Assembly: GCA_000702025.1 (NCBI GenBank)
Contig: JNKJ01000003.1
Location: 310,001-374,000, forward strand
DNA length: 64,000 bases
Source: Blautia schinkii DSM 10518
GTDB taxonomy: Bacteria > Bacillota > Clostridia > Lachnospirales > Lachnospiraceae
Reading direction: 5' to 3'
Below, one piece after another: positions 1-64,000 of this stretch (positions are counted from its first letter, which is position 1; each line of letters opens with the position of its first letter). Below the pieces are notes generated by a model. It was not told the DNA's origin and searched no databases. It saw only the letters and a program-made list of their open reading frames with translations. The position numbers were made by a program, and so were the translations under genes.

Positions 1-542
1 GTAAGCTCACCCGCCCCGTCCACGGTCGCGGCTTCCATAAGTGAGGACGGTATCTCAGAAAAGAAGGTCCGCAGCAGAATGACAAACCACGGTACGATCA
101 GAAGCGGCAGCAGCATTGCCCACATTGTATTTTTTAAATGCAGGTATTTTGTCATCCAGATGTAGGTAGGAACAAGTCCGCCGTTAAGTACCATAGGCAC
201 GATCAGAAACACGGTAAGCTGCTTCCGGTAAGCATAATCTCTTCTGGAAAGTACATAGGCAATCATGGAATTCAGCAACAGACCAAAAATAAGTCCCATA
301 ACCGTCACGATAATCGTCACACCATATGACCGGAAAATAGCTGCCGAGTCTTTAAATACATATTTATAGGCATCCAGTGTAAAGCCCTTGGGAAGAATCC
401 CGTATCCTTCCTTAGCAATCTGCAGATCACTTGAAAATGATATGGAGATTACGGTTATGATCGGAACCACACATATCAGACAAATGCAGACCAGGAATAT
501 GTAAAGCACCAGCTTTGGCCCAAATGACATCTCTTTCTTCAT
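1..542 (-). CDS. ABC sugar transporter permease, LplC/YtcP type (partial)
   Basis: The gene starts with ATG at 542 and runs off the left edge, so only about the first 180 codons are visible. The N-terminus (MKKEMSFGPKLVLYIF) leads into a first membrane helix with the CxxPxIxxIxxSFS pattern of CUT1 inner-membrane permeases, followed by FTLDAYKYVF and the VTIIVT second helix, as in the intact LplC at 6624-7514. It begins 11 bases after the stop of the LplB permease at 554, so the two should form a heterodimeric channel. The C-terminal EAA loop lies partly or wholly outside the window. Its solute-binding protein, if separate from the one at 4999-6546, would be to the left. Confidence 0.9.
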   Translation of the reverse strand, partial: MKKEMSFGPKLVLYIFLVCICLICVVPIITVISISFSSDLQIAKEGYGILPKGFTLDAYKYVFKDSAAIFRSYGVTIIVTVMGLIFGLLLNSMIAYVLSRRDYAYRKQLTVFLIVPMVLNGGLVPTYIWMTKYLHLKNTMWAMLLPLLIVPWFVILLRTFFSEIPSSLMEAATVDGAGEL

Positions 543-553
543 AGCTATCCCCC

Positions 554-1474
554 CTAAAATAATGCACTGTCTCTGTCAATTTTGCGCACAATGAGATTGG
601 ACCCCATAATCAGGATGAATCCAACGACTGCCTGGAAGCATCCCACAGCAGAGCCAATCCCGATATCCCCGGTGACACGAAGCGCCCTGTAAATATAGGT
701 ATCCAGAACGTCCGTGGTTGCATAAAGAGCGCCCTGATCCCTTGTCAGATTGTAGAACAGGCCGAAATCCGAATACATGATCCGTCCAATCTGAAGGATG
801 GTCATTACAATAAGCAGGCTCTTGATCATCGGTAATGTGATTCTCCACACCATCTGCCAGCGGCTCGCACCGTCCAGCGCCGCTGCTTCATAATAGGTAT
901 CGTCAATCCCTATGATTCCCGCATAATAAATGACACTGTAATACCCGGCATTCTTCCATACAAACATAAACGTCAGTATAAACGGCCAGTATTGCGAATT
1001 CGCATACCAGGAGACACTGTGCAGCCCGAAAAATGCAAGAATCTGATTCAGGATGCCATAATCATGATGAAGATACGCATACAGCAGATACCCGACTACG
1101 ACCCATGACATAAAGTAAGGAAAAAACATGATCGTCTGTACAATCTTGATCATATTCCGGCTGCGCACCTCATTCATGATCAGTGCAACCATTACCGATA
1201 CCAGCAGTGTCATGGCAATAAACAGGAAATTTAATCCAATCGTATTACGCAATACCACCCAGGCATCATTAGATTTAAAGAAGAATTCAAAATTTTTAAA
1301 TCCGATCCAATCACTTCCAAGAAACCCTTTATCATAACGAAAATCCTTAAACGCAATAACAAGTCCGACAATGGGCACATAAGAAAATAGAAAAAGAAGT
1401 AATGCTGCCGGAAATGCCATTGCTGTCAGAGTTCTGTTTTTCTTTCTTCCGGTCCTGCTTATCCGTTTGTTCAT
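554..1474 (-). CDS. ABC sugar transporter permease, LplB type (second pair)
   Basis: A 306-residue polytopic membrane protein. The first helix is at about 18-40, followed by the family signature VAFKDF/NFEFFF region, and the cytoplasmic EAA loop that docks the ATPase starts at residue 196 (EAAALDGASRWQMVWRITLP). It closes with the DSALF C-terminus typical of LplB-like permeases. Family knowledge: these import oligosaccharides with an LplC partner, an external binding protein and a shared MsmX-type ATPase encoded elsewhere. It lies 146 bases downstream of the URO-D gene; that gap has a weak promoter-like pair (TTGAAA, 16 bases, TAAAAA on the minus strand), so this pair may have its own start. 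RBS AGGAGG precedes ATG at 1474. Confidence 0.95.
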   Translation of the reverse strand: MNKRISRTGRKKNRTLTAMAFPAALLLFLFSYVPIVGLVIAFKDFRYDKGFLGSDWIGFKNFEFFFKSNDAWVVLRNTIGLNFLFIAMTLLVSVMVALIMNEVRSRNMIKIVQTIMFFPYFMSWVVVGYLLYAYLHHDYGILNQILAFFGLHSVSWYANSQYWPFILTFMFVWKNAGYYSVIYYAGIIGIDDTYYEAAALDGASRWQMVWRITLPMIKSLLIVMTILQIGRIMYSDFGLFYNLTRDQGALYATTDVLDTYIYRALRVTGDIGIGSAVGCFQAVVGFILIMGSNLIVRKIDRDSALF

Positions 1475-1620
1475 TGTGGCGTCCCTCCTCCTTTTTTGCA
1501 GAATCTTTTTTGTCCTCTGTATTTGACTCTATTTTTAGCACACATATCCGTTTTTTCAACTTCAAAATCTAATGATTTCTATGTTTTCTAACAAAAGAGG
1601 ACTCTGAATTCTGCCTGACA

Positions 1621-2628
1621 CTACCATTCGGCCCAGTTTTTAAATACTTCATACACATTTTGGGGTGCTGCACCGGGGCCGAACTCACATTGGGCAATAC
1701 AGCCGCCTTGTTTCCACAGAGTTTCCCGGACCTTAGAAACCGCAGCCTGGATGTCCCCGGCCGTTCCCTCCACAAGGAGGTGCTGCCGGTCCATCTCGCC
1801 CCAGAAGGTAATTTTCCCTGCCAGAGGCGCCAGCTTATCAATCCCTATACAAAATATCTGGGAGTTCACAGCATCCACTCCTATCTCAGCGAAATCAGGA
1901 AGAATATCCAGAATATAGCCGTCGGAGTGCATGAATACCTTCTTATTATATTTTTTCCCTATTTCCGCATAATCCTTATACATAGGCTTGAAAATCTGAC
2001 GCCACAGCGACGGGTTGATCAGCAGGCTGCTCTGGCTGCCCCAGTCATCCATAAAAGTAATGGCATCTACCTCTGTCTTAGCCCATTCCTCAAGAAGCTC
2101 GCAATAAAAGGCGTGCATGTCCTTCATAAATGTCCCCATAAGCTCGGGAATATCCGTCAGATCCATGTATAAGTTCTCTGTTTTTCTGATAAACTGAAGC
2201 TGTTCAAAGGGCCGCGGACAGCAGCCGCTTGTTACAAATCTGTCTGTACTTCTGCAAAAAGCATTGACCTCATCTCTGTCAAAGCTCAGCCATTCCCGCG
2301 GGATATGTATCTTATCCACATCCTCCCATTCCTCATCCTCCACGAGAGGCGTCAGGACCTCCCCGATGATTCCTTCGTGAATGTTAGTCACCTTACATCC
2401 CCATGCATCACGGCTGACGCCATGCCTGTAAGGGTCCCCCTCTTCAATTGTTTTTTCTCTCAAAACTGCAGGAGCACCAATGATATCATCGGGAAATTCT
2501 CTGTGAATCCTGTCTATCATATCCGGGTACTTCCACTCACTGTAGGGAAGCGTCCACATCTGCCTTGGTACTCTGTGCGTTTTATTTTCAAATTCCAGTG
2601 TGGCATATACAAGTTCTCTGGGTGTCAT
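1621..2628 (-). CDS. URO-D superfamily protein (possible methyltransferase)
   Basis: 335 residues, close to the length of uroporphyrinogen decarboxylase-fold proteins. The N-terminus (MTPRELVYATLEFENKTHRVP) and the TFMDDWGSQ motif at 191-199 are typical of the URO-D/MtaA branch found beside sugar transporters rather than heme genes. Methylcobamide:CoM methyltransferases bind zinc through a His-x-Cys plus a later Cys; here the equivalent places appear to be H234-S-D236 and C314, so the first Cys is replaced by Asp. No heme genes are nearby. It starts 15 bases after the toroid-like gene, so it is co-transcribed with glycan uptake. Substrate unknown; demethylation or deglycosylation of a methylated sugar is only a guess. 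Confidence 0.8.
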   Translation of the reverse strand: MTPRELVYATLEFENKTHRVPRQMWTLPYSEWKYPDMIDRIHREFPDDIIGAPAVLREKTIEEGDPYRHGVSRDAWGCKVTNIHEGIIGEVLTPLVEDEEWEDVDKIHIPREWLSFDRDEVNAFCRSTDRFVTSGCCPRPFEQLQFIRKTENLYMDLTDIPELMGTFMKDMHAFYCELLEEWAKTEVDAITFMDDWGSQSSLLINPSLWRQIFKPMYKDYAEIGKKYNKKVFMHSDGYILDILPDFAEIGVDAVNSQIFCIGIDKLAPLAGKITFWGEMDRQHLLVEGTAGDIQAAVSKVRETLWKQGGCIAQCEFGPGAAPQNVYEVFKNWAEW

Positions 2629-2643
2629 ATCCTCTGTCTCCTC

Positions 2644-4899
2644 TTATTTTAAATGAATCGTTTTTTGTTCTCCTGCTTTGATTTCTACAAGTTCCATCTC
2701 ACTGAAATACAAATGCCCCAGTCTTTTCTTTCGATTACCGTCCGCGAGAACTGTAACTCTGGCATCATAGCAGGAGGGGTTGGTTATTTTCAGTACGATT
2801 CCATTCTTCCCTGTTTCCTCAGGTTCTGCGTTCTCAGGCACCGTTCCCTCAACCTCTGCATTTACAGCCTGCGCTTCTACATGGTCGGAACACCATACCA
2901 GCCTCTTCTCCATATCCACATAAATCCCCGGAACCTCTGTATAAGTAAGAAGCATGGTAACCTCCGGCCAGTTTGAGCCGTAAAGAAACTCTCCCACTGT
3001 CTCCTTGCCTTCCCAGTCACAGGTCTGCACACGCTCGTTAAAATATCCCGGGGGCAGGTTTTTACCGGCCAGCGTATAGACCGGGCGGTTTTCCAATGAC
3101 ACAAACTGCGGCAATGCATGGCTGATCCTGCTCATCCAGGTGAGATATCTCGTATTCCCAGTGAATCGATACAGTTTCAGCATGGAATTCCCGGAGAGGG
3201 TACAGATTCCGGGCGCAGAATGCTTATTCTGGGCATTTGCAAACACAGTTCCTCTGGTATGTACATTCAGACGTGCCGCCGTACTGTTCTCCGGGAAATG
3301 GAAATCATAGCTCATCACCCAGGTAACCGCCAGTTCAAACGCTTCTTCAGCAGCAGTAAGCCATCTGTGCTGTTGTGTTGTCTCATAAAGCTGTACACAG
3401 GATTCCAGAAATGCAAACGCCGATTCACTGTCAGGGGCCTGGCAGATTTCTCCGGGACCTCCGTTCAGTAATCCCTTCTGCAGAAATTTCTGGTCATAAA
3501 TTTCCCCAAGTGCTTCTGCTGTGTCCAGATAAGCCGCATCTTTGAAATACTCATAAGCAAGAGCCAGCGCAGCCGGAGCAATGGCCGCACATGCGGTGCC
3601 GCCCTGTAACAGCTCGTCCTTATCCGTATCCACAAACTGTCCAAGCTCGCCGTTCTTTCGGAAGAATCTCACAAAGGCTTCTGCCTGAAGCCTGATACTG
3701 TCTTCCAGCCCGGAAATCATCTTGTTTTGTTTTTTCAATTCCATTGCCTGCTTCAGGAGAAAAAACAAAAGATCTGCATTCTTTCTCGTAAGAGCGATAT
3801 TGCTTCCATTATCCTGAAAGTTATCTCCATACCTTTTTCCTTTTGCGTACATGGGCACATACCAGCCATTCTTCTGCTGCAGATAATCCACAATAAATTT
3901 CAGTGTACTCAAGGATTGTTCCAGGGCAAGTCCATGGTCCTCTCTGATAAAAGAACAGGTATTCATTCCTCCGCCCACCCATCCGGCCTGCCAGTAAGAC
4001 GGCGGCGCTTCATTCTCCGTGCCAACACGGTAATACCCCTCTTTTTCGTAGTTATAGGTCTGATATTTCTCCTTTACCGCATCATAAGCAGCAGAAAATG
4101 GAATACAGCAAAAGGCACGGCCCTGTTCCAGTACATCTCGAAGTTCATTGCATTTTTTGAGATAACCGGGGATTGTCTGCGCTTGTATTTGATATTTATA
4201 AATCTCCACACAAAGCCTTTCCCCTTTCTTTAATAGGATTCCTTCATCATCCGAAGGGAAATCACAGGTGGGGTAAAAGCCGGAGCCGTCAGGCAGCTCT
4301 CCGAAAAAGTATTTTTTTCCCTCTCTCACTGCAGGAACGGAAACAATAAAAGCCACTGTTTTCTCATTTTCTTTTACGGTAAAGCCTGTATATTCCCCCT
4401 TTACCCGGTGTGCGGCAAGAATAAACTCCCCGTTTTTTTTCTCCTGGTCAAAATATCCCATAGCCGGGGTGGTCATATCACCGGAGCGAAACTGAATCTG
4501 TGACTCCTTTTTACTTCTGTCCAGATGAGGGATATCTGTGATCACACTGTCCCATTTCCCATCTGTCATACCTGCGTGATAGGGAGGATATGAAAGTTTC
4601 CTGCTGTGCATTCGGTTGCCGTCGTATACTGCGCCGGGCATAAACACATATTCTGTTCTTTTCCACTCATCTTTAATATATTCAAGTGCAAGAGATACAG
4701 GTTCGTTAAATGCCTCCATCATCTCCGCCTCCAGAACCAGTCTCTGTGCGGCCTCCCGCCCCTCTGTGCGGCAGCGGATCCTTACAGGGAATTTACAGAG
4801 ATTTTTAATCTGCTCCCCCTCTCCCGGCTCTGCCCTCCAGCCTTCCTCCTTAACCGGAATGCTTCCCTTATACTGTTTGAAAATCACTCGATAGCTCAT
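2644..4899 (-). CDS. Large alpha/alpha-toroid-like protein, possible glycoside hydrolase
   Basis: 751 residues, no signal peptide, so likely cytosolic. The first ~270 residues look beta-rich; residues ~300-650 read as repeated amphipathic helix pairs with aromatic and acidic clusters (GWVGGGMNTC, NGWYVPMY, GGPGEICQAPDSE, YRFTGNTRYLTW), the look of six-hairpin glycosidases; the tail is a small beta domain. The GEICQAPDSE stretch offers candidate catalytic acids. I cannot name the GH family. It sits between the binding protein and the URO-D gene and probably degrades the imported oligosaccharide. A terminator-like hairpin just upstream (4924-4949) should lower its expression relative to the binding protein. 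Confidence 0.7.
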   Translation of the reverse strand: MSYRVIFKQYKGSIPVKEEGWRAEPGEGEQIKNLCKFPVRIRCRTEGREAAQRLVLEAEMMEAFNEPVSLALEYIKDEWKRTEYVFMPGAVYDGNRMHSRKLSYPPYHAGMTDGKWDSVITDIPHLDRSKKESQIQFRSGDMTTPAMGYFDQEKKNGEFILAAHRVKGEYTGFTVKENEKTVAFIVSVPAVREGKKYFFGELPDGSGFYPTCDFPSDDEGILLKKGERLCVEIYKYQIQAQTIPGYLKKCNELRDVLEQGRAFCCIPFSAAYDAVKEKYQTYNYEKEGYYRVGTENEAPPSYWQAGWVGGGMNTCSFIREDHGLALEQSLSTLKFIVDYLQQKNGWYVPMYAKGKRYGDNFQDNGSNIALTRKNADLLFFLLKQAMELKKQNKMISGLEDSIRLQAEAFVRFFRKNGELGQFVDTDKDELLQGGTACAAIAPAALALAYEYFKDAAYLDTAEALGEIYDQKFLQKGLLNGGPGEICQAPDSESAFAFLESCVQLYETTQQHRWLTAAEEAFELAVTWVMSYDFHFPENSTAARLNVHTRGTVFANAQNKHSAPGICTLSGNSMLKLYRFTGNTRYLTWMSRISHALPQFVSLENRPVYTLAGKNLPPGYFNERVQTCDWEGKETVGEFLYGSNWPEVTMLLTYTEVPGIYVDMEKRLVWCSDHVEAQAVNAEVEGTVPENAEPEETGKNGIVLKITNPSCYDARVTVLADGNRKKRLGHLYFSEMELVEIKAGEQKTIHLK

Positions 4900-4923
4900 G
4901 CCAACCTCCCTGGACTTTTAACA

Positions 4924-4949
4924 AAAGAGAGTGCCGAAGCACCCTCTTT
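4924..4949 (-). terminator. Intra-operon attenuating terminator after the binding protein
   Basis: On the minus strand a 9-bp stem (one mismatch) with a UUCG tetraloop, formed by 4926-4934 and 4939-4947, is followed by TTTTGTT. It lies in the 99-base gap between the binding-protein stop and the next gene. Such hairpins commonly keep binding-protein mRNA in excess over the downstream genes. Confidence 0.75.
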
Positions 4950-4998
4950 ATAAAATGAAATTCTGTAACTGCTTCGTACCTTCAAAGGCACGGGATTC

Positions 4999-6546
4999 TT
5001 ATGATTCTGCACTCCATGCATCTAACTGTGCCTGTTTTTCTGCAATAATGTCATTCACACCTGCGCCTTCCAGTCTCTTAATAAATTCCGGTACGGATTT
5101 CTCGGGATCAATGGAACCGCTGCTCAGTGCAGGAACCATTTCTGTGATAACAGAAGAGCAGTTTGCAATCTGTGTCTTTACAGGTGACGGGTCGAATACA
5201 AAGCCTGACAGCGGAGATACATCTGCTTCTTTATCAGCTGCGAATACAATGCTCTGAGATTCCTTCTGTTTTTCGCCGCTTTCATTGTTATCGTAACGTG
5301 CCCGTGTGAATTCCGGGCTGTAGGACTGTCCAAGCTGCCACTCGTTGAAGTTGAAATTGTATTTTCCGTCAACAAGAGTGGAGGTTCCGTCCTCACCGTA
5401 AACATAATCGGTTCCTTCTTCGCCCTGAGTGATCAGCATATACAGCTCGTCGTCTGTATTCAGAAGTTCGATCAATTCTACAGCTTTTTCAATGTTCGGG
5501 GACTGGGAGCTTACTGCAACTGCCGCATTCGCGCCTGCTCCGGCTTTGATCACAGTTCTTGTATTTGATACGGCTACAGCAGGTGCAATGTCGGCTGTAC
5601 ACATGCTCATCTTTTCTGCGTCTGCATTTCCTTCGAAATCTATAGAATCCGGCCATCCGGTTGTCTGCTCTGCAATAAATTTGGCAGCCTTTCTGTCAGG
5701 TGAGGTATCCTTTACGGTTGCTCCGTCTTTTCTTACATAACCTTTGTCATACCAATCGCGCATAATCTTACAGAATTCCATGAACTCCTCTGTATCAAAC
5801 TGGTTGATCACTGTACCTGGGTCGTCATACCGAATCCAGCCGGGTGTGGCAACGTCTCCCACTTCCTCCATATCCCAGTGAAGCGGGGAGTTTGCAAAGA
5901 GACTATAGTTTGCAGAGGTTTCCCATCCGATCATTTCCGGATGTGCTTCCAGAGCCTTGCCGATAAAGTCTCCCGTTGCATTTAAAATTTCCAGTGTTGG
6001 TTTCCCTTTTAAGGAAGCCCAGTCAAAGCCTGTTTCATCAGCCAGATCCTTACGGAACTTAAATCCACTTCTTGAAGCAGCGCCCCATTGCTGATAATTT
6101 ACGGAAGCATAGATTTTATCGTCAACCGTAACCCCATCCCAAAGTCCTTCCGGTACTCTGGAGTAAGTTTCCGGCGCCAGTTTGGGAAGAAGCTCTGTAA
6201 GGTCTGCATAAGCACCCTTTTGTGCGTTCTCATAGAAATTAAGTCCGCCCCAGCTTGCCGTAAAGCACAGGTCCCATGCATCCCCTGAATTGATCATCAG
6301 GTTCATTTTTTCGGCATAGCTGGAACCATCCACCATGATCAGGTTCAGATGCGCACCGATTTTTTCTTCGATAATCTCGTTTGCCTTTTCCATAATACGT
6401 TCCTGGTCATTTACCGGACTGTTCATCATATAGAAGCTCAGTTCAACCGGCTTGTCCTCCGCCTTCACTTCAAGACAGGTCCCTCCTGTCATGCCTGCTG
6501 TCAAAACACCTGTCAGCAATAATGCCATAGCTCTTTTTTTGTTCAT
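4999..6546 (-). CDS. Extracellular sugar-binding protein, LipO/family 1 type
   Basis: 515 residues. Residues 1-28 form a signal peptide (basic MNKKR, hydrophobic core, then VKAED). A cysteine at about 24 (GGTC) could be lipidated, but the residues before it are not a classical lipobox, so release by signal peptidase I is equally possible. The mature start KPVELSFYMMNSP and the body (IGAHLNLIMVDG, YADLTELLPKLAP) fit the solute-binding proteins paired with LplB/LplC permeases, including their longer C-terminal region. It is downstream of LplC (77-base gap) with a clear AGGAGG site. It delivers an unknown oligosaccharide to the 6624/7527 permeases. Confidence 0.92.
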   Translation of the reverse strand: MNKKRAMALLLTGVLTAGMTGGTCLEVKAEDKPVELSFYMMNSPVNDQERIMEKANEIIEEKIGAHLNLIMVDGSSYAEKMNLMINSGDAWDLCFTASWGGLNFYENAQKGAYADLTELLPKLAPETYSRVPEGLWDGVTVDDKIYASVNYQQWGAASRSGFKFRKDLADETGFDWASLKGKPTLEILNATGDFIGKALEAHPEMIGWETSANYSLFANSPLHWDMEEVGDVATPGWIRYDDPGTVINQFDTEEFMEFCKIMRDWYDKGYVRKDGATVKDTSPDRKAAKFIAEQTTGWPDSIDFEGNADAEKMSMCTADIAPAVAVSNTRTVIKAGAGANAAVAVSSQSPNIEKAVELIELLNTDDELYMLITQGEEGTDYVYGEDGTSTLVDGKYNFNFNEWQLGQSYSPEFTRARYDNNESGEKQKESQSIVFAADKEADVSPLSGFVFDPSPVKTQIANCSSVITEMVPALSSGSIDPEKSVPEFIKRLEGAGVNDIIAEKQAQLDAWSAES

Positions 6547-6623
6547 GTTTCATCCTCCTTATAGTTTTGCTGCTTTTTGTTTTTGTTGCTCTTTATTTTC
6601 ACCGCTGTGCGGTAAAATTCGTT

Positions 6624-7514
6624 TCACTCTTTCACTGCGCCAATGGTAAGACCTTTGGCAAAATATTTCTGAAGGAAGGGATAGAGAAAAATAATCGGCC
6701 CAATGGCAAGCACGCAGGTTGCCATTCTTGCCCCTTCGCTTGGCAGTGTGAGAATTGCCTGCTCCATAGAATGAGAAGCCCCGGCATTTGCCTGCAGGTA
6801 CCCGATATTGTTCATCAGTGACTGCAAAAGATACTGCAAAGTATGAAGCTTCGGCGTCTCAATGTAAAGAGAGCATGTCATCCAGTCATTCCAGTATGCG
6901 ATTGCCACGAAAAGTCCGATACTCGCAAGTGACGGTGTGGACAGCGGCAGCACAATGGAAAAAAAGGTTCTGAACTCTCCGGATCCGTCAATTCTAGCAG
7001 ACTCAATCAAGGACTGAGGAATGTTTCTGAAGAAATTCTTCATAATTAATACATTGGTGGCAGATACAAGCTGTACCAAAATCAATACCCAGATGGTATT
7101 TTTCAGATGCAGATAACGTGTCATCAGCATATAGTATGGTACCAGACCACCGCTGAATAGTACCGGAATGTAAACAAACAGAGAAATTTTATTTCTTGCT
7201 GTTACCTCTTCTCTTGTAAGAGCATATGCCAGCATGGACATAAACAGTAAATGCAGGAAGGTACCTGCCGCTGTCACGAAAATAGTCACTGCATAAGCAC
7301 GGATGACGGAAGTCGCTCCGGTAAATACATATTTATATGCATCCAGGCTGAACACTTTGGGAATAAAATGGTATCCGCTCATCATCAAAGAATTTTCATC
7401 CGTAAAGGATACCCCGATCACCAATATCAGAGGAAGAATGCAGATCAGTGACGCTGCGATAAAAATAATATGTACAATACTTTTTGACAAAATATGATTT
7501 TTCTTTTTAGTCAT
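6624..7514 (-). CDS. ABC sugar transporter permease, LplC/YtcP type
   Basis: 296 residues with about six membrane helices. The N-terminal helix (IVHIIFIAASLICILPLILVIGVSFT) and the EAA-like loop at 171 (ESARIDGSGEFRTFFSIVLP) identify the CUT1 second permease. It begins 12 bases after its LplB partner and has a good Shine-Dalgarno (AGGAATG). Together with 7527-8441 and the binding protein 4999-6546 it forms a complete importer lacking only the ATPase, normally supplied by an unlinked MsmX-like protein. Confidence 0.95.
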   Translation of the reverse strand: MTKKKNHILSKSIVHIIFIAASLICILPLILVIGVSFTDENSLMMSGYHFIPKVFSLDAYKYVFTGATSVIRAYAVTIFVTAAGTFLHLLFMSMLAYALTREEVTARNKISLFVYIPVLFSGGLVPYYMLMTRYLHLKNTIWVLILVQLVSATNVLIMKNFFRNIPQSLIESARIDGSGEFRTFFSIVLPLSTPSLASIGLFVAIAYWNDWMTCSLYIETPKLHTLQYLLQSLMNNIGYLQANAGASHSMEQAILTLPSEGARMATCVLAIGPIIFLYPFLQKYFAKGLTIGAVKE

Positions 7515-7526
7515 CTGTCATTCCTC

Positions 7527-8441
7527 CTAGAATAATGCGCTGTCCGGATCGACCTTCTTGATAACCGTATTGGATATCAATACCAGAACAAATCCCACAA
7601 TGGACTGATATAACCCTACTGCCGCAGACATTCCATAGTCACCAATGGTTCTCAGGGAACGGAATACATACGTATCGATCACATCTGTCGCAGCATACAG
7701 AGCCCCTGAATCGTTAGGCAGGGTGTAGAAGCCATTCCAGTCTCCCAGACCGCCGTTAAACAGTTTGCCTACCCACAGAAGTGAGAGGACGATTACGGTA
7801 GGGCGGATGAGCGGCAGCGTGATATGACGGATCTGCTGCCATTTCGTGGCACCGTCGAGCTGCGCCGCTTCATAATAATCTGTGTTGATTCCCGCAATGG
7901 CCGCTACATACAGCACAGAATAGTAACCGATATTTTTCCATACATAGGCAAGCGGCATGATAAACCGCCAATATCCGGGTTCACTGTACCAGTAAATCTC
8001 CTGTCCCATAACATTGTTTACAATACCACGGTCAACACTTAAGAAACTGAACAAAATATACTGGATTACGACCCAGGACAGGAATGTGGGAATCAGGATC
8101 GCTCCTTTATAAAATCCGGAAAGATACTTGTTTTTCACTTCGTTTAATAAAATGGCAAGGGCAACTGCGCCTGCCGTAATCAGCACCGCCTCCAAAAAGT
8201 TATAGAAAAGTGTGTTAAAGGTTACGGTTTTTGCCGACTCTGATTTAAAGAAGAACTCAAAGTTCTTATACCAGGGATCCATAAACTCGCTTCCGAGGAT
8301 TCCCTGTATCGGATTATAATCCTTAAATGCCACCAGCAATCCCGGAAGCGGCAGATAGCACAGAAGTCCGATCAGGAACAGTCCCGGCGCCATCATAAGA
8401 TAAAATGGAACCTGTCTTTTCAGCTTTTTTTTCCGTTTCAT
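7527..8441 (-). CDS. ABC sugar transporter permease, LplB type (first pair)
   Basis: 304 residues, six predicted helices, family landmarks VAFKDY (38-43) and FEFFFKSE, EAA loop from residue 191 (EAAQLDGATKWQQIRHITLP) and the terminal DPDSALF. It starts 9 bases after the oxidoreductase stop and is followed closely by LplC. It is clearly a paralogue of 554-1474 (same EAA layout and C-terminus), so the locus encodes two permease pairs, probably for related oligosaccharides. Confidence 0.95.
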   Translation of the reverse strand: MKRKKKLKRQVPFYLMMAPGLFLIGLLCYLPLPGLLVAFKDYNPIQGILGSEFMDPWYKNFEFFFKSESAKTVTFNTLFYNFLEAVLITAGAVALAILLNEVKNKYLSGFYKGAILIPTFLSWVVIQYILFSFLSVDRGIVNNVMGQEIYWYSEPGYWRFIMPLAYVWKNIGYYSVLYVAAIAGINTDYYEAAQLDGATKWQQIRHITLPLIRPTVIVLSLLWVGKLFNGGLGDWNGFYTLPNDSGALYAATDVIDTYVFRSLRTIGDYGMSAAVGLYQSIVGFVLVLISNTVIKKVDPDSALF

Positions 8442-8450
8442 TTCCGCCTC

Positions 8451-9665
8451 CTATACATGTCTGAATACATTCTGCTCTGAAGCCTCTTTTGCAGCCAGGC
8501 AGACAGAAGCACTCTCAATCCCGGCACGCAGTGGCGCCACGGATTCCTCAGCTTCTTTATTGATCAGAGCTGCAAAATTCTGTACAAGCTGGAAATCACC
8601 GCCTCCATGCCCATTAGCAGAACCATTCATTTTAATCGTAGTTACCTGGTCACTCATGTGATCATAAATCCTGATATCATCCGATACAAAATTGTATTCC
8701 AGAGTTCCCTTATACCCGTACAGCCTTGCGCCACGCCTTGCTGCCCCTTTTCGGGCAAAGAAGTTTTGGGAATAAACCGCGTGCATTCCTGATTCATAGC
8801 GGATCAGCATACTTCCGCTGTCTTCGTTCCCTGTGTCCTTTGCAAAACAGCAGTAATCACTTCTGGGCGTATCATTTCTCGTCTTTTCAATATGATAGGT
8901 ACTTTCCATACACGTAAGGGTTTTATCACACTGACTGCAGCGCAGCTTTTCCGGCATATCTCCTTTGAAAATCTGTTTTGACTTCATTGCACAGACTTCC
9001 ACCGGCTTTTCTCCCACCAGATAATTGATCACATCCACATCATGGGTTGCCTTCTGCAGAAACAGGCCATGAGCCACGGATTCATCCCGATACCAGTCAT
9101 GAAAATATACGAAGCCGTAACCCACGTCATTGAATGCCTGAACATGCTCTACCTTTCCGATGATGTCCGCATCCAGAAGCTTCTTTACCTCACGAATGAG
9201 CTTCGTCACCCGCAAGGGGAATGAAACAACAACCGGCGCATGAGACCTGCTCTCGCATGCTTTCAAAATCTCCAAATCCTCTCTGCTGATTCCCACCGGT
9301 TTTTCCAAAAACAACGGAAGATTTCTCTCCATTACCATTTTTGCAAAATATGTATGGGTATTACAGTTTGTTCCTATAAGGATACCGTCAAGCTTTTCCT
9401 GATCCAACATTTCTTCTGCATCTTTATAGAAATTAATGTTTTCCGGATTCATAGGATGCTTTCTCCACAGGCCGTCAATCTTATCAATTTCCAGCTCATG
9501 CAAAATCTCCTTAGAGCCGTTCTTTAACATCAGCTCTTTCACTCTCGCCGGATTCAAATCTGCAACGGCTACAACCTCCGCCTGTACAGGCAGTTCATAA
9601 AACTCATCCATCAGCATATCCACGCGGACACCGTAGCCTATGACCCCCAAACGAATCATTTTCAT
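8451..9665 (-). CDS. Gfo/Idh/MocA family oxidoreductase
   Basis: 404 residues, cytosolic. The Rossmann NAD(P) site is at residues 5-15 (RLGVIGYGVR, a GxGxR-like form), and the family EKP motif is at 121-123 (LEKPVGIS). The middle region has an uncommon cysteine cluster (CSQCDKTLTC ... DYCCF, about 242-273) that could bind a metal; most family members lack it. It is the first gene of the transporter operon and is divergent from the AraC regulator. Likely oxidises or epimerises a sugar released from the imported glycan; substrate unknown. Confidence 0.88.
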   Translation of the reverse strand: MKMIRLGVIGYGVRVDMLMDEFYELPVQAEVVAVADLNPARVKELMLKNGSKEILHELEIDKIDGLWRKHPMNPENINFYKDAEEMLDQEKLDGILIGTNCNTHTYFAKMVMERNLPLFLEKPVGISREDLEILKACESRSHAPVVVSFPLRVTKLIREVKKLLDADIIGKVEHVQAFNDVGYGFVYFHDWYRDESVAHGLFLQKATHDVDVINYLVGEKPVEVCAMKSKQIFKGDMPEKLRCSQCDKTLTCMESTYHIEKTRNDTPRSDYCCFAKDTGNEDSGSMLIRYESGMHAVYSQNFFARKGAARRGARLYGYKGTLEYNFVSDDIRIYDHMSDQVTTIKMNGSANGHGGGDFQLVQNFAALINKEAEESVAPLRAGIESASVCLAAKEASEQNVFRHV

Positions 9666-9779
9666 TTTGTTCTTCTCCCTCCTTACATTTTGTCAAGATT
9701 TTTTCCAGGGCAGTTATCTGTCCAAGGCTTTCTCTAGCTCTCTTGCGTTTTTCTAATTATTGTCTCTGATCTGATTTTT

Positions 9780-9820
9780 TTCAACAAAGAGTTCTGCTTT
9801 TTTCTATGCTTTTTGTTGAA
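9780..9820. promoter_or_regulatory. Inverted repeat in divergent operon/regulator region
   Basis: TTCAACAAA (9780-9788) and TTTGTTGAA (9812-9820) are a perfect 9-bp inverted repeat spaced by 23 bases, between the oxidoreductase operon and the AraC regulator. On the minus strand the left arm overlaps a weak -35-like TTGAAA whose -10-like TAATTA lies at 9754-9759. Position and symmetry make it a candidate operator for the regulator; this is inference. Confidence 0.45.
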
Positions 9821-9887
9821 ATCCTGGCTTCGAAAATTAATTCTTTCTCTAAAAAGCAACGATTCCTCTCACTTTCTCGGACTTTCC

Positions 9888-9916
9888 TTGACTTTTCTCA
9901 CTACATTTCATATAAT
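9888..9916 (+). promoter_or_regulatory. Sigma-A promoter of the AraC regulator gene
   Basis: TTGACT at 9888-9893, a 17-base spacer and TATAAT at 9911-9916, 48 bases before the ATG at 9964. The near-consensus match suggests steady expression of the regulator. Confidence 0.8.
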
Positions 9917-9963
9917 CAAGCTACGGTTTTTATACATATTAACCAATTCAGGAGGTAGGTATT

Positions 9964-15575
<5,612 letters not shown>

Positions 15576-15594
15576 CTAGCAATTGTTTTTATTT

Positions 15595-15609
15595 TAGAAG
15601 TTACTTCTA
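15595..15609. promoter_or_regulatory. Palindrome upstream of the GH2 gene
   Basis: TAGAAGT-T-ACTTCTA is a perfect 7-bp palindrome with a one-base centre, 35 bases upstream of the GH2 start codon, inside an A/T-rich region where its promoter must lie. A repressor operator is plausible; the regulator is not identifiable. Confidence 0.45.
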
Positions 15610-15747
15610 TATTTAGAAATTGCTTTCACTCCCACTTTACCTGAAGATGCCGCCGGCTGCAACACAGAAATTTAACAGTTTCTATCAATTTCAACTTTTC
15701 CAAATGGTGCCCGACAGTAATCAAAAGTCTTATTTCGTTGGAAAAGC

Positions 15748-15775
15748 ACGAAAAGCACGTCCCGGGCATAAACTA
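15748..15775 (+). promoter_or_regulatory. Sigma-K-like promoter of sigK
   Basis: AC at 15748-15749, 17 bases, then CATAAACTA at 15767-15775 matches the Bacillus sigma-K pattern AC-N17-CATANNNTA (sigma-E sites are similar). It lies 28 bases before the TTG start of sigK, pointing to late mother-cell expression and autoregulation. Confidence 0.6.
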
Positions 15776-15802
15776 TATAGAAATCCCCTTTGAGGTGTAG
15801 AT

Positions 15803-16432
15803 TTGAAGACATTTTTGAAACCTTTGACATTAGCCGAGGAAAAGCTCTATCTTCAACGATACCAGGGGGGCGATTTAGAAGCAAAGAATATCCTGATTGA
15901 GCGTAATCTCCGCCTTGTCGCCCACGTAGTAAAGAAATACCAGGGCGCAGACGAAGATTTGGATGATTTGATTTCCATCGGGACAATCGGACTGATCAAG
16001 GCTATTTCCACCTTTGATTCAAACAAAGCAACTCGACTGTCCACGTATGCGGCCCGGTGTATTGATAATGAGCTTCTGATGATGCTTCGATCCAAGAAGA
16101 AACATTCCAAAGAGGTGTCTTTATATGAGCCTATCGGTACAGATAAAGAAGGAAACGAGATTAATCTCCTTGATGTGATCGAGAGTCCTCCTGTGGATAT
16201 CGTGGAAAACTATTCCACAAGGGAGGAAGTACGTTTTCTGCTTCGCACTTTAAAGGACACACTATCTCCCAAAGAATATCAGGTCATCTGCCTGCGCTAC
16301 GGCCTGTTCGGGCTGGAGGAGCAGACGCAGCGGGAAATCGCCCAGAGGCTGTCCATCAGCCGCTCTTATGTATCACGGATTGAAAAAAATGCACTGTTGA
16401 AGCTTCGGGGGCTTTTCCCGGAGAAAACTTAA
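15803..16432 (+). CDS. sigK: RNA polymerase sigma-K factor
   Basis: 209 residues. Region 2 (RNLRLVAHVVKKYQ, then SIGTIGLIKAISTFD) and region 4 (LSPKEYQVICLRYGL ... SISRSYVSRIEKNALLKL) match the mother-cell sporulation sigma factor. The start is TTG at 15803 behind GAGGTG; there is no earlier in-frame start with a ribosome site. The N-terminus MKTFLKPLT has almost no pro-sequence compared with the ~20-residue one of Bacillus, so activation by SpoIVFB-like processing may not be needed, as in other clostridia that lack it. The gene is uninterrupted: no skin element. Confidence 0.92.
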   Translation: MKTFLKPLTLAEEKLYLQRYQGGDLEAKNILIERNLRLVAHVVKKYQGADEDLDDLISIGTIGLIKAISTFDSNKATRLSTYAARCIDNELLMMLRSKKKHSKEVSLYEPIGTDKEGNEINLLDVIESPPVDIVENYSTREEVRFLLRTLKDTLSPKEYQVICLRYGLFGLEEQTQREIAQRLSISRSYVSRIEKNALLKLRGLFPEKT

Positions 16433-16433
16433 C

Positions 16434-16470
16434 AGCCGCCGACAGACTTTCTCTGCCGGCGGCTGCATAT
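16434..16470 (+). terminator. Terminator of sigK, possibly bidirectional
   Basis: A 14-bp stem CAGCCGCCGACAGA / TCTGCCGGCGGCTG (one G-T pair) with a 5-base loop follows the stop by two bases. The T run after it is short (ATATTTATT). On the other strand it is followed by AAGTTTTC and may also stop the HEPN gene transcript. Confidence 0.8.
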
Positions 16471-16534
16471 TTATTCCACTTCGTGTCTTTATATCTTCTT
16501 TGTATATTCTTCGCAACCGTTGAAATCCAGACTG

Positions 16535-16954
16535 CTATGAATCCCATTCCGCAGTTTTCATCAACTTATCCACGCACTCTTGAAACTCATAAAATTTATC
16601 CAGATAGCAGCCTGCTATTTTTTTACATCCCGCTTTTATAATATCTCCATCGTAGTCATGCGCAAGCTCATTACGTACTTTCAACATTTCCAGCCAGATA
16701 TCCCCTTCTATCAGCTGCGTTTTGAAAGCTTTACGCATGACCTCTCTGGGGGAGCCTGACACAAAATCTGTTATATTATAATGCTGAATAATGATATCCT
16801 TCATGACTTTCCAGGATAAATCCAGGGTAATACTAAATTTTGCCCCGGTCCCGCTGAGCACAAAAGAATCTGTCATATCCCTTTCCCTGGCTTCTGATAG
16901 AGCGGCCAGGGAACGTTTAAAGCTCTCATATCGCTTATAATATTTCTCTTCCAT
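16535..16954 (-). CDS. HEPN-domain toxin / nucleotidyltransferase partner
   Basis: 139 residues from ATG 16954, which has GGAGGA nine bases upstream; an upstream TTG would add three residues. All-helical, and carries R94-x4-H99-x-Y101 (RNELAHDY), the RX4-6HXY motif of HEPN RNases, so it is probably catalytically competent. It resembles the HI0074/substrate-binding branch. It overlaps the upstream MNT gene by 20 bases, giving the classic two-gene module. In the characterised Shewanella HepT-MntA system the antitoxin AMPylates the motif tyrosine, here Y101. Transfer of that mechanism is inference. Confidence 0.85.
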   Translation of the reverse strand: MEEKYYKRYESFKRSLAALSEARERDMTDSFVLSGTGAKFSITLDLSWKVMKDIIIQHYNITDFVSGSPREVMRKAFKTQLIEGDIWLEMLKVRNELAHDYDGDIIKAGCKKIAGCYLDKFYEFQECVDKLMKTAEWDS

Positions 16955-17207
16955 ATTTCTCAATATCCTCCAACAAAAGCTGATTTCTGCATGTATCCAG
17001 ATTTACAATGTCAATAGAATAGAGTGTGGGTATCTCTTCTATTTCCTCCTTGAGTTCTTCGAATTGACTACAGCCAGTAATCGCCAGGTCAATATCACTG
17101 CGCTCTGTTGCTGTTTCTTTTGCTCTGGAGCCAAAAAGAATCACCCTTTTAACCTTATATTTCCTGCATATTGTCTTTATTTCTTCCAATATCTCCGCAA
17201 TTGTCAT
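16935..17207 (-). CDS. MNT-family minimal nucleotidyltransferase (antitoxin)
   Basis: 90 residues. G26-S27-x10-D38-x-D40 (FGSRAKETATERSDIDLAI) is the nucleotidyltransferase active site with both metal-binding aspartates intact. This is the usual length of MntA antitoxins. First gene of the HEPN/MNT pair with its own promoter at 17251-17279. Expected role: adenylylation of the HEPN RNase to silence it. Confidence 0.88.
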   Translation of the reverse strand: MTIAEILEEIKTICRKYKVKRVILFGSRAKETATERSDIDLAITGCSQFEELKEEIEEIPTLYSIDIVNLDTCRNQLLLEDIEKYGREIL

Positions 17208-17250
17208 ACTCTCACCGCCAGTCCGCTGCTTCTATCTTTATTCTATATTA

Positions 17251-17279
17251 ATCTTAGCATATAATAATCTCAGCGTAAA
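17251..17279 (-). promoter_or_regulatory. Promoter of the HEPN/MNT operon
   Basis: On the minus strand TTTACG (17274-17279), 17 bases, TAAGAT (17251-17256), about 44 bases before the MNT start. Confidence 0.6.
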
Positions 17280-17429
17280 GTACGACCGAAATTTCCAGCT
17301 CTATCTGCATCTCGACCCGAAAACACATCCCTCCCTTAACATTCACCCCTAAATAACATAACCACTTACAACATCCCCATACCACCATACACTCAATCAG
17401 TGCCCCCAATAACCTCCCGGCAGCCACAG

Positions 17430-17544
17430 CCAGCGTGCCCAACAGGGGGAGTTCGAGGGGGCATTCGGGCTTCGCAACTCTGAGATTGCCCCCTCGAACC
17501 GGCCTTCCAACTTCGCAGCTCTGCGCTCTCTTCCCCCTATTGGG
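17430..17544 (+). repeat. Dispersed palindromic repeat, copy A
   Basis: Core 17430-17498 is nearly identical to copies at 36541-36610 (inverted) and 37025-37093. An inner 13-bp perfect stem GTTCGAGGGGGCA / TGCCCCCTCGAAC (17451-17463, 17487-17499) encloses a GC-rich loop; an outer stem pairs CCCAACAGGGGGA (17438-17450) with TCCCCCTATTGGG (17532-17544, one mismatch). The outer arm covers the stop end of the truncated Rpn gene. The rest of 17280-17429 holds no gene I can support. Looks like a miniature mobile or REP-like element. Confidence 0.85.
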
Positions 17545-18319
17545 ATATCTGTCTGGCAAATTCCTCTATCGAACCTGCATGCGCAGCCAACTTAAGCCAC
17601 TTCATCAATACTGCCTCATCCTGTTGGGATGAAATTTTCTGATGCAGGCCATCAGGGATTTCTCCAAAATCCTCCAGCAGTGCGAAAACGTCTTCTCTTT
17701 TTGCCAGAAGAATGCCTTCATCATAGCCACCTCTACGTTCTGCCGCCCGCAGCTTTTTCAGTTCGTCCTCTTCATTGTACTCGAATATACTCATAGCAAC
17801 CACCTCTGCCTTGTTTCTGAGAAGCAAATCTCTCAAGATTCCTTTCTCAATACACTCGTCTACTGCCTTGGGAACAGCTTCCTCGATGGAGGACTTTTTT
17901 GCATACTCCCGCACAGTTGCCACATACTGCATATATTCCATCAATGTCTGGCAATTCTCCACAAGCTCCTGATTGTAGCCTGGATTTATGTTCAGAATCG
18001 TGACTTTCAGCTCCAGCTCAGGATCAGCATCCGACACTTTAAAAGAGTCACACAGCTTCAGCACTCTGCGCTCCGGCTGCTTCCCTTCGCCATTATAGAA
18101 CACAACTAACCTGGGTGTCGGAATCTTCAGCAGTGTGGAGAAATAAATGGATTGATCCTGCATCAAGGGTTCAACCTCCTTGTCAATATGGCAGGAGGCC
18201 CTTACTCTTCTCAGAAACTCCTGCTTTTTTAGTTGGGATAAAGCATGAATTTTCTGAAATGAATAAGAATTTGAAGATATTGCTCCAGAACTTGGATAGA
18301 AAATATGCTTTGGTTGCAT
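17537..18319 (-). pseudogene. Truncated Rpn-family nuclease/transposase
   Basis: From about residue 54 on, the 260-residue frame reads like the body of Rpn (recombination-promoting nuclease, PD-(D/E)XK) proteins of Lachnospiraceae: LLKIPTPRLVVFYNGEGK, LKVTILNINPGYNQELVE, AVDECIEKGILRDLLLRNKAE, MSIFEYNEED. The N-terminal ~100 residues of the family, which hold the catalytic D...ExK/Q residues, are missing and replaced by unrelated sequence (MQPKHIFYPSSGAIS). It is therefore a probable inactive remnant, although the frame is open. Its 3' end runs into palindromic repeat copy A. Confidence 0.75.
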
Positions 18320-18378
18320 TATACCGTATAGTTCCGTTCATACATCGACGTATCCGTCAATGTATCTGCCAGTGTATT

Positions 18379-19068
18379 CTATTGCAGTAAACGTTTTAAA
18401 ATCCGTTCGCGGTCATTGATAAACATCTCCGTCACTTGATAGCTATCCGTTTCCTCGTACTTACACGTATGGATTGCTCCATCATCAAAGGTGAATAGCT
18501 CCGCCCCCGGCATTCCCAATAGAATTGGCGAATGTGTTTCGATAATAAATTGAGAACCATTTTTCATGCATTCATATATTTCCAAGAGAAGTGTAAGCTG
18601 CCTTTGCGGAGACAATGCTGCTTCCGGTTCGTCGAATATATAAACACCATTGGGTCTCAACTGCTTCTGTGCTATGGCGAGGAAGCTTTCCCCGTGAGAT
18701 TTCTCATGGTACTTTTCTGACGGATGAGTTATATCAGAATATTCTACTTCCTTTGTTGCCACATTATAAAAACTCTCCGCACGTAAAAAATACCCCCATT
18801 CTGCTTTCCGAAATCCCCGTACGATTTTAATCGCATCGCAAAGTTCTGAATGCGAGTCATAGGTAGAAAAAACATAATTTTTAGTCCCACCTTCGGGGTT
18901 AAATCCGTATGCAATCGCAATCGCTTCTAAAAGCGTCGACTTCCCACTGCCATTCTAATCAAATCTCAACTGCTCTATCCCCTGCAGCGCTTCGATATTT
19001 CTAAGATAGCTTCCTCTGTCAATCCTATCCCAGTCAATCTCCACACCCTTGACAAACTGGCTGTTCAT
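18379..19068 (-). pseudogene. Broken COG3910-like AAA ATPase with in-frame TAG
   Basis: Reading from ATG 19068 gives MNSQFVKGVEIDWDRID ... LQGIEQLRFD, then TAG (18955-18957, codon 38), then directly NGSGKSTLLEAIAIAYG in the same frame and on to a normal end with Walker B (GVYIFDEPEAALS) and H-loop (IIETHSP). The family has about ten residues (a beta strand plus the VGE of the Walker A loop) between these parts, so a short deletion probably removed the start of Walker A and created the stop. An internal start at 18762 would make only 127 residues without Walker A. Likely dead. Confidence 0.75.
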
Positions 19069-19098
19069 TTTCTAACACCTCACTTACTTTGCGTATCC

Positions 19099-19584
19099 TC
19101 ATCTGTCTCTTCTCCGCTTCATTGAAACATCCTTACTATAGCCCTGCAAATGACTATCTGTGCTCCATATCATAATTCTGCCCAGAGCCGGTGTATTCTC
19201 TATGAAATTATTATAAAGACGAATAATGCTTAAATCTCCTACACCCATACGCATCGTAAGCGCCTTTTCCGGGAAATCTTCTGCAATATGTAACAGGTCT
19301 TCTTTATCCAATCCAGTTCCGAATAATTTCCAGGGAGCGTCATCTTTCGCTGTTTTTTCAAGAAATCTACTAAATGACTCTGCTTTTTCTTTCCTCATAT
19401 TACCATCTGCTATATGGGCAATATGATTACCACTTTCGATAATCACAGATATAGGCAGCACCAGACGCTCACCATTTTCAATTGCGTTTCGAAATTCTTC
19501 TTTCACTTCATCCTTTTTATCGCACATATATGGAATTTCCAATAAATTCATTATAATTGAGGTATCAATAAAACGCACATTCAT
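19099..19584 (-). CDS. PIN-like nuclease paired with AAA ATPase
   Basis: 161 residues. Acidic residues sit at PIN-domain spacing: D7 (FIDTSIIMNLL), E50 (SVIIESGNH), D117 (MGVGDLSIIRL) and D143 (STDSHL), which would form the metal site of a ribonuclease. The start is three bases after the stop of the AAA ATPase at 19588, so the two are translationally coupled and probably form a complex. Not a VapC by context: there is no small antitoxin upstream. I infer an effector nuclease controlled by an SMC-like ATPase. Confidence 0.75.
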   Translation of the reverse strand: MNVRFIDTSIIMNLLEIPYMCDKKDEVKEEFRNAIENGERLVLPISVIIESGNHIAHIADGNMRKEKAESFSRFLEKTAKDDAPWKLFGTGLDKEDLLHIAEDFPEKALTMRMGVGDLSIIRLYNNFIENTPALGRIMIWSTDSHLQGYSKDVSMKRRRDR

Positions 19585-19587
19585 TTC

Positions 19588-20859
19588 CTATACCCCCATC
19601 CATGAATAGTCCACATCTTTGGGTGGCGCTTTCACCACAGCTGTAAGCGTATCATTAAGCATTGCACTACCCACTCCGCCTTCAATCAGAATATCCGGGT
19701 ATTGCTTCAAATCAACAAAAGATACGAGCTTGCTCGTCCCCTTTTCCCTGTCACGATATACAATGGTTACCCCCATTAATTGTTCCTTATCATATTGATT
19801 TAAAAGAGACGCGTTATGAGTGGTAAGAAGAATATCTATCTTTCTCTCTTTGCTTAGTTTTACCAGGCTATTAATTAACTCTCGTACCCTTCCCGGATGG
19901 ATGCCATTATCAATTTCCTCAATAACCAATACTCCGTTTGGCGGCATAGTCAATACAGCGGTAATAATTGCAATGCATCTTAATGTTCCATCTGAAAGTT
20001 TTTTTGCATCTACCAGTTCTGATGAGGACATATATCTTTCTTTAAGGCCAAATATCACATCGCCCAGTTTGGTTTCAACAAATTCAATATCCAAAACTTC
20101 ATTTTCGGGAAGATTGCATACAATCTGCATTAATTTTTCTTTTTTTACCACATCATTACACATATGATATAAAACCGCAGAAATATTTTCGCAGTTTGTC
20201 TTCAATTCTGTATCTGTCATCCGTACATAATCCCTCATTTCTGAGGGAATCGGATCCAATACAAATATATTTTTCAGATTATCTAAAACCAGCTTAATAT
20301 ATCTCAAGTTATCTTCGTGTGCATATATAAGATTAGGGAGTTTCCCGAGCAACTGAGGTAAAACGGCAGATGTCCTTATGCACATTACATCTGGATTCGT
20401 ACCTCTTTTCCCATTTCGGTATTCTACCTTAATATCTCCACTTTCTTCCACTCTTCCTTTTGTTTTAAATATCTTTTCTCCCTGATGGTTTATTCTTCCG
20501 TTGGCTACTTTATATAGTGATTCCTCTTCTATCATAATCCTTTTTGCAGTTCCGATTCTGATTTCATATAACAAATCATAATTTTCATCCAAATCAATCA
20601 GGCAACCCAGCTTAAAAGAGTTCGTCTTAAAGCGGCTACAGGCTTTGCTACCGCCTCTTACCTGACTTTCATTATTTCTCGTACCATCCAAAATAACACC
20701 AAGGTCCAACCCAGTAGCCACCTCAGCTAAGATACTGATTCCCTCTATAGCATTGCTCTTCCCGGATGAATTTGTACCAATCAGGCTTGTGATGGATTCC
20801 AAATCCAATCTGGCCTTTTCAAAACTTTTAAAATTCTCAAAAATAAAGCTCTTTATCAT
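19588..20859 (-). CDS. AAA (ABC/SMC-like) ATPase, AAA_15/21 type
   Basis: 423 residues. Walker A G28-TNSSGKS35, an ABC-like signature at ~287-294 (KKLSDGTLR), Walker B at 311-317 (VLVIEEIDNG) and H-loop H348 (TTHNASLL) give a full ATPase head; the middle replaces the coiled coil with a short alpha/beta insert. There is no C-terminal TOPRIM, so it is not an OLD nuclease. It is followed at three bases by the PIN gene. Similar head-only ATPases pair with effectors in anti-phage systems (for example AriA in PARIS, which pairs with a TOPRIM protein). The AAA-PIN pairing is what stands out here. Confidence 0.85.
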   Translation of the reverse strand: MIKSFIFENFKSFEKARLDLESITSLIGTNSSGKSNAIEGISILAEVATGLDLGVILDGTRNNESQVRGGSKACSRFKTNSFKLGCLIDLDENYDLLYEIRIGTAKRIMIEEESLYKVANGRINHQGEKIFKTKGRVEESGDIKVEYRNGKRGTNPDVMCIRTSAVLPQLLGKLPNLIYAHEDNLRYIKLVLDNLKNIFVLDPIPSEMRDYVRMTDTELKTNCENISAVLYHMCNDVVKKEKLMQIVCNLPENEVLDIEFVETKLGDVIFGLKERYMSSSELVDAKKLSDGTLRCIAIITAVLTMPPNGVLVIEEIDNGIHPGRVRELINSLVKLSKERKIDILLTTHNASLLNQYDKEQLMGVTIVYRDREKGTSKLVSFVDLKQYPDILIEGGVGSAMLNDTLTAVVKAPPKDVDYSWMGV

Positions 20860-21064
20860 GACTATTTCTCCTGGAAATTATTCTATATTGCTTTGGATAC
20901 TATGCTCTCTTATTCAAAAATCACTATTCGTCCTTAATTCTTACTTTCTGAAAATCCCAATACAGATTTTTCAAGTCTTTCAATATTATTTATTATACCC
21001 TTATTCTATATTGTACACAACTTAAATCTGGTATAATTCATGCCAACCGCAATATAGACAATAA
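20860..21064. other. Intergenic leader of the AAA/PIN pair
   Basis: A/T-rich sequence upstream of the AAA ATPase. It must contain the pair's promoter, but no convincing -35/-10 pair stands out. With the repeat at 21065-21219 and a further ~110 bases of unassigned sequence, the whole gap to 21328 holds no gene. Confidence 0.5.
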
Positions 21065-21219
21065 GTGCCTCAAAACATGGCATACTGTAAAATAGCAGTT
21101 CATCTGCTATAATGGCTGCAGCATCATTTGAGGCACTTTTATATTTTTGTTTTAGGCAGCACTGCTCCGGCAGTTATACTGAACAGAACATATAACAGTC
21201 GATTACCGATGGACTTTCC
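21065..21219 (+). repeat. ~155-bp direct repeat, copy 1
   Basis: Begins with a hairpin GTGCCTCAAA ... TTTGAGGCAC followed by a T-rich tract (terminator-like on the plus strand), then GTTTTAGGCAGC, CATATAACAGTC and GGACTTTCC. The copy at 25926-26081 has the same blocks in the same order and orientation, with many substitutions. The two bracket the 1121-aa and FRG genes. Confidence 0.7.
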
Positions 21220-21328
21220 AGATGATGGCTACCAAAGCTTGGAGAAAAATTTGCATATAAACGTCCCTGTACTCTGAAACACGGTGCCTTTTCAGCTTTT
21301 CCTCCCTGCCCAGACACAGTTTTCTTTC

Positions 21329-24300
21329 TCACGTCAGCCACTTATTCTTAATTTCCGTAAACTCAAGTTCAGATTTAAAACCCGTACAGATATCCTTCCA
21401 CAGGAGCACTCCTTCGGAATGCTCCTGTGACATTCTCTCATCATAACAGTAAATCTGATAAACAAGTGAAGCGCACCAGGAACGTAGCTCAGCATTTCTT
21501 TTTATTTCGCTTGCGGTCATTTCTTTTTCCCGATAATCCGTCTGATAGGCAATCATTGTAATTGCTTTATTAATCTGATTCATGAAACTTTCCGGGAACG
21601 GTTCTTCTGCCTTATAGAAAATATTGTGGGCAGATATGAGCAGAGACGACAAACCTGGCTCTTTTCTGGCGCGAATAACCTTTGCCAGTTCACTCAGCAG
21701 ATATTTTTTCACATCTTCGTCTGATATACTGTATAAAACTTTCTCCAATGCCCGCGCTGCCCCCACAGTCATCTGGGTTTCATAGTGATACAGATTATCA
21801 ATAATTACATCTGCATATTCAATTTTTTCACTCTCAGACATAAACAAAATTTCTGCTTCAAAAGAAGGTATATTAAAAGTTTCCATTTCTTCAAAACACT
21901 CTATAAGATTATCCTTGGCCTTCTCTGAAATCAGATTAACTTCTTCCTCTTCAAAAGATGCCATAACCTGGACAAGCTGCCTGCCTAATCGCTGGAAGTT
22001 TCTCTGAGTGAATTCATATATAGTATCCTTAGCTTTAAACTCCGCTTCAATCTTTCTCCATAGTCTGATAAAAAGATTAAACAGCATCTCCACGTCATCC
22101 TGCTGCCAAAATACACCTTCAACCTTCTCATTCAAAACACGAATTTCCTCAATATAGACAAAATCACTTGACGTAGATATAGAAAATTCCTGCTCTATAT
22201 CTGCTGCCTGCTTTCCATCTGTCAATACATCACGAACCCTCGCCTTCACATCAATACCATTCGGCACAGGCCATGTAAGATATACAGAATAATAATAATT
22301 CATGTCCGGCAGTCCAGTCGTTTCATCCACATGTTTCCACAGTATTCCAGCAAATATATCTGCCTGCTCCGGGGAAAGATGCCCCCACTCATTCAATTGT
22401 CCTAATCTGGCGCACGCAGATTTTCTCTCTACATCATTATCGCCCTTAGCGATGGATATTAGCTCATCAACAATTCCAGGTGCCAAAATCGCCTTCTCAA
22501 AGAAAGAAACCGTCTGATTATGAATAGCCAATACGTCAAATGGGTCTGTCTGCCCATCGTCACGAATATGAAATCTCTCTTTAACGGAGCAGCCTAAAAG
22601 CTGACTTAACAATGCCGCTTTGCATTTATCATTAACACATTTCATTATTTTCACAATGAATCCGTCAAGAACACGAAATTCCTTTACTACATCTTTATCA
22701 ATAAGAAGCAGCATTAATTCTAAAAGCTGCTGCTGCTGTTTCAGGGATGCTATCGAAGCTAATCTTTTGAGGATTCTAATTCCCATGGATACCATTGACT
22801 TACAAATACTCCACTTAGCCTCCTCATCACTCTGAAGAACAAGCATATGTGTACTCTCTCGAACGCAAGTATAGACATATGTAAAGACAGCATCTATTTC
22901 CCCCCTTCCCCACTCGGCCAATCGAACCCTAGTAAAGCATGGTTCAATACATTTTTCATTTCCATTCCGCAACAATAAATAACATGCTAAATTCCTGTGG
23001 GTTTCCATTAAGGCATCCAGAAATGAAATCTCCAGCCCGCTTAAAGCATTCACATTCTTTATTCTCATCGGCATTGCTGTCAGATTCAATACACGATAGA
23101 ATGAATAAGCTTTCCAGGTACCTCGGTCAGTGCCAATTATCGTTATTGTTTCCCTGTTTAGTTCAAACGGAGGAAGTTTTTCTTTCTTCTCATACCACTC
23201 CATTAATTCCACGGCACAATATTCGCGCTCTTTGTCAAATGAATAGTATTTCTTATATTTGTTAGCACTGTTATAGACCTCTCTCCATAAGGATTGCTTT
23301 TCTTCATCCCAATGATCGGTGCATGCCCGAAAAGTATAAGCTTTCAAACGATAAGCTGATGCAATAATCTGATACATGTATACTGCACTGGTGTGTGGCT
23401 TTCTCAAAGATTTCTCAATATCTGAAATCAGCGCATCAAGATTATCCGTTCCGTCATCAGACTGCCCGCAGAGCACCTCAATCTCCGCAATTTTCAACCT
23501 ATGTCTAAAAGCATAATCAGATGGATTAATCCGGGATAATCGTTTTAATACTTGTGCAAATTTCCCCATTGTATAATCCATTAGAAGTTGTTCTATCTGC
23601 AAATCGGCAGCATATTCACCTCCCAGATTTTCCGTCTTCAGCTGCGACAGCACATTGCTCCACGCATCGTATTCAAGATTTTCTCTGTATTCTCGCAGAA
23701 GCACAAATCCAATGAACAGCCACTCGCTATAAAGGCATTGTCTCTCGTCCTTATCAAGTTCCACCCATCTTTTTTGAATATGATGCAGCATATATCCAGT
23801 CCACGGAAGCATACCTGTCTCATATCTCCAAACCAACTCATAGGCAAACGAAAACATTTCCTTTTTTGATACTACATCTGTTTGAAGGAACTCCTCATTG
23901 CGAGTATTGAAATGCAGCTTTTCTCTATATTCAACAGGCAAAATAAACCAGCTTGGATAAGAAATCCTCTCAGCTTTCCATTGCTCTGTAAGAGTCTTAA
24001 TTTCTTCTAATTGCTTGTCTTTGTCACCCCAAAGTCCCTCCGTATGAGTGTATTTTAGTTCCCAAGTAATATCCGGAGCTGGAAGTGTTTCTATTGTAAG
24101 TTCGGTTTGAGGAGTCTTTTGTAACTCCTTTTCTTCATCTTTAGATTCAGATTTTTCATCATTCTTTTTTGCATACTCGAGAACCTTGTCAATTTTCTGT
24201 GCAAGGTCAGCTTGACTTGTGAGCAACTGACCGGTATCTCTCTTAACTCCGGCAAACCCTTGCTCCATATGCTCTTCCATTTGCCCCAGAAACATCTGTG

Positions 24301-24694
24301 AAGCAACTTCCGGACTCCATTCATTCACAACAGAAAAAACAATGTCTAAAAACAATTCCACATAACAGGAAATATCAGCTTCATTAACTTCATAATCTGC
24401 AAAAACCTTAAACATCTCACAACGAATCACCTGATTCCATGAAAAAGCTTTCGTATTTATGCAAACCTTGTATAAAGCCTTTATATTTTCTTTAGAAAAT
24501 ACTAATGCAAGTTTCTGGCCAAAATCATCTCCATCCTGCTCCATGTCAATAAGATTTGCAATCTGTTCTCCTGCGTTTTTGAATTTCAATTTGAACTTCT
24601 TTTTGTTTACTTTATTTGTGGTTCCATCTGATAACACGTCAAGAAAGTCAGAGACTATTTTTTCCATTAATAATCCGATTGATAATCCCATCAT
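21329..24694 (-). CDS. 1121-residue orphan protein, helical-repeat type
   Basis: I do not recognise this family. Residues 1-190 are helical with an acidic/lysine linker (AKKNDEKSESKDEEKE, ~175-190); after ITWELKYTHTEGLWGD (~208) the protein is a long run of amphipathic helices rich in Trp, Leu and Glu (AYRLKAYTFRACTDHWDEE; LKQQQQLLELMLLLID), like TPR/HEAT-type arrays. No Walker A, nuclease, TIR or SIR2 motif and no membrane helix is visible. Overall architecture resembles the large sensor/scaffold halves of defence proteins. It is a single gene with 470 and 356 bases of gap on either side. Composition is A/T-rich relative to the housekeeping genes, suggesting transfer. Confidence 0.75.
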   Translation of the reverse strand: MMGLSIGLLMEKIVSDFLDVLSDGTTNKVNKKKFKLKFKNAGEQIANLIDMEQDGDDFGQKLALVFSKENIKALYKVCINTKAFSWNQVIRCEMFKVFADYEVNEADISCYVELFLDIVFSVVNEWSPEVASQMFLGQMEEHMEQGFAGVKRDTGQLLTSQADLAQKIDKVLEYAKKNDEKSESKDEEKELQKTPQTELTIETLPAPDITWELKYTHTEGLWGDKDKQLEEIKTLTEQWKAERISYPSWFILPVEYREKLHFNTRNEEFLQTDVVSKKEMFSFAYELVWRYETGMLPWTGYMLHHIQKRWVELDKDERQCLYSEWLFIGFVLLREYRENLEYDAWSNVLSQLKTENLGGEYAADLQIEQLLMDYTMGKFAQVLKRLSRINPSDYAFRHRLKIAEIEVLCGQSDDGTDNLDALISDIEKSLRKPHTSAVYMYQIIASAYRLKAYTFRACTDHWDEEKQSLWREVYNSANKYKKYYSFDKEREYCAVELMEWYEKKEKLPPFELNRETITIIGTDRGTWKAYSFYRVLNLTAMPMRIKNVNALSGLEISFLDALMETHRNLACYLLLRNGNEKCIEPCFTRVRLAEWGRGEIDAVFTYVYTCVRESTHMLVLQSDEEAKWSICKSMVSMGIRILKRLASIASLKQQQQLLELMLLLIDKDVVKEFRVLDGFIVKIMKCVNDKCKAALLSQLLGCSVKERFHIRDDGQTDPFDVLAIHNQTVSFFEKAILAPGIVDELISIAKGDNDVERKSACARLGQLNEWGHLSPEQADIFAGILWKHVDETTGLPDMNYYYSVYLTWPVPNGIDVKARVRDVLTDGKQAADIEQEFSISTSSDFVYIEEIRVLNEKVEGVFWQQDDVEMLFNLFIRLWRKIEAEFKAKDTIYEFTQRNFQRLGRQLVQVMASFEEEEVNLISEKAKDNLIECFEEMETFNIPSFEAEILFMSESEKIEYADVIIDNLYHYETQMTVGAARALEKVLYSISDEDVKKYLLSELAKVIRARKEPGLSSLLISAHNIFYKAEEPFPESFMNQINKAITMIAYQTDYREKEMTASEIKRNAELRSWCASLVYQIYCYDERMSQEHSEGVLLWKDICTGFKSELEFTEIKNKWLT

Positions 24695-25050
24695 ATATCT
24701 CTTCCCTCATTTTATACAAACAAAATGTATACATTTGCATTTTACCTAATCTACATTATCACTCGTACATTTGATGCACTCTACGTTATGTTTTGGAATA
24801 TTTACCAGGCAATCTCCACACCCTTAACAGATTTGATTGAATAATACGGTGCGACGAAACCGCCAATGCGGTGTGGCGACCCCCGGGATAATAAGTTATG
24901 GCGATATATCGCTATTGTTAACATCGTCTTTGTGCGAAAGATGATATTCATTCGCTTTCATCTGCATTCTGGCAATGATACGCTTGCCTAAAACAGTATA
25001 CTTTCATCAAACGGAAGCTCCTAATAACCCGGAATTCTATAAAATATTAA
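24695..25050. other. Gap with short gene remnants
   Basis: No gene. Two fragments on the minus strand look like debris: 24810-24832 would read SVKGVEIAW then stop, matching the start of the broken ATPase at 19068; and about 24895-24995 reads KRIIARMQMKANEYH ... NSDISP then stop, like the tail of an unidentified protein. A GCGATATATCGC palindrome is at 24901-24912. Confidence 0.4.
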
Positions 25051-25893
25051 TTAATCCCACAATGCCATTGCCATACCATCAATTCCTGGAAATAATGTTT
25101 CACTAGTAATATTCATTAGTTTTAGTTCATGCTTTATATCATTATGAATTGATTTGGGAATTATAATCTTCATCATTATACATTCATTGTTGATTAAATC
25201 ATCTGAAATATCTTTATTATCTAAACACCAAAAATCCGGTAATTCTTTTCTAAAAGGATCTGTAGTTAATGAAAGATTATACTGAAAACTTTGCCGTCCC
25301 TCAAATGGAATAGCAAACAATCCTTGCTGTCGAAATAGCCGTTCATGCATAAAATACGGCTCCATCAGCATGACAGAAGGACTCATAATTTGCTTTTTCA
25401 AAACTATATTACAAAACTCATGCGTTCCAATATCAGTTACTGAATAAAACCTAAATCTATCATCGTTCTTGTTAATCTCATCTATCTTTTTTTTATTTAT
25501 ACAGAATATAGCTGCATCCTTAATAGCTCCATGGATTGCAAAATATAACGCTATGCTATGAGAATATGAAAAATCCAGCAATCTTGTTGGCGCACCATGA
25601 TGTTGCATTAACGATAACCATTCTAACAAGTCATCGCTATCAGGTAGATTACTAATATAATTAAAAGCTCGACGTTTAAATTTGTCTATTATTTTATTTT
25701 CTATCTTTGGTATTTCTCTAAAATTAACATATCCGCTATTATTTTCGTTTACTTTCCTTTCTAATGATGTCTGTAATCCCCATTCACTATTAGATTGACC
25801 TCTAAATACCCACCCTAATCTGTCGTGTAATATCGCATTACACTCCTGCCATGTATTAATTGTTTTCATGCAAAACATATATTTATTATCCAT
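25051..25893 (-). CDS. FRG-domain protein
   Basis: 280 residues from ATG 25893, which follows GAGGGGGTATT; the longer frame (from 25932) lacks a ribosome site. The N-terminal half has the FRG signature: VFRGQSNSEWGLQTSLER (~29-46) and WLSLMQHHGAPTRLLDFSYS (~95-114) followed by the SIALYFA helix. The C-terminal half (EPYFMHERLFRQQGLFAIPF) is also typical of FRG proteins. The biochemical activity of FRG is not established; the domain occurs often in anti-phage loci. The repeat copy at 25926 lies about 30 bases upstream and may hold its promoter. Confidence 0.88.
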   Translation of the reverse strand: MDNKYMFCMKTINTWQECNAILHDRLGWVFRGQSNSEWGLQTSLERKVNENNSGYVNFREIPKIENKIIDKFKRRAFNYISNLPDSDDLLEWLSLMQHHGAPTRLLDFSYSHSIALYFAIHGAIKDAAIFCINKKKIDEINKNDDRFRFYSVTDIGTHEFCNIVLKKQIMSPSVMLMEPYFMHERLFRQQGLFAIPFEGRQSFQYNLSLTTDPFRKELPDFWCLDNKDISDDLINNECIMMKIIIPKSIHNDIKHELKLMNITSETLFPGIDGMAMALWD

Positions 25894-25925
25894 AATACCC
25901 CCTCTTTCCAAATTCAAAGGTAAAA

Positions 25926-26081
25926 ACCTCAAAACATGGTGTAGTGTAAGATAACAGTTCTTCTATTATATTGGCCACGGCATCATTTGAGGCATTTTTT
26001 GTGGCTTTGCTTTAAACAGCCGTGCTCTGGTCAATCTTTTAACCAGAGTATATAAGATACTGTTTACGGATACGCCCCTCC
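25926..26081 (+). repeat. ~155-bp direct repeat, copy 2
   Basis: Counterpart of 21065-21219: CCTCAAAACATGG ... GCATCATTTGAGGCA hairpin followed by TTTTTTG, then GCTTTAAACAGCC and TATATAAGATACTG. Same orientation. Copies are diverged, so the duplication is old or the sequence is a family member. Confidence 0.7.
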
Positions 26082-26237
26082 AAGCTATCAACGCACAGTC
26101 AAACTGTACTCACATTATACCATTGGGGACAGTTTTACTCTACCTTTTTGATGGCAAATTTGCATGGAGTATCCCTTGGAATCTCTTGTGCATATTGATA
26201 ACCACAGCCTATTGAACCGTTCCCATGTATATCTTTC

Positions 26238-26440
26238 TCAACTCATCTCCATACCTGACAACAGGCAACATCGCCATCCACAATTACCATCATTAATTCC
26301 AGAAAGAGCACGCACATTTGCGATAACTCTCAGGAGCCCACACGCCTGCATTTCTAAAACTGAATATCCGTAAGTATCTGCATACGTTGATAAAAGCCCA
26401 ATATGCACTGTTTTACACAGTTCAAGCTCTTTCTGGTTAT
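26238..26440 (-). pseudogene. Glycosyltransferase (GT4-like) C-terminal remnant
   Basis: Minus-strand reading gives NQKELELCKTVHIGLLSTYADTYGYS, then LEMQACGLLRVIANVRALSG, matching the donor-binding segment of GT-B group 1 glycosyltransferases (normally PTYADTYGYSVLEAQACG and the following NIRALPEI). It stops at TGA 26238 and has no start or N-terminal domain. About 67 codons survive. Confidence 0.65.
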
Positions 26441-26594
26441 CGCACTGCTTAATCCGACCCTATTCTGTAACAGATTGAATTGTACTATTTTTTTCTTCTT
26501 TCGTTACAATAGATGCATAATCTCCGTCGTTCATCACACTTATTTAAAATAAGTTCACATTGATTCGCATATTTCCCAAGTCCAATTAGCAACT

Positions 26595-27110
26595 CCCATT
26601 TCAAATGGAGATCTAACTTTAACCCCTCCGGGGTATTTCTCTGGTTCGCCAAAGGCGGGGTTCCGCAGCACCACGTTTACTGGTTGCCTTCTAAAGGAGG
26701 CTCTACTACTTTCTTCCGTCTTCTAGCTTATCATTTTCTTCTGGTTCTTGAATATACTTCAAGATAGTCTCTTCGTTCACATTTCCTATTGTCAAAACAT
26801 AATATCCCCTTGCCCCAAAATGACGGTCTTCCCATTTCTTTCGGTATTCCGGATGTCTGTCGAACAGCATTAATGTACTCTTGCCTTTCAAATATGACAT
26901 AGTTTCCCCATACATTATCTTTCTTCTATACTTGGGGATAAACACAATGTGATAGGTGCAATTCCAACGTGTATGTGTTATACTTCAATTATCCATATGG
27001 ATACCTCCTATGCTTTGATATGGCCTGCGAAACCAATATCATTATAGCATAGGAGTTTTTAATACTCTAAGCAACACTACGGCTTTGCCTGTTCCCCATC
27101 TCAGATGGGG
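26595..27110. mobile_element. Degenerate IS200-type insertion sequence
   Basis: Contains the broken TnpA at 26706-26996 and a subterminal hairpin at each side: CTCCCATTTCAAATGGAG (26595-26612) and CCCCATCTCAGATGGGG (27094-27110), the type of structure that IS200/IS605 TnpA recognises. Exact ends are not fixed. No TnpB. Between 26441 and 26595 I see nothing else. Confidence 0.7.
26706..26996 (-). pseudogene. IS200-type TnpA, internally deleted
   Basis: From ATG 26996: MDN, a TGA at the fourth codon, then ITHTRWNCTYHIVFIPKYRRK, the normal N-terminus of Y1 transposases. After KIMYGET it jumps to SYLKGKSTLMLFDRHPEYR, losing the ~45 residues that carry the HUH motif (usually DHIHMLV). The tail FGARGYYVLTIGN keeps its shape. 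Stop plus loss of HUH make it inactive; it could only be moved in trans. Confidence 0.85.
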
Positions 27111-27263
27111 GATTAAAAGACTTTTTCATTTAGTGACTGTTACAACGTATTTGGTTGCAATTCGCCCGCAGGCCTTATCGTGAAAGGAGGTTTGATTCCC
27201 TTCAGGACTGATTTGTTATGATTCACTACCGCCCGTAGAGTTAAGAGCGTTACTTTCATACAA

Positions 27264-27325
27264 AATAATCATGAAACCGCCGTCAACAGATCATCTTCTC
27301 TATCGACGGCGGTTTCATGATTATT
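27264..27325 (-). terminator. Strong bidirectional terminator
   Basis: Perfect 21-bp arms (27264-27284 and 27305-27325, AATAATCATGAAACCGCCGTC and its complement is one base over, read as GAAACCGCCGTC / GACGGCGGTTTC core) with a 20-base loop; TTTTG follows on the minus strand and TTAGTTTTTT on the plus. It ends the surface-protein remnant. From 27111 to 27263 there is no gene. Confidence 0.85.
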
Positions 27326-27386
27326 TTAGTTTTTTATTTCATACTTCTTTATATCACCTATCATTGCGTTTCACGTACTTACTTCA

Positions 27387-27969
27387 TTATTTCACAACAA
27401 CTTTCTTCGCAGGTGACCATTTGCTGAATACTTTCCCTTTATTTGTAGATGTCCTGTTGTATGCATGAAGTCCTGCATAGTAGGTTCCTTTTTTGACATT
27501 TTTAAAGGTAACTGTTACTGTGTTGCCTCTTTTTGCTTTTGCAACGTAAGTTCCGTAAGACACCGGCCGGTTTTCTCCGTGCACGCTCTTTACCTGTGAG
27601 CCAAGGACCACATCATAACCGGTTGCATTCTCACACACTTTGTAGGTGGCGGTCACAATGCTTCCTTTGACCTTTATATCTGTAATGCGTGGCTGCTGTG
27701 GAGTAACTGCTTTGACTGCAATCTTTGCAGGTGCTGACCAGTTTCCATACAGCTTAGCGACATCGGTTTCCACAGCATAGGCACGGCTGAATACATAGTA
27801 AGTACCTTTAGGAACATAGTAAAACTCTGCATTTAAGTCCTTTTGATTCTTGGAAACCTACAGGTATTTTCCACTTTCTATAAATTTAGAATCTTTGCTG
27901 ATTACAAAATCATATGCATCTGCACCTGCGACTTTTTCTGTAAGTGTTCTTCACATACTTATTTCTCAT
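27387..27969 (-). pseudogene. Remnant of a secreted beta-sandwich repeat protein
   Basis: The last 128 residues form two fibronectin-III-like repeats (TATYKVCENATGYDVVLG ... KKGTYYAGLHAYNR ... FSKWSPAKKVVVK). In the same frame upstream lie VAGADAYDFVISKDSKF, then TAG at 27858-27860, then VSKNQKDLNAEFYYVPKGTYY, an earlier repeat. A separate-frame start MRNKYVKNTYRK at 27969 with AGGAGAAGG looks like the original signal-peptide beginning. So the gene has lost its middle by deletion and gained a stop and a frameshift. It was probably a cell-surface adhesin or cell-wall protein. Confidence 0.65.
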
Positions 27970-28216
27970 ATTCCTTCTCCTTTTGCTCCTATCGCCATAC
28001 AAAGTATGGATTGTTGTTTCTTGACTGTCCTATTTTACCAAACAGCACCACCTAATGGAACTATCCAAACATGTAGTTTTGACATAAATCTCTGTATTTT
28101 TTACTATAATTCGATAAGTGATATTTCACACGATGGTGAATTATTTACTTTAATAGAACAAATTGAACACATGTTTCCGTATAGAACAAATTGGAGTACC
28201 TTCCTGGTATATAAGA

Positions 28217-28260
28217 AAAGGGTCAAACGGATACATGCATCTGCTTCCGTTTGACCCTTT
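28217..28260 (-). terminator. Terminator of the trhP operon
   Basis: A perfect 15-bp stem (AAAGGGTCAAACGGA, 28217-28231, with 28246-28260) followed on the minus strand by TTTTC, 38 bases beyond the trhP stop. Confidence 0.85.
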
Positions 28261-28298
28261 CCTCATGTTATTCATAACCAACACTAAAACTTTCAACT

Positions 28299-29522
28299 TT
28301 ACTCCGCTCTGCGCAAAAGATCATATACCTCAATCCCACCGCCTAAGTCCACAAATAATTTCTGCTGCGGATGCGGCGCGCTTTCCACGGAATTGCCGTC
28401 TTCATCAAAAATAGCCCGCACCGTAACCTCCAGGTTACGTCCGTCCGGCTTCATAATCTCGATGTTCTCGCCAACTGTAAATTTATTCCTCTGGGTAATC
28501 TGCACCAGTCCCCGGTCATCCACAGCCTCCGCGAATCCCAGATACGTATATTCTTTCATATAAGTATTATTGTCATATATCTGAGAATTTTCATCCGTTT
28601 TCCCGTAGAAAAATCCTGTAGTGAACTGGCGATACGTACAATTGGATATCTGCTCCTGATACCAGGGCATATTCTGCCTGTACTTATCCGGGCTTTCCAG
28701 ATAGTCGTCGATGGCCTTCCGGTAGGTACGGGCCACAGTTGCCACATAAAGTGCTGTTTTCATACGGCCCTCGATTTTCAGGCTGTCGATTCCGCTCTCC
28801 AGGATATCATCCATGTGCTCAATCATGCACAAATCCTTGGAGTTAAAAATATAAGTTCCTCTCTCATTTTCATAGACAGGCATATATTCTCCCGGCCGCG
28901 TTTCCTCCACAATGGAGTATTTCCAGCGGCAGGGATGCGTGCAGGCGCCGCGGTTGGCGTCCCGGCCCACAAGGTAATTACTTAACAGGCACCTTCCTGA
29001 ATAGGAAATACACATCGCACCGTGTACAAAGGTTTCTATCTCCATGTCCTCGGGAATATGGACGCGGATTTCCCTGATTTCCTCAAGGGAAAGCTCTCTG
29101 GCCGTGACCACACGCTTTGCCCCGAGCCTATACCAAAAATTGTAAGTTTCATAGTTTGTGTTATTTGCCTGTGTGCTGATATGGCATTCGATTTCCGGGC
29201 AGATTTCCCTTGCATAGGTAAAAATCCCCGGGTCCGCAATGATCAGTCCATCCGGCTTCAGTCCCTTAAGCTCCTCCAGATATTCCCGCACACCCGGCAG
29301 GTCCTGGTTATGAGCCAGGATATTTACGGTGACATATACCTTCACTCCATGTTCATGGGCAAAAGAAATCCCCTCCGCCATATCCTCATGGGAAAAGTTC
29401 TTCGCCTTTGCCCGCAGGCCAAAGGCTTCTCCCCCGATATATACGGCATCTGCGCCGAAAATCACTGCAATTTTCAATACCTCCAGACTGCTGGCCGGCA
29501 CTAATAATTCTATTTTTCGCAT
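28299..29522 (-). CDS. trhP: U32-family tRNA hydroxylation protein TrhP
   Basis: 407 residues. The U32 signature lies at 161-181 (EIETFVHGAMCISYSGRC), with C171, C178, C194 and C198 as the likely iron-sulfur ligands, and the N-terminal MRKIELLVPA barrel start. Bacillus and E. coli relatives hydroxylate wobble uridine 34 of tRNA to ho5U using prephenate; the methyltransferase TrmR next door (29770) converts it to mo5U. In Bacillus two U32 genes follow trmR; here one is present. The older name protease PrtC is not supported by this context. Confidence 0.88.
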   Translation of the reverse strand: MRKIELLVPASSLEVLKIAVIFGADAVYIGGEAFGLRAKAKNFSHEDMAEGISFAHEHGVKVYVTVNILAHNQDLPGVREYLEELKGLKPDGLIIADPGIFTYAREICPEIECHISTQANNTNYETYNFWYRLGAKRVVTARELSLEEIREIRVHIPEDMEIETFVHGAMCISYSGRCLLSNYLVGRDANRGACTHPCRWKYSIVEETRPGEYMPVYENERGTYIFNSKDLCMIEHMDDILESGIDSLKIEGRMKTALYVATVARTYRKAIDDYLESPDKYRQNMPWYQEQISNCTYRQFTTGFFYGKTDENSQIYDNNTYMKEYTYLGFAEAVDDRGLVQITQRNKFTVGENIEIMKPDGRNLEVTVRAIFDEDGNSVESAPHPQQKLFVDLGGGIEVYDLLRRAE

Positions 29523-29539
29523 GATACCTCCTATACTAA

Positions 29540-29776
29540 GACTTCACTTCCTACTGCAGCTCATACGTGTACTGTAACTCCATTCCCTACCGCAGCTCTT
29601 ACTTTCTACTATGGCTCCATTCCCTACCGCAGCTCCTACTTTCTACTGTGGCTCCATTCCCTACCGCAGCTCTTACTGTCTACTGCAGCTCCATTCCCCG
29701 CCGCAGCCTTAGTCTCTGTCGCAGCTACAATCTCCACTGCAGCCTTAGCCCCTGCCACAGCCTCACCTCTCACTCC
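29540..29776. repeat. 36/37-bp tandem repeat between trhP and trmR
   Basis: Six degenerate copies with CTACTGTGGCTCCATTCC-type units; units begin at about 29569, 29606, 29643, 29680, 29716 and 29752, i.e. a 36-37-base period. The last copy merges into the 3' end of trmR. Confidence 0.85.
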
Positions 29777-30414
29777 TGCTTCACACTGACCGTAACCCCA
29801 TCCCCCAGCGGAAGTATGGACGTTACCAGTACCGGGTTATGTGTCAGTTCATACAGATACTCCCGCATCCTTTTATAAATCGTCCTGTTGCGGCGCTCCA
29901 CCAGGTAATGGGACTCAATGATATCCCCCTCCTGGAGCACATTGTCAGACACAAGAACACTGCCGCGGTGCATCAGGCGCAGCACATTTGGAAGCCAATG
30001 GATATACTGTCCCTTGGCCGCATCCATAAAAATCAAATCAAATGTTCCATCCAGTTCCTTGAGGATTTCACCCGCATCCCCTTTAAGCAGGGTAATCTGG
30101 CTCTCTCTGCCTGTCCTGCGGAAATTCTCCCGGGCGATGGGAATCCTCTTTTGGTAGTTCTCGATGGTCACTATTTCCAGGTCCGGCGGACCATATTCAC
30201 ACATAAGAAGTGTGGAGAAGCCTACGGCTGTCCCCACCTCCAAAATTCGTCCCGGCTGTTTCATAGCCAGAAGCACCTTCATAAAGCTTTGCATTTCCTT
30301 GCGGATGATCGGAACCCGCTCACTTAGAGCGTTCTGCTCCAACTCGTCCAGAAAGGGTGTATTGCCCATATCCAGAGAGTTGATGTAGGTCCTCATCCGT
30401 TCGTCTACAATCAC
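29770..30414 (-). CDS. trmR: tRNA 5-hydroxyuridine O-methyltransferase TrmR
   Basis: 214 residues of the class I O-methyltransferase (CmoM/YrrM) fold. SAM motif I is ILEVGTAVGFSTLLM (~58-72), followed by VTIENYQKR, KGDAGEIL and FIFMDAAKGQY-type motifs carrying the metal/SAM ligands. Starts with GTG at 30414, overlapping the TGA of the upstream gene, so it is translationally coupled. With TrhP downstream it completes mo5U34 synthesis. Confidence 0.9.
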   Translation of the reverse strand: MIVDERMRTYINSLDMGNTPFLDELEQNALSERVPIIRKEMQSFMKVLLAMKQPGRILEVGTAVGFSTLLMCEYGPPDLEIVTIENYQKRIPIARENFRRTGRESQITLLKGDAGEILKELDGTFDLIFMDAAKGQYIHWLPNVLRLMHRGSVLVSDNVLQEGDIIESHYLVERRNRTIYKRMREYLYELTHNPVLVTSILPLGDGVTVSVKQE

Positions 30415-30815
30415 GAATTATTTACCCCTTCCTGTTCCGTATCTCCTGCCAGGATTCCCATGATTCTGTTGGGTGTATAGGCGGTACTTAAAAGATAGGT
30501 TCCGGGTCTCAGTTTGCCACGGTAATTGGACAGAAGCTCTTGTACAAAGAACACCTTCGCGTCCTTGACCAGTCCTTTGTTTTCAAGGGTTTTGGCAATC
30601 TTATACACGGATGTGTCCTGCTTGATGACAACAGTCACCTCCTGGCCATCGCCAGGACTCATTGCCTGCTGGTTAAAAACATCATAGCCAAACTGGTAGG
30701 TGGATTTTCCAATCCAAAAAATCAGCACGATCACACAAACATACAGTGCAATCCTGAAAAAGCCACCAGCCACAACCACTCCGGCTGCCCCCACCCGTTC
30801 TCTAGTATTTCCCAT
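30411..30815 (-). CDS. MltG-like membrane protein lacking the catalytic domain
   Basis: 134 residues from ATG 30815 (after AAGGAGGA; the frame extends six codons further without a ribosome site). One membrane helix at ~19-39 (FFRIALYVCVIVLIFWIG), then the LysM-like subdomain of MltG/YceG (VTVVIKQDTSVYKIAKTLENKGLV ... RPGTYLLSTAYTPNRIM). It stops where the lytic transglycosylase domain should begin. The position between ylbF and trmR is that of mltG (yrrL) in Bacillus, so this is the orthologous slot with a short protein, common in Lachnospiraceae. Confidence 0.85.
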   Translation of the reverse strand: MGNTRERVGAAGVVVAGGFFRIALYVCVIVLIFWIGKSTYQFGYDVFNQQAMSPGDGQEVTVVIKQDTSVYKIAKTLENKGLVKDAKVFFVQELLSNYRGKLRPGTYLLSTAYTPNRIMGILAGDTEQEGVNNS

Positions 30816-30861
30816 AGTATCCTCCTTGTTCAATCCACGCCGGTGTTTCCGTTATGCCGGT

Positions 30862-31200
30862 TTACAGATCCGGGACATGCATATCTACTCCCTCTGTGAG
30901 GCTCCGGCAGATTTTCTGCATCATTTTACACAGAGCAAGCTCTGCGTCTAAATATGCATTTACCTCCGGAATCTTGCGCAGCTCCGAGGACTCCCTCGCC
31001 AGCTTCTCCGCCACCTGAAACAGATCATCCTTATTGGAATCATTCTGCATCTGGAAATTCCGGGCGCGGAATTGGTCCACTCTCGCCTTCAATTCGGGAT
31101 CTTTATCTAAAATAATCTCTTGTTTCTTATATTCCTTGTATACTTCACTTCTCTTGATAACAGAAAGAAGCACTTGGATATTTCTATTGATCGCATCCAT
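30862..31200 (-). CDS. YlbF-family regulator
   Basis: 112 residues, almost entirely helical (INRNIQVLLSVIKRSEVYKEYK ... LARESSELRKIPEVNAYLDAELAL). YlbF/YmcA proteins form the Y-complex that directs RNase Y cleavage in Bacillus; its placement 20 bases after RNase J suggests a role in the same RNA decay pathway. Confidence 0.88.
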   Translation of the reverse strand: MDAINRNIQVLLSVIKRSEVYKEYKKQEIILDKDPELKARVDQFRARNFQMQNDSNKDDLFQVAEKLARESSELRKIPEVNAYLDAELALCKMMQKICRSLTEGVDMHVPDL

Positions 31201-31220
31201 TCATTATGCCTCCATTATTG

Positions 31221-33131
31221 CTACGCCTCCATTATGATCGGCAGTATCATTGGGCTTCTCTTGGTGCGTTTCCAGAGAAAATCACTGAGTGCGTCTTTGA
31301 CAACCGTCTTTATCTTGCCCCAGTCCGTAATATTGCGCTCCAGGCAGGAATCCAGCGCTTTTTCTACCACTTCGCGGGCATGGTCCATCAAATCCTCGGA
31401 TTCACGCACATACACAAAACCACGGGACACAATATCCGGTCCTGCCAGCACGACGTTGCTGTGACGCTCTAAGGTCATGACCACGATCATAATACCGTCC
31501 TCAGCCAAATGCTGGCGGTCACGCAGCACAATATTGCCTACATCGCCAACACCAAGTCCGTCTACTAAAATAGCACCCGTGTGAACGGTACCTGTGACTT
31601 CTGCACTCTGGGCATCCATCTCCAGCACATTTCCGGAGGAAAGAATGAAGATATTCTCCTTGGGGATTCCCAAATCCTCCACCACTCGTTTCTGAGCGGT
31701 CAAATGACGGTACTCTCCATGTACGGGAATCGCATATTTCGGGCGTACCAGGGAGTAAATCAGCTTAATCTCCTCCTGGCAGGCATGTCCTGATACATGG
31801 GCATCCTGGAAAATAACCTTCGCGCCCTTCATGGAAAGCTCGTTGATCACCTTTGACACTGCTTTCTCATTTCCCGGGATGGGATTTGAGCTGAAAATAA
31901 TCGTATCGTTCGGTTTAATAGTAATCTTCTTGTGGATGTTCGCTGCCATACGGGAAAGTGCTGCCATGGACTCTCCCTGGCTTCCTGTTGTGATGAGCAC
32001 CACCTTCTCATCCGGATAACTCTTCACCTGGTCAATCTCAATCAGGGTTTGGTCCGGAATGCGCAGATAACCCAGCTCCGCAGCCGTTGTGATGACATTT
32101 ACCATGCTGCGGCCCTCAACCGCTACCTTTCTCCCGAAGCGGTAAGCAGTGTTGATGATCTGCTGTACACGGTCCACATTCGATGCAAAGGTCGCAATCA
32201 ATATACGGTTATTCTTATATTCGTTAAATAAATTATCAAACACTCTGCCCACAGTCCGCTCTGACATGGTAAAGCCCGGGCGCTCCGCATTCGTACTGTC
32301 GCACATCAGGGCGAGTACGCCTTTTTTACCAATCTCTGCGAAACGCTGCAGATCAATAGCGTCGCCGAATACCGGGGTGTAATCCACCTTGAAGTCGCCG
32401 GTATGCACCACAATGCCTGCCGGAGAATAAATGGCCAGCGCTGATGCATCCTGGATACTATGGTTGGTCTTAATAAATTCAATGGAAAAATCACCGAGGT
32501 TGATGACCTGTCCGTGTTTCACTTCTTTCATCTTGGTAGAGCGCACAAGATTATGCTCTTTTAATTTATTGGTAATCAATCCTAAGGTAAGCTTGGTGGA
32601 ATAAATCGGCACATTCACTTCCTTCAGCACATAAGGAAGCGCTCCGATGTGGTCCTCATGACCATGGGTTATCACAAAGCCTTTCACCTTGGAAATATTC
32701 TCTTTTAAATAAGTTACATCCGGAATGACCAGGTCGATTCCCAGCATGTCGTCCTCCGGGAATGACAATCCACAGTCAACCACCACAATACTGTCCTCGT
32801 ACTCAAACGCGGTAATATTCAGTCCAATCTGCTCCAATCCACCCAAGGGAATGATTTTCAGTTTGGAAGCGGATTTACGTCCGCGGCGTACCGGGTTCTT
32901 CACAGGATTCTTAAATACCGGAGGTTTTGGTATATTAACCTTTGGTGTATTTGTCTTTTGTGTATTGGCCTTTTGTGTATTGGCTTTTGGTGTACTGGTA
33001 TTTTGTTTCTGCTGTGGTCTGCTCTTAAAGTTTCTCTGTCTGGTTACCTGCTTTTTAGCTCCGCCCGCAGGATTATTCTGGCTTCCGCCGTTGCTTTCAT
33101 TGCCGTTGTTACTGTTATTTTCGTTCTTCAA
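31221..33131 (-). CDS. rnj: Ribonuclease J
   Basis: 636 residues. The beta-lactamase/beta-CASP nuclease has H156-x-H158-x-D160-H161 (THGHEDHIG), HTGDFKVD, CDSTNAERPG and the VHGEYRHL C-terminal motif. It starts with TTG at 33131 behind GGAGGTG. Residues 1-85 are a disordered Asn/Gln/Lys/Thr-rich extension with a run of TPKANTQKA-like repeats encoded by an 18-bp DNA repeat, longer than in Bacillus RNase J1 (555 aa). Exo- and endonuclease for mRNA decay and rRNA maturation. Only one RNase J gene is in the window. Confidence 0.95.
   Translation of the reverse strand: MKNENNSNNGNESNGGSQNNPAGGAKKQVTRQRNFKSRPQQKQNTSTPKANTQKANTQKTNTPKVNIPKPPVFKNPVKNPVRRGRKSASKLKIIPLGGLEQIGLNITAFEYEDSIVVVDCGLSFPEDDMLGIDLVIPDVTYLKENISKVKGFVITHGHEDHIGALPYVLKEVNVPIYSTKLTLGLITNKLKEHNLVRSTKMKEVKHGQVINLGDFSIEFIKTNHSIQDASALAIYSPAGIVVHTGDFKVDYTPVFGDAIDLQRFAEIGKKGVLALMCDSTNAERPGFTMSERTVGRVFDNLFNEYKNNRILIATFASNVDRVQQIINTAYRFGRKVAVEGRSMVNVITTAAELGYLRIPDQTLIEIDQVKSYPDEKVVLITTGSQGESMAALSRMAANIHKKITIKPNDTIIFSSNPIPGNEKAVSKVINELSMKGAKVIFQDAHVSGHACQEEIKLIYSLVRPKYAIPVHGEYRHLTAQKRVVEDLGIPKENIFILSSGNVLEMDAQSAEVTGTVHTGAILVDGLGVGDVGNIVLRDRQHLAEDGIMIVVMTLERHSNVVLAGPDIVSRGFVYVRESEDLMDHAREVVEKALDSCLERNITDWGKIKTVVKDALSDFLWKRTKRSPMILPIIMEA
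32932..33012. repeat. Short tandem repeat in the RNase J extension
   Basis: About four copies of an 15-18-bp unit (TTTTGTGTATTGGCC type) encode the NTQKA/NTPKV repeats. Length changes stay in frame. Confidence 0.75.
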
Positions 33132-33477
33132 TCAATTGCACCTCCATGCTCCGTGTGCAATTTATTCCTTTATCCGACACTTAAGACCTGCAGGAACCGG
33201 TATACGGCATATTCATCTTTGGACCAACGTGCCCTATACGATGCTGTTGATTCAAATATAAACGTGTCAGTACACCAGGACCTGACATCTGATCCGTCTC
33301 CTCAGATCTGTTATTCCCGCGGCAAAACTGCCTGGCCGTCAGTGTCTCCAGGAACTTTCCTAAAAAATGGCATACCTGTCCTGTGACAGGTGTGTGCGGT
33401 TTGGTTATATAAAAACTGTTTCCGATCCTAAACCAGATTTAGATAAATAGAATAAATTGCCCTCTTTTCCTTTCTTT
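33132..33477. other. Intergenic region upstream of RNase J
   Basis: 346 bases without a gene. A 6-bp stem ACCTGT / ACAGGT at 33374-33391 and a few T-rich patches are present; RNase J genes are often autoregulated through their leader, but I see no structure strong enough to name. Confidence 0.4.
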
Positions 33478-33735
33478 TTACATTTCAAGATCCACGTCTT
33501 CTAACATCTGTTCAAAGACTTTAAAAACAGCCTGAAGTTCATCCTCGTCCTCCACCATCTCATAGCAGGCTTCCAGGCTTGTATCTTCTGACATATCTTT
33601 CAAAATATAGGCGGACGCCTCGTCCCCCAGTGAATCGGACACCAGCAGGTAAGCAGTGCCCCCGATCCTCGTCTGTTCCTCTATATAAAATTCAGTAACT
33701 GTCCCGTCTTCCGACTGAAATCTGATTTTCTCCAT
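33478..33735 (-). CDS. DUF1292 family protein (YrzB-like)
   Basis: 85 residues from ATG 33735, chosen because MEKIRFQSEDGTVTEFYIEEQTRIGG is the family start and GGAAAG precedes it. Very acidic, with the YLLVSDSLGDEASAYILKD core. Function unknown; in Bacillus it follows ruvX as here. It starts 10 bases after ruvX. Confidence 0.9.
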   Translation of the reverse strand: MEKIRFQSEDGTVTEFYIEEQTRIGGTAYLLVSDSLGDEASAYILKDMSEDTSLEACYEMVEDEDELQAVFKVFEQMLEDVDLEM

Positions 33736-33745
33736 AAGTCTTTCC

Positions 33746-34171
33746 TTATCCGTTCCCCAGGGAGTCCAGATATCCCTGCAAAATAAAAATGGCTGCCAGC
33801 TCGTCCACATGTTCCTTACGGTTCTCCCGTCTTACCCCGGTTTCCATCAATGTGCGGTTGGCTTCCACTGTGGTCAGTCTCTCGTCCCACATAACAACAG
33901 GCAGGCCTGTGCGTTTCTCCAGCATTTCTTTAAACTCCAGAGATTTCAAAGCCCGCTCTCCTATGGTATTATTCATGTTTTTCGGATATCCTACCACGAT
34001 GGTCTCCACCTGGTATTCCGAAACAAGCTCCTCTATGCGCGCCAAGGTCTGGCGCAGTTTATTCTCCTGCTTGCGCCAGATAGTCTCTACTCCCTGCGCA
34101 GTCCATCCCAGAGGGTCGCTTACTGCAACCCCTACTGTTTTAGAGCCGTAATCTAATCCCAGAATCCTCAT
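33746..34171 (-). CDS. ruvX: RuvX / YqgF pre-16S rRNA nuclease
   Basis: 141 residues, RNase H-like fold: the first acidic residue is in [19 protein letters not shown] (D7), the [16 protein letters not shown] motif is central and DERLTTVEA carries the third acid. The family trims 16S rRNA ends and may act on recombination intermediates. Sits one base after ireB and 10 bases before DUF1292. Confidence 0.95.
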
Positions 34172-34172
34172 A

Positions 34173-34445
34173 TCAGCGTTCCCAGGACTTATTCTTGATA
34201 TACTCGTTCAAAAGTTCTTCTACCAGTTCGTCGCGTTCAACCTTCATGATCATGCTCCGCGCTCCCTTGTGACTGGTGATATAGGTCGGGTCGCCGGACA
34301 TAATATATCCCACAATCTGGTTGACCGGATTGTACCCTTTCTCATCCATTGCGTTGTAAACCAGGTCCAGAACCTCCTTAACCTGAAGCTCCTGTTCCGG
34401 TTTTGTCCTAAAATATTGGGTATTTCCCAGATTATTCTCTGTCAT
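34173..34445 (-). CDS. ireB: IreB-family regulatory phosphoprotein
   Basis: 90 residues matching the DUF965/IreB family throughout ([54 protein letters not shown]). In Enterococcus IreB is phosphorylated by the PASTA kinase IreK and affects cephalosporin resistance; the N-terminal threonine in GNTQYF is a candidate site. First gene of the ireB-ruvX-DUF1292 operon; an A/T-rich stretch at 34465-34520 probably holds its promoter. Confidence 0.93.
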
Positions 34446-34681
34446 TTTTTCTCACGTCCTTAATTATATTTCATGTTATCGTTTCTATTTTAATATAATT
34501 CACTGTAAAATACAATGAAAACTTTACCGTATCTTCCTGGCAGGGCCGCTCCGGCACACTGACATGCCGCTCCGTGTCCATAATTGAACCGTTCTGCATA
34601 CCATACAAACTATATATTGCTACCACAAACCATGAGTCTCAATACACCGACACATGCAGAACCGACAACAGTTCAGATTCC

Positions 34682-36013
34682 CTAAACAGTTCCCATTGCC
34701 GTACCAGTTAACATATGTTTTTCAAGGAAGACATCCACACGCACATTCACGATATCGTTCACGCCGAACCCTTCCTGCTTTTTCACTGCAACTTTCACAT
34801 ATTCACGGCTGTGGCCCAGATAATATGCCTCGCCGTCAATGATGGTTTCCTCCTCCAGCAGTACCTCGAGAGTCCTGCCAAGCATAGCATTCTCATACTC
34901 CAGGGCGTGACGGTGGTGCATTTCCAGCATTCTCTCGCTACGCTGCGCTTTCACAGCCTCAGTAAGCTGGCCGTCCATTGCCGCCGCCTTTGTCCCCTGC
35001 CTCCGGGAATATTTAAAAATGTGCGTCTCGTAGAAGCGGATGCTGTCCACGAAATCATAAGACGCCTGGAAATCTTCCTCTGTTTCCATTGGAAAACCAA
35101 CGATCACATCTGTGGTAAGCGCAGGATTTTCATAATATCTGCGCAGCAGCTCACAGCGCTCCCTATATTCCCCACAACGGTAACGGCGGTTCATACGCTC
35201 CAATGTAGCATCACACCCGCTCTGCAGAGAAAGATGGAAATGCGGGCACACCTTAGGCAGCGCGGCGATTCCCTGCACAAATTCCTCCGTCATGATTCCC
35301 GGCTCCAGGGAGCCAAGCCGTATCCTTCGGATTCCCTCCGTCTTATGTACCTCACGGATTAAAGAGAGCAGGTTCTGTTTCTCCTCTTCAGGAAAATCCA
35401 CACCGTAAGAGCTTAGGTGAATACCTGTGAGCACAACCTCCTTATACCCCTTATCCGCCAAAGCCCGCACTTCCTCCATAATCTTATCTATACTGCGGCT
35501 TCTCACCCTGCCTCTTGCATAGGGAATAATACAGTAAGTACAGAACTGATTACAGCCGTCCTGAACCTTGATATAAGCCCGCACATGCTCCGCAGTACGG
35601 CTAATCTCAAGCTCCTCATATTCCTTCGTCTGATTTATTTTAATCACACGGGACTGCTTGTGATGCTCCCGGGCATAATCATCCAGTGCCTCCACGATAT
35701 TCTTCTTCTGGTTATTTCCCAGGATCAAATCCACTGCTTCATCCTTCGTAAGCTTCTCCGTGTCTGTCTGCGCATAACACCCCGCAGCCACAACGATTGC
35801 ATCCGGATTCATCTTCTTCGCCTTATGCAGCATCTGCCGCGATTTCCGGTCCGCAATGTTCGTCACCGTACAGGTATTGATCAAGTAAACATCAGCCCCG
35901 GGTTCAAAAGGCACGATTTCATACCCCGCAGCCTCCAAAAGCTGCTGCATAGCCTCTACCTCGTAAGCATTTACCTTACAGCCCAAATTATGAAGCGCTA
36001 CCTTTTTACTCAT
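34682..36013 (-). CDS. mtaB: tRNA t6A37 methylthiotransferase MtaB
   Basis: 443 residues: N-terminal methylthiotransferase domain with C12, C48 and C79 for one 4Fe-4S cluster, radical-SAM CxxxCxxC at C154-C158-C161 (CNQFCTYCIIPYARG) for the second, and a C-terminal TRAM domain (~370-435). The opening KVALHNLGCKVNAYE is that of MtaB rather than MiaB or RimO. Makes ms2t6A37 in tRNA reading ANN codons. The 236-base gap on its downstream side holds no gene. Confidence 0.94.
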   Translation of the reverse strand: MSKKVALHNLGCKVNAYEVEAMQQLLEAAGYEIVPFEPGADVYLINTCTVTNIADRKSRQMLHKAKKMNPDAIVVAAGCYAQTDTEKLTKDEAVDLILGNNQKKNIVEALDDYAREHHKQSRVIKINQTKEYEELEISRTAEHVRAYIKVQDGCNQFCTYCIIPYARGRVRSRSIDKIMEEVRALADKGYKEVVLTGIHLSSYGVDFPEEEKQNLLSLIREVHKTEGIRRIRLGSLEPGIMTEEFVQGIAALPKVCPHFHLSLQSGCDATLERMNRRYRCGEYRERCELLRRYYENPALTTDVIVGFPMETEEDFQASYDFVDSIRFYETHIFKYSRRQGTKAAAMDGQLTEAVKAQRSERMLEMHHRHALEYENAMLGRTLEVLLEEETIIDGEAYYLGHSREYVKVAVKKQEGFGVNDIVNVRVDVFLEKHMLTGTAMGTV

Positions 36014-36119
36014 GCAAACCTCCTGATGCCGCCTTATCCGCGGCGCATAATCTACAGTTTTTCGTACAACTTTTATACATTTTCACTAAATCTCCCACTA
36101 ATTTTTAACTCTTTTCACC

Positions 36120-36148
36120 TTGACTTTTATTAGGCCTAAAGGTAAGAT
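36120..36148 (+). promoter_or_regulatory. Sigma-A promoter of the HPr-like gene
   Basis: TTGACT (36120-36125), 17-base spacer, TAAGAT (36143-36148), 61 bases before ATG; AGGGAGGT is the ribosome site. Confidence 0.75.
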
Positions 36149-36208
36149 GATACCTGTAAGATAACAGGAACTTACAGACCATATTAATATTTAAGGGAGG
36201 TTCTCACC

Positions 36209-36445
36209 ATGAAAACAGCAAAAATCTCACTGAACTCTATTGATAAAGTGAAAGCATTTGTGAATGAAATCAGCAAATTTGACTGCGACTTCGATTTAGT
36301 ATCCGGAAGATATGTCATCGATGCCAAATCCATTATGGGCATTTTCAGTTTAGACTTATCCAAACCGATTGACCTGAATATCCATGCAGACGGCGCTGCA
36401 CTTGACAGTGTTATGGAAATCATTAACAAATATGTGACTGAATAA
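36209..36445 (+). CDS. HPr-family protein lacking the phosphorylatable histidine
   Basis: 78 residues. The second half is plain HPr (SKFDCDFDL, then AKSIMGIFSLDL at ~39-50, where S41 aligns with Ser46 of HPr, and the final helix MEIINKYVTE). The GIHARPA loop with His15 is absent: LNSIDKVKAF stands in its place and is about two residues shorter. So it cannot take phosphate from enzyme I, but might still be phosphorylated by HPr kinase on the serine, like Crh of Bacillus. Single-gene unit with its own promoter and terminator. Confidence 0.88.
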   Translation: MKTAKISLNSIDKVKAFVNEISKFDCDFDLVSGRYVIDAKSIMGIFSLDLSKPIDLNIHADGAALDSVMEIINKYVTE

Positions 36446-36469
36446 TCATTCATGCACGACTGATTATCG

Positions 36470-36501
36470 GAGGAACTGTTCGCAGTTCCTCTTTTTCTTG
36501 C
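36470..36501 (+). terminator. Terminator of the HPr-like gene
   Basis: GAGGAACTG-TTCG-CAGTTCCTC, a perfect 9-bp stem with a UUCG loop followed by TTTTTC, 25 bases after the stop. Confidence 0.92.
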
Positions 36502-36540
36502 TCTTTTTTATACTACGCTTTTCAAGATGTTTCGAGATGT

Positions 36541-36610
36541 TTCGAGGGGGCAATCTCAGAGTTGCGAAAGCCCGAATGCCCCCTCGAGCTCCCCCTGTTG
36601 GGCACGCTGG
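36541..36610 (-). repeat. Dispersed palindromic repeat, copy B
   Basis: Inverted relative to copies A and C. Contains the same TTCGAGGGGGCAA / TGCCCCCTCGA stem, and TCCCCCTGTTGGGCACGCTGG at its inner edge. One extra base (GCGAAAGCCC) distinguishes it from copy C. It forms the left end of the satellite block. Confidence 0.9.
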
Positions 36611-37024
36611 TGTGTGTTTTACTTGGTTGGTGGGAAGATATAAGGTGCTTTCTGGCCTCTTGTATCCACAATAACATAGTGGCACAGCATGGCACAACGT
36701 GCCACTGCATGGCGCAGCATGCCACAACATGCTACAGCATAGCACAACATGACACAGCATGCCACAACATGCTACAGCATAGCACAACATGACACAGCAT
36801 GCCACAACATGCTACAGCATAGCGCAACATGACACAACATGGTGCAACATGACACAGCATAGCGCAACATGACACAGCATAGCGCAACATGGCACAGCAT
36901 AGCGCAACATGGCACAGCATGGCGCAACATGTACTACATGGCGCAACATACTACAGCATACCACAACATGGTGCAACATGCTACAGTATGCTACATGCAT
37001 ACCACAACATGGCGCAATATACGC
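36611..37024. repeat. 10-bp CATG satellite
   Basis: From about 36676 to 37020 a decanucleotide (R)CA(A/G)CATG(N)C repeats about 34 times, mainly alternating ACAGCATRGC and ACAACATGNC; a 40-bp higher-order unit recurs at 36731-36850. It gives long open frames in several phases on both strands simply because a 10-bp unit cycles through frames; none has a ribosome site or a plausible protein. First ~65 bases (36611-36675) are non-repetitive. Confidence 0.92.
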
Positions 37025-37122
37025 CCAGCGTGCCCAACAGGGGGAGCTCGAGGGGGCATTCGGGCTTCGCAACTCTGAGATTGCCCCCTCGAATACCGCA
37101 CCTCTGAGATTGCCCCCTCGAA
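37025..37122 (+). repeat. Dispersed palindromic repeat, copy C with partial duplication
   Basis: 37025-37093 matches copy A and, inverted, copy B. The last part (CTCTGAGATTGCCCCCTCG) is repeated at 37102-37120. It forms the right end of the satellite block and lies 40 bases from the thiI stop. Confidence 0.9.
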
Positions 37123-37162
37123 ATCACACTCATGCGCATTTTATTTTGCGACTCATTTGATA

Positions 37163-38344
37163 TCAGCTGATGTCAATAATTTCTGTGCTGTTGAGGGCTT
37201 CTTGCATAAGCTGTTCGATTTTTTCTTCTAGTTTTGTTTCGGAGCGGTGAATTACGTTCAGGTTGGGCTTTGTTACGGGGTGCTTGGCTACGAAGATGGT
37301 GCAACAGTCCTCAAATGGCAGGATGGATGTTTCGAAGGTGTCGATTTTCTTGGAAATCTCTACAATCTCCTGCTTGTCAAATCCGATTACGGGGCGGTAT
37401 ACGGGCATGGTGCATACTTCGTTGGTGGCCGCCAGGCTCTGGAGTGTCTGGCTTGCTACTTGTCCGATGCTTTCTCCGGTTATCAGGCCCAGGCATCCGC
37501 TCTTTTGTGCGAAATGTTCGGCTATGCGCATCATGTAGCGGCGCATGATGATGGTCAGTTCTTCGTGGGGACACTGGTCATAGATATAGAGCTGGATATC
37601 CGTAAAGTTTACCACATGAAGGCGGATTGGTCCACTGTATTTTGCCACCAGCTTTGCCAGGTCCACTACTTTTTGTTTGGCTCTGTCGCTTGTATAGGGT
37701 GGCGCGTGGAAGTAAACTGCGTCGATTTTTACTCCGCGCTTGGCAATCATGTAACCCGCAACCGGGCTGTCGATTCCGCCGGAAAGCAGGAGCATGGCTT
37801 TGCCGTTTGTGCCTACAGGCATCCCGCCCGGGCCTTTGATGGTCTCGGAATATACGTAGATTTTCTCACGGATTTCCACGGAAAGTGTGAGCTGGGGTTC
37901 GTGGACATCTACGCTTGCCTCGGGAAATGCTTCCAGGATTTTTCCGCCAAGCTCTGCGCTCACTTCCATGGAGGTCATGGGATATGTTTTTTTAGCGCGT
38001 CTTGTATATACTTTGAAGGTGCCGTTATATCCCGGATGACGGGACTGCATATAGCTTACCACATCCGCGGCCATCTGCTCAAAGCCTTGTTCCTCGTAGA
38101 TGACTACAGGGCTGATTCCTACGATGCCGAATACTTTTTTCAAAGCTTCCACAGCCTCGTCGAAGTCGTATTCTTCTGGGCAGAATACATAGACGCGGCC
38201 CTGTTCCTTTTTGACCTCGAATTCACCCTCCACATGGGAGAGGGCAATTCTCATCTGTTTTACAAGAGCATCTTCAAAAAGGTATCTGTTTTTTCCTTTG
38301 ATAGCGATTTCTGCGTATTTTATCAAAAATGCATGATATAACAT
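37163..38344 (-). CDS. thiI: tRNA 4-thiouridine synthase ThiI
   Basis: 393 residues: N-terminal ferredoxin-like/THUMP domain (~1-165) and a C-terminal PP-loop adenylation domain with LLLSGGIDSPVAGYM (~186-200). There is no C-terminal rhodanese domain, as in the short Firmicute ThiI. C-terminal LPFEDCCTIFVAKHP keeps the conserved Cys. Makes s4U8 in tRNA and may supply sulfur for thiazole. Sulfur donor is presumably the cysteine desulfurase just upstream. RBS AAGGAG. Confidence 0.95.
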   Translation of the reverse strand: MLYHAFLIKYAEIAIKGKNRYLFEDALVKQMRIALSHVEGEFEVKKEQGRVYVFCPEEYDFDEAVEALKKVFGIVGISPVVIYEEQGFEQMAADVVSYMQSRHPGYNGTFKVYTRRAKKTYPMTSMEVSAELGGKILEAFPEASVDVHEPQLTLSVEIREKIYVYSETIKGPGGMPVGTNGKAMLLLSGGIDSPVAGYMIAKRGVKIDAVYFHAPPYTSDRAKQKVVDLAKLVAKYSGPIRLHVVNFTDIQLYIYDQCPHEELTIIMRRYMMRIAEHFAQKSGCLGLITGESIGQVASQTLQSLAATNEVCTMPVYRPVIGFDKQEIVEISKKIDTFETSILPFEDCCTIFVAKHPVTKPNLNVIHRSETKLEEKIEQLMQEALNSTEIIDIS

Positions 38345-38412
38345 CTGAATTCTCCTTTTTTTGTCAGTGAAGCACCCGCCGCAAGCAGCGAGGTATCAAA
38401 TTGTTGCAGTCG

Positions 38413-38566
38413 CACAGCGTTACAGCGTTAGCGGCAAGTGCGTGAATAACGGTACAGCGCATCATAAATTCAGGTACGTACATAACGGCACAGCGGGGCA
38501 TGGATTCAGTGGCGTGCGTAGCGGCGCAGCGGGGCACGGATTCAGTGGCGTGCGTAGCGGCGCAGC
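38413..38566. repeat. 36-bp tandem repeat at the 3' end of the desulfurase gene
   Basis: Units at 38449-38484, 38485-38520 and 38521-38556 plus a 10-base partial (38557-38566), and a decayed unit before 38449. The last full unit covers the final codons and stop of the cysteine desulfurase (RRYARH, stop at 38542), so the array looks like repeated duplication of the gene's own 3' end into the gap before thiI. Confidence 0.9.
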
Positions 38567-39696
38567 ATAGGTATGACCTCCCGTAGTACTTCCAAACAGT
38601 AATCTACTTCTTCAAAGGTGTTTTCTTCAGAGAAGCTGATGCGCACTGTGCTCTCTTTCTGGTCTGCGGGCAGGCCGATTGCGGTCAGAGTCGAACTGGC
38701 CTTGCGCTTGTGGCTTGAGCAGGCGCTTCCCGCGGATACGTAGATGCCTTTGTCCTCCAGGGTATGAAGAAGTACCTCGCTTCGAATGCCGAGGAAGCTG
38801 ACGCTCAAAATCTGCGGTGCGCCCTCGCGTAGTGCCATACCGTTGATGACCACGTCCTCCATCTGTGAGAGGCCCTCTGCCATCCGCTCCTTGAGCTGGT
38901 AGAGATGCTCTACCTTTTCCTCAAAGTCTGTATAAATCAGTTCTGCAGCCATGCCAAGTCCGGCGATTCCCGGTACATTGTCCGTACCGGAGCGCATCCC
39001 GCCCTGCTGTCCGCCGCCGAGGATCAAGGGCTGAACCTTTGCTTTTTCGCTGATGTATAAAAATCCCACACCCTTTGGCCCGTGGATTTTGTGCCCACTC
39101 ACGGAAAGCAGGTCGATTCCCAGACGTTTGGGATAGATGCGGTATTTTCCAAAGCCCTGGATTGCGTCCACATGGTAGAGCGCCTTGGGGCTTTTTTCAT
39201 GGACCATAGCTCCAATCTGCTCGACAGGCATCACGGCTCCCACCTCATTATTTACATACATGGTGGATACAAGGATGGTATCCGGTCTAAGGGCTGCAGA
39301 AAGCTCATCCAGACGCACCACGCCTCGCTCGTCAACCGGGAGAATCGTCACCTCGAAGCCCTGCTCCTCAAGAAAAGCAGCCGGCTGTCCCACTGCCGCA
39401 TGCTCCACGGCTGTGGTGATGATATGTGTACCGCTTCGCTTATTTGCCATGGCTCCGCCGACTAGTGCCAGATTGTTAGACTCTGTACCACCCGAGGTAA
39501 AGAGAATCTCCTTCTCGTTCACCTTCAAAAGGCGGGCAAGAATCTGAGCGCTCTTCTTTACATACTGCTCGGCCTCCACGCCTTTTCTGTGCATGGCGGA
39601 GGGGTTTGCGTAATCCTCCATCATGGTTTTGACTACAATATCCTTAACGCCCTCATAACACCTGGTCGTGGCGGAATTATCAAAATATGCTTCCAT
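38542..39696 (-). CDS. Cysteine desulfurase, NifS/IscS type
   Basis: 384 residues from ATG 39696 (AAAGGAGAAAAAGAGAA upstream); the frame extends ten codons further without a site and into rsmE. Starts MEAYFDNSATTRCYEGV; the PLP lysine is in SVSGHKIHGPKG and the catalytic cysteine in SAGSACSSHKRK. Pairs with ThiI 198 bases downstream, as nifZ does in Bacillus. The last residues LRRYARH are encoded within a tandem repeat. Confidence 0.94.
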   Translation of the reverse strand: MEAYFDNSATTRCYEGVKDIVVKTMMEDYANPSAMHRKGVEAEQYVKKSAQILARLLKVNEKEILFTSGGTESNNLALVGGAMANKRSGTHIITTAVEHAAVGQPAAFLEEQGFEVTILPVDERGVVRLDELSAALRPDTILVSTMYVNNEVGAVMPVEQIGAMVHEKSPKALYHVDAIQGFGKYRIYPKRLGIDLLSVSGHKIHGPKGVGFLYISEKAKVQPLILGGGQQGGMRSGTDNVPGIAGLGMAAELIYTDFEEKVEHLYQLKERMAEGLSQMEDVVINGMALREGAPQILSVSFLGIRSEVLLHTLEDKGIYVSAGSACSSHKRKASSTLTAIGLPADQKESTVRISFSEENTFEEVDYCLEVLREVIPMLRRYARH

Positions 39697-39715
39697 TTCT
39701 CTTTTTCTCCTTTGC

Positions 39716-40456
39716 TTATGCTTCAAGCCGGAACATCAATACGGACAGAATGGCAAGGCCTGCCGTCTCTGTGCGCAGGATCCGCCGTCCCAAGGTTATG
39801 GGCTTCGCTCCCGCTGCTACTGCAGCTTCCACCTCTTTCTCATCGAATCCGCCCTCCGGACCGATAAAGATACCTACGGATTTTCCCGGATCAATTTGTG
39901 AAATAATCTCCTTTGTCTCTGTCATTCCCTTGGCAAGCTCGTAAGGAATCAGGCAGATATCAAGGCTTTTAGCAAGCTCCAGGGCCTGCGCGTAGCACAT
40001 GACCGGATGGACCTCGGGAATCAGCATCCGCTTTGACTGCTTAGCTGCGCTCGCTGCAATCTGCTGCCAGCGAGCTGCCTTTTTCTCCGCTTTTTTTTCA
40101 TCCAGCTTCACGACACAGCGCTTCGTCTCTACCGGGATTACGGCAAAAGCTCCCAGCTCCACTGCTTTCTGGATGATCAGCTCCATTTTATCTGCCTTGG
40201 GAAGCCCCTGAAACAGATAGAGCCTGCTTGGAAGCTCATATTCCGGCTCCTGTGCATAGAGTATATGCAGCAGCACTTCATCCTCGGTAAAAGCCTCGAT
40301 GGTGCAGTGATACTCTTTATTCTGATCACTGATCCACAGCTCTTCCCCCTGCCTCATACGCAGGACATTCCTGATATGGTTCACATCGCTTCCCTGGATA
40401 TGGATGCAATGCGCCTCCTCCTCAATCTGCTGCGGCTCCACAAAAAAACGCTGCAT
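39716..40456 (-). CDS. rsmE: 16S rRNA m3U1498 methyltransferase RsmE
   Basis: 246 residues, PUA-like N-terminus followed by a SPOUT knot. Motifs: HIRNVLRMRQGEELW (~27-41), IIQKAVELGAFAVIPVET (~113-130), IFIGPEGGFDEKEVE and LGRRILRTETAGL, the knot SAM site. Three bases after prmA, 19 before the desulfurase. Confidence 0.95.
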   Translation of the reverse strand: MQRFFVEPQQIEEEAHCIHIQGSDVNHIRNVLRMRQGEELWISDQNKEYHCTIEAFTEDEVLLHILYAQEPEYELPSRLYLFQGLPKADKMELIIQKAVELGAFAVIPVETKRCVVKLDEKKAEKKAARWQQIAASAAKQSKRMLIPEVHPVMCYAQALELAKSLDICLIPYELAKGMTETKEIISQIDPGKSVGIFIGPEGGFDEKEVEAAVAAGAKPITLGRRILRTETAGLAILSVLMFRLEA

Positions 40457-40459
40457 GGC

Positions 40460-41413
40460 TCAGTCCTTTCTGGCAGTGACGGACACCCACTCGCCCTGGC
40501 GGGTCACCTCCACCAGCGTAAGCCCGGCTTCCTTAACTGCCTGCACCACTACATCCTCTTTCACATCAAGAATACCTGAGGTAATATAGTAGGCACCCTT
40601 TTTCATCTGGTTCACGATCACCGGGGTGAGGGGAATCAGAACATCTGCCAGGATATTGGCGGCAACGATGTCGTATTTCTCATATCCGACCTTATCCTGT
40701 ACTTCTTTATCATCAATGATATTACCAATCATCATCTCGAAATCAGCATCGGGGATATTGTTTGCTTCTTTATTCTCAGACACTGCAGGGATTGCACAGG
40801 GATCAAGGTCTGTGCCAACCACGTGACGTGCGCCAAGCTTAAGCGCTACGATTCCCAGAATTCCGCTTCCTGTGCCCACATCCAGCAGCTGGGTGTCGGC
40901 TGTCACATATTTCTTAAGCTGGCGGATCACAAGCTGGGTGGTTTCATGCATACCGGTACCAAAGGCGGTCCCCGGATCAATGTGCAGGATCATTTTATCC
41001 TGGTCCTCAGCCTTTACCTCCTCCCAGGAGGGTACAATGAGGATGTCGTCCACATAGAACTGATGGAAATACTCTTTCCAATTATTGATCCAGTCTTTGT
41101 CCTCGGTCTGGGATTCTTCGATGGTGGCCTCACCAATGTCCATAAAGGATTTCAATTCATCGAGCGCCTGGCGTACATTCTTTAAAATGGCTTCCTTGTC
41201 CGCATCCTCCTCCAGATAGAAATTCAGATACGCAACACCGTCGTCCTCCGGTCCTTCGGGCATAATATCCACAAACATCTGTGCCTTATCCTCATCAGTG
41301 AGGGGCTGCTTGTCCTGAATTTCCACGCCCTCGATCCCCACCTCATCCAAGGTACAGATGACCATATCTTCCGCCTCTGTTTTCGTCTTAATTGTAAAAC
41401 GATTCCATCTCAT
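40460..41413 (-). CDS. prmA: Ribosomal protein L11 methyltransferase PrmA
   Basis: 317 residues with an N-terminal L11-binding alpha/beta domain (MRWNRFTIKTKTEAEDMV) and a C-terminal Rossmann methyltransferase (LLDVGTGSGILGIVALKLGA; NILADVLIPL for the NxxP-like motif). prmA-rsmE is a standard pair. Transcribed with rsmE and the desulfurase. Confidence 0.95.
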   Translation of the reverse strand: MRWNRFTIKTKTEAEDMVICTLDEVGIEGVEIQDKQPLTDEDKAQMFVDIMPEGPEDDGVAYLNFYLEEDADKEAILKNVRQALDELKSFMDIGEATIEESQTEDKDWINNWKEYFHQFYVDDILIVPSWEEVKAEDQDKMILHIDPGTAFGTGMHETTQLVIRQLKKYVTADTQLLDVGTGSGILGIVALKLGARHVVGTDLDPCAIPAVSENKEANNIPDADFEMMIGNIIDDKEVQDKVGYEKYDIVAANILADVLIPLTPVIVNQMKKGAYYITSGILDVKEDVVVQAVKEAGLTLVEVTRQGEWVSVTARKD

Positions 41414-41481
41414 AATATTCCTCCGATCCGATTCTTAGTGATTATCTATTATTACGTTTTATTATCTTTTGCTGTCTTAGC

Positions 41482-41566
41482 GTTTCTTCTGTTTTACCGT
41501 CTCTTCTGTTTTTCCGCTTCTTCTGTTTTACTGCTTCCTTTGTTTTACTGCTTCCTCTGTCATGCT
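41482..41566. repeat. 17-bp tandem repeat between prmA and the PAP2 gene
   Basis: Five copies of a GTTTCTTCTGTTTTACC-type 17-mer at 41482, 41499, 41516, 41533 and 41550. Non-coding and upstream of prmA. Confidence 0.85.
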
Positions 41567-41576
41567 TTCTAAGAAT

Positions 41577-42341
41577 TTAAACTTTCCAAACTTTCCTGTT
41601 TATTTGTCCAAAAAAGCGCTGTACACCCAGATGACGTTCGCCGCCCTGGTAAAATCTCCACGCAATCTCCACCAGCGCTACCCCGGCAATCGCATCCACA
41701 ATATAGTGCTGCTTGAGCACCTGGGTGGACACAATGATCAGCACTGCAAAGACCAGGGAAAAGTTCTGATACCATTTGGGAATTTCCCTGGCTCCCTTTA
41801 TAACACGCCAACTCAGCCAACTCACATAACAGTGAATGGAAGGCAGAAGATTCGAGGGGTTCTGCCCGCCATCCATGGAATAAATGAACATCAGCATTTT
41901 TTCGGAAATAGTATTTCCCGCAATGTCAGGCCTTACATTTGTGGTGGGCAGCACCATAAACACAAGGAAGCAGACCGCATGTACCGTAAGGTCTGTGGCC
42001 ACGAAGCGGTAGAAGGTATCTTTCCCCCTCTGCGCTGCCAGTATGTAATTCATTGCCCAGAAAGGGAATGCCAGCACATAAATCCAGATAAATTCCGGAA
42101 TCAGGGGCACAGCCCTGTCAAAGGCCATGGTAAAATCAAAATGGTAACGGCTCTGTGTGAAAATCGCTGAACCTGAATACACAAAGGTATTTACAAGCAG
42201 GATGGAAAAAAGCGGAATAACCGCCCACACAGGTATCAGCTTTACCACAATATCTTTTTGTGTTCTTTCTTTCTCCAATAGTATTGCCCTTCTTTCTGAT
42301 TCAAGTACGTTCCGGCGTACTTGCTGCAAGTCACGCGTCAT
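41577..42341 (-). CDS. PAP2 / inositol phosphotransferase-like membrane protein
   Basis: 254 residues with about six membrane helices. The PAP2 motifs are reduced to LLPSIHCYVSW (~168-178, conserved His) and QHYIVDAIAG (~211-220, second His with Asp), while the first Lys/Arg motif is not obvious, as in the PAP2_3 group. Likely dephosphorylates a lipid phosphate at the membrane. The start has a weak ribosome site (TAGGGC), so a later start is possible. Confidence 0.8.
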   Translation of the reverse strand: MTRDLQQVRRNVLESERRAILLEKERTQKDIVVKLIPVWAVIPLFSILLVNTFVYSGSAIFTQSRYHFDFTMAFDRAVPLIPEFIWIYVLAFPFWAMNYILAAQRGKDTFYRFVATDLTVHAVCFLVFMVLPTTNVRPDIAGNTISEKMLMFIYSMDGGQNPSNLLPSIHCYVSWLSWRVIKGAREIPKWYQNFSLVFAVLIIVSTQVLKQHYIVDAIAGVALVEIAWRFYQGGERHLGVQRFFGQINRKVWKV

Positions 42342-42367
42342 GCCCTACATAACGTCAAATCATACTA

Positions 42368-43279
42368 CTATACAAACGCAACAACCAGCGGAATGGTTAT
42401 GATTGACAGTACTGTGCTTAAGATAATCCCGCAGGACAGCACACGTCCGTCTCCGCCAACCTCCTCCACACGCATCAGAGGCAGGTTCGCCACCGGCACA
42501 CAGGCCATCAGCACAATAACACCGTAAACCATGGCATCGTGGATAAAAAGCCGAAGCAGGAGACTGATTCCAATGGGCAGAAGCAGAAAACGCAGTGCGA
42601 TAAACAGATACATTTTTCCATTTGTAAATATTTCGGCAAGGTTTGTGCGGGCCAGAGAGATGCCGATGACTACCATTGCCAGAAAAGTGGTCGTATCCGC
42701 TATGTGATTTACTGTACTGCTAAATACCACAGGTATCGTGGGCTGCCAGAAAAACAGGATGATCGTAAGCAGGATTGAGATATTTCCCACGTTTAAAAAA
42801 CTCTTCCAATGAAACCTTCCATTCTCTTTGTCTGCCAGTCGGATGCCATAAGTGTAGAAAAACAGATTGAAAAACGCGTTATTCACCGCCACGTAAATAA
42901 GCGCTTGACTCCCCAACACCGCGGAAACAAGAGGAATACCAATAAAGCCGGTGTTCCCGAATAAACACATCATTGCATAATGATTCTTCCACATTTCCCC
43001 CACCTTTAAACAACGGGGCAGGATAAAAGAGGCGGCAAGCAGAATTCCATAGAGCACCACACACCCCAGCACTGCCAGCACAAGCTTGTCATTTGTCACC
43101 TGAGGGTCGCGGTCAAAGGAGCTGCGGATTAAAATTGCGGGATTACACACATTGACTACCAGAGCAGAAATTCCCTTGGATACCTCTGCCCCCACAATTC
43201 CCCTTTTGTAAACTATGCAGCCTGTGATAATCAGCAGGAAAATGATCACCATCTGCTGAAAAACAATCCCTGTACTCAT
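42368..43279 (-). CDS. AEC-family (auxin efflux carrier-like) transporter
   Basis: 303 residues, about ten helices in two inverted halves. GNTGFIGIPLVSAVLGSQAL (~107-126) is the conserved AEC motif. Exports or exchanges an unknown organic anion. AAAGGAG precedes ATG. Separated from the HPt gene by a strong terminator. Confidence 0.9.
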   Translation of the reverse strand: MSTGIVFQQMVIIFLLIITGCIVYKRGIVGAEVSKGISALVVNVCNPAILIRSSFDRDPQVTNDKLVLAVLGCVVLYGILLAASFILPRCLKVGEMWKNHYAMMCLFGNTGFIGIPLVSAVLGSQALIYVAVNNAFFNLFFYTYGIRLADKENGRFHWKSFLNVGNISILLTIILFFWQPTIPVVFSSTVNHIADTTTFLAMVVIGISLARTNLAEIFTNGKMYLFIALRFLLLPIGISLLLRLFIHDAMVYGVIVLMACVPVANLPLMRVEEVGGDGRVLSCGIILSTVLSIITIPLVVAFV

Positions 43280-43326
43280 CTGTTTTCTCCTTTGTCTGTG
43301 CCGCTATCCATAAATATACACGAAGC

Positions 43327-43366
43327 ACCAAAAAAAGAAAAGAGGTTAGTCCCTCTTTTCCTAAAA
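43327..43366 (-). terminator. Terminator of the heat-shock/HPt operon
   Basis: GAAAAGAGG / CCTCTTTTC stem (43337-43345, 43352-43360) with a 6-base loop, followed on the minus strand by CTTTTTTT. About 46 bases beyond the HPt stop. Confidence 0.85.
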
Positions 43367-43411
43367 AATCCTCGTATTTGGGCAGTCAGTGTACGCCGTC
43401 TGTCCCGGACC

Positions 43412-43762
43412 TCAGTCCAGCATGGTGAGACATTTGATAATATTGTCATATACCTCTTTATCTCTGGCAAAACAGTCGTCTATTTTACTGTAATCGCCTG
43501 CTCTGACAGCGTCCACAATCTCTTGGTTTATATGAAACAAACTCTGGAATCCCAGATTCCCCGCAACACCCTTTAATGTATGTGCGGAACGCTCCATCAT
43601 TGGATAATCCTTATCCGCTACCGCTTGGGAAAGCTCCTGGAAGGAAGGGTCCTCCGCAAATTTCTTCAAGAATTTCACCAACATCGGCTCCATGTTTGCA
43701 AACCGCTCCAAAGTCCCCCGCAGATCCATTTCTGTTTTCTCAGAAAACTCTTGTAATGTCAT
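43412..43762 (-). CDS. HPt-domain protein
   Basis: 116 residues from ATG 43762 (AAGGAGTATAGGA upstream). Four-helix HPt fold with the phosphorylatable H61 in MMERSAHTLKGVAGNLGF. No receiver or kinase domain, so it must accept phosphate from an unlinked hybrid kinase. It follows dnaJ after a terminator-like palindrome. No partner kinase is in the window. Confidence 0.88.
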   Translation of the reverse strand: MTLQEFSEKTEMDLRGTLERFANMEPMLVKFLKKFAEDPSFQELSQAVADKDYPMMERSAHTLKGVAGNLGFQSLFHINQEIVDAVRAGDYSKIDDCFARDKEVYDNIIKCLTMLD

Positions 43763-43836
43763 TCCTATACTCCTTATCCTATCCTGATATCCATACAATA
43801 CGCTATCCGCCGGTAATTGTCAAGCAGTACCGGAAA

Positions 43837-43863
43837 AGGCTCCGGGAAAATTTCCCGAAGCCT
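43837..43863 (-). terminator. Hairpin between dnaJ and the HPt gene
   Basis: AGGCTCCGGGAAA-A-TTTCCCGAAGCCT is a palindrome with one mismatch followed by TTTTCC on the minus strand, six bases beyond the dnaJ stop. Probably a partial terminator of the heat-shock operon. Confidence 0.75.
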
Positions 43864-43869
43864 GGTGAA

Positions 43870-45054
43870 TTATTCTTCAAAGGTTTCTTTTAATTTATCC
43901 ATGAAGCTTTTCTTCTTTTTTTCTGTCTTTTCTGTAGATTCTGTCTTTGCTGCGGATGGACGGTTTCCGCATGCTTCGTCGAATTTTCGCAGCGCTTCCT
44001 TGGCTTCCTCGTTAAGATTGGTAGGTACTTGCACTACCAATGTTACGTAATGGTCGCCGCGGACATTTTTGTTCCGCAGAGACGGAATACCCTTTCCTTT
44101 TAAGCGGATCCTGGTATCGGTCTGGGTACCCGGCTTCACTTCATAGGAAACCTCTCCGTCCACTGTGCTGATGCGTACTTCACCGCCAAGCGCAGCCTGC
44201 GCATACGTAATCGGCGCTGTGGAGAAAATATTCATATCCTGTCTCTGGAAAATCGGGTGTCTGGCAACATTTACCTCTACCAGCAGATCACCTCTCGGGC
44301 CGCCGTTTGTACCCGGCTCGCCTTTTTCACGGATGCGGATGCTCTGTCCGTTGTCAATACCTGCAGGTACAGAAACCTGTATCTTCTTTCTGCCTGAGGT
44401 GTAGCCTGTTCCACGGCAGGAGGTACATTTTTCCTTAATCACCTTACCTGTTCCGTGGCACTCCGGACAAGTCTGGACATTACGCACCATTCCGAACATG
44501 GATTGGGAGGTATACACAATCTGTCCTTCGCCGTTACATTTCGGACAGGTGACCGGAGATGTCCCCGGCTTTGCTCCTGTTCCGTGACAACTGGTACATT
44601 CATCCTTGAGCGTGATCTCCAGTTCCTTCTCACAGCCGAATACAGCTTCCTCAAAGGTGATGTTGATGCGCGCCCGCAGATTGGCCCCTTTCATGGGACC
44701 GTTATTGGCACGCCTGCGCGCACCGCCGCCAAATAAGTCGCCGAAGATATCCCCGAAAATGTCGCCCATATCGGCGCCGCTGAAGTCAAAACCTCCGAAG
44801 CCTCCGGCACCGCCTGCGCCGCCGTTCTCAAAGGCTGCATGGCCGAACTGGTCATACTGCTTTCTCTTTTCCGGGTCGCTCAGAACAGTATATGCCTCTG
44901 TTGCTTCTTTGAATTTTACTTCCGCATCTTTATCACCCGGATTAACATCCGGGTGATATTTCTTCGCCAACTGGCGGTATGCTTTTTTTAACGCTGCGTC
45001 ATCGGCGTTTTTATCCACGCCTAAGACTTCGTAGTAATCTCTTTTATCAGCCAT
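43870..45054 (-). CDS. dnaJ: Chaperone DnaJ
   Basis: 394 residues from ATG 45054 (an upstream TTG would add two). J-domain with HPD at ~33-35 ([10 protein letters not shown]), Gly/Phe-rich linker, four CxxCxGxG zinc repeats ([32 protein letters not shown]) and C-terminal substrate domain. Ends in a Lys-rich tail. Co-chaperone of DnaK directly upstream. Confidence 0.97.
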
Positions 45055-45086
45055 GATCAATCATTCCTATGCTTGGTCGTGTGGTA

Positions 45087-47024
<1,938 letters not shown>

Positions 47025-47030
47025 TTATAT

Positions 47031-47744
47031 TTAGTTTGCCACCTTTACCATGCTGTGGCGGACTACGAAGTCTTTGTAGGTGTAGCCCTTCTGCAGTTCT
47101 TCCACTACAATGTTTTCGCCTACGGATTCATCGTCGACGTGCATCACTGCATTGTGGAAGTTCGGATCGAATTCTTTGCCTACCGCATCGATTGGTTTCA
47201 CGCCCAGGTCGTCAAAGGTTGTCATCATCTGCTTGTAGATCATACGCATACCTTCGGCAAATGCATCACCCTCCGGTGCCTGCGCAAGACCTCTCTCGAA
47301 ATTGTCAACTACCGGAAGCATTTTCTCAACGATTTCCTTGGCTCCGATGATGTACATGCTTGCCTTTTCCTTTTCCGTACGTTTACGGAAATTATCGAAC
47401 TCGGCCATGTTTCTTTTCAGGCGGTCGGTTAACTCTTCAATCTGCTGATCCTTTTTATCTTTTTCTTTCTTCTTTTTTCCGAAAAAAGAGGTTTTTGTCT
47501 TGCCTTCTTGTTTTTCCTGCTTATCCTCTTCCTGGTTCTCTTCTTTCCGGCTTTCATCCGGATTGTCTTGTTCCTGTTTTTCCTCTGCTGAGTCTTCTTC
47601 ATTCTCCCCAGCGCCGGCATTTTCTCCGGAGCATTCCGCAGTATCGCAATTCTCTTCGTCCTGCTCCTCTGTGGCTATATCCTCTACCGGAATATCTTTT
47701 CCTTCTTCCTGCATTTCAGATGTCGTTCTATTTTCTTCTGACAC
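47031..47744 (-). CDS. grpE: Nucleotide exchange factor GrpE
   Basis: 237 residues. The first ~90 are very acidic and disordered with Glu/Gln/Lys runs (KQEQDNPDESRKEENQ), longer than usual; then the dimerising helix (ELTDRLKRNMAEFDNFRKRTEKE) and the beta-wing ending YTYKDFVVRHSMVKVAN. Second gene of the heat-shock operon, 18 bases after hrcA. Confidence 0.96.
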   Translation of the reverse strand: MSEENRTTSEMQEEGKDIPVEDIATEEQDEENCDTAECSGENAGAGENEEDSAEEKQEQDNPDESRKEENQEEDKQEKQEGKTKTSFFGKKKKEKDKKDQQIEELTDRLKRNMAEFDNFRKRTEKEKASMYIIGAKEIVEKMLPVVDNFERGLAQAPEGDAFAEGMRMIYKQMMTTFDDLGVKPIDAVGKEFDPNFHNAVMHVDDESVGENIVVEELQKGYTYKDFVVRHSMVKVAN

Positions 47745-47762
47745 GCTGCTTCTACCGCCTTT

Positions 47763-48803
47763 CTACGTTTTGTTTTTTAATGCTTCATCAAGCTGGACCT
47801 TCAATGCCTTCAGGCTGTCAACCACATTCTCATAATCCATCCTCTTGGGTCCGACGATGCCGATCGTGCCGTGCATCCCTTCTCCTAATTCATAAGTCGC
47901 TGTGACCACGCTACAGTCCTTCATAGTCTGGATTGGCATCTCATCGCCGATGTACACCTGAATTCCGGTATTCTCGGTATCTGACATCCGCTCCTTGACT
48001 AATTCGGCAAGCTGCTGTTTTTCCTCAAAGGTGGAAATCAGCTCGCTGGCCTTGCTCTTATCTGCAAGCTCCGGATATTTGAAAAAGTTGGTCGTCCCTG
48101 ATGTATATATTTCCAAATCCTCTTCATCCACATGAATGGTTGCCGCAACCGCGTCCAGCACTGTTGCCACCACACCACTGTGGATTCCCGCCTGTTCTTT
48201 CAGCCTGGCAATCATGCCCAGGTTGATGTCCTGGATGGGAATACCGTTTAGGTTGGTATTAAGAAGAAGATTTAATTTCAGGATTGTCTGGTCATCCATC
48301 TCATCATCAAGGCTGATGATCTGATTACGGACGACGTTGCCCTCGCAAACCACCACAGCTACAAGCTGCAGCTCGCTGACTCTTGAGAGCTGGATGAATT
48401 TCAGCCGGCTTCCGCTGTACTGCGGGACAGAAATCATAGCCGCGTAGTTGGTGTTGGAGGCAAGTACTTTGGCAACCTGTTTCAACACCTTTTCCATTTT
48501 GTCGGTTTTCTCTATCATCAGGTCGCGGATTTCTGCAATCTCTGCTTCCTTTTCCTGCATCAATTCGTCTACATAAAGGCGATAGCCTCTATCAGAAGGA
48601 ATCCTTCCCGCTGAGGTGTGGGGCTGGATAATGTAGCCCATTTCCGTAAGATCGGACATCTCGTTGCGGATGGTGGCGGAACTGACATTGAGGTCTGTGT
48701 ACTTGGATATGGTCCTTGATCCGACAGGCTCTCCGGTTTCCATGTATGTCTTGATGATTGCTTTCAGTATCTTCTTTTTACGCTCATCTAATACTTCATC
48801 CAT
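47763..48803 (-). CDS. hrcA: Heat-inducible transcription repressor HrcA
   Basis: 346 residues: N-terminal winged helix (KKILKAIIKTYMETGEPVGSRTISKYTDL ... VSSATIRNEMSDL), GAF-like centre and C-terminal IGIVGPKRMDYENVV. Binds the CIRCE operator at 48832-48858 upstream of its own start and needs GroE for activity in Bacillus. First gene of hrcA-grpE-dnaK-dnaJ-HPt. AAGGAGCTG precedes ATG 48803. Confidence 0.97.
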   Translation of the reverse strand: MDEVLDERKKKILKAIIKTYMETGEPVGSRTISKYTDLNVSSATIRNEMSDLTEMGYIIQPHTSAGRIPSDRGYRLYVDELMQEKEAEIAEIRDLMIEKTDKMEKVLKQVAKVLASNTNYAAMISVPQYSGSRLKFIQLSRVSELQLVAVVVCEGNVVRNQIISLDDEMDDQTILKLNLLLNTNLNGIPIQDINLGMIARLKEQAGIHSGVVATVLDAVAATIHVDEEDLEIYTSGTTNFFKYPELADKSKASELISTFEEKQQLAELVKERMSDTENTGIQVYIGDEMPIQTMKDCSVVTATYELGEGMHGTIGIVGPKRMDYENVVDSLKALKVQLDEALKNKT

Positions 48804-48831
48804 GGGGTCAGCTCCTTTCCTTTTTGTTTTG

Positions 48832-48858
48832 TTAGCACTCAGTTATAGGGAGTGCTAA
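48832..48858. promoter_or_regulatory. CIRCE operator
   Basis: TTAGCACTC-N9-GAGTGCTAA is a perfect CIRCE element, 29 bases before the hrcA start and just downstream of its promoter, so HrcA represses the whole operon. Confidence 0.97.
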
Positions 48859-48871
48859 CATCCATGAACTT

Positions 48872-48900
48872 AAGATAGCACTGTTAATTTCATTTGTCAA
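48872..48900 (-). promoter_or_regulatory. Heat-shock operon promoter
   Basis: On the minus strand TTGACA (48895-48900), 17-base spacer, TATCTT (48872-48877). The transcript would start about at the CIRCE element. Confidence 0.85.
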
Positions 48901-48969
48901 TATGATTCGGGAATTTTTTTGTGTGAAATTTTGATGATATAATGGGGGACCCCCGGAAAGTTGTTGTAC

Positions 48970-49180
48970 GGTGAGAAGGAGCAAATCGGGCGTGGAGCAG
49001 CGGCACTGGCCTTGTCAGGCATTGCTCACTTGCCTTCAACTAAGTTCTAACTGCGGCTAAGACGCTCAGGAGAGCCTTCGCGTCTAAACCTCCGTAAGAA
49101 CTGGATTTTCAGGCGCGCTTCCGCAAAATGCCTGACAAGGCCAGTGCCGCTGCACCGCGCCCGATTTGCTTCTTCTCACC
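48970..49180. repeat. 211-bp element with 54-bp inverted repeats
   Basis: Arms 48970-49023 and 49127-49180 match over 54 bases with three mismatches (start GGTGAGAAG, end CAGGCATT). The 103-base centre has its own nested stem AGACGC / GCGTCT (49060-49065, 49080-49085 region) and AGTTCT / AGAACT. A TATAAT at 48938-48943 and a GGGGGACCCCC palindrome lie just before it. It may be a miniature transposon or a structured RNA. From 49181 to 49494 there is G/T-rich sequence with a short AAGTATG / CATACTT hairpin at 49408-49431 and no gene. Confidence 0.9.
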
Positions 49181-49494
49181 TTCTTCTACGTTTTCTCCCC
49201 CTTGGTTGGAGTTTGTTGTTTTCTCAGGGAGGTTTTCTAGGTCGGTAGTTTCGGGTGGTTGGACGTTTGGGTAGAATTTTGACAGTCAGATTAAAATAAT
49301 TCATGATGACGCTTAGCAAATATAGCTAAAAAGTTTTGTTTTGTAATTTCCAGGGTTTCATTTTAGGGTGACTTGTTGTAAAATGTAAATACTTCCCAAG
49401 ATTTGTTAAGTATGTAAGTGCTATCATACTTACGTTTTGATAATAACACTATTGGTTACAAGGATGGGTTTGCTTTAAGAAAAAGAGGTTTGTA

Positions 49495-50301
49495 ATGAAA
49501 AGAAGTAGCAGAGAAAATAAAGGTTTTACCTTGATTGAATTGGTCATTGTGGTGGCTGTTCTTGCAATATTAGTAGGACTGCTTGCGCCAAGTTATACAA
49601 AATATGTAAAAAAATCGAAGGTTACAAAATGCGAGGTGCAGCGAGAAGAAATCGAAAAGGCTTATCAGATTGCTTGTATTGAGGATAGTGAATTGGCCAG
49701 CATTGTAAATACAATGGGACAAAATAACTTAGTAATTAACCGCTTGGTAGAACTAGGCTACTTTAAAAAGGAAGAAGCTATTTGTCCCGTTTACAAAGCA
49801 GATTATACCATGGTCATTACAACAGATGCTAAAAAAGGAACAACTTTAGTAGAGGTTCAATGCCCTTGTGTTAATAATTTGCTAGACTATATCGGAACTG
49901 CAAATAAAGTCTATGATCAAACATATAAGGATAAAAATTCATATAATAGACAGGATTTAATTGAAGATTTTTTTAATGAGAGGGGCAGTTTGATTGAAGT
50001 AGATAGCAAGATGAAATCAAACACATCGTTTAGCGAAAAAACTTTGTACTGGCGTCCATATACTATGAAAGATGGTAAGGTTGTACTATATGCATCTTCA
50101 GGAAATGATAAAACGCATGCTAGTTGGAAAGCATATCTTATATATGTTGATGGTAAAATTTATCAGAGTAAAGGCATAAATACAAATGGTAAGCCTGATG
50201 GTTTGCCAATGGATAGTCTTTATCAATATAGCGGCGATGAATTTGAGAAATGGCTTGCAAATGATTCCAAAGGTCAAAGGTTTGAACTAGTTAAAAACTA
50301 A
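49495..50301 (+). CDS. Orphan type IV prepilin-like protein
   Basis: 268 residues. K-G-F-T-L-I-E-L at residues 9-16 is the class III prepilin signal, cut after Gly10 and methylated on Phe; the hydrophobic helix (VIVVAVLAILVGLLA) and YTKYVKKSK follow as in pseudopilins. The rest (KCEVQREEIEKAYQIACIED ...) is an unknown globular domain with several cysteines (CPVY, CPC). No prepilin peptidase, assembly ATPase or platform gene is adjacent. A/T-rich composition suggests foreign origin. After the stop (50302-50576) there is a weak CCTGC / GCAGG hairpin and no supported gene. Confidence 0.88.
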   Translation: MKRSSRENKGFTLIELVIVVAVLAILVGLLAPSYTKYVKKSKVTKCEVQREEIEKAYQIACIEDSELASIVNTMGQNNLVINRLVELGYFKKEEAICPVYKADYTMVITTDAKKGTTLVEVQCPCVNNLLDYIGTANKVYDQTYKDKNSYNRQDLIEDFFNERGSLIEVDSKMKSNTSFSEKTLYWRPYTMKDGKVVLYASSGNDKTHASWKAYLIYVDGKIYQSKGINTNGKPDGLPMDSLYQYSGDEFEKWLANDSKGQRFELVKN

Positions 50302-50568
50302 TTTTATGAGGAAAAGGATAGTCATGATTATCGTCTTCGCCACCCTTCGGGCTTGTGTATACATGGCGACTTATATAACTTTTTCCTTTAATTTGAGTTG
50401 CATTCATACTATACCTTTTTTATTTATATTAGTAAAAACTCCTTTACACAGTATACGGTTAGCTAACCAACATTCTTATAACATTGAAGTTTTTTGCTGA
50501 AAGTTAATGCTGTCTGAGGACACACCTGCATAGCAGGCGATTTATTTTTATTGCCGACACAGTAAAAC

Positions 50569-50588
50569 GGGAGAGCTTACGCCCTCCC
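50569..50588 (-). terminator. Terminator overlapping the stop of the fusion gene
   Basis: Minus-strand stem GGGAGGGC-GTAA-GCTCTCCC (one G-U pair) followed by GTTTTAC; the TAA stop codon of the gene lies in the loop. Confidence 0.75.
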
Positions 50589-51842
50589 TTCCGTATACTT
50601 CTTCAACACCCTCCCCGGTGCCCCGCAAATGGGGCATCGGTCTTTTTTATCGGTCATGACAAAACCGCAGACAGGGCATACATAGATGCTGTCTCTGGCG
50701 AAGTTGTCCAAATCTGCTGCCTCTTTGAGCAATTCTGCATGTATCTTCTCAGCAGCCGAAGCATCTCGGTATGCCTGGCGTGAGAGGGGTAAGTCTTGTT
50801 CTTTGCAATAATCCTGCATCATGGCATACAGCTTCTCGTATTCAAAAACCTCGCCTGCGATGAAGTTCTTCCCTGTCTCCGCAAAGGGCTGGGTTTTGTT
50901 TAATATGGAGAAAAAGCTTCGGGCGTGGCGGTATTCGGATTCTGCTAGTGCATAGAAAAGATTAGCAATCTTTTTATAACCTCTTTTTTCTGCCCGCTCG
51001 GCGAAGGTGAGGTAATGGAGGTGCGCATATAGTTCACCTTTTACTGTGTCTGCCAGTTTTTCCTTTGCAATGGGATCCTTGATTTCTCTGGTATAAGGTC
51101 TGTCTCCTAAATCAACAATCTCATGTGTCAAAACCCCCGATTTGCACCAAAAGCGCACAATGTGATAATCAATGTCGGAAGCCTTAATATCCTCAGACAC
51201 GTCTTCAATCATGGCCCCGCCTCCCCCTGTACAGATGAAGGGAATATCATCAACCGCATCCTCAAAACGGGAGTGTACATGTCCACATACGAAATACTTA
51301 ACTTTATCTTTATATGGAAGGTAGACAGCACGGAGCTTTTCATATTCCTCCTGTGAAACACAATTTTTTATAAAATGGTTGGGCAGTGGGATGTGGAAGG
51401 TAATGACCACATTTTTGCAGTCATTACGTGCCAGAATCTTTCCGAGTAAATCAAGCCCTTCCTGGTCGAATTTGCGCATTGCATTGTCCAGGACTACTAT
51501 TGTGAAATCCGGGCTGATAAGGGCATAATTCATCAGACCGAAGCTGTCACAGTAAGCTCCTGTATCATGGTTTCCCCTGAGAACATAAACATCTCTTTCA
51601 GATAATGAATTTGTTATGTCACAGATTGTATGGTAGTGCCTTGCGTCTCCTATGGGGACCAAATCGCCGGCTACGAGTATGAAATCATCCCGGCAAGCCT
51701 CCTCTAATGCGTTGGCGTAAACCTGCATCATAGAGGTTCCGAGCCCTTCACACCCAGGGTCACCGATAACGGCAAAGGAATCACACTGGGGCAGGTAATT
51801 GAGCAATTGATTTATTCTTATTATTCTTGATTTGCTATTCAT
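50577..51842 (-). CDS. Metallophosphoesterase-rubrerythrin-rubredoxin fusion
   Basis: 421 residues. Residues ~20-250 are a calcineurin-like phosphoesterase: D28 (VIGDPG), D60 (LVAGDLV), N91-H92 (LRGNHD), H150 (VITFHIP), H188 and H190 (CGHVHS). The first motif is D-x-G rather than the usual D-x-H. Residues ~260-378 are a ferritin-like rubrerythrin domain (E270, E301/E303-H306, E331, E365-H368), and 389-406 a rubredoxin with C389, C392, C403, C406. Rubrerythrin reduces peroxide; coupling it to a phosphatase is unusual. Cytosolic. Possibly a redox-sensed phosphodiesterase. Confidence 0.9.
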   Translation of the reverse strand: MNSKSRIIRINQLLNYLPQCDSFAVIGDPGCEGLGTSMMQVYANALEEACRDDFILVAGDLVPIGDARHYHTICDITNSLSERDVYVLRGNHDTGAYCDSFGLMNYALISPDFTIVVLDNAMRKFDQEGLDLLGKILARNDCKNVVITFHIPLPNHFIKNCVSQEEYEKLRAVYLPYKDKVKYFVCGHVHSRFEDAVDDIPFICTGGGGAMIEDVSEDIKASDIDYHIVRFWCKSGVLTHEIVDLGDRPYTREIKDPIAKEKLADTVKGELYAHLHYLTFAERAEKRGYKKIANLFYALAESEYRHARSFFSILNKTQPFAETGKNFIAGEVFEYEKLYAMMQDYCKEQDLPLSRQAYRDASAAEKIHAELLKEAADLDNFARDSIYVCPVCGFVMTDKKDRCPICGAPGRVLKKYTEGRA

Positions 51843-51866
51843 ATTTTTTCTTCTCCTGTTTTAGTC

Positions 51867-52000
51867 GACTCCATTGTACATGCTGTGAACAGCACCTTAT
51901 GTCTTACCATCGTACTCTCTGTGAGCCACACTTTATTCCTTACCATTGTACTCTCTCTGAGCCACACTTTATGCCTTACCATCGTACTTCCAGCCGAACT
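51867..52000. repeat. 36-bp tandem repeat downstream of uvrB
   Basis: About 3.7 copies with CTTACCATCGTACTCTCT-type units at 51903, 51939 and 51975 and a diverged one from 51867; exact 36-base period. It lies between uvrB and the fusion gene, where no gene is present (51843-52104). Confidence 0.88.
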
Positions 52001-52104
52001 CCACAGCTTGCATGATAGAACACGTCTGTACGGCTCTGCATTTCGACCTTCTTTATCCTAAGAGACAATTACATCCACAAGCACTGTTTCCCCGGCAAGA
52101 GCTA

Positions 52105-54099
52105 TCATTTCCCTCCGGTCACCTCATCCAGATTCTTTTTTAATTCTATCATCTTGTCACGCAGCTCTGCGGCTTGTTCGAAATTGAGGTCTGCAGCAGC
52201 GGCGCGCATCTGTTTCTCCACCTGGGCGATCAGCTTGGAGAGTTCCTTTTTGTTCATGGACTCCGGATCTTTCTTGAGCTTGACCTCGGTCTCGGCCACA
52301 GCCCGGGATACGGTGATGAGGTCACGTACCGCCTTTTTAATCGTAGTCGGCGTGATGCCGTGTTCTTTGTTGTAAGCCTCCTGGATTGCACGTCTTCTCT
52401 CCGTCTCGCTGATAGCTTTGCGCATGGAATCTGTCATGACATCCGCATACATGATTACATGACCGTCGCTGTTACGCGCCGCACGGCCGATGGTCTGGAT
52501 CAGTGAAACTTCCGAACGCAGAAAGCCTTCTTTGTCCGCATCGAGAATCGCAACCAGCGTAATCTCCGGAATGTCCAGGCCTTCTCGCAGAAGGTTAATA
52601 CCTACCAGTACATCAAACACATCCAGACGCATATCGCGGATAATCTCAGCGCGCTCAAGTGTATCAATATCCGAATGCAGATAACGTACGCGAATACCGA
52701 TTTCTTTCATATAATCTGTCAGGTCCTCGGCCATACGTTTCGTCAAGGTAGTAATGAGGACCTTGTTTTTCTTCTCTATCTCTTTATTTACTTCGCTTAC
52801 CAGATTATCGATCTGGCCCTCCACCGGACGCACCTCTACCTTGGGATCCAGAAGTCCTGTGGGGCGGATAATCTGCTCTGCACGGAGCAGTTCATGATTC
52901 TGCTCATATACGCCGGGTGTGGCTGATACGAACATCACCTGGTCGAGCTTTTCCTCAAATTCCTGGAAATTAAGCGGACGGTTGTCCTTCGCAGATGGCA
53001 GACGGAAGCCGAAATCCACCAGCGTCTGTTTTCTGCTCTGGTCGCCTGCATACATTCCGCCTACCTGGGGAATTGTCTTATGTGACTCATCCACAATAAG
53101 CAGAAAGTCATCACCGAAATAATCCATCAGAGTATATGGCGGCTGTCCCGGCTCCAATCCGGACAGATGCCGGGAATAGTTCTCAATTCCGGAGCAGAAG
53201 CCCGTCTCCTTCATCATCTCAATGTCAAAATTCGTTCTCTCCGAAATCCTCTGCGCCTCCAGAAGCTTGTCCTCGCTCTTAAAGTACTCAATCTGTTCCT
53301 TCAATTCCTCTTCAATGGCATCCGCAGCTTTGAGAATCTGCTCCATTGGCACCACATAATGGGACGCGGGGAAGATTCCCACATGTGCATTTACACACTT
53401 GATTTCTCCCGTCAATATATCAATATCCGTAATCCGGTCAATTTCGTCTCCGAAAAACTCCACCCTGACCGCACGGTCCGTGTAGTTGGCCGGATAAATC
53501 TCCAGCACATCCCCTCGCACGCGGAAGGTGCCGCGGTGGAAATCCATCTCATTGCGGGTATACTGGATGTCTATGAGCTGACGTATCACCTCATCCCTGT
53601 CCTTGGTCATGCCCGGCCGCAGAGAAATCACCATATCCTGAAAATCCTTCGGCGAACCCAGGCCATAAATACAGGACACAGAGGAAACAATGATCACATC
53701 TCTTCTCTCCGACAAAGCCGCTGTAGCAGAAAGCCGCAGCTTATCAATCTCATCATTGGTAGATGCGTCTTTGGCTATATAGGTATCTGTGGACGGAACG
53801 TAAGCCTCCGGCTGATAATAATCATAGTAGGACACGAAATATTCGACAGCGTTATTAGGGAAAAATTCTTTAAACTCACTGTAGAGCTGAGCGGCAAGTG
53901 TCTTATTATGGGCTAAAATCAAGGTAGGCTTATTCAGCGCCTGGATTACATTTGCCATTGTGAAGGTTTTACCGGAACCGGTGACGCCCAGTAATGTCTG
54001 GCATTGGTTGCCTTCCTTGAAGCCTTTCACCAGCTGCTCAATGGCCTGGGGCTGGTCCCCTGTTGGTGCATATTCTGATACTAATTCAAACCTATCCAT
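52105..54099 (-). CDS. uvrB: Excinuclease ABC subunit B
   Basis: 664 residues from ATG 54099 (TAAGGAGGTTTTGGCA upstream); the frame runs 28 codons further upstream without a site. Walker A is [13 protein letters not shown] (~38-50), beta-hairpin [16 protein letters not shown]-like VDESHKT, helicase motif [11 protein letters not shown], and the C-terminal UvrC-binding helix pair ([21 protein letters not shown]). Damage verification in nucleotide excision repair with UvrA and UvrC, which are not in the window. Confidence 0.97.
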
Positions 54100-54415
54100 T
54101 GCCAAAACCTCCTTATATTCAATGCTATTACTTTCATTATCAGCCCGCATTTTTCGTCCAAAAGTAGGGCTATTTGAGTCCAAAAGTAGTAAAAAACGCC
54201 ATTACACGAATAAGATCACCTAAACTGATTTTTCCGACTCCATAATACTTGACATATTTATGCCGAACTTGAGGTCATAGTATACCACATAGTACCTTAC
54301 AATTAAATAGGAAATGATTGCAAACAACTCCCAATTAGAGACGATACCAGGCACCACTTCAATGTGTTTTTATTCATTTTTCACTTACATTTATGCATAT
54401 CTGTTTTATTCTTCC

Positions 54416-54431
54416 AGGAACATACGTTCCT
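54416..54431. promoter_or_regulatory. Candidate LexA (SOS) box
   Basis: AGGAAC-ATAC-GTTCCT contains GAAC-N4-GTTC, the Firmicute LexA core, with perfect 6-bp arms. It is about 320 bases upstream of uvrB, a standard SOS gene, though rather far from the promoter I can see. Confidence 0.45.
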
Positions 54432-54537
54432 AAAGCAAGTATAATCGCTATACTACAGTACGTCAATACTATACTTTCATATATACAAATTCTAAGTGCA
54501 TAAAATGTTACTGTTCAGAGGCTAACTGGACTTAAAT

Positions 54538-54585
54538 AAACCGATGGTGTAGACTGATAACAGTAAGACCCATCGGTTTTCTTTA
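54538..54585. terminator. Intrinsic terminator downstream of the MocR gene side
   Basis: AAACCGATGG (54538-54547) pairs with CCATCGGTTT (54570-54579), followed by TTCTTT on the plus strand; on the minus strand TTTATTTAAG follows. It can close the MocR transcript. Confidence 0.75.
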
Positions 54586-54794
54586 TCCAAATATCCTGGA
54601 TACTCTGTCAAATACATTTGCCGGGATAACCACCGATTGCTGCTGGAACTCTGTTTCCGCACGATCTCGGCTTTTGTGTTGACGCATTACTTTGGTTTTG
54701 CCGGTGTTCTGTTGTGCAGGCCGTTTAGCTTTGTTGTCAGTAACGTTAGTCTATCCTGTCGGCTATTGTCTGGCAAGTGGAAAAGCAAATATCA

Positions 54795-56210
54795 TTAAAG
54801 CCATTCCGCCCACGCCGCCTTTAGCCGCTTTACACAATCAGGAATATCCTCTAACTGTATTTTGCTAAATCCGAGAAATAAGGTATTCGGCGGACATGCA
54901 GCTTTCTCTTGCCAAAATTGCATTGTTGAATATACTTTTACTCCATGTTCAAGAGCCTTTTTAATAAGCTCATTTTGTTCCACCTTGTGAGAAAATTTCA
55001 AAAGAAAGTATTGTCCGGTGCCGTTGCTTGAAAGTTCTACATTCCCCTTTACATCGGCCAATTCTGCGGAAAACTGTTCAAGCCGTTTACGGAATATGTG
55101 ATTTAATCTTCTGACATGACGATCATATTCTCCTGTTTCAATCAAACGGGCAATCACATATTGATTTAAGAGCGGCACAGTGCTGTTATATATTTCAAAT
55201 TTTTTTAGATAGTTTTGCAACAGTAGTGGCGGCAATATCATATATCCCATACGGATTGAGGGAGAAAGAGCCTTTGAAAATGTGCCAAGATATATTACAC
55301 AATTATTTTTGTCAATGGATTGCAATGATGGTATGGGCTTTGAATAATATCGCTGTTCACTGTCAAAATCATCTTCAATGATAAAGACATCATTTTTTTG
55401 CGCCCATTCAAGCAGCTCATAACGACGGCTGATGGATAATGTAGCTCCTGTTGGAAACTGATGTGAGGGAGTAGCGTACACAGCACAGACATTAGCTGTG
55501 TGCGGGAGTTTAGAAACAACTATCCCGTTTTTATCAACAGGAACGGTCTGAATATTTATATTGCTATTGTGAAATACGGCCACGGCCTTGTTAAAGCCGG
55601 GTTCTTCCATTAAAATCGTTTTGTTTGCAGAATAAAGCAATTTGCAAAGATAATCTAAAGATTGCTGAATCCCGCATGTGATGATGATTTGATTCGCGTC
55701 ACAATGAATGCCTCTGATTCGTTCCAGATAGGCAAGCAGTTTTTCCCTTAAATATAACTCTCCTTGTTTATCCTGATATGACGATATTTTTGCCTCATTT
55801 TCTAGCAAATCCATACACTCTAATGTATAGCGTTTCCAGATCCGTTTTGGAAAGAGGTCGCTTGTCTGGCTGCCATTAGTTAAATCATATACAACAGATG
55901 GTTCTTTTTTTGTATCGGATACAGGGGGAATTATAGCGTTTTGTACCGGTTTTCTCCGGCATATTGTAAGCTCCGGTACTTTCATTACGATATATCCGAC
56001 ACCTTTTTGTGGGGTAATGTACCCCTCGGCCATTAACTGACTATATGCACCGTCAACTGTGTTTCGGCTGACACCCAAGATACCGGCCAAGCCTCTACTG
56101 CCAGCTAATATTTGCCCCTCCCCAATTGTGCCATTTAATATCTCATTTTTTATTTGTGTATAGATTTGCATATATAGAGGTTCCCTGCTTTGTCTGTTAA
56201 GGTTAATCAA
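54795..56210 (-). CDS. MocR-family (GntR/aminotransferase) regulator
   Basis: 471 residues. N-terminal GntR winged helix (1-70: YTQIKNEILNGTIGEGQILAG ... LGVSRNTVDGAYSQLMAEGY), then a fold-type I aminotransferase domain with the PLP lysine in GTFSKALSPSIRMGY and IIEDDFDSEQRY before it. Members such as PdxR and GabR sense PLP or amines. It is divergent from the HD-fragment/EamA unit at 56323, the natural target of control. Confidence 0.92.
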   Translation of the reverse strand: MINLNRQSREPLYMQIYTQIKNEILNGTIGEGQILAGSRGLAGILGVSRNTVDGAYSQLMAEGYITPQKGVGYIVMKVPELTICRRKPVQNAIIPPVSDTKKEPSVVYDLTNGSQTSDLFPKRIWKRYTLECMDLLENEAKISSYQDKQGELYLREKLLAYLERIRGIHCDANQIIITCGIQQSLDYLCKLLYSANKTILMEEPGFNKAVAVFHNSNINIQTVPVDKNGIVVSKLPHTANVCAVYATPSHQFPTGATLSISRRYELLEWAQKNDVFIIEDDFDSEQRYYSKPIPSLQSIDKNNCVIYLGTFSKALSPSIRMGYMILPPLLLQNYLKKFEIYNSTVPLLNQYVIARLIETGEYDRHVRRLNHIFRKRLEQFSAELADVKGNVELSSNGTGQYFLLKFSHKVEQNELIKKALEHGVKVYSTMQFWQEKAACPPNTLFLGFSKIQLEDIPDCVKRLKAAWAEWL

Positions 56211-56322
56211 AAAATGCCTCCTTTGGTGGCACCATACTTTTTCTGTTTAGTGGCTCTTTTAATGGTACCAATAGAAGTGTATCATATTTTGATAACAAAG
56301 AAAAGCAAAAGGAGGATTTTTT

Positions 56323-56457
56323 ATGAAAGCAGGCATTACAAGGACGGAAGCTATTATGCGCTGGTTTGCAAAAACTTTAGGTTACGAACAAGATATTGAA
56401 TTTTGGGGGATTGCAGGACTTTTACACGATATTGATTATGAGGTATATGGAGGATAG
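56323..56457 (+). pseudogene. HD-domain protein fragment
   Basis: ATG at 56323 behind AGGAGG opens a 44-codon frame reading [17 protein letters not shown] and then [16 protein letters not shown] before TAG. This is the first part of a small HD hydrolase (family members are ~180 residues); the HD pair is present but all later metal ligands are missing. Its end overlaps the region before the EamA start, so it may now act as a leader peptide. Confidence 0.65.
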
Positions 56458-56470
56458 ACCATTGAGAGTG

Positions 56471-57355
56471 ATGGAACGGAATAATGATACTAAGGACGTG
56501 CTCCTTGAGCTTGTGGCTGTTGCTTTTTTGGCAACTGGTGGAATATTTGTTAAAATTAGTGCGCTTCCCCCTATAAGCACAGGATTTTATCGGGTATTAT
56601 TTTCGATACCTCTACTTTTGCCATTGGCATTTAAGGGCTTAAAAGTTTTGACAAGAAAAGACGTGTTGATCCTGCTTCTGGCTGGCTGTTTTCTAGCTGG
56701 TGACGTTGCGTTATGGAATCTTTCGTTTAGTTATACGTCAGTAGCCAATGCAAATCTGTTGACAAATCTGACGCCATTTACAGTAATTCCTATTTCTTAT
56801 TTTCTGTTTAAGGAGAAGATACCTAAATTTTTCTTAGCAGGGGCAGCTATTACAGTGATAGGAGTATTTATTTTATTAGGTGGAAAAATCGCTCCTAATA
56901 AATCCAACTATGTCGGTGATCTTCTTGCTTTTTGTGCTTCTTTTTTTTATGCAAGTTTTATCTTAGTTTCCTATCGTTTACGCGATAAATATGAAAGCAG
57001 CGTAATCATGTTTATCAGCGGTTTCGGAAGTGTATTGACTTTAGGAATTGCTGCCTTAGTGGTAGAGGGGATTCAAATTCCGCATGGAGCAAGTGAACTT
57101 TGGCCGTTATTGGGACTAACTCTTTGTCTGCAAGTAATCGGTCATAATTTGCTGGCGCACTGTCAGGGGAAAATCAGTGTCAATTTGTCTGCTATTGTAT
57201 GTTTGTGTCAACCAGTAATTGCTTCCCTCTATTCCTTTTTTATTTTTTCCGAAACGCTTTCTGTAAAAGAGATAACAGGGATTGCTATTGTTATGGTAGG
57301 CGTGTATTTAGTAAAAGCGCAATATTCAAAAAATGAAACAGTGAGGAAAATTTGA
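56471..57355 (+). CDS. DMT/EamA-family transporter
   Basis: 294 residues from ATG 56471 (TTGAGAGTG before it; a start at 56448 is the alternative). Ten helices in two EamA repeats: VAFLATGGIFVKISAL ... ALWNLSFSYTSVANANLLTNLTPF in the first, IGHNLLAHCQGKISVNLSAIV in the second. Likely exports a metabolite such as an amino acid or vitamin precursor. Directly follows the HD fragment and is divergent from the MocR gene. Confidence 0.88.
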   Translation: MERNNDTKDVLLELVAVAFLATGGIFVKISALPPISTGFYRVLFSIPLLLPLAFKGLKVLTRKDVLILLLAGCFLAGDVALWNLSFSYTSVANANLLTNLTPFTVIPISYFLFKEKIPKFFLAGAAITVIGVFILLGGKIAPNKSNYVGDLLAFCASFFYASFILVSYRLRDKYESSVIMFISGFGSVLTLGIAALVVEGIQIPHGASELWPLLGLTLCLQVIGHNLLAHCQGKISVNLSAIVCLCQPVIASLYSFFIFSETLSVKEITGIAIVMVGVYLVKAQYSKNETVRKI

Positions 57356-57470
57356 AAGCGAAAATATGAGAGGATATAAAAGTATTTGTGAGTTTCTTCC
57401 ATAAAGAAAATGCCGGCAAAGCCTGAAAATACAGGCTATACCGGCATATAAGCCATTTCTTTCCCAATCG

Positions 57471-59102
57471 TCATGATACTTTTATATCTGTTAAATCTTC
57501 GATTTTACACTGGTGTTTCTTTTCCGCTTTATCGTAGCTGATTCCTACAGCCAGTATCCTGCCGGTATATTTTTCCGGTTCACCAATCTTTCCCTTAAAC
57601 TTCAGGGCATACTTCTTTTCCTTAATCTGCCAAATGGCTTCTTCTGGTGTATGGTCTACCTTCAACTCCAGTATGATGCAGTCTGCGTTCCTATCTCTCT
57701 CCGGGTAGAAAATGAAGTCCACATATTCTCTTCCGGCTTTATCCTCCCGCTCGATACGATAAGTATCCCTGGCACTCAAATATACAAGGTTTACCACCGC
57801 TGTCAGTTCGACCTCATTATTATAGCTGAGAAGCGGCACCTCCGTATCATGTGCAAGTTCTAAAATCTGCACCATTGTCTCTGTATCCCCAGACAAAGTT
57901 GCCTGCAGCATACGAGCAGATTCCTTCGCTAATTGGTACACATATCCCAAGGAAGGTTCTTTTTGCATCATGTCTGCAAATTTTTCCAAAAGTTCTTTAT
58001 TGGGGATGCTGACTTTTCCGTTCTCATAGCTTAAAAAGCCGTAGACCACCATAGCTGAAAAAATTTCCTCCCTGGTCTGCATATTTGTTGATGTTGCCGC
58101 ATACTCTTCAATCTTTGCCGGGACAGCCGCTCCAGAAATCATACGCGCCAAGTCATCCCGGACCTCATCCACGTTGTGCTCAATATAATAATATATCTCG
58201 TCATAGGGTCCGGCACTTGTCCAATAATTTTCCAGACTGCTATAGCTCAATGCCAAAACGACAGAGCGTGGGTTGTATACACGTTCCCCGGAAGCCGTAT
58301 GGTATCCATTATACCAGAGCCGTAATCCGTCCATGGTAACCCTTGCTTCTGCACTTTTCTGCAGATACCGTCCGTACAGTTGTGTTACCTCAGCCTCCGT
58401 AAAACCAAAATAATCCGCAAAGGCTGGTGATTTTGCCATGGTAAATTCTACAAACATATTTAATTCTGAACCACTGGAATATTTTGCAATAGGAAGAATC
58501 CCTGTCATATATGCCATGAGCACGTATGGCCTGTCTTTCAGCAGACTCCGTAAAAAACGCAGATATGCCATTTTATCTTCCTCTGTCACAAAATTTTGAT
58601 GAAAGATAAAGTCCCATTCATCCAATACAAAAATAAAACGTGCGTTGGGATTTCCCGCATAAATATCCAGCAACGTATCTATGACATTTCCCTCCCCACA
58701 CGCCCTCGCGTCCGGGTATTCTCTTCTCAAATCACTTACCAACAGTTCCCTTATCCGCTCAATATATTGTTTGTAGGAGGTACATTCTTCTGAAATGTCA
58801 TTCAGAGAAATATGAATCACCGAATACTGATTCCGATACTGGTTGTACTTTTCATGCCTGGATATCGCAAGATTTTCGAATATATCCTGTGCATCACATC
58901 CTTTTGAAAAGAAAGAAGCAATCATATTTGCCATGACTGTCTTTCCAAATCTTCGCGGCCTTGTAATACAAATATGGTTGTTTCCACTATCCACCAATGG
59001 AAACAGCTGTTCCAGCATTTGTGTTTTATCCACAAAATAAGGTTTTATGGTTTCGCCTTTATATAATGCATATGCACTTGTGCTGTTCAAATAGATTCCC
59101 AT
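57471..59102 (-). CDS. AAA-ATPase-like / PD-(D/E)XK nuclease protein, copy 1
   Basis: 543 residues. N-terminal AAA-ATPase_like domain with Walker A around [12 protein letters not shown] (~46-57), Walker B RFIFVLDEWDFIF (~155-167) and the family tract EFTMAKSPAFADYFGFTE; C-terminal PDDEXK_9 nuclease (~425-543) with VDFIFYP and IILELKVD giving the D...ExK site. Function unknown; the family is greatly expanded in gut Firmicutes and Bacteroidetes. A close paralogue follows at 59158. Confidence 0.9.
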   Translation of the reverse strand: MGIYLNSTSAYALYKGETIKPYFVDKTQMLEQLFPLVDSGNNHICITRPRRFGKTVMANMIASFFSKGCDAQDIFENLAISRHEKYNQYRNQYSVIHISLNDISEECTSYKQYIERIRELLVSDLRREYPDARACGEGNVIDTLLDIYAGNPNARFIFVLDEWDFIFHQNFVTEEDKMAYLRFLRSLLKDRPYVLMAYMTGILPIAKYSSGSELNMFVEFTMAKSPAFADYFGFTEAEVTQLYGRYLQKSAEARVTMDGLRLWYNGYHTASGERVYNPRSVVLALSYSSLENYWTSAGPYDEIYYYIEHNVDEVRDDLARMISGAAVPAKIEEYAATSTNMQTREEIFSAMVVYGFLSYENGKVSIPNKELLEKFADMMQKEPSLGYVYQLAKESARMLQATLSGDTETMVQILELAHDTEVPLLSYNNEVELTAVVNLVYLSARDTYRIEREDKAGREYVDFIFYPERDRNADCIILELKVDHTPEEAIWQIKEKKYALKFKGKIGEPEKYTGRILAVGISYDKAEKKHQCKIEDLTDIKVS

Positions 59103-59157
59103 CGTTCACGCTCACTTCCTCTGCACTTTACAGCTTCTTATGATTTGGGACATTGCG

Positions 59158-60786
59158 CTACTCCATTGTTTCCGTCAAAATCTCTATTTTACAGCTATGT
59201 TCTTTCCTTTCCCGGTCATAGCTGATTCCTACTGCAAGTATCCTTCCTGAATACCTTGGCTCTTCCCCTATCTTCCCCTTAAATTTCAGGGCATATTTCT
59301 TCTCTTTAATCTGTTGGATAGCCACATCGGGCGCGGAATCTACTTTCAGTTCCAGGATGATACAGTCTGCAGTTTTGTCCGTTTCCGGATAAAAAATAAA
59401 GTCCACATATCCTCTTCCGGCTTTATCCTCCCGCTCGATACGATAAGTATCCCTGGCACTCAAATATACAAGGTTTACCACCGCTGTCAGTTCGACCTCA
59501 TTGTTATAGCTGAGAAGCGGCACCTCCGTGTCATGAGCCAATTCCAGAATCTCTGCCATTGTTTTGGTATCACCTGCTATGGTCGCCCTAAGCATACGCT
59601 CCGATTCCTTCGCCAGCCGATATACATATCCCAAAGATGGCTCTTTTTGCAGCATGTCAGCAAATTTCTCCATCAGTTCCTTATTGGGTATTTCCGTTTT
59701 TCCATCTTTGTAACTTAGAAAACCATACACGACCATAGCCGAAAAAATCTCATCCCTGGTCAATAAATCCATTGATGTTGCTGCATATTCCCGGATTTTT
59801 GTCGGTACAGACACACCAGACACCATCAGTGCCAGGTCATCCCGGACATCGTCCACGTTATGCTCAATGTAATAGTAAATCTCATCATAAGGTCCTGCAC
59901 TTGTCCAGTAATTTTCCACATGGTTATAGCTCAGAGCCAAAACAACAGAACGTGGGTTATAAACACGTTCCCCTGAGGCCGTATGGTATCCATTATACCA
60001 GGCTCTCAGGCTGTCCATGGTGACACTTGGTTCCTCACACCTATGCAGATACCGTTCATACAATACCGACACTTCTGCCTCTGTAAATCCGAAGGAGTCT
60101 GAAAAAGACGGGGATTTTGCCATTGTAAATTCCACAAACATATTCAGTTCCGACCCGCTTGAATATTTCGCAATAGGAAGAATTCCAGTCATATAGGTAA
60201 AAATGACATAGGGCATATCTTTTAATAAGCTCCGTAAAAAAGATAGATATTCTTTCTTCTCCCCTTCTGTAACAAAACTCTGGTGGAAAATGTAGTCCCA
60301 TTCGTCCAGAATAAAAATGAACTTTATCGTATCGTCCCTGTCATTAAGGGACAGAAGAATATCCCAAACAGCCTCATTTTCATCTACTTCCATATCTGGA
60401 TACGCCTCTTTAATATCTTTGATCAGAAGCCTTTCGATTCGGTCAATATACTCTCTGTAGGAATTGCACCTTCTTGGCAGATCATTAAAAGATATATGAA
60501 TGACCCGGTATTGATTCAGATGTTTCCGGTAATCCACATATTTAGAAATCTTTAATTTTTTAAAAATATCATCTGCATCACATGCTAGTGAAAAATAGGA
60601 GGAAATCATATTTGCCATAACCGTTTTTCCAAACCGTCTGGGCCGCGTAATGCAGATTTGGCTGCCGCCATTCGCAACTAATGGAATGATTTCTTCCAAT
60701 ATCTGTGATTTATCTACAAAGTATGGCTGCTCGGTATCTGTTTTACACAGATTATATGCTCTTTTACTGTTCAAATAGATTCCCAT
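59158..60786 (-). CDS. AAA-ATPase-like / PD-(D/E)XK nuclease protein, copy 2
   Basis: 542 residues, same domains as 57471-59102: Walker [13 protein letters not shown], Walker B KFIFILDEWDYIF, nuclease VDFIFYPETD and IILELKVD. Large blocks are identical at protein and DNA level (for example the segment around LVYLSARDTYRIEREDKAG), so the pair arose by recent tandem duplication or is kept alike by gene conversion. The two genes are 55 bases apart. Confidence 0.9.
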   Translation of the reverse strand: MGIYLNSKRAYNLCKTDTEQPYFVDKSQILEEIIPLVANGGSQICITRPRRFGKTVMANMISSYFSLACDADDIFKKLKISKYVDYRKHLNQYRVIHISFNDLPRRCNSYREYIDRIERLLIKDIKEAYPDMEVDENEAVWDILLSLNDRDDTIKFIFILDEWDYIFHQSFVTEGEKKEYLSFLRSLLKDMPYVIFTYMTGILPIAKYSSGSELNMFVEFTMAKSPSFSDSFGFTEAEVSVLYERYLHRCEEPSVTMDSLRAWYNGYHTASGERVYNPRSVVLALSYNHVENYWTSAGPYDEIYYYIEHNVDDVRDDLALMVSGVSVPTKIREYAATSMDLLTRDEIFSAMVVYGFLSYKDGKTEIPNKELMEKFADMLQKEPSLGYVYRLAKESERMLRATIAGDTKTMAEILELAHDTEVPLLSYNNEVELTAVVNLVYLSARDTYRIEREDKAGRGYVDFIFYPETDKTADCIILELKVDSAPDVAIQQIKEKKYALKFKGKIGEEPRYSGRILAVGISYDRERKEHSCKIEILTETME

Positions 60787-60960
60787 CGCTCACGCTCCCC
60801 TTACTCTGCATTTTCCAGTCCCCAAATTTCGGACAAGATATCTTTTATAATTATATCAGATATCCTGTGCAATTTATACCTCTATTTATCAGAGCTCCAG
60901 ACCCTTTCCGTGTTTTTTATAAATCAGTTTTCTTCATTGAATTAATTTGATTCTTTTAGA

Positions 60961-61230
60961 TCAGACAATAAAAATAGAGTCATCTGTATGCCCAATTGCT
61001 TTCCAATTATCCGCCTCAAACTCCATCCTCACGCCCATGGGACCGTCAGACATTTTAAGGGGCGGAATTCCAAGTCTTGGAACCCCTGCTGTCTGAAAAA
61101 GTGTTGCTCCATGAATCATTCCTATTTTCTCCTCAAGGGTAAGCTGCTGCAATATCCCCTCTGCCTTCTCTCTCAACTGCATATTCATCATGCAGATGTG
61201 CTTCTGAAATTTGTGTATTATAGTAGACAT
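60961..61230 (-). pseudogene. Truncated GH3 beta-glucosidase start
   Basis: Reads LREKAEGILQQLTLEEKIGM, then HGATLFQTAGVPRLGIPPLK and MSDGPMGVR, the exact opening of GH3 glucosidases, then breaks after GHTDDS into four foreign residues and a stop. Family members are ~700 residues or more; only ~75 remain. The catalytic Asp is lost. It is wedged between two AAA-ATPase-like genes, which suggests an insertion or deletion here. Confidence 0.85.
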
Positions 61231-61241
61231 AATTAAAACAA

Positions 61242-62948
61242 CTATGAAATAATACTATCTTTTCCTCCATAGCGCACTTCGCAGTCTTTCCGATAAAAAG
61301 AAATCCCATAACAATCTATATGGCGGTATCCTTCCGTGCGAAGCTCCTCCCTATATCCGCGCTCGCTTATCTGGCTGACTGCCTTTTCTGCATCTTCCTC
61401 CAGGTCATCTATGCTGCCGGATACCTTGACTTCTATGATGAAAGCCCTGCCACGCAGAGACGGACTCTTCACCATCAAATCCGAACGGCCGTTTCCGGAT
61501 TCCCGATTGGACTTTACCAGATAGGACTCGCTCTGACTCAATATCCCAGCGAGGAAACCATGGTAGAAGTTTTCTGCGCTGTCATAGAAGCTGATTGTAG
61601 ATAATAACTGCTCACTAAGGATTTCTCCCATCTTACCTGCATCTCCATCTTCCATAGCCTGATATAAATCCTGGAAATCGCGTTTCTTTATGCTCTCACG
61701 AAACCAGTTCAGAATGGTATTCTGGTAGACGGACTTCACCTCGGCATTCGGGATACGCACCTTCAAAAAAATGGATGACTCTTTAAAATACTCGTCCTCC
61801 TTTGTCAGATACCCGGTAAAATAAAGGAAGTTCCATAAATTTTCTCCGTTTTCATTGATATCTCCATATGTTATTTCTTCATGCACCTGAATATCCATTG
61901 GCTTTCCGGCCAGCAGTGCTTCAATCTGTCCTTTTGACTCCCTGTCTGCCCGCGAAATCATATTTTTTATAATATCATTGGAACTGGTATTGATCCAATA
62001 GGGGCGCGGAAAAGCATTCTCATCTGCATATAAGTCATACAAAAACTTAATCACACTCCAGGGATTATATACTTCCGTATCTCCAAACTCATATCCGTCA
62101 TACCATTCCTTCATATCAGGAAAACGGCTCTCTCTTTCATAATAAGCCATGGCCTGCCTCACTTCCGGCTCCGTAAAACCGAAATGCTCACTGTACCTCT
62201 TGTCCAGAACGGAAATAATGTTCAGATGGTTAAGGCCAGTAAAGATACTTTCCTTTGAAATCCGTAAGCATCCGGTGATTACAGCAAACTGTAAACAGGT
62301 ATTCGTCTTCAGCGCAGATTCAAAAAGGGAGCGGATAAAACTAACCATCTTATCATAAAATCCAACGAAATATGCATTTTCTAAAGGCACATCATACTCA
62401 TCAATCAAAATGATACTCTTTTCTCCTGTGGCTTTATAAAGGCATTTGCTTAAGAATTTAAGCGCCCCCGAATATACATCATAAACTGCTTTCCCCTCTG
62501 CGATATCCTGAAATTTCTGTTTCTCACTTTCCGGAAGCTTGTCTGATTCCAAAATGTGATCATGCCGTTTGAATTCCTCCGAAATTTCTTCTTTTAGCTT
62601 ATAATACGCTGATTCAAACGTATTCTGCTTTGCAGACTTTAAAGACAGGTTGATTACTGGATATTTGCTCATCTGTCCGGTATACACACTACCTGCGCCC
62701 ATAATCTTCATTCCTTGAAAAAGAGATGCATGTAAGGCATTTTTCTCCTGATTCCCTGTGTCCTCAAAAAAATAACGGAGCATGCTTAAATTGAGTGTTT
62801 TTCCAAATCTTCTGGGTCGGGTAAAAAGATTCACCTTTCCCTTTAAATCAAGCAATTCTTTTATAAACAGAGTTTTATCTACATAATAATAATCATTAGT
62901 CACTAGCTCTTCAAAATCATCAACACCGATTGGTAATGGTTTTTTCAT
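61242..62948 (-). CDS. AAA-ATPase-like / PD-(D/E)XK nuclease protein, divergent copy 3
   Basis: 568 residues from ATG 62948 (GGAGGCGTGAA upstream; the frame extends 20 codons further). Opens [20 protein letters not shown], Walker [14 protein letters not shown] (~41-53), Walker [14 protein letters not shown]-terminal nuclease with RSDLMVKSP and FIIEVKVSG. Same family as the two upstream genes but a different subgroup (the IGxxDF type). Confidence 0.9.
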
Positions 62949-63373
62949 TTCACGCCTCCTCCAATCCAGACTATACTTTTCCTCAAAAAATAAATGTAGA
63001 GATACCATAAAAAGGCATCTTCTGTATCTTCAAAACCGCCACACTGCCTTTGTGTATTATTGTTAATGCCCTTTCTTTGGGATTTACAATAGAATAATAA
63101 AATTATACCACGAAGAACCAGAAATGTATAGGCAAAAACGGAACGTTTGTTCTCACAATAATCGCAAATATTCGGAAAATAACTGCAAATAATTTACTCC
63201 CAAACACGTCCACTCAAAATCTAAGCATGGCCTAACATTACATGTGTTATACTAATGTTATACGAATACGAAATCCCCCACCCGGTTTACAATTATCGTT
63301 TTAACCAATCCCGCCTAGTGCTCCATACTGTCAGAAACATTAGCACGGAGATACCATAATACAGGAGGCCAAA
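62949..63373. other. Divergent promoter region
   Basis: 425 bases between the third ATPase gene and the response regulator, A/T-rich, no gene. GTTATACTAATGTTATACGAAT at 63246-63267 has two GTTATAC copies 11 bases apart, a possible binding site or promoter for the response regulator. Nothing else stands out. Confidence 0.5.
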
Positions 63374-64000
63374 ATGAAGCTATTATTAACAGAGGACGAA
63401 GTTCTTTTATCAGCCGCCATTGCCAAGGGACTGCGAAAGCGCGGTTACGCGGTGGACTGTGCTTACGACGGCGAAGAGGCGTTGGAACTTTACAGTATCA
63501 ATGAATATGACCTGATGATTCTGGATCTGAACCTCCCGAAAATCGATGGGCTGGAGGTGCTGCGCCGGATACGGGAGCAGGATTCTGTATTGCGGATTTT
63601 GATTCTGTCTGCCAGAAGCTCGGTACCGGACAAAATCGCGGGACTGGACGGCGGAAGCAATGACTATCTGACCAAGCCCTTTGATTTCGCCGAGCTGGAA
63701 GCCCGCATCCGCGCTCTTCTTAGACAGGAGTTTTATATGAAAGACGTGAATCTGTACTGCGGCAGCCTGCGGATAGATACAGCGGCCAGGCGTGTCTATT
63801 GGAAAGATACACCTGTGGAGCTTGCCAATAAGGAATACTCCATCCTCGAATACCTGATGAGTAACCAGGGCAAGGTTATTTCGCCGGAAGAATTGATCGA
63901 GCATGTGTGGGACAGCGAACGGGACCCCTTTTCAAATTCCTTTCGCTTCCATATTTCCTCACTTCGGAAAAAACTGTCAGCCGTAAGCGGCACTGACAGT
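63374..64000 (+). CDS. OmpR-family response regulator (partial)
   Basis: 209 codons visible to the window edge with no stop. Receiver domain with acidic pocket E7-D8 (LLTEDEVLL), phosphoacceptor D51 (LMILDLNLPKIDG), conserved Ser/Thr in ILSARSS and K101 (YLTKPFD); winged-helix DNA-binding domain from ~125 (VYWKDTPVELANKEYSILEYL). ACAGGAGGCC precedes ATG. A sensor kinase is expected just outside. Confidence 0.93.
   Translation, partial: MKLLLTEDEVLLSAAIAKGLRKRGYAVDCAYDGEEALELYSINEYDLMILDLNLPKIDGLEVLRRIREQDSVLRILILSARSSVPDKIAGLDGGSNDYLTKPFDFAELEARIRALLRQEFYMKDVNLYCGSLRIDTAARRVYWKDTPVELANKEYSILEYLMSNQGKVISPEELIEHVWDSERDPFSNSFRFHISSLRKKLSAVSGTDS

Follow-up and report, generated by a model that had tools for sequence, protein, structure and literature searches.

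Facing copies of a dispersed non-coding repeat with a putative pseudoknotted triplex fold bracket a decamer array in Blautia schinkii

The block at positions 36541–37122 of the window (the whole stretch of 64,000 nucleotides analysed here) is, on balance, probably a facing pair of dispersed non-coding DNA elements that would fold as a pseudoknotted triplex and whose flanks are unstable. These elements, here termed heads, are scattered through the genome and share one architecture, in which a pseudoknot helix (P2) and a third strand covary; they recur as facing pairs, their 3' tails are rich in repeats, and at a few orthologous places they vary in presence and in length. The preliminary description of this DNA had interpreted the block as a single element consisting of inverted palindromic ends and a phased array, an interpretation that is partly supported.

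The block in the window

Head B, which is the "palindrome" of the preliminary description, is a full copy at 36541–36610 (+), and a second full copy, head C (37025–37093, −), faces it, so that the decamer array occupies the 3' tail position of head C. The two near-identical inverted arms of approximately 70 nt that had been described around the array are indeed present; they differ in length by 1 nt and are 100% identical over 43 nt (36568–36610 and 37025–37067) and over a further 28 nt (36541–36568 and 37066–37093). With coordinates read from the sequence, the P1 stem of head B pairs 36544–36552 with 36577–36585, its third strand lies at 36589–36595, and its P2 helix pairs 36564–36566 with 36605–36607 and 36570–36573 with 36600–36603, all on the (+) strand. 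This head is followed by a G/T-rich tail (36611–36677, +) and then by the array of about 33 units (36678–37016). Directly upstream of head C lies a truncated 5' half of a head (37097–37122, −), a partial duplication of which similar cases are found beside other heads, and a third full head of the window (17430–17498, −) has no facing partner.

The genes on either side end towards the block. The 3' end of a 78-aa ORF (36209–36445, +) precedes head B, with a terminator-like hairpin, read by eye, at about 36469–36497 after the end of this gene at 36445, and head C is preceded by the 3' end of an ORF at 37163–38344 (−), which we take to be thiI-like, following the preliminary description. The block does lie between a terminator-like hairpin and the thiI-like stop, as had been proposed, and its lack of coding content was likewise borne out, the longest ORF in the interior between the heads (locus L225) being 62 aa, a length reached in 41 of 100 shuffles.

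The array was reported by TRF as two overlapping rows with scores of 349 and 268. A spaced CATG pattern (≤2 mismatches) matched the window 40 times against 6.9 expected, a number reached in none of 100 shuffles, and a few of these matches fall outside the array. Between 36678 and 37020 there are 32 CAT(G/A) sites, mostly in 10-nt steps. The earlier statement that CATG recurs in phase every 10 bases holds for most of this stretch, but 23 of the 32 sites read CATG and nine CATA, a unit is missed at 36698, and the phase is broken by a 9-nt step at 36928–36937 and by an irregular stretch at 36977–36998. No Rfam family reached its gathering score in the window, which contains three full heads, and 19 weak matches below that score were obtained in 36500–37200, mostly from miRNA models on the array; a known RNA family was consequently rejected as the identity of the block.

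Architecture of the head

The head, of about 65–70 nt, is composed, in this order, of the purine strand of P1, a conserved loop (CTCNNAGTTGCGAAGCCCG or close), the pyrimidine strand of P1, a short turn, a pyrimidine run, and GGGCACGC or close. P1 spans approximately 9–15 bp with the purine strand first, and its loop measures 17–27 nt in the heads tabulated. Bases GCG..GCCC of the loop pair with GGGC.CGC downstream, forming the pseudoknot. Most of the 153 unique heads belong to one of two P2 classes, GCG/GCCC with GGGC/CGC (101 heads) and GCG/GGCC with GGCC/CGC (24), with minor classes ACG with CGT (6+1) and CCG with CGG (5+2). Hence, P2 covaries (the outer pair is G-C, A-T or C-G, and the second pair C-G or G-C), with matched classes in 139 heads and 14 lacking a full match, counts that are inflated by the mutual relatedness of the heads. 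RNAalifold recovered P2 unprompted; it missed P1, for which the alignment used was out of register, and proposed an additional helix of three pairs, probably a false one.

The pyrimidine run mirrors the purine strand of P1, as in GAGAAGGGGA with CTCTTCCCCT, GGGGGAGAGGAG with CCCCCTCTCCTT, GAGGGGGAAAG with CTCCCCCTTTC and others. In the parallel register, this correspondence scored 6.79 against 4.93 ± 0.18 for shuffled partners, with none of 1000 shuffles as good, and in the antiparallel register 4.49 against 4.14 ± 0.16; the set comprised 70 different purine strands out of the 153 unique heads, imperfectly trimmed, and the figures are inflated since the heads are related to one another and the shuffles keep this kinship. 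By virtue of this parallel covariation, one strand of the head contains three successive blocks related by a triplet code. In a tally of 101 non-redundant heads, with the register set by G alone, A lies opposite T in 94 of the 149 flanked positions (63%, against 41% in shuffles), opposite A in 28 (19%, no commoner than the 21% of shuffles), opposite C in 25 (17%; shuffled fraction 0.34) and opposite G in two (shuffled fraction 0.04), and G faces C at 424 of 446 positions (95%; shuffled 86%). Heads near the end of a locus were excluded from the architecture listing and from the upstream-hairpin, triplet and mismatch counts. Subfamilies L269 and L351 have A opposite A, and the heads of Patescibacteria have the same architecture as those of Blautia.

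This architecture, including the covariation of the third strand, is well supported by the sequence comparison, and the description of the head as a plain palindrome does not survive it, as a pseudoknot and a covarying third strand are present in addition. Copying gives direct or inverted repeats, and a mirror repeat, being neither of these, does not readily arise from it, while a triplet code does make one; selection on a triple helix would therefore be its simplest cause. That the mirror symmetry covaries in many subfamilies and in two phyla is thus evidence for a selected, putatively triplex-like fold, which, we infer, may form in DNA in vivo. On the other hand, the loop is more tightly conserved than a model of instability would need, which hints at a binding partner.

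Comparison with known triplex-forming repeats

According to the text of PMC4666352, the BoxC/PIT/TM-ECO repeats resemble the heads in being scattered, intergenic, G/C-rich and able to form an intrastrand triplex, and also in their inverted pairs joining two subtypes, their local instability and the lack of any reported adjoining mobility gene. The same text reports TM-ECO from 262 proteobacterial genomes, with inverted pairs of A and B types in five of five cases in E. coli MG1655, and describes triplexes in vitro, instability and no transposase found nearby (Holder et al. 2015, PMC4666352); in vivo footprinting, as given there, did not support a stable triplex. TM-ECO has the order C-rich, N3-6, G-rich, N3, G-rich (class II; PMC4666352). 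The order of blocks in the heads is reversed, being class I on the G-rich strand and class III on the other, and the heads differ further in their conserved hairpin loop of about 17–27 nt, which pairs downstream as a pseudoknot. The TM-ECO pattern CCCTCNCCC-N3-6-GGGNGAGGG-N3-GGGNGAGGG, with up to two substitutions allowed, had no matches in 390 sequences (loci and window; 1,765,578 nt).

The head is best read as a pseudoknotted relative-in-kind of the BoxC/PIT/TM-ECO repeats, and the heads as an apparently undescribed variant of known intrastrand-triplex repeats with putative folding, mobility and function. Among the matches listed in a search of open-licence papers, which does not prove absence, none had a title describing an element of this kind from Blautia or Patescibacteria, and Blautia is unmentioned in the main text of PMC4666352 and PMC3733652. 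The ITxF search is described in PMC4666352 as limited to loops of 1–6 nt. The P1 loops of the heads (17–27 nt) lie outside this limit, so that a survey of this kind would miss them, and the same is suggested for triplex surveys restricted to short loops in general.

Distribution of the head and its possible mobility

In its own genome, the 70-nt head has 26 near-full and eight partial matches, and 13 of the near-full ones show no difference along the matched length, from which a recent amplification of the heads may be inferred. The decamer array has one full match, which is itself, and one 25-nt match at chance level. Accordingly, the proposal of a single element stands as regards the facing heads, which recur (23 of 23 pairs, see below), but not as regards the decamer, which is not a constant part (one full match against 26 near-full heads); similarly, the suggested link between array and palindromes holds in that heads elsewhere flank repeat-rich stretches, but these never consist of this decamer.

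The search of related genomes that the preliminary description had called for matched the 70-mer at the DNA level in 11 of 61 genomes and, using a covariance model, detected the head in 32 of 64 genomes of Blautia, the own genome being included in both counts. No head was found in 249 other genomes of the family (best 20 candidates per genome scored) or in 397 other genomes of the phylum sample (best 13 candidates per genome scored), under stricter filters with which weak copies may be missed. A scan for the head yielded at least 114 stretches, 80 of them among the matches listed. Six listed matches were not labelled Blautia, Lachnospiraceae, Clostridia or Eubacteriales, and five of these have the full head architecture; the five derive from four genomes, three of which are named Patescibacteria or Kerfeldbacteria, and at E ≤ 0.01 the four genomes have 2, 6, 9 and 1 matches, the weakest of which are unconfirmed. 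In a sample of the phylum of UBA10001 (Patescibacteria), matches were obtained in six of 379 genomes, one being the genome used as centre, and additional head variants occur in other genomes of this sample. A woesearchaeal match (L280) has no stem and was attributed to chance, and the weak matches L368, L372 and L373 in CPR genomes were not confirmed as heads (L362 and L370 lay outside this check).

Some copies show additional features. In genome G622, three heads (L382, L385 and L387) lack the third strand or are cut short and are possibly decayed copies. In two non-Blautia genomes, another long hairpin, parts of which are conserved (CCAAACGAATTTGC and close), follows the head (L242, L279, L321, L361 and L364). 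Many Blautia heads have a small variable hairpin and then a GGGAAAACC-like linker 5–25 nt upstream of P1, which are perhaps part of the element.

A phage, plasmid or viral origin of the head was not supported, as blastn gave no match in phages and plasmids and neither the end pattern nor the core of the head had an exact match in viral contigs. It is possible, though only tentatively proposed, that the head serves as the recognition end for mobile DNA of a class so far unrecognised, alike in Blautia and Patescibacteria, in which a single-stranded intermediate would fold into a pseudoknotted triple helix and be read in this form by an enzyme. If this were true, the head would represent a naturally occurring DNA triplex that selection maintains in living cells, where the role of DNA triplexes is an old open question.

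An unlikely explanation is that the head is a non-autonomous element of the REP/BIME kind, mobilised in single-stranded form by a dedicated transposase, either Y1 (RAYT-type) or another, that recognises the folded head. As described in PMC2817692 and PMC3733652, REP/BIME and RAYT systems likewise have palindromic intergenic repeats, often in alternating orientation, and the conserved loop with a variable stem, the facing pairs and the subtypes of the heads resemble REP/BIME (PMC2817692). Additionally, in the genome with the most matches (G069; 45 matches), the L169 head (1335–1406) lies about 300 nt upstream of a decayed Y1/RAYT-like gene (~1700–2410). However, a rough calculation by hand puts the probability of one such head–Y1 neighbour arising by chance at a few per cent, and the other ten Y1/RAYT-like regions (L170–L179), some of which are cut by contig ends, have no head. 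PF01797 had no match in any of the four head-bearing genomes outside Blautia, which are incomplete MAGs, and Y1 (PF01797) was absent at E ≤ 1e-5 from some head-rich Blautia genomes (7–12 heads; e.g. G029 and G077). RAYT as the mover of the heads is for these reasons not supported. Moreover, REPs are palindromes of 20–40 bp (PMC2817692, PMC3733652), whereas the heads measure about 65 nt, have a third strand and a pseudoknot and show no steady link to Y1. The window itself contains a Y1 transposase (PF01797) fragment at 26745–26903 (−).

DNA or RNA

RNA helices normally tolerate G.U far more than A.C mismatches. Isolated P1 mismatches (those with two Watson-Crick pairs on either side) comprise 10 G.T, 15 A.C and 10 others among 1173 positions of 147 unique heads. 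As this stricter count has no G.U excess, DNA is favoured over RNA, and it appears moderately likely that the head acts as DNA. In the unfiltered tally, which includes helix ends, there are 62 G.T, 42 A.C and 59 other mismatches among 1427 positions.

That excess of G.T over A.C would suit an RNA element, namely a 3'-UTR pseudoknot with a pyrimidine triple helix, which would stabilise the ends of mRNAs and for which RNA H-type pseudoknots with a triple helix provide precedents (described in PMC5696562 and PMC6061858). The position of the heads is also compatible with this: 18 of the 26 own heads (19 once the window copy is corrected) and 86 of 117 others share the strand of the gene to their 5' side, and the median distances to the 5'-side gene are 43 and 95 nt, respectively, as judged from crude ORF calls by which 18 of 130 other heads and one of the 26 own heads fall inside called ORFs of >150 aa, and in which a spurious ORF masked the 78-aa gene at head B. 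Nevertheless, the RNA explanation is quite unlikely, given the isolated mismatches (10 G.T to 15 A.C); furthermore, 13 of 22 pairs lie between co-directional genes, which makes one head of each antisense to its neighbour, and three own heads (L010, L011 and L019) precede a gene start, as read by eye.

The order on the G-rich strand of reverse-Hoogsteen, purine and pyrimidine blocks corresponds to class I as given in PMC4666352. The pyrimidine motif of the other strand could form in RNA.

Tails, repeats and local instability

The 300 nt on the 3' side of the 26 own heads contain 11.7% C (8.8% in the first 50 nt) against 18.3% upstream, although some of these tails extend into the next gene. Tandem repeats lie within 300 nt in 14 of the 26 tails and in three of the 26 upstream sides (Fisher p 0.001, with the array of the window pair counted twice); without the window pair, 12 of 24 tails contain them, compared with 17 of 206 tiles of the window (p 2e-6). 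Within their first 60 nt, 25 of 167 tails, which are mutually related, carry the motif GTTGTGG, compared to a mean of 3.1 and a maximum of 8 in 300 shuffles, and the decamer unit contains, on its minus strand, GTTGTG, which resembles this motif of the tails of other heads. Because the tails are repeat-rich and enriched in a motif that the decamer resembles, the array is best seen as one expanded tail. Further tandem repeats of the 64-kb window start at 13319, 29550, 32926, 38446, 41472 and 51893; one of them lies within the start of a long ORF (31221–33131), and the 36-mer repeat at 38446–38566 spans the end of the ORF upstream of thiI.

The array had also been proposed to be part of one functional element that, through CATG phased every 10 bp, bends DNA or binds a protein. 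The 10-nt spacing across long stretches and the facing arms fit this proposal, but the array has a single full match in the genome, its phase is broken, and a spacing of about one DNA turn is not a conserved feature, as the repeats of other tails have periods of 11, 12, 14, 16, 17, 19, 20, 38, 64 and 72 nt; the proposal is therefore very improbable.

Under the preferred reading of a pseudoknotted triplex, a strand exposed in replication, transcription or repair would allow the head to fold into a hairpin, the loop of which would pair with downstream DNA as a pseudoknot, and the intervening run would lie along the hairpin as a third strand, in a purine motif (class I) on the G-rich strand or a pyrimidine motif (class III) on the C-rich strand. 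The folded head may then stall polymerases, and stuttering beside it may have made the decamer array from the tail motif; polymerase arrest, stuttering and mobility are all presumed here. In a common gut genus, the head family offers a ready set of natural mutants with which folding, arrest of polymerases and instability of repeats could be examined.

Orthologous places were compared, and the empty sites that had been asked for were found for one pair: two relatives lack the L092 pair at the corresponding position, which measures 109 and 80 nt there compared to approximately 600 nt. In the case of the L093 pair, the relative L133 retains one head only. Its junction reads GGCGTG, letters that also occur at the 3' border of this head and in the outer repeat carried by another relative, L131, and the loss may have occurred by microhomology deletion. 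The spacing of orthologous pairs also varies (504, 339 and 339 nt in one set; 366, 217 and 217 nt in another). Flanks that adjoin in one genome stand apart in G016 and G004, which is weak evidence for rearrangement beside heads, given that no control loci were compared, that repeats mislead in both assemblies and that the G004 break has N beside the head.

Facing pairs

The bracketed, facing arrangement recurs. In all 23 distinct pairs of heads that neighbour each other within 700 nt among the sequences examined, the two heads are turned towards each other with their 3' ends inward, and the pairs combine GCCC with GGCC (12 pairs), GCCC with GCCC (nine) or GGCC with GGCC (two). In the list of pairs, L096 equals L317 and L051 equals L243. 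As flank similarity identifies three sets of orthologues among the 23 (L050/L053/L054, L057/L099/L096 and L051/L098), there are at most about 18 separate pair loci. The window pair is the sole facing pair of its genome within the loci examined. Pair interiors measure 105–504 nt with longest ORFs of 14–72 aa, and at least 16 of 100 shuffles have ORFs as long for 21 of the 23 pairs (eight for L354 and four for L093). The genes flanking 22 pairs (the pair L283 was left out) are convergent in nine cases, co-directional in 13 and divergent in none, and the notion that pairs are solely the 3' ends of convergent genes was rejected in view of the 13 co-directional cases. Two wide pairs considered as an autonomous, gene-bearing form (L089 and L088; 2.6 and 3.2 kb) were likewise dismissed, since they contain apparently ordinary host genes.

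A conventional MITE, carrying terminal inverted repeats and mobilised by a DDE transposase, would account for facing ends around a non-coding interior of 105–504 nt, but is the least probable explanation, as 24 of the 26 own heads lack a facing partner within loci of ±1.5 kb and no target-site duplication was seen by eye at the two sites compared, where repeats blur the boundaries.

Pneumococcal BOX elements, as described in PMC3049150, are similar to the head pairs in having two end modules around variable tandem inner modules and in varying in length between strains. They differ in that the BOX inner modules are one family, whereas the inner repeats of head pairs differ by place and the ends are the putative pseudoknot-triplex heads (PMC3049150). 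In the B. luti-like group, a tandem repeat of about 33 nt (TTTCCCTTTC.GGGGGACACTTTGGC.TGGGC) lies 5' of heads (L050, L092, L093 and L131), and at L092 an inverted counterpart of this repeat is found on the opposite side.
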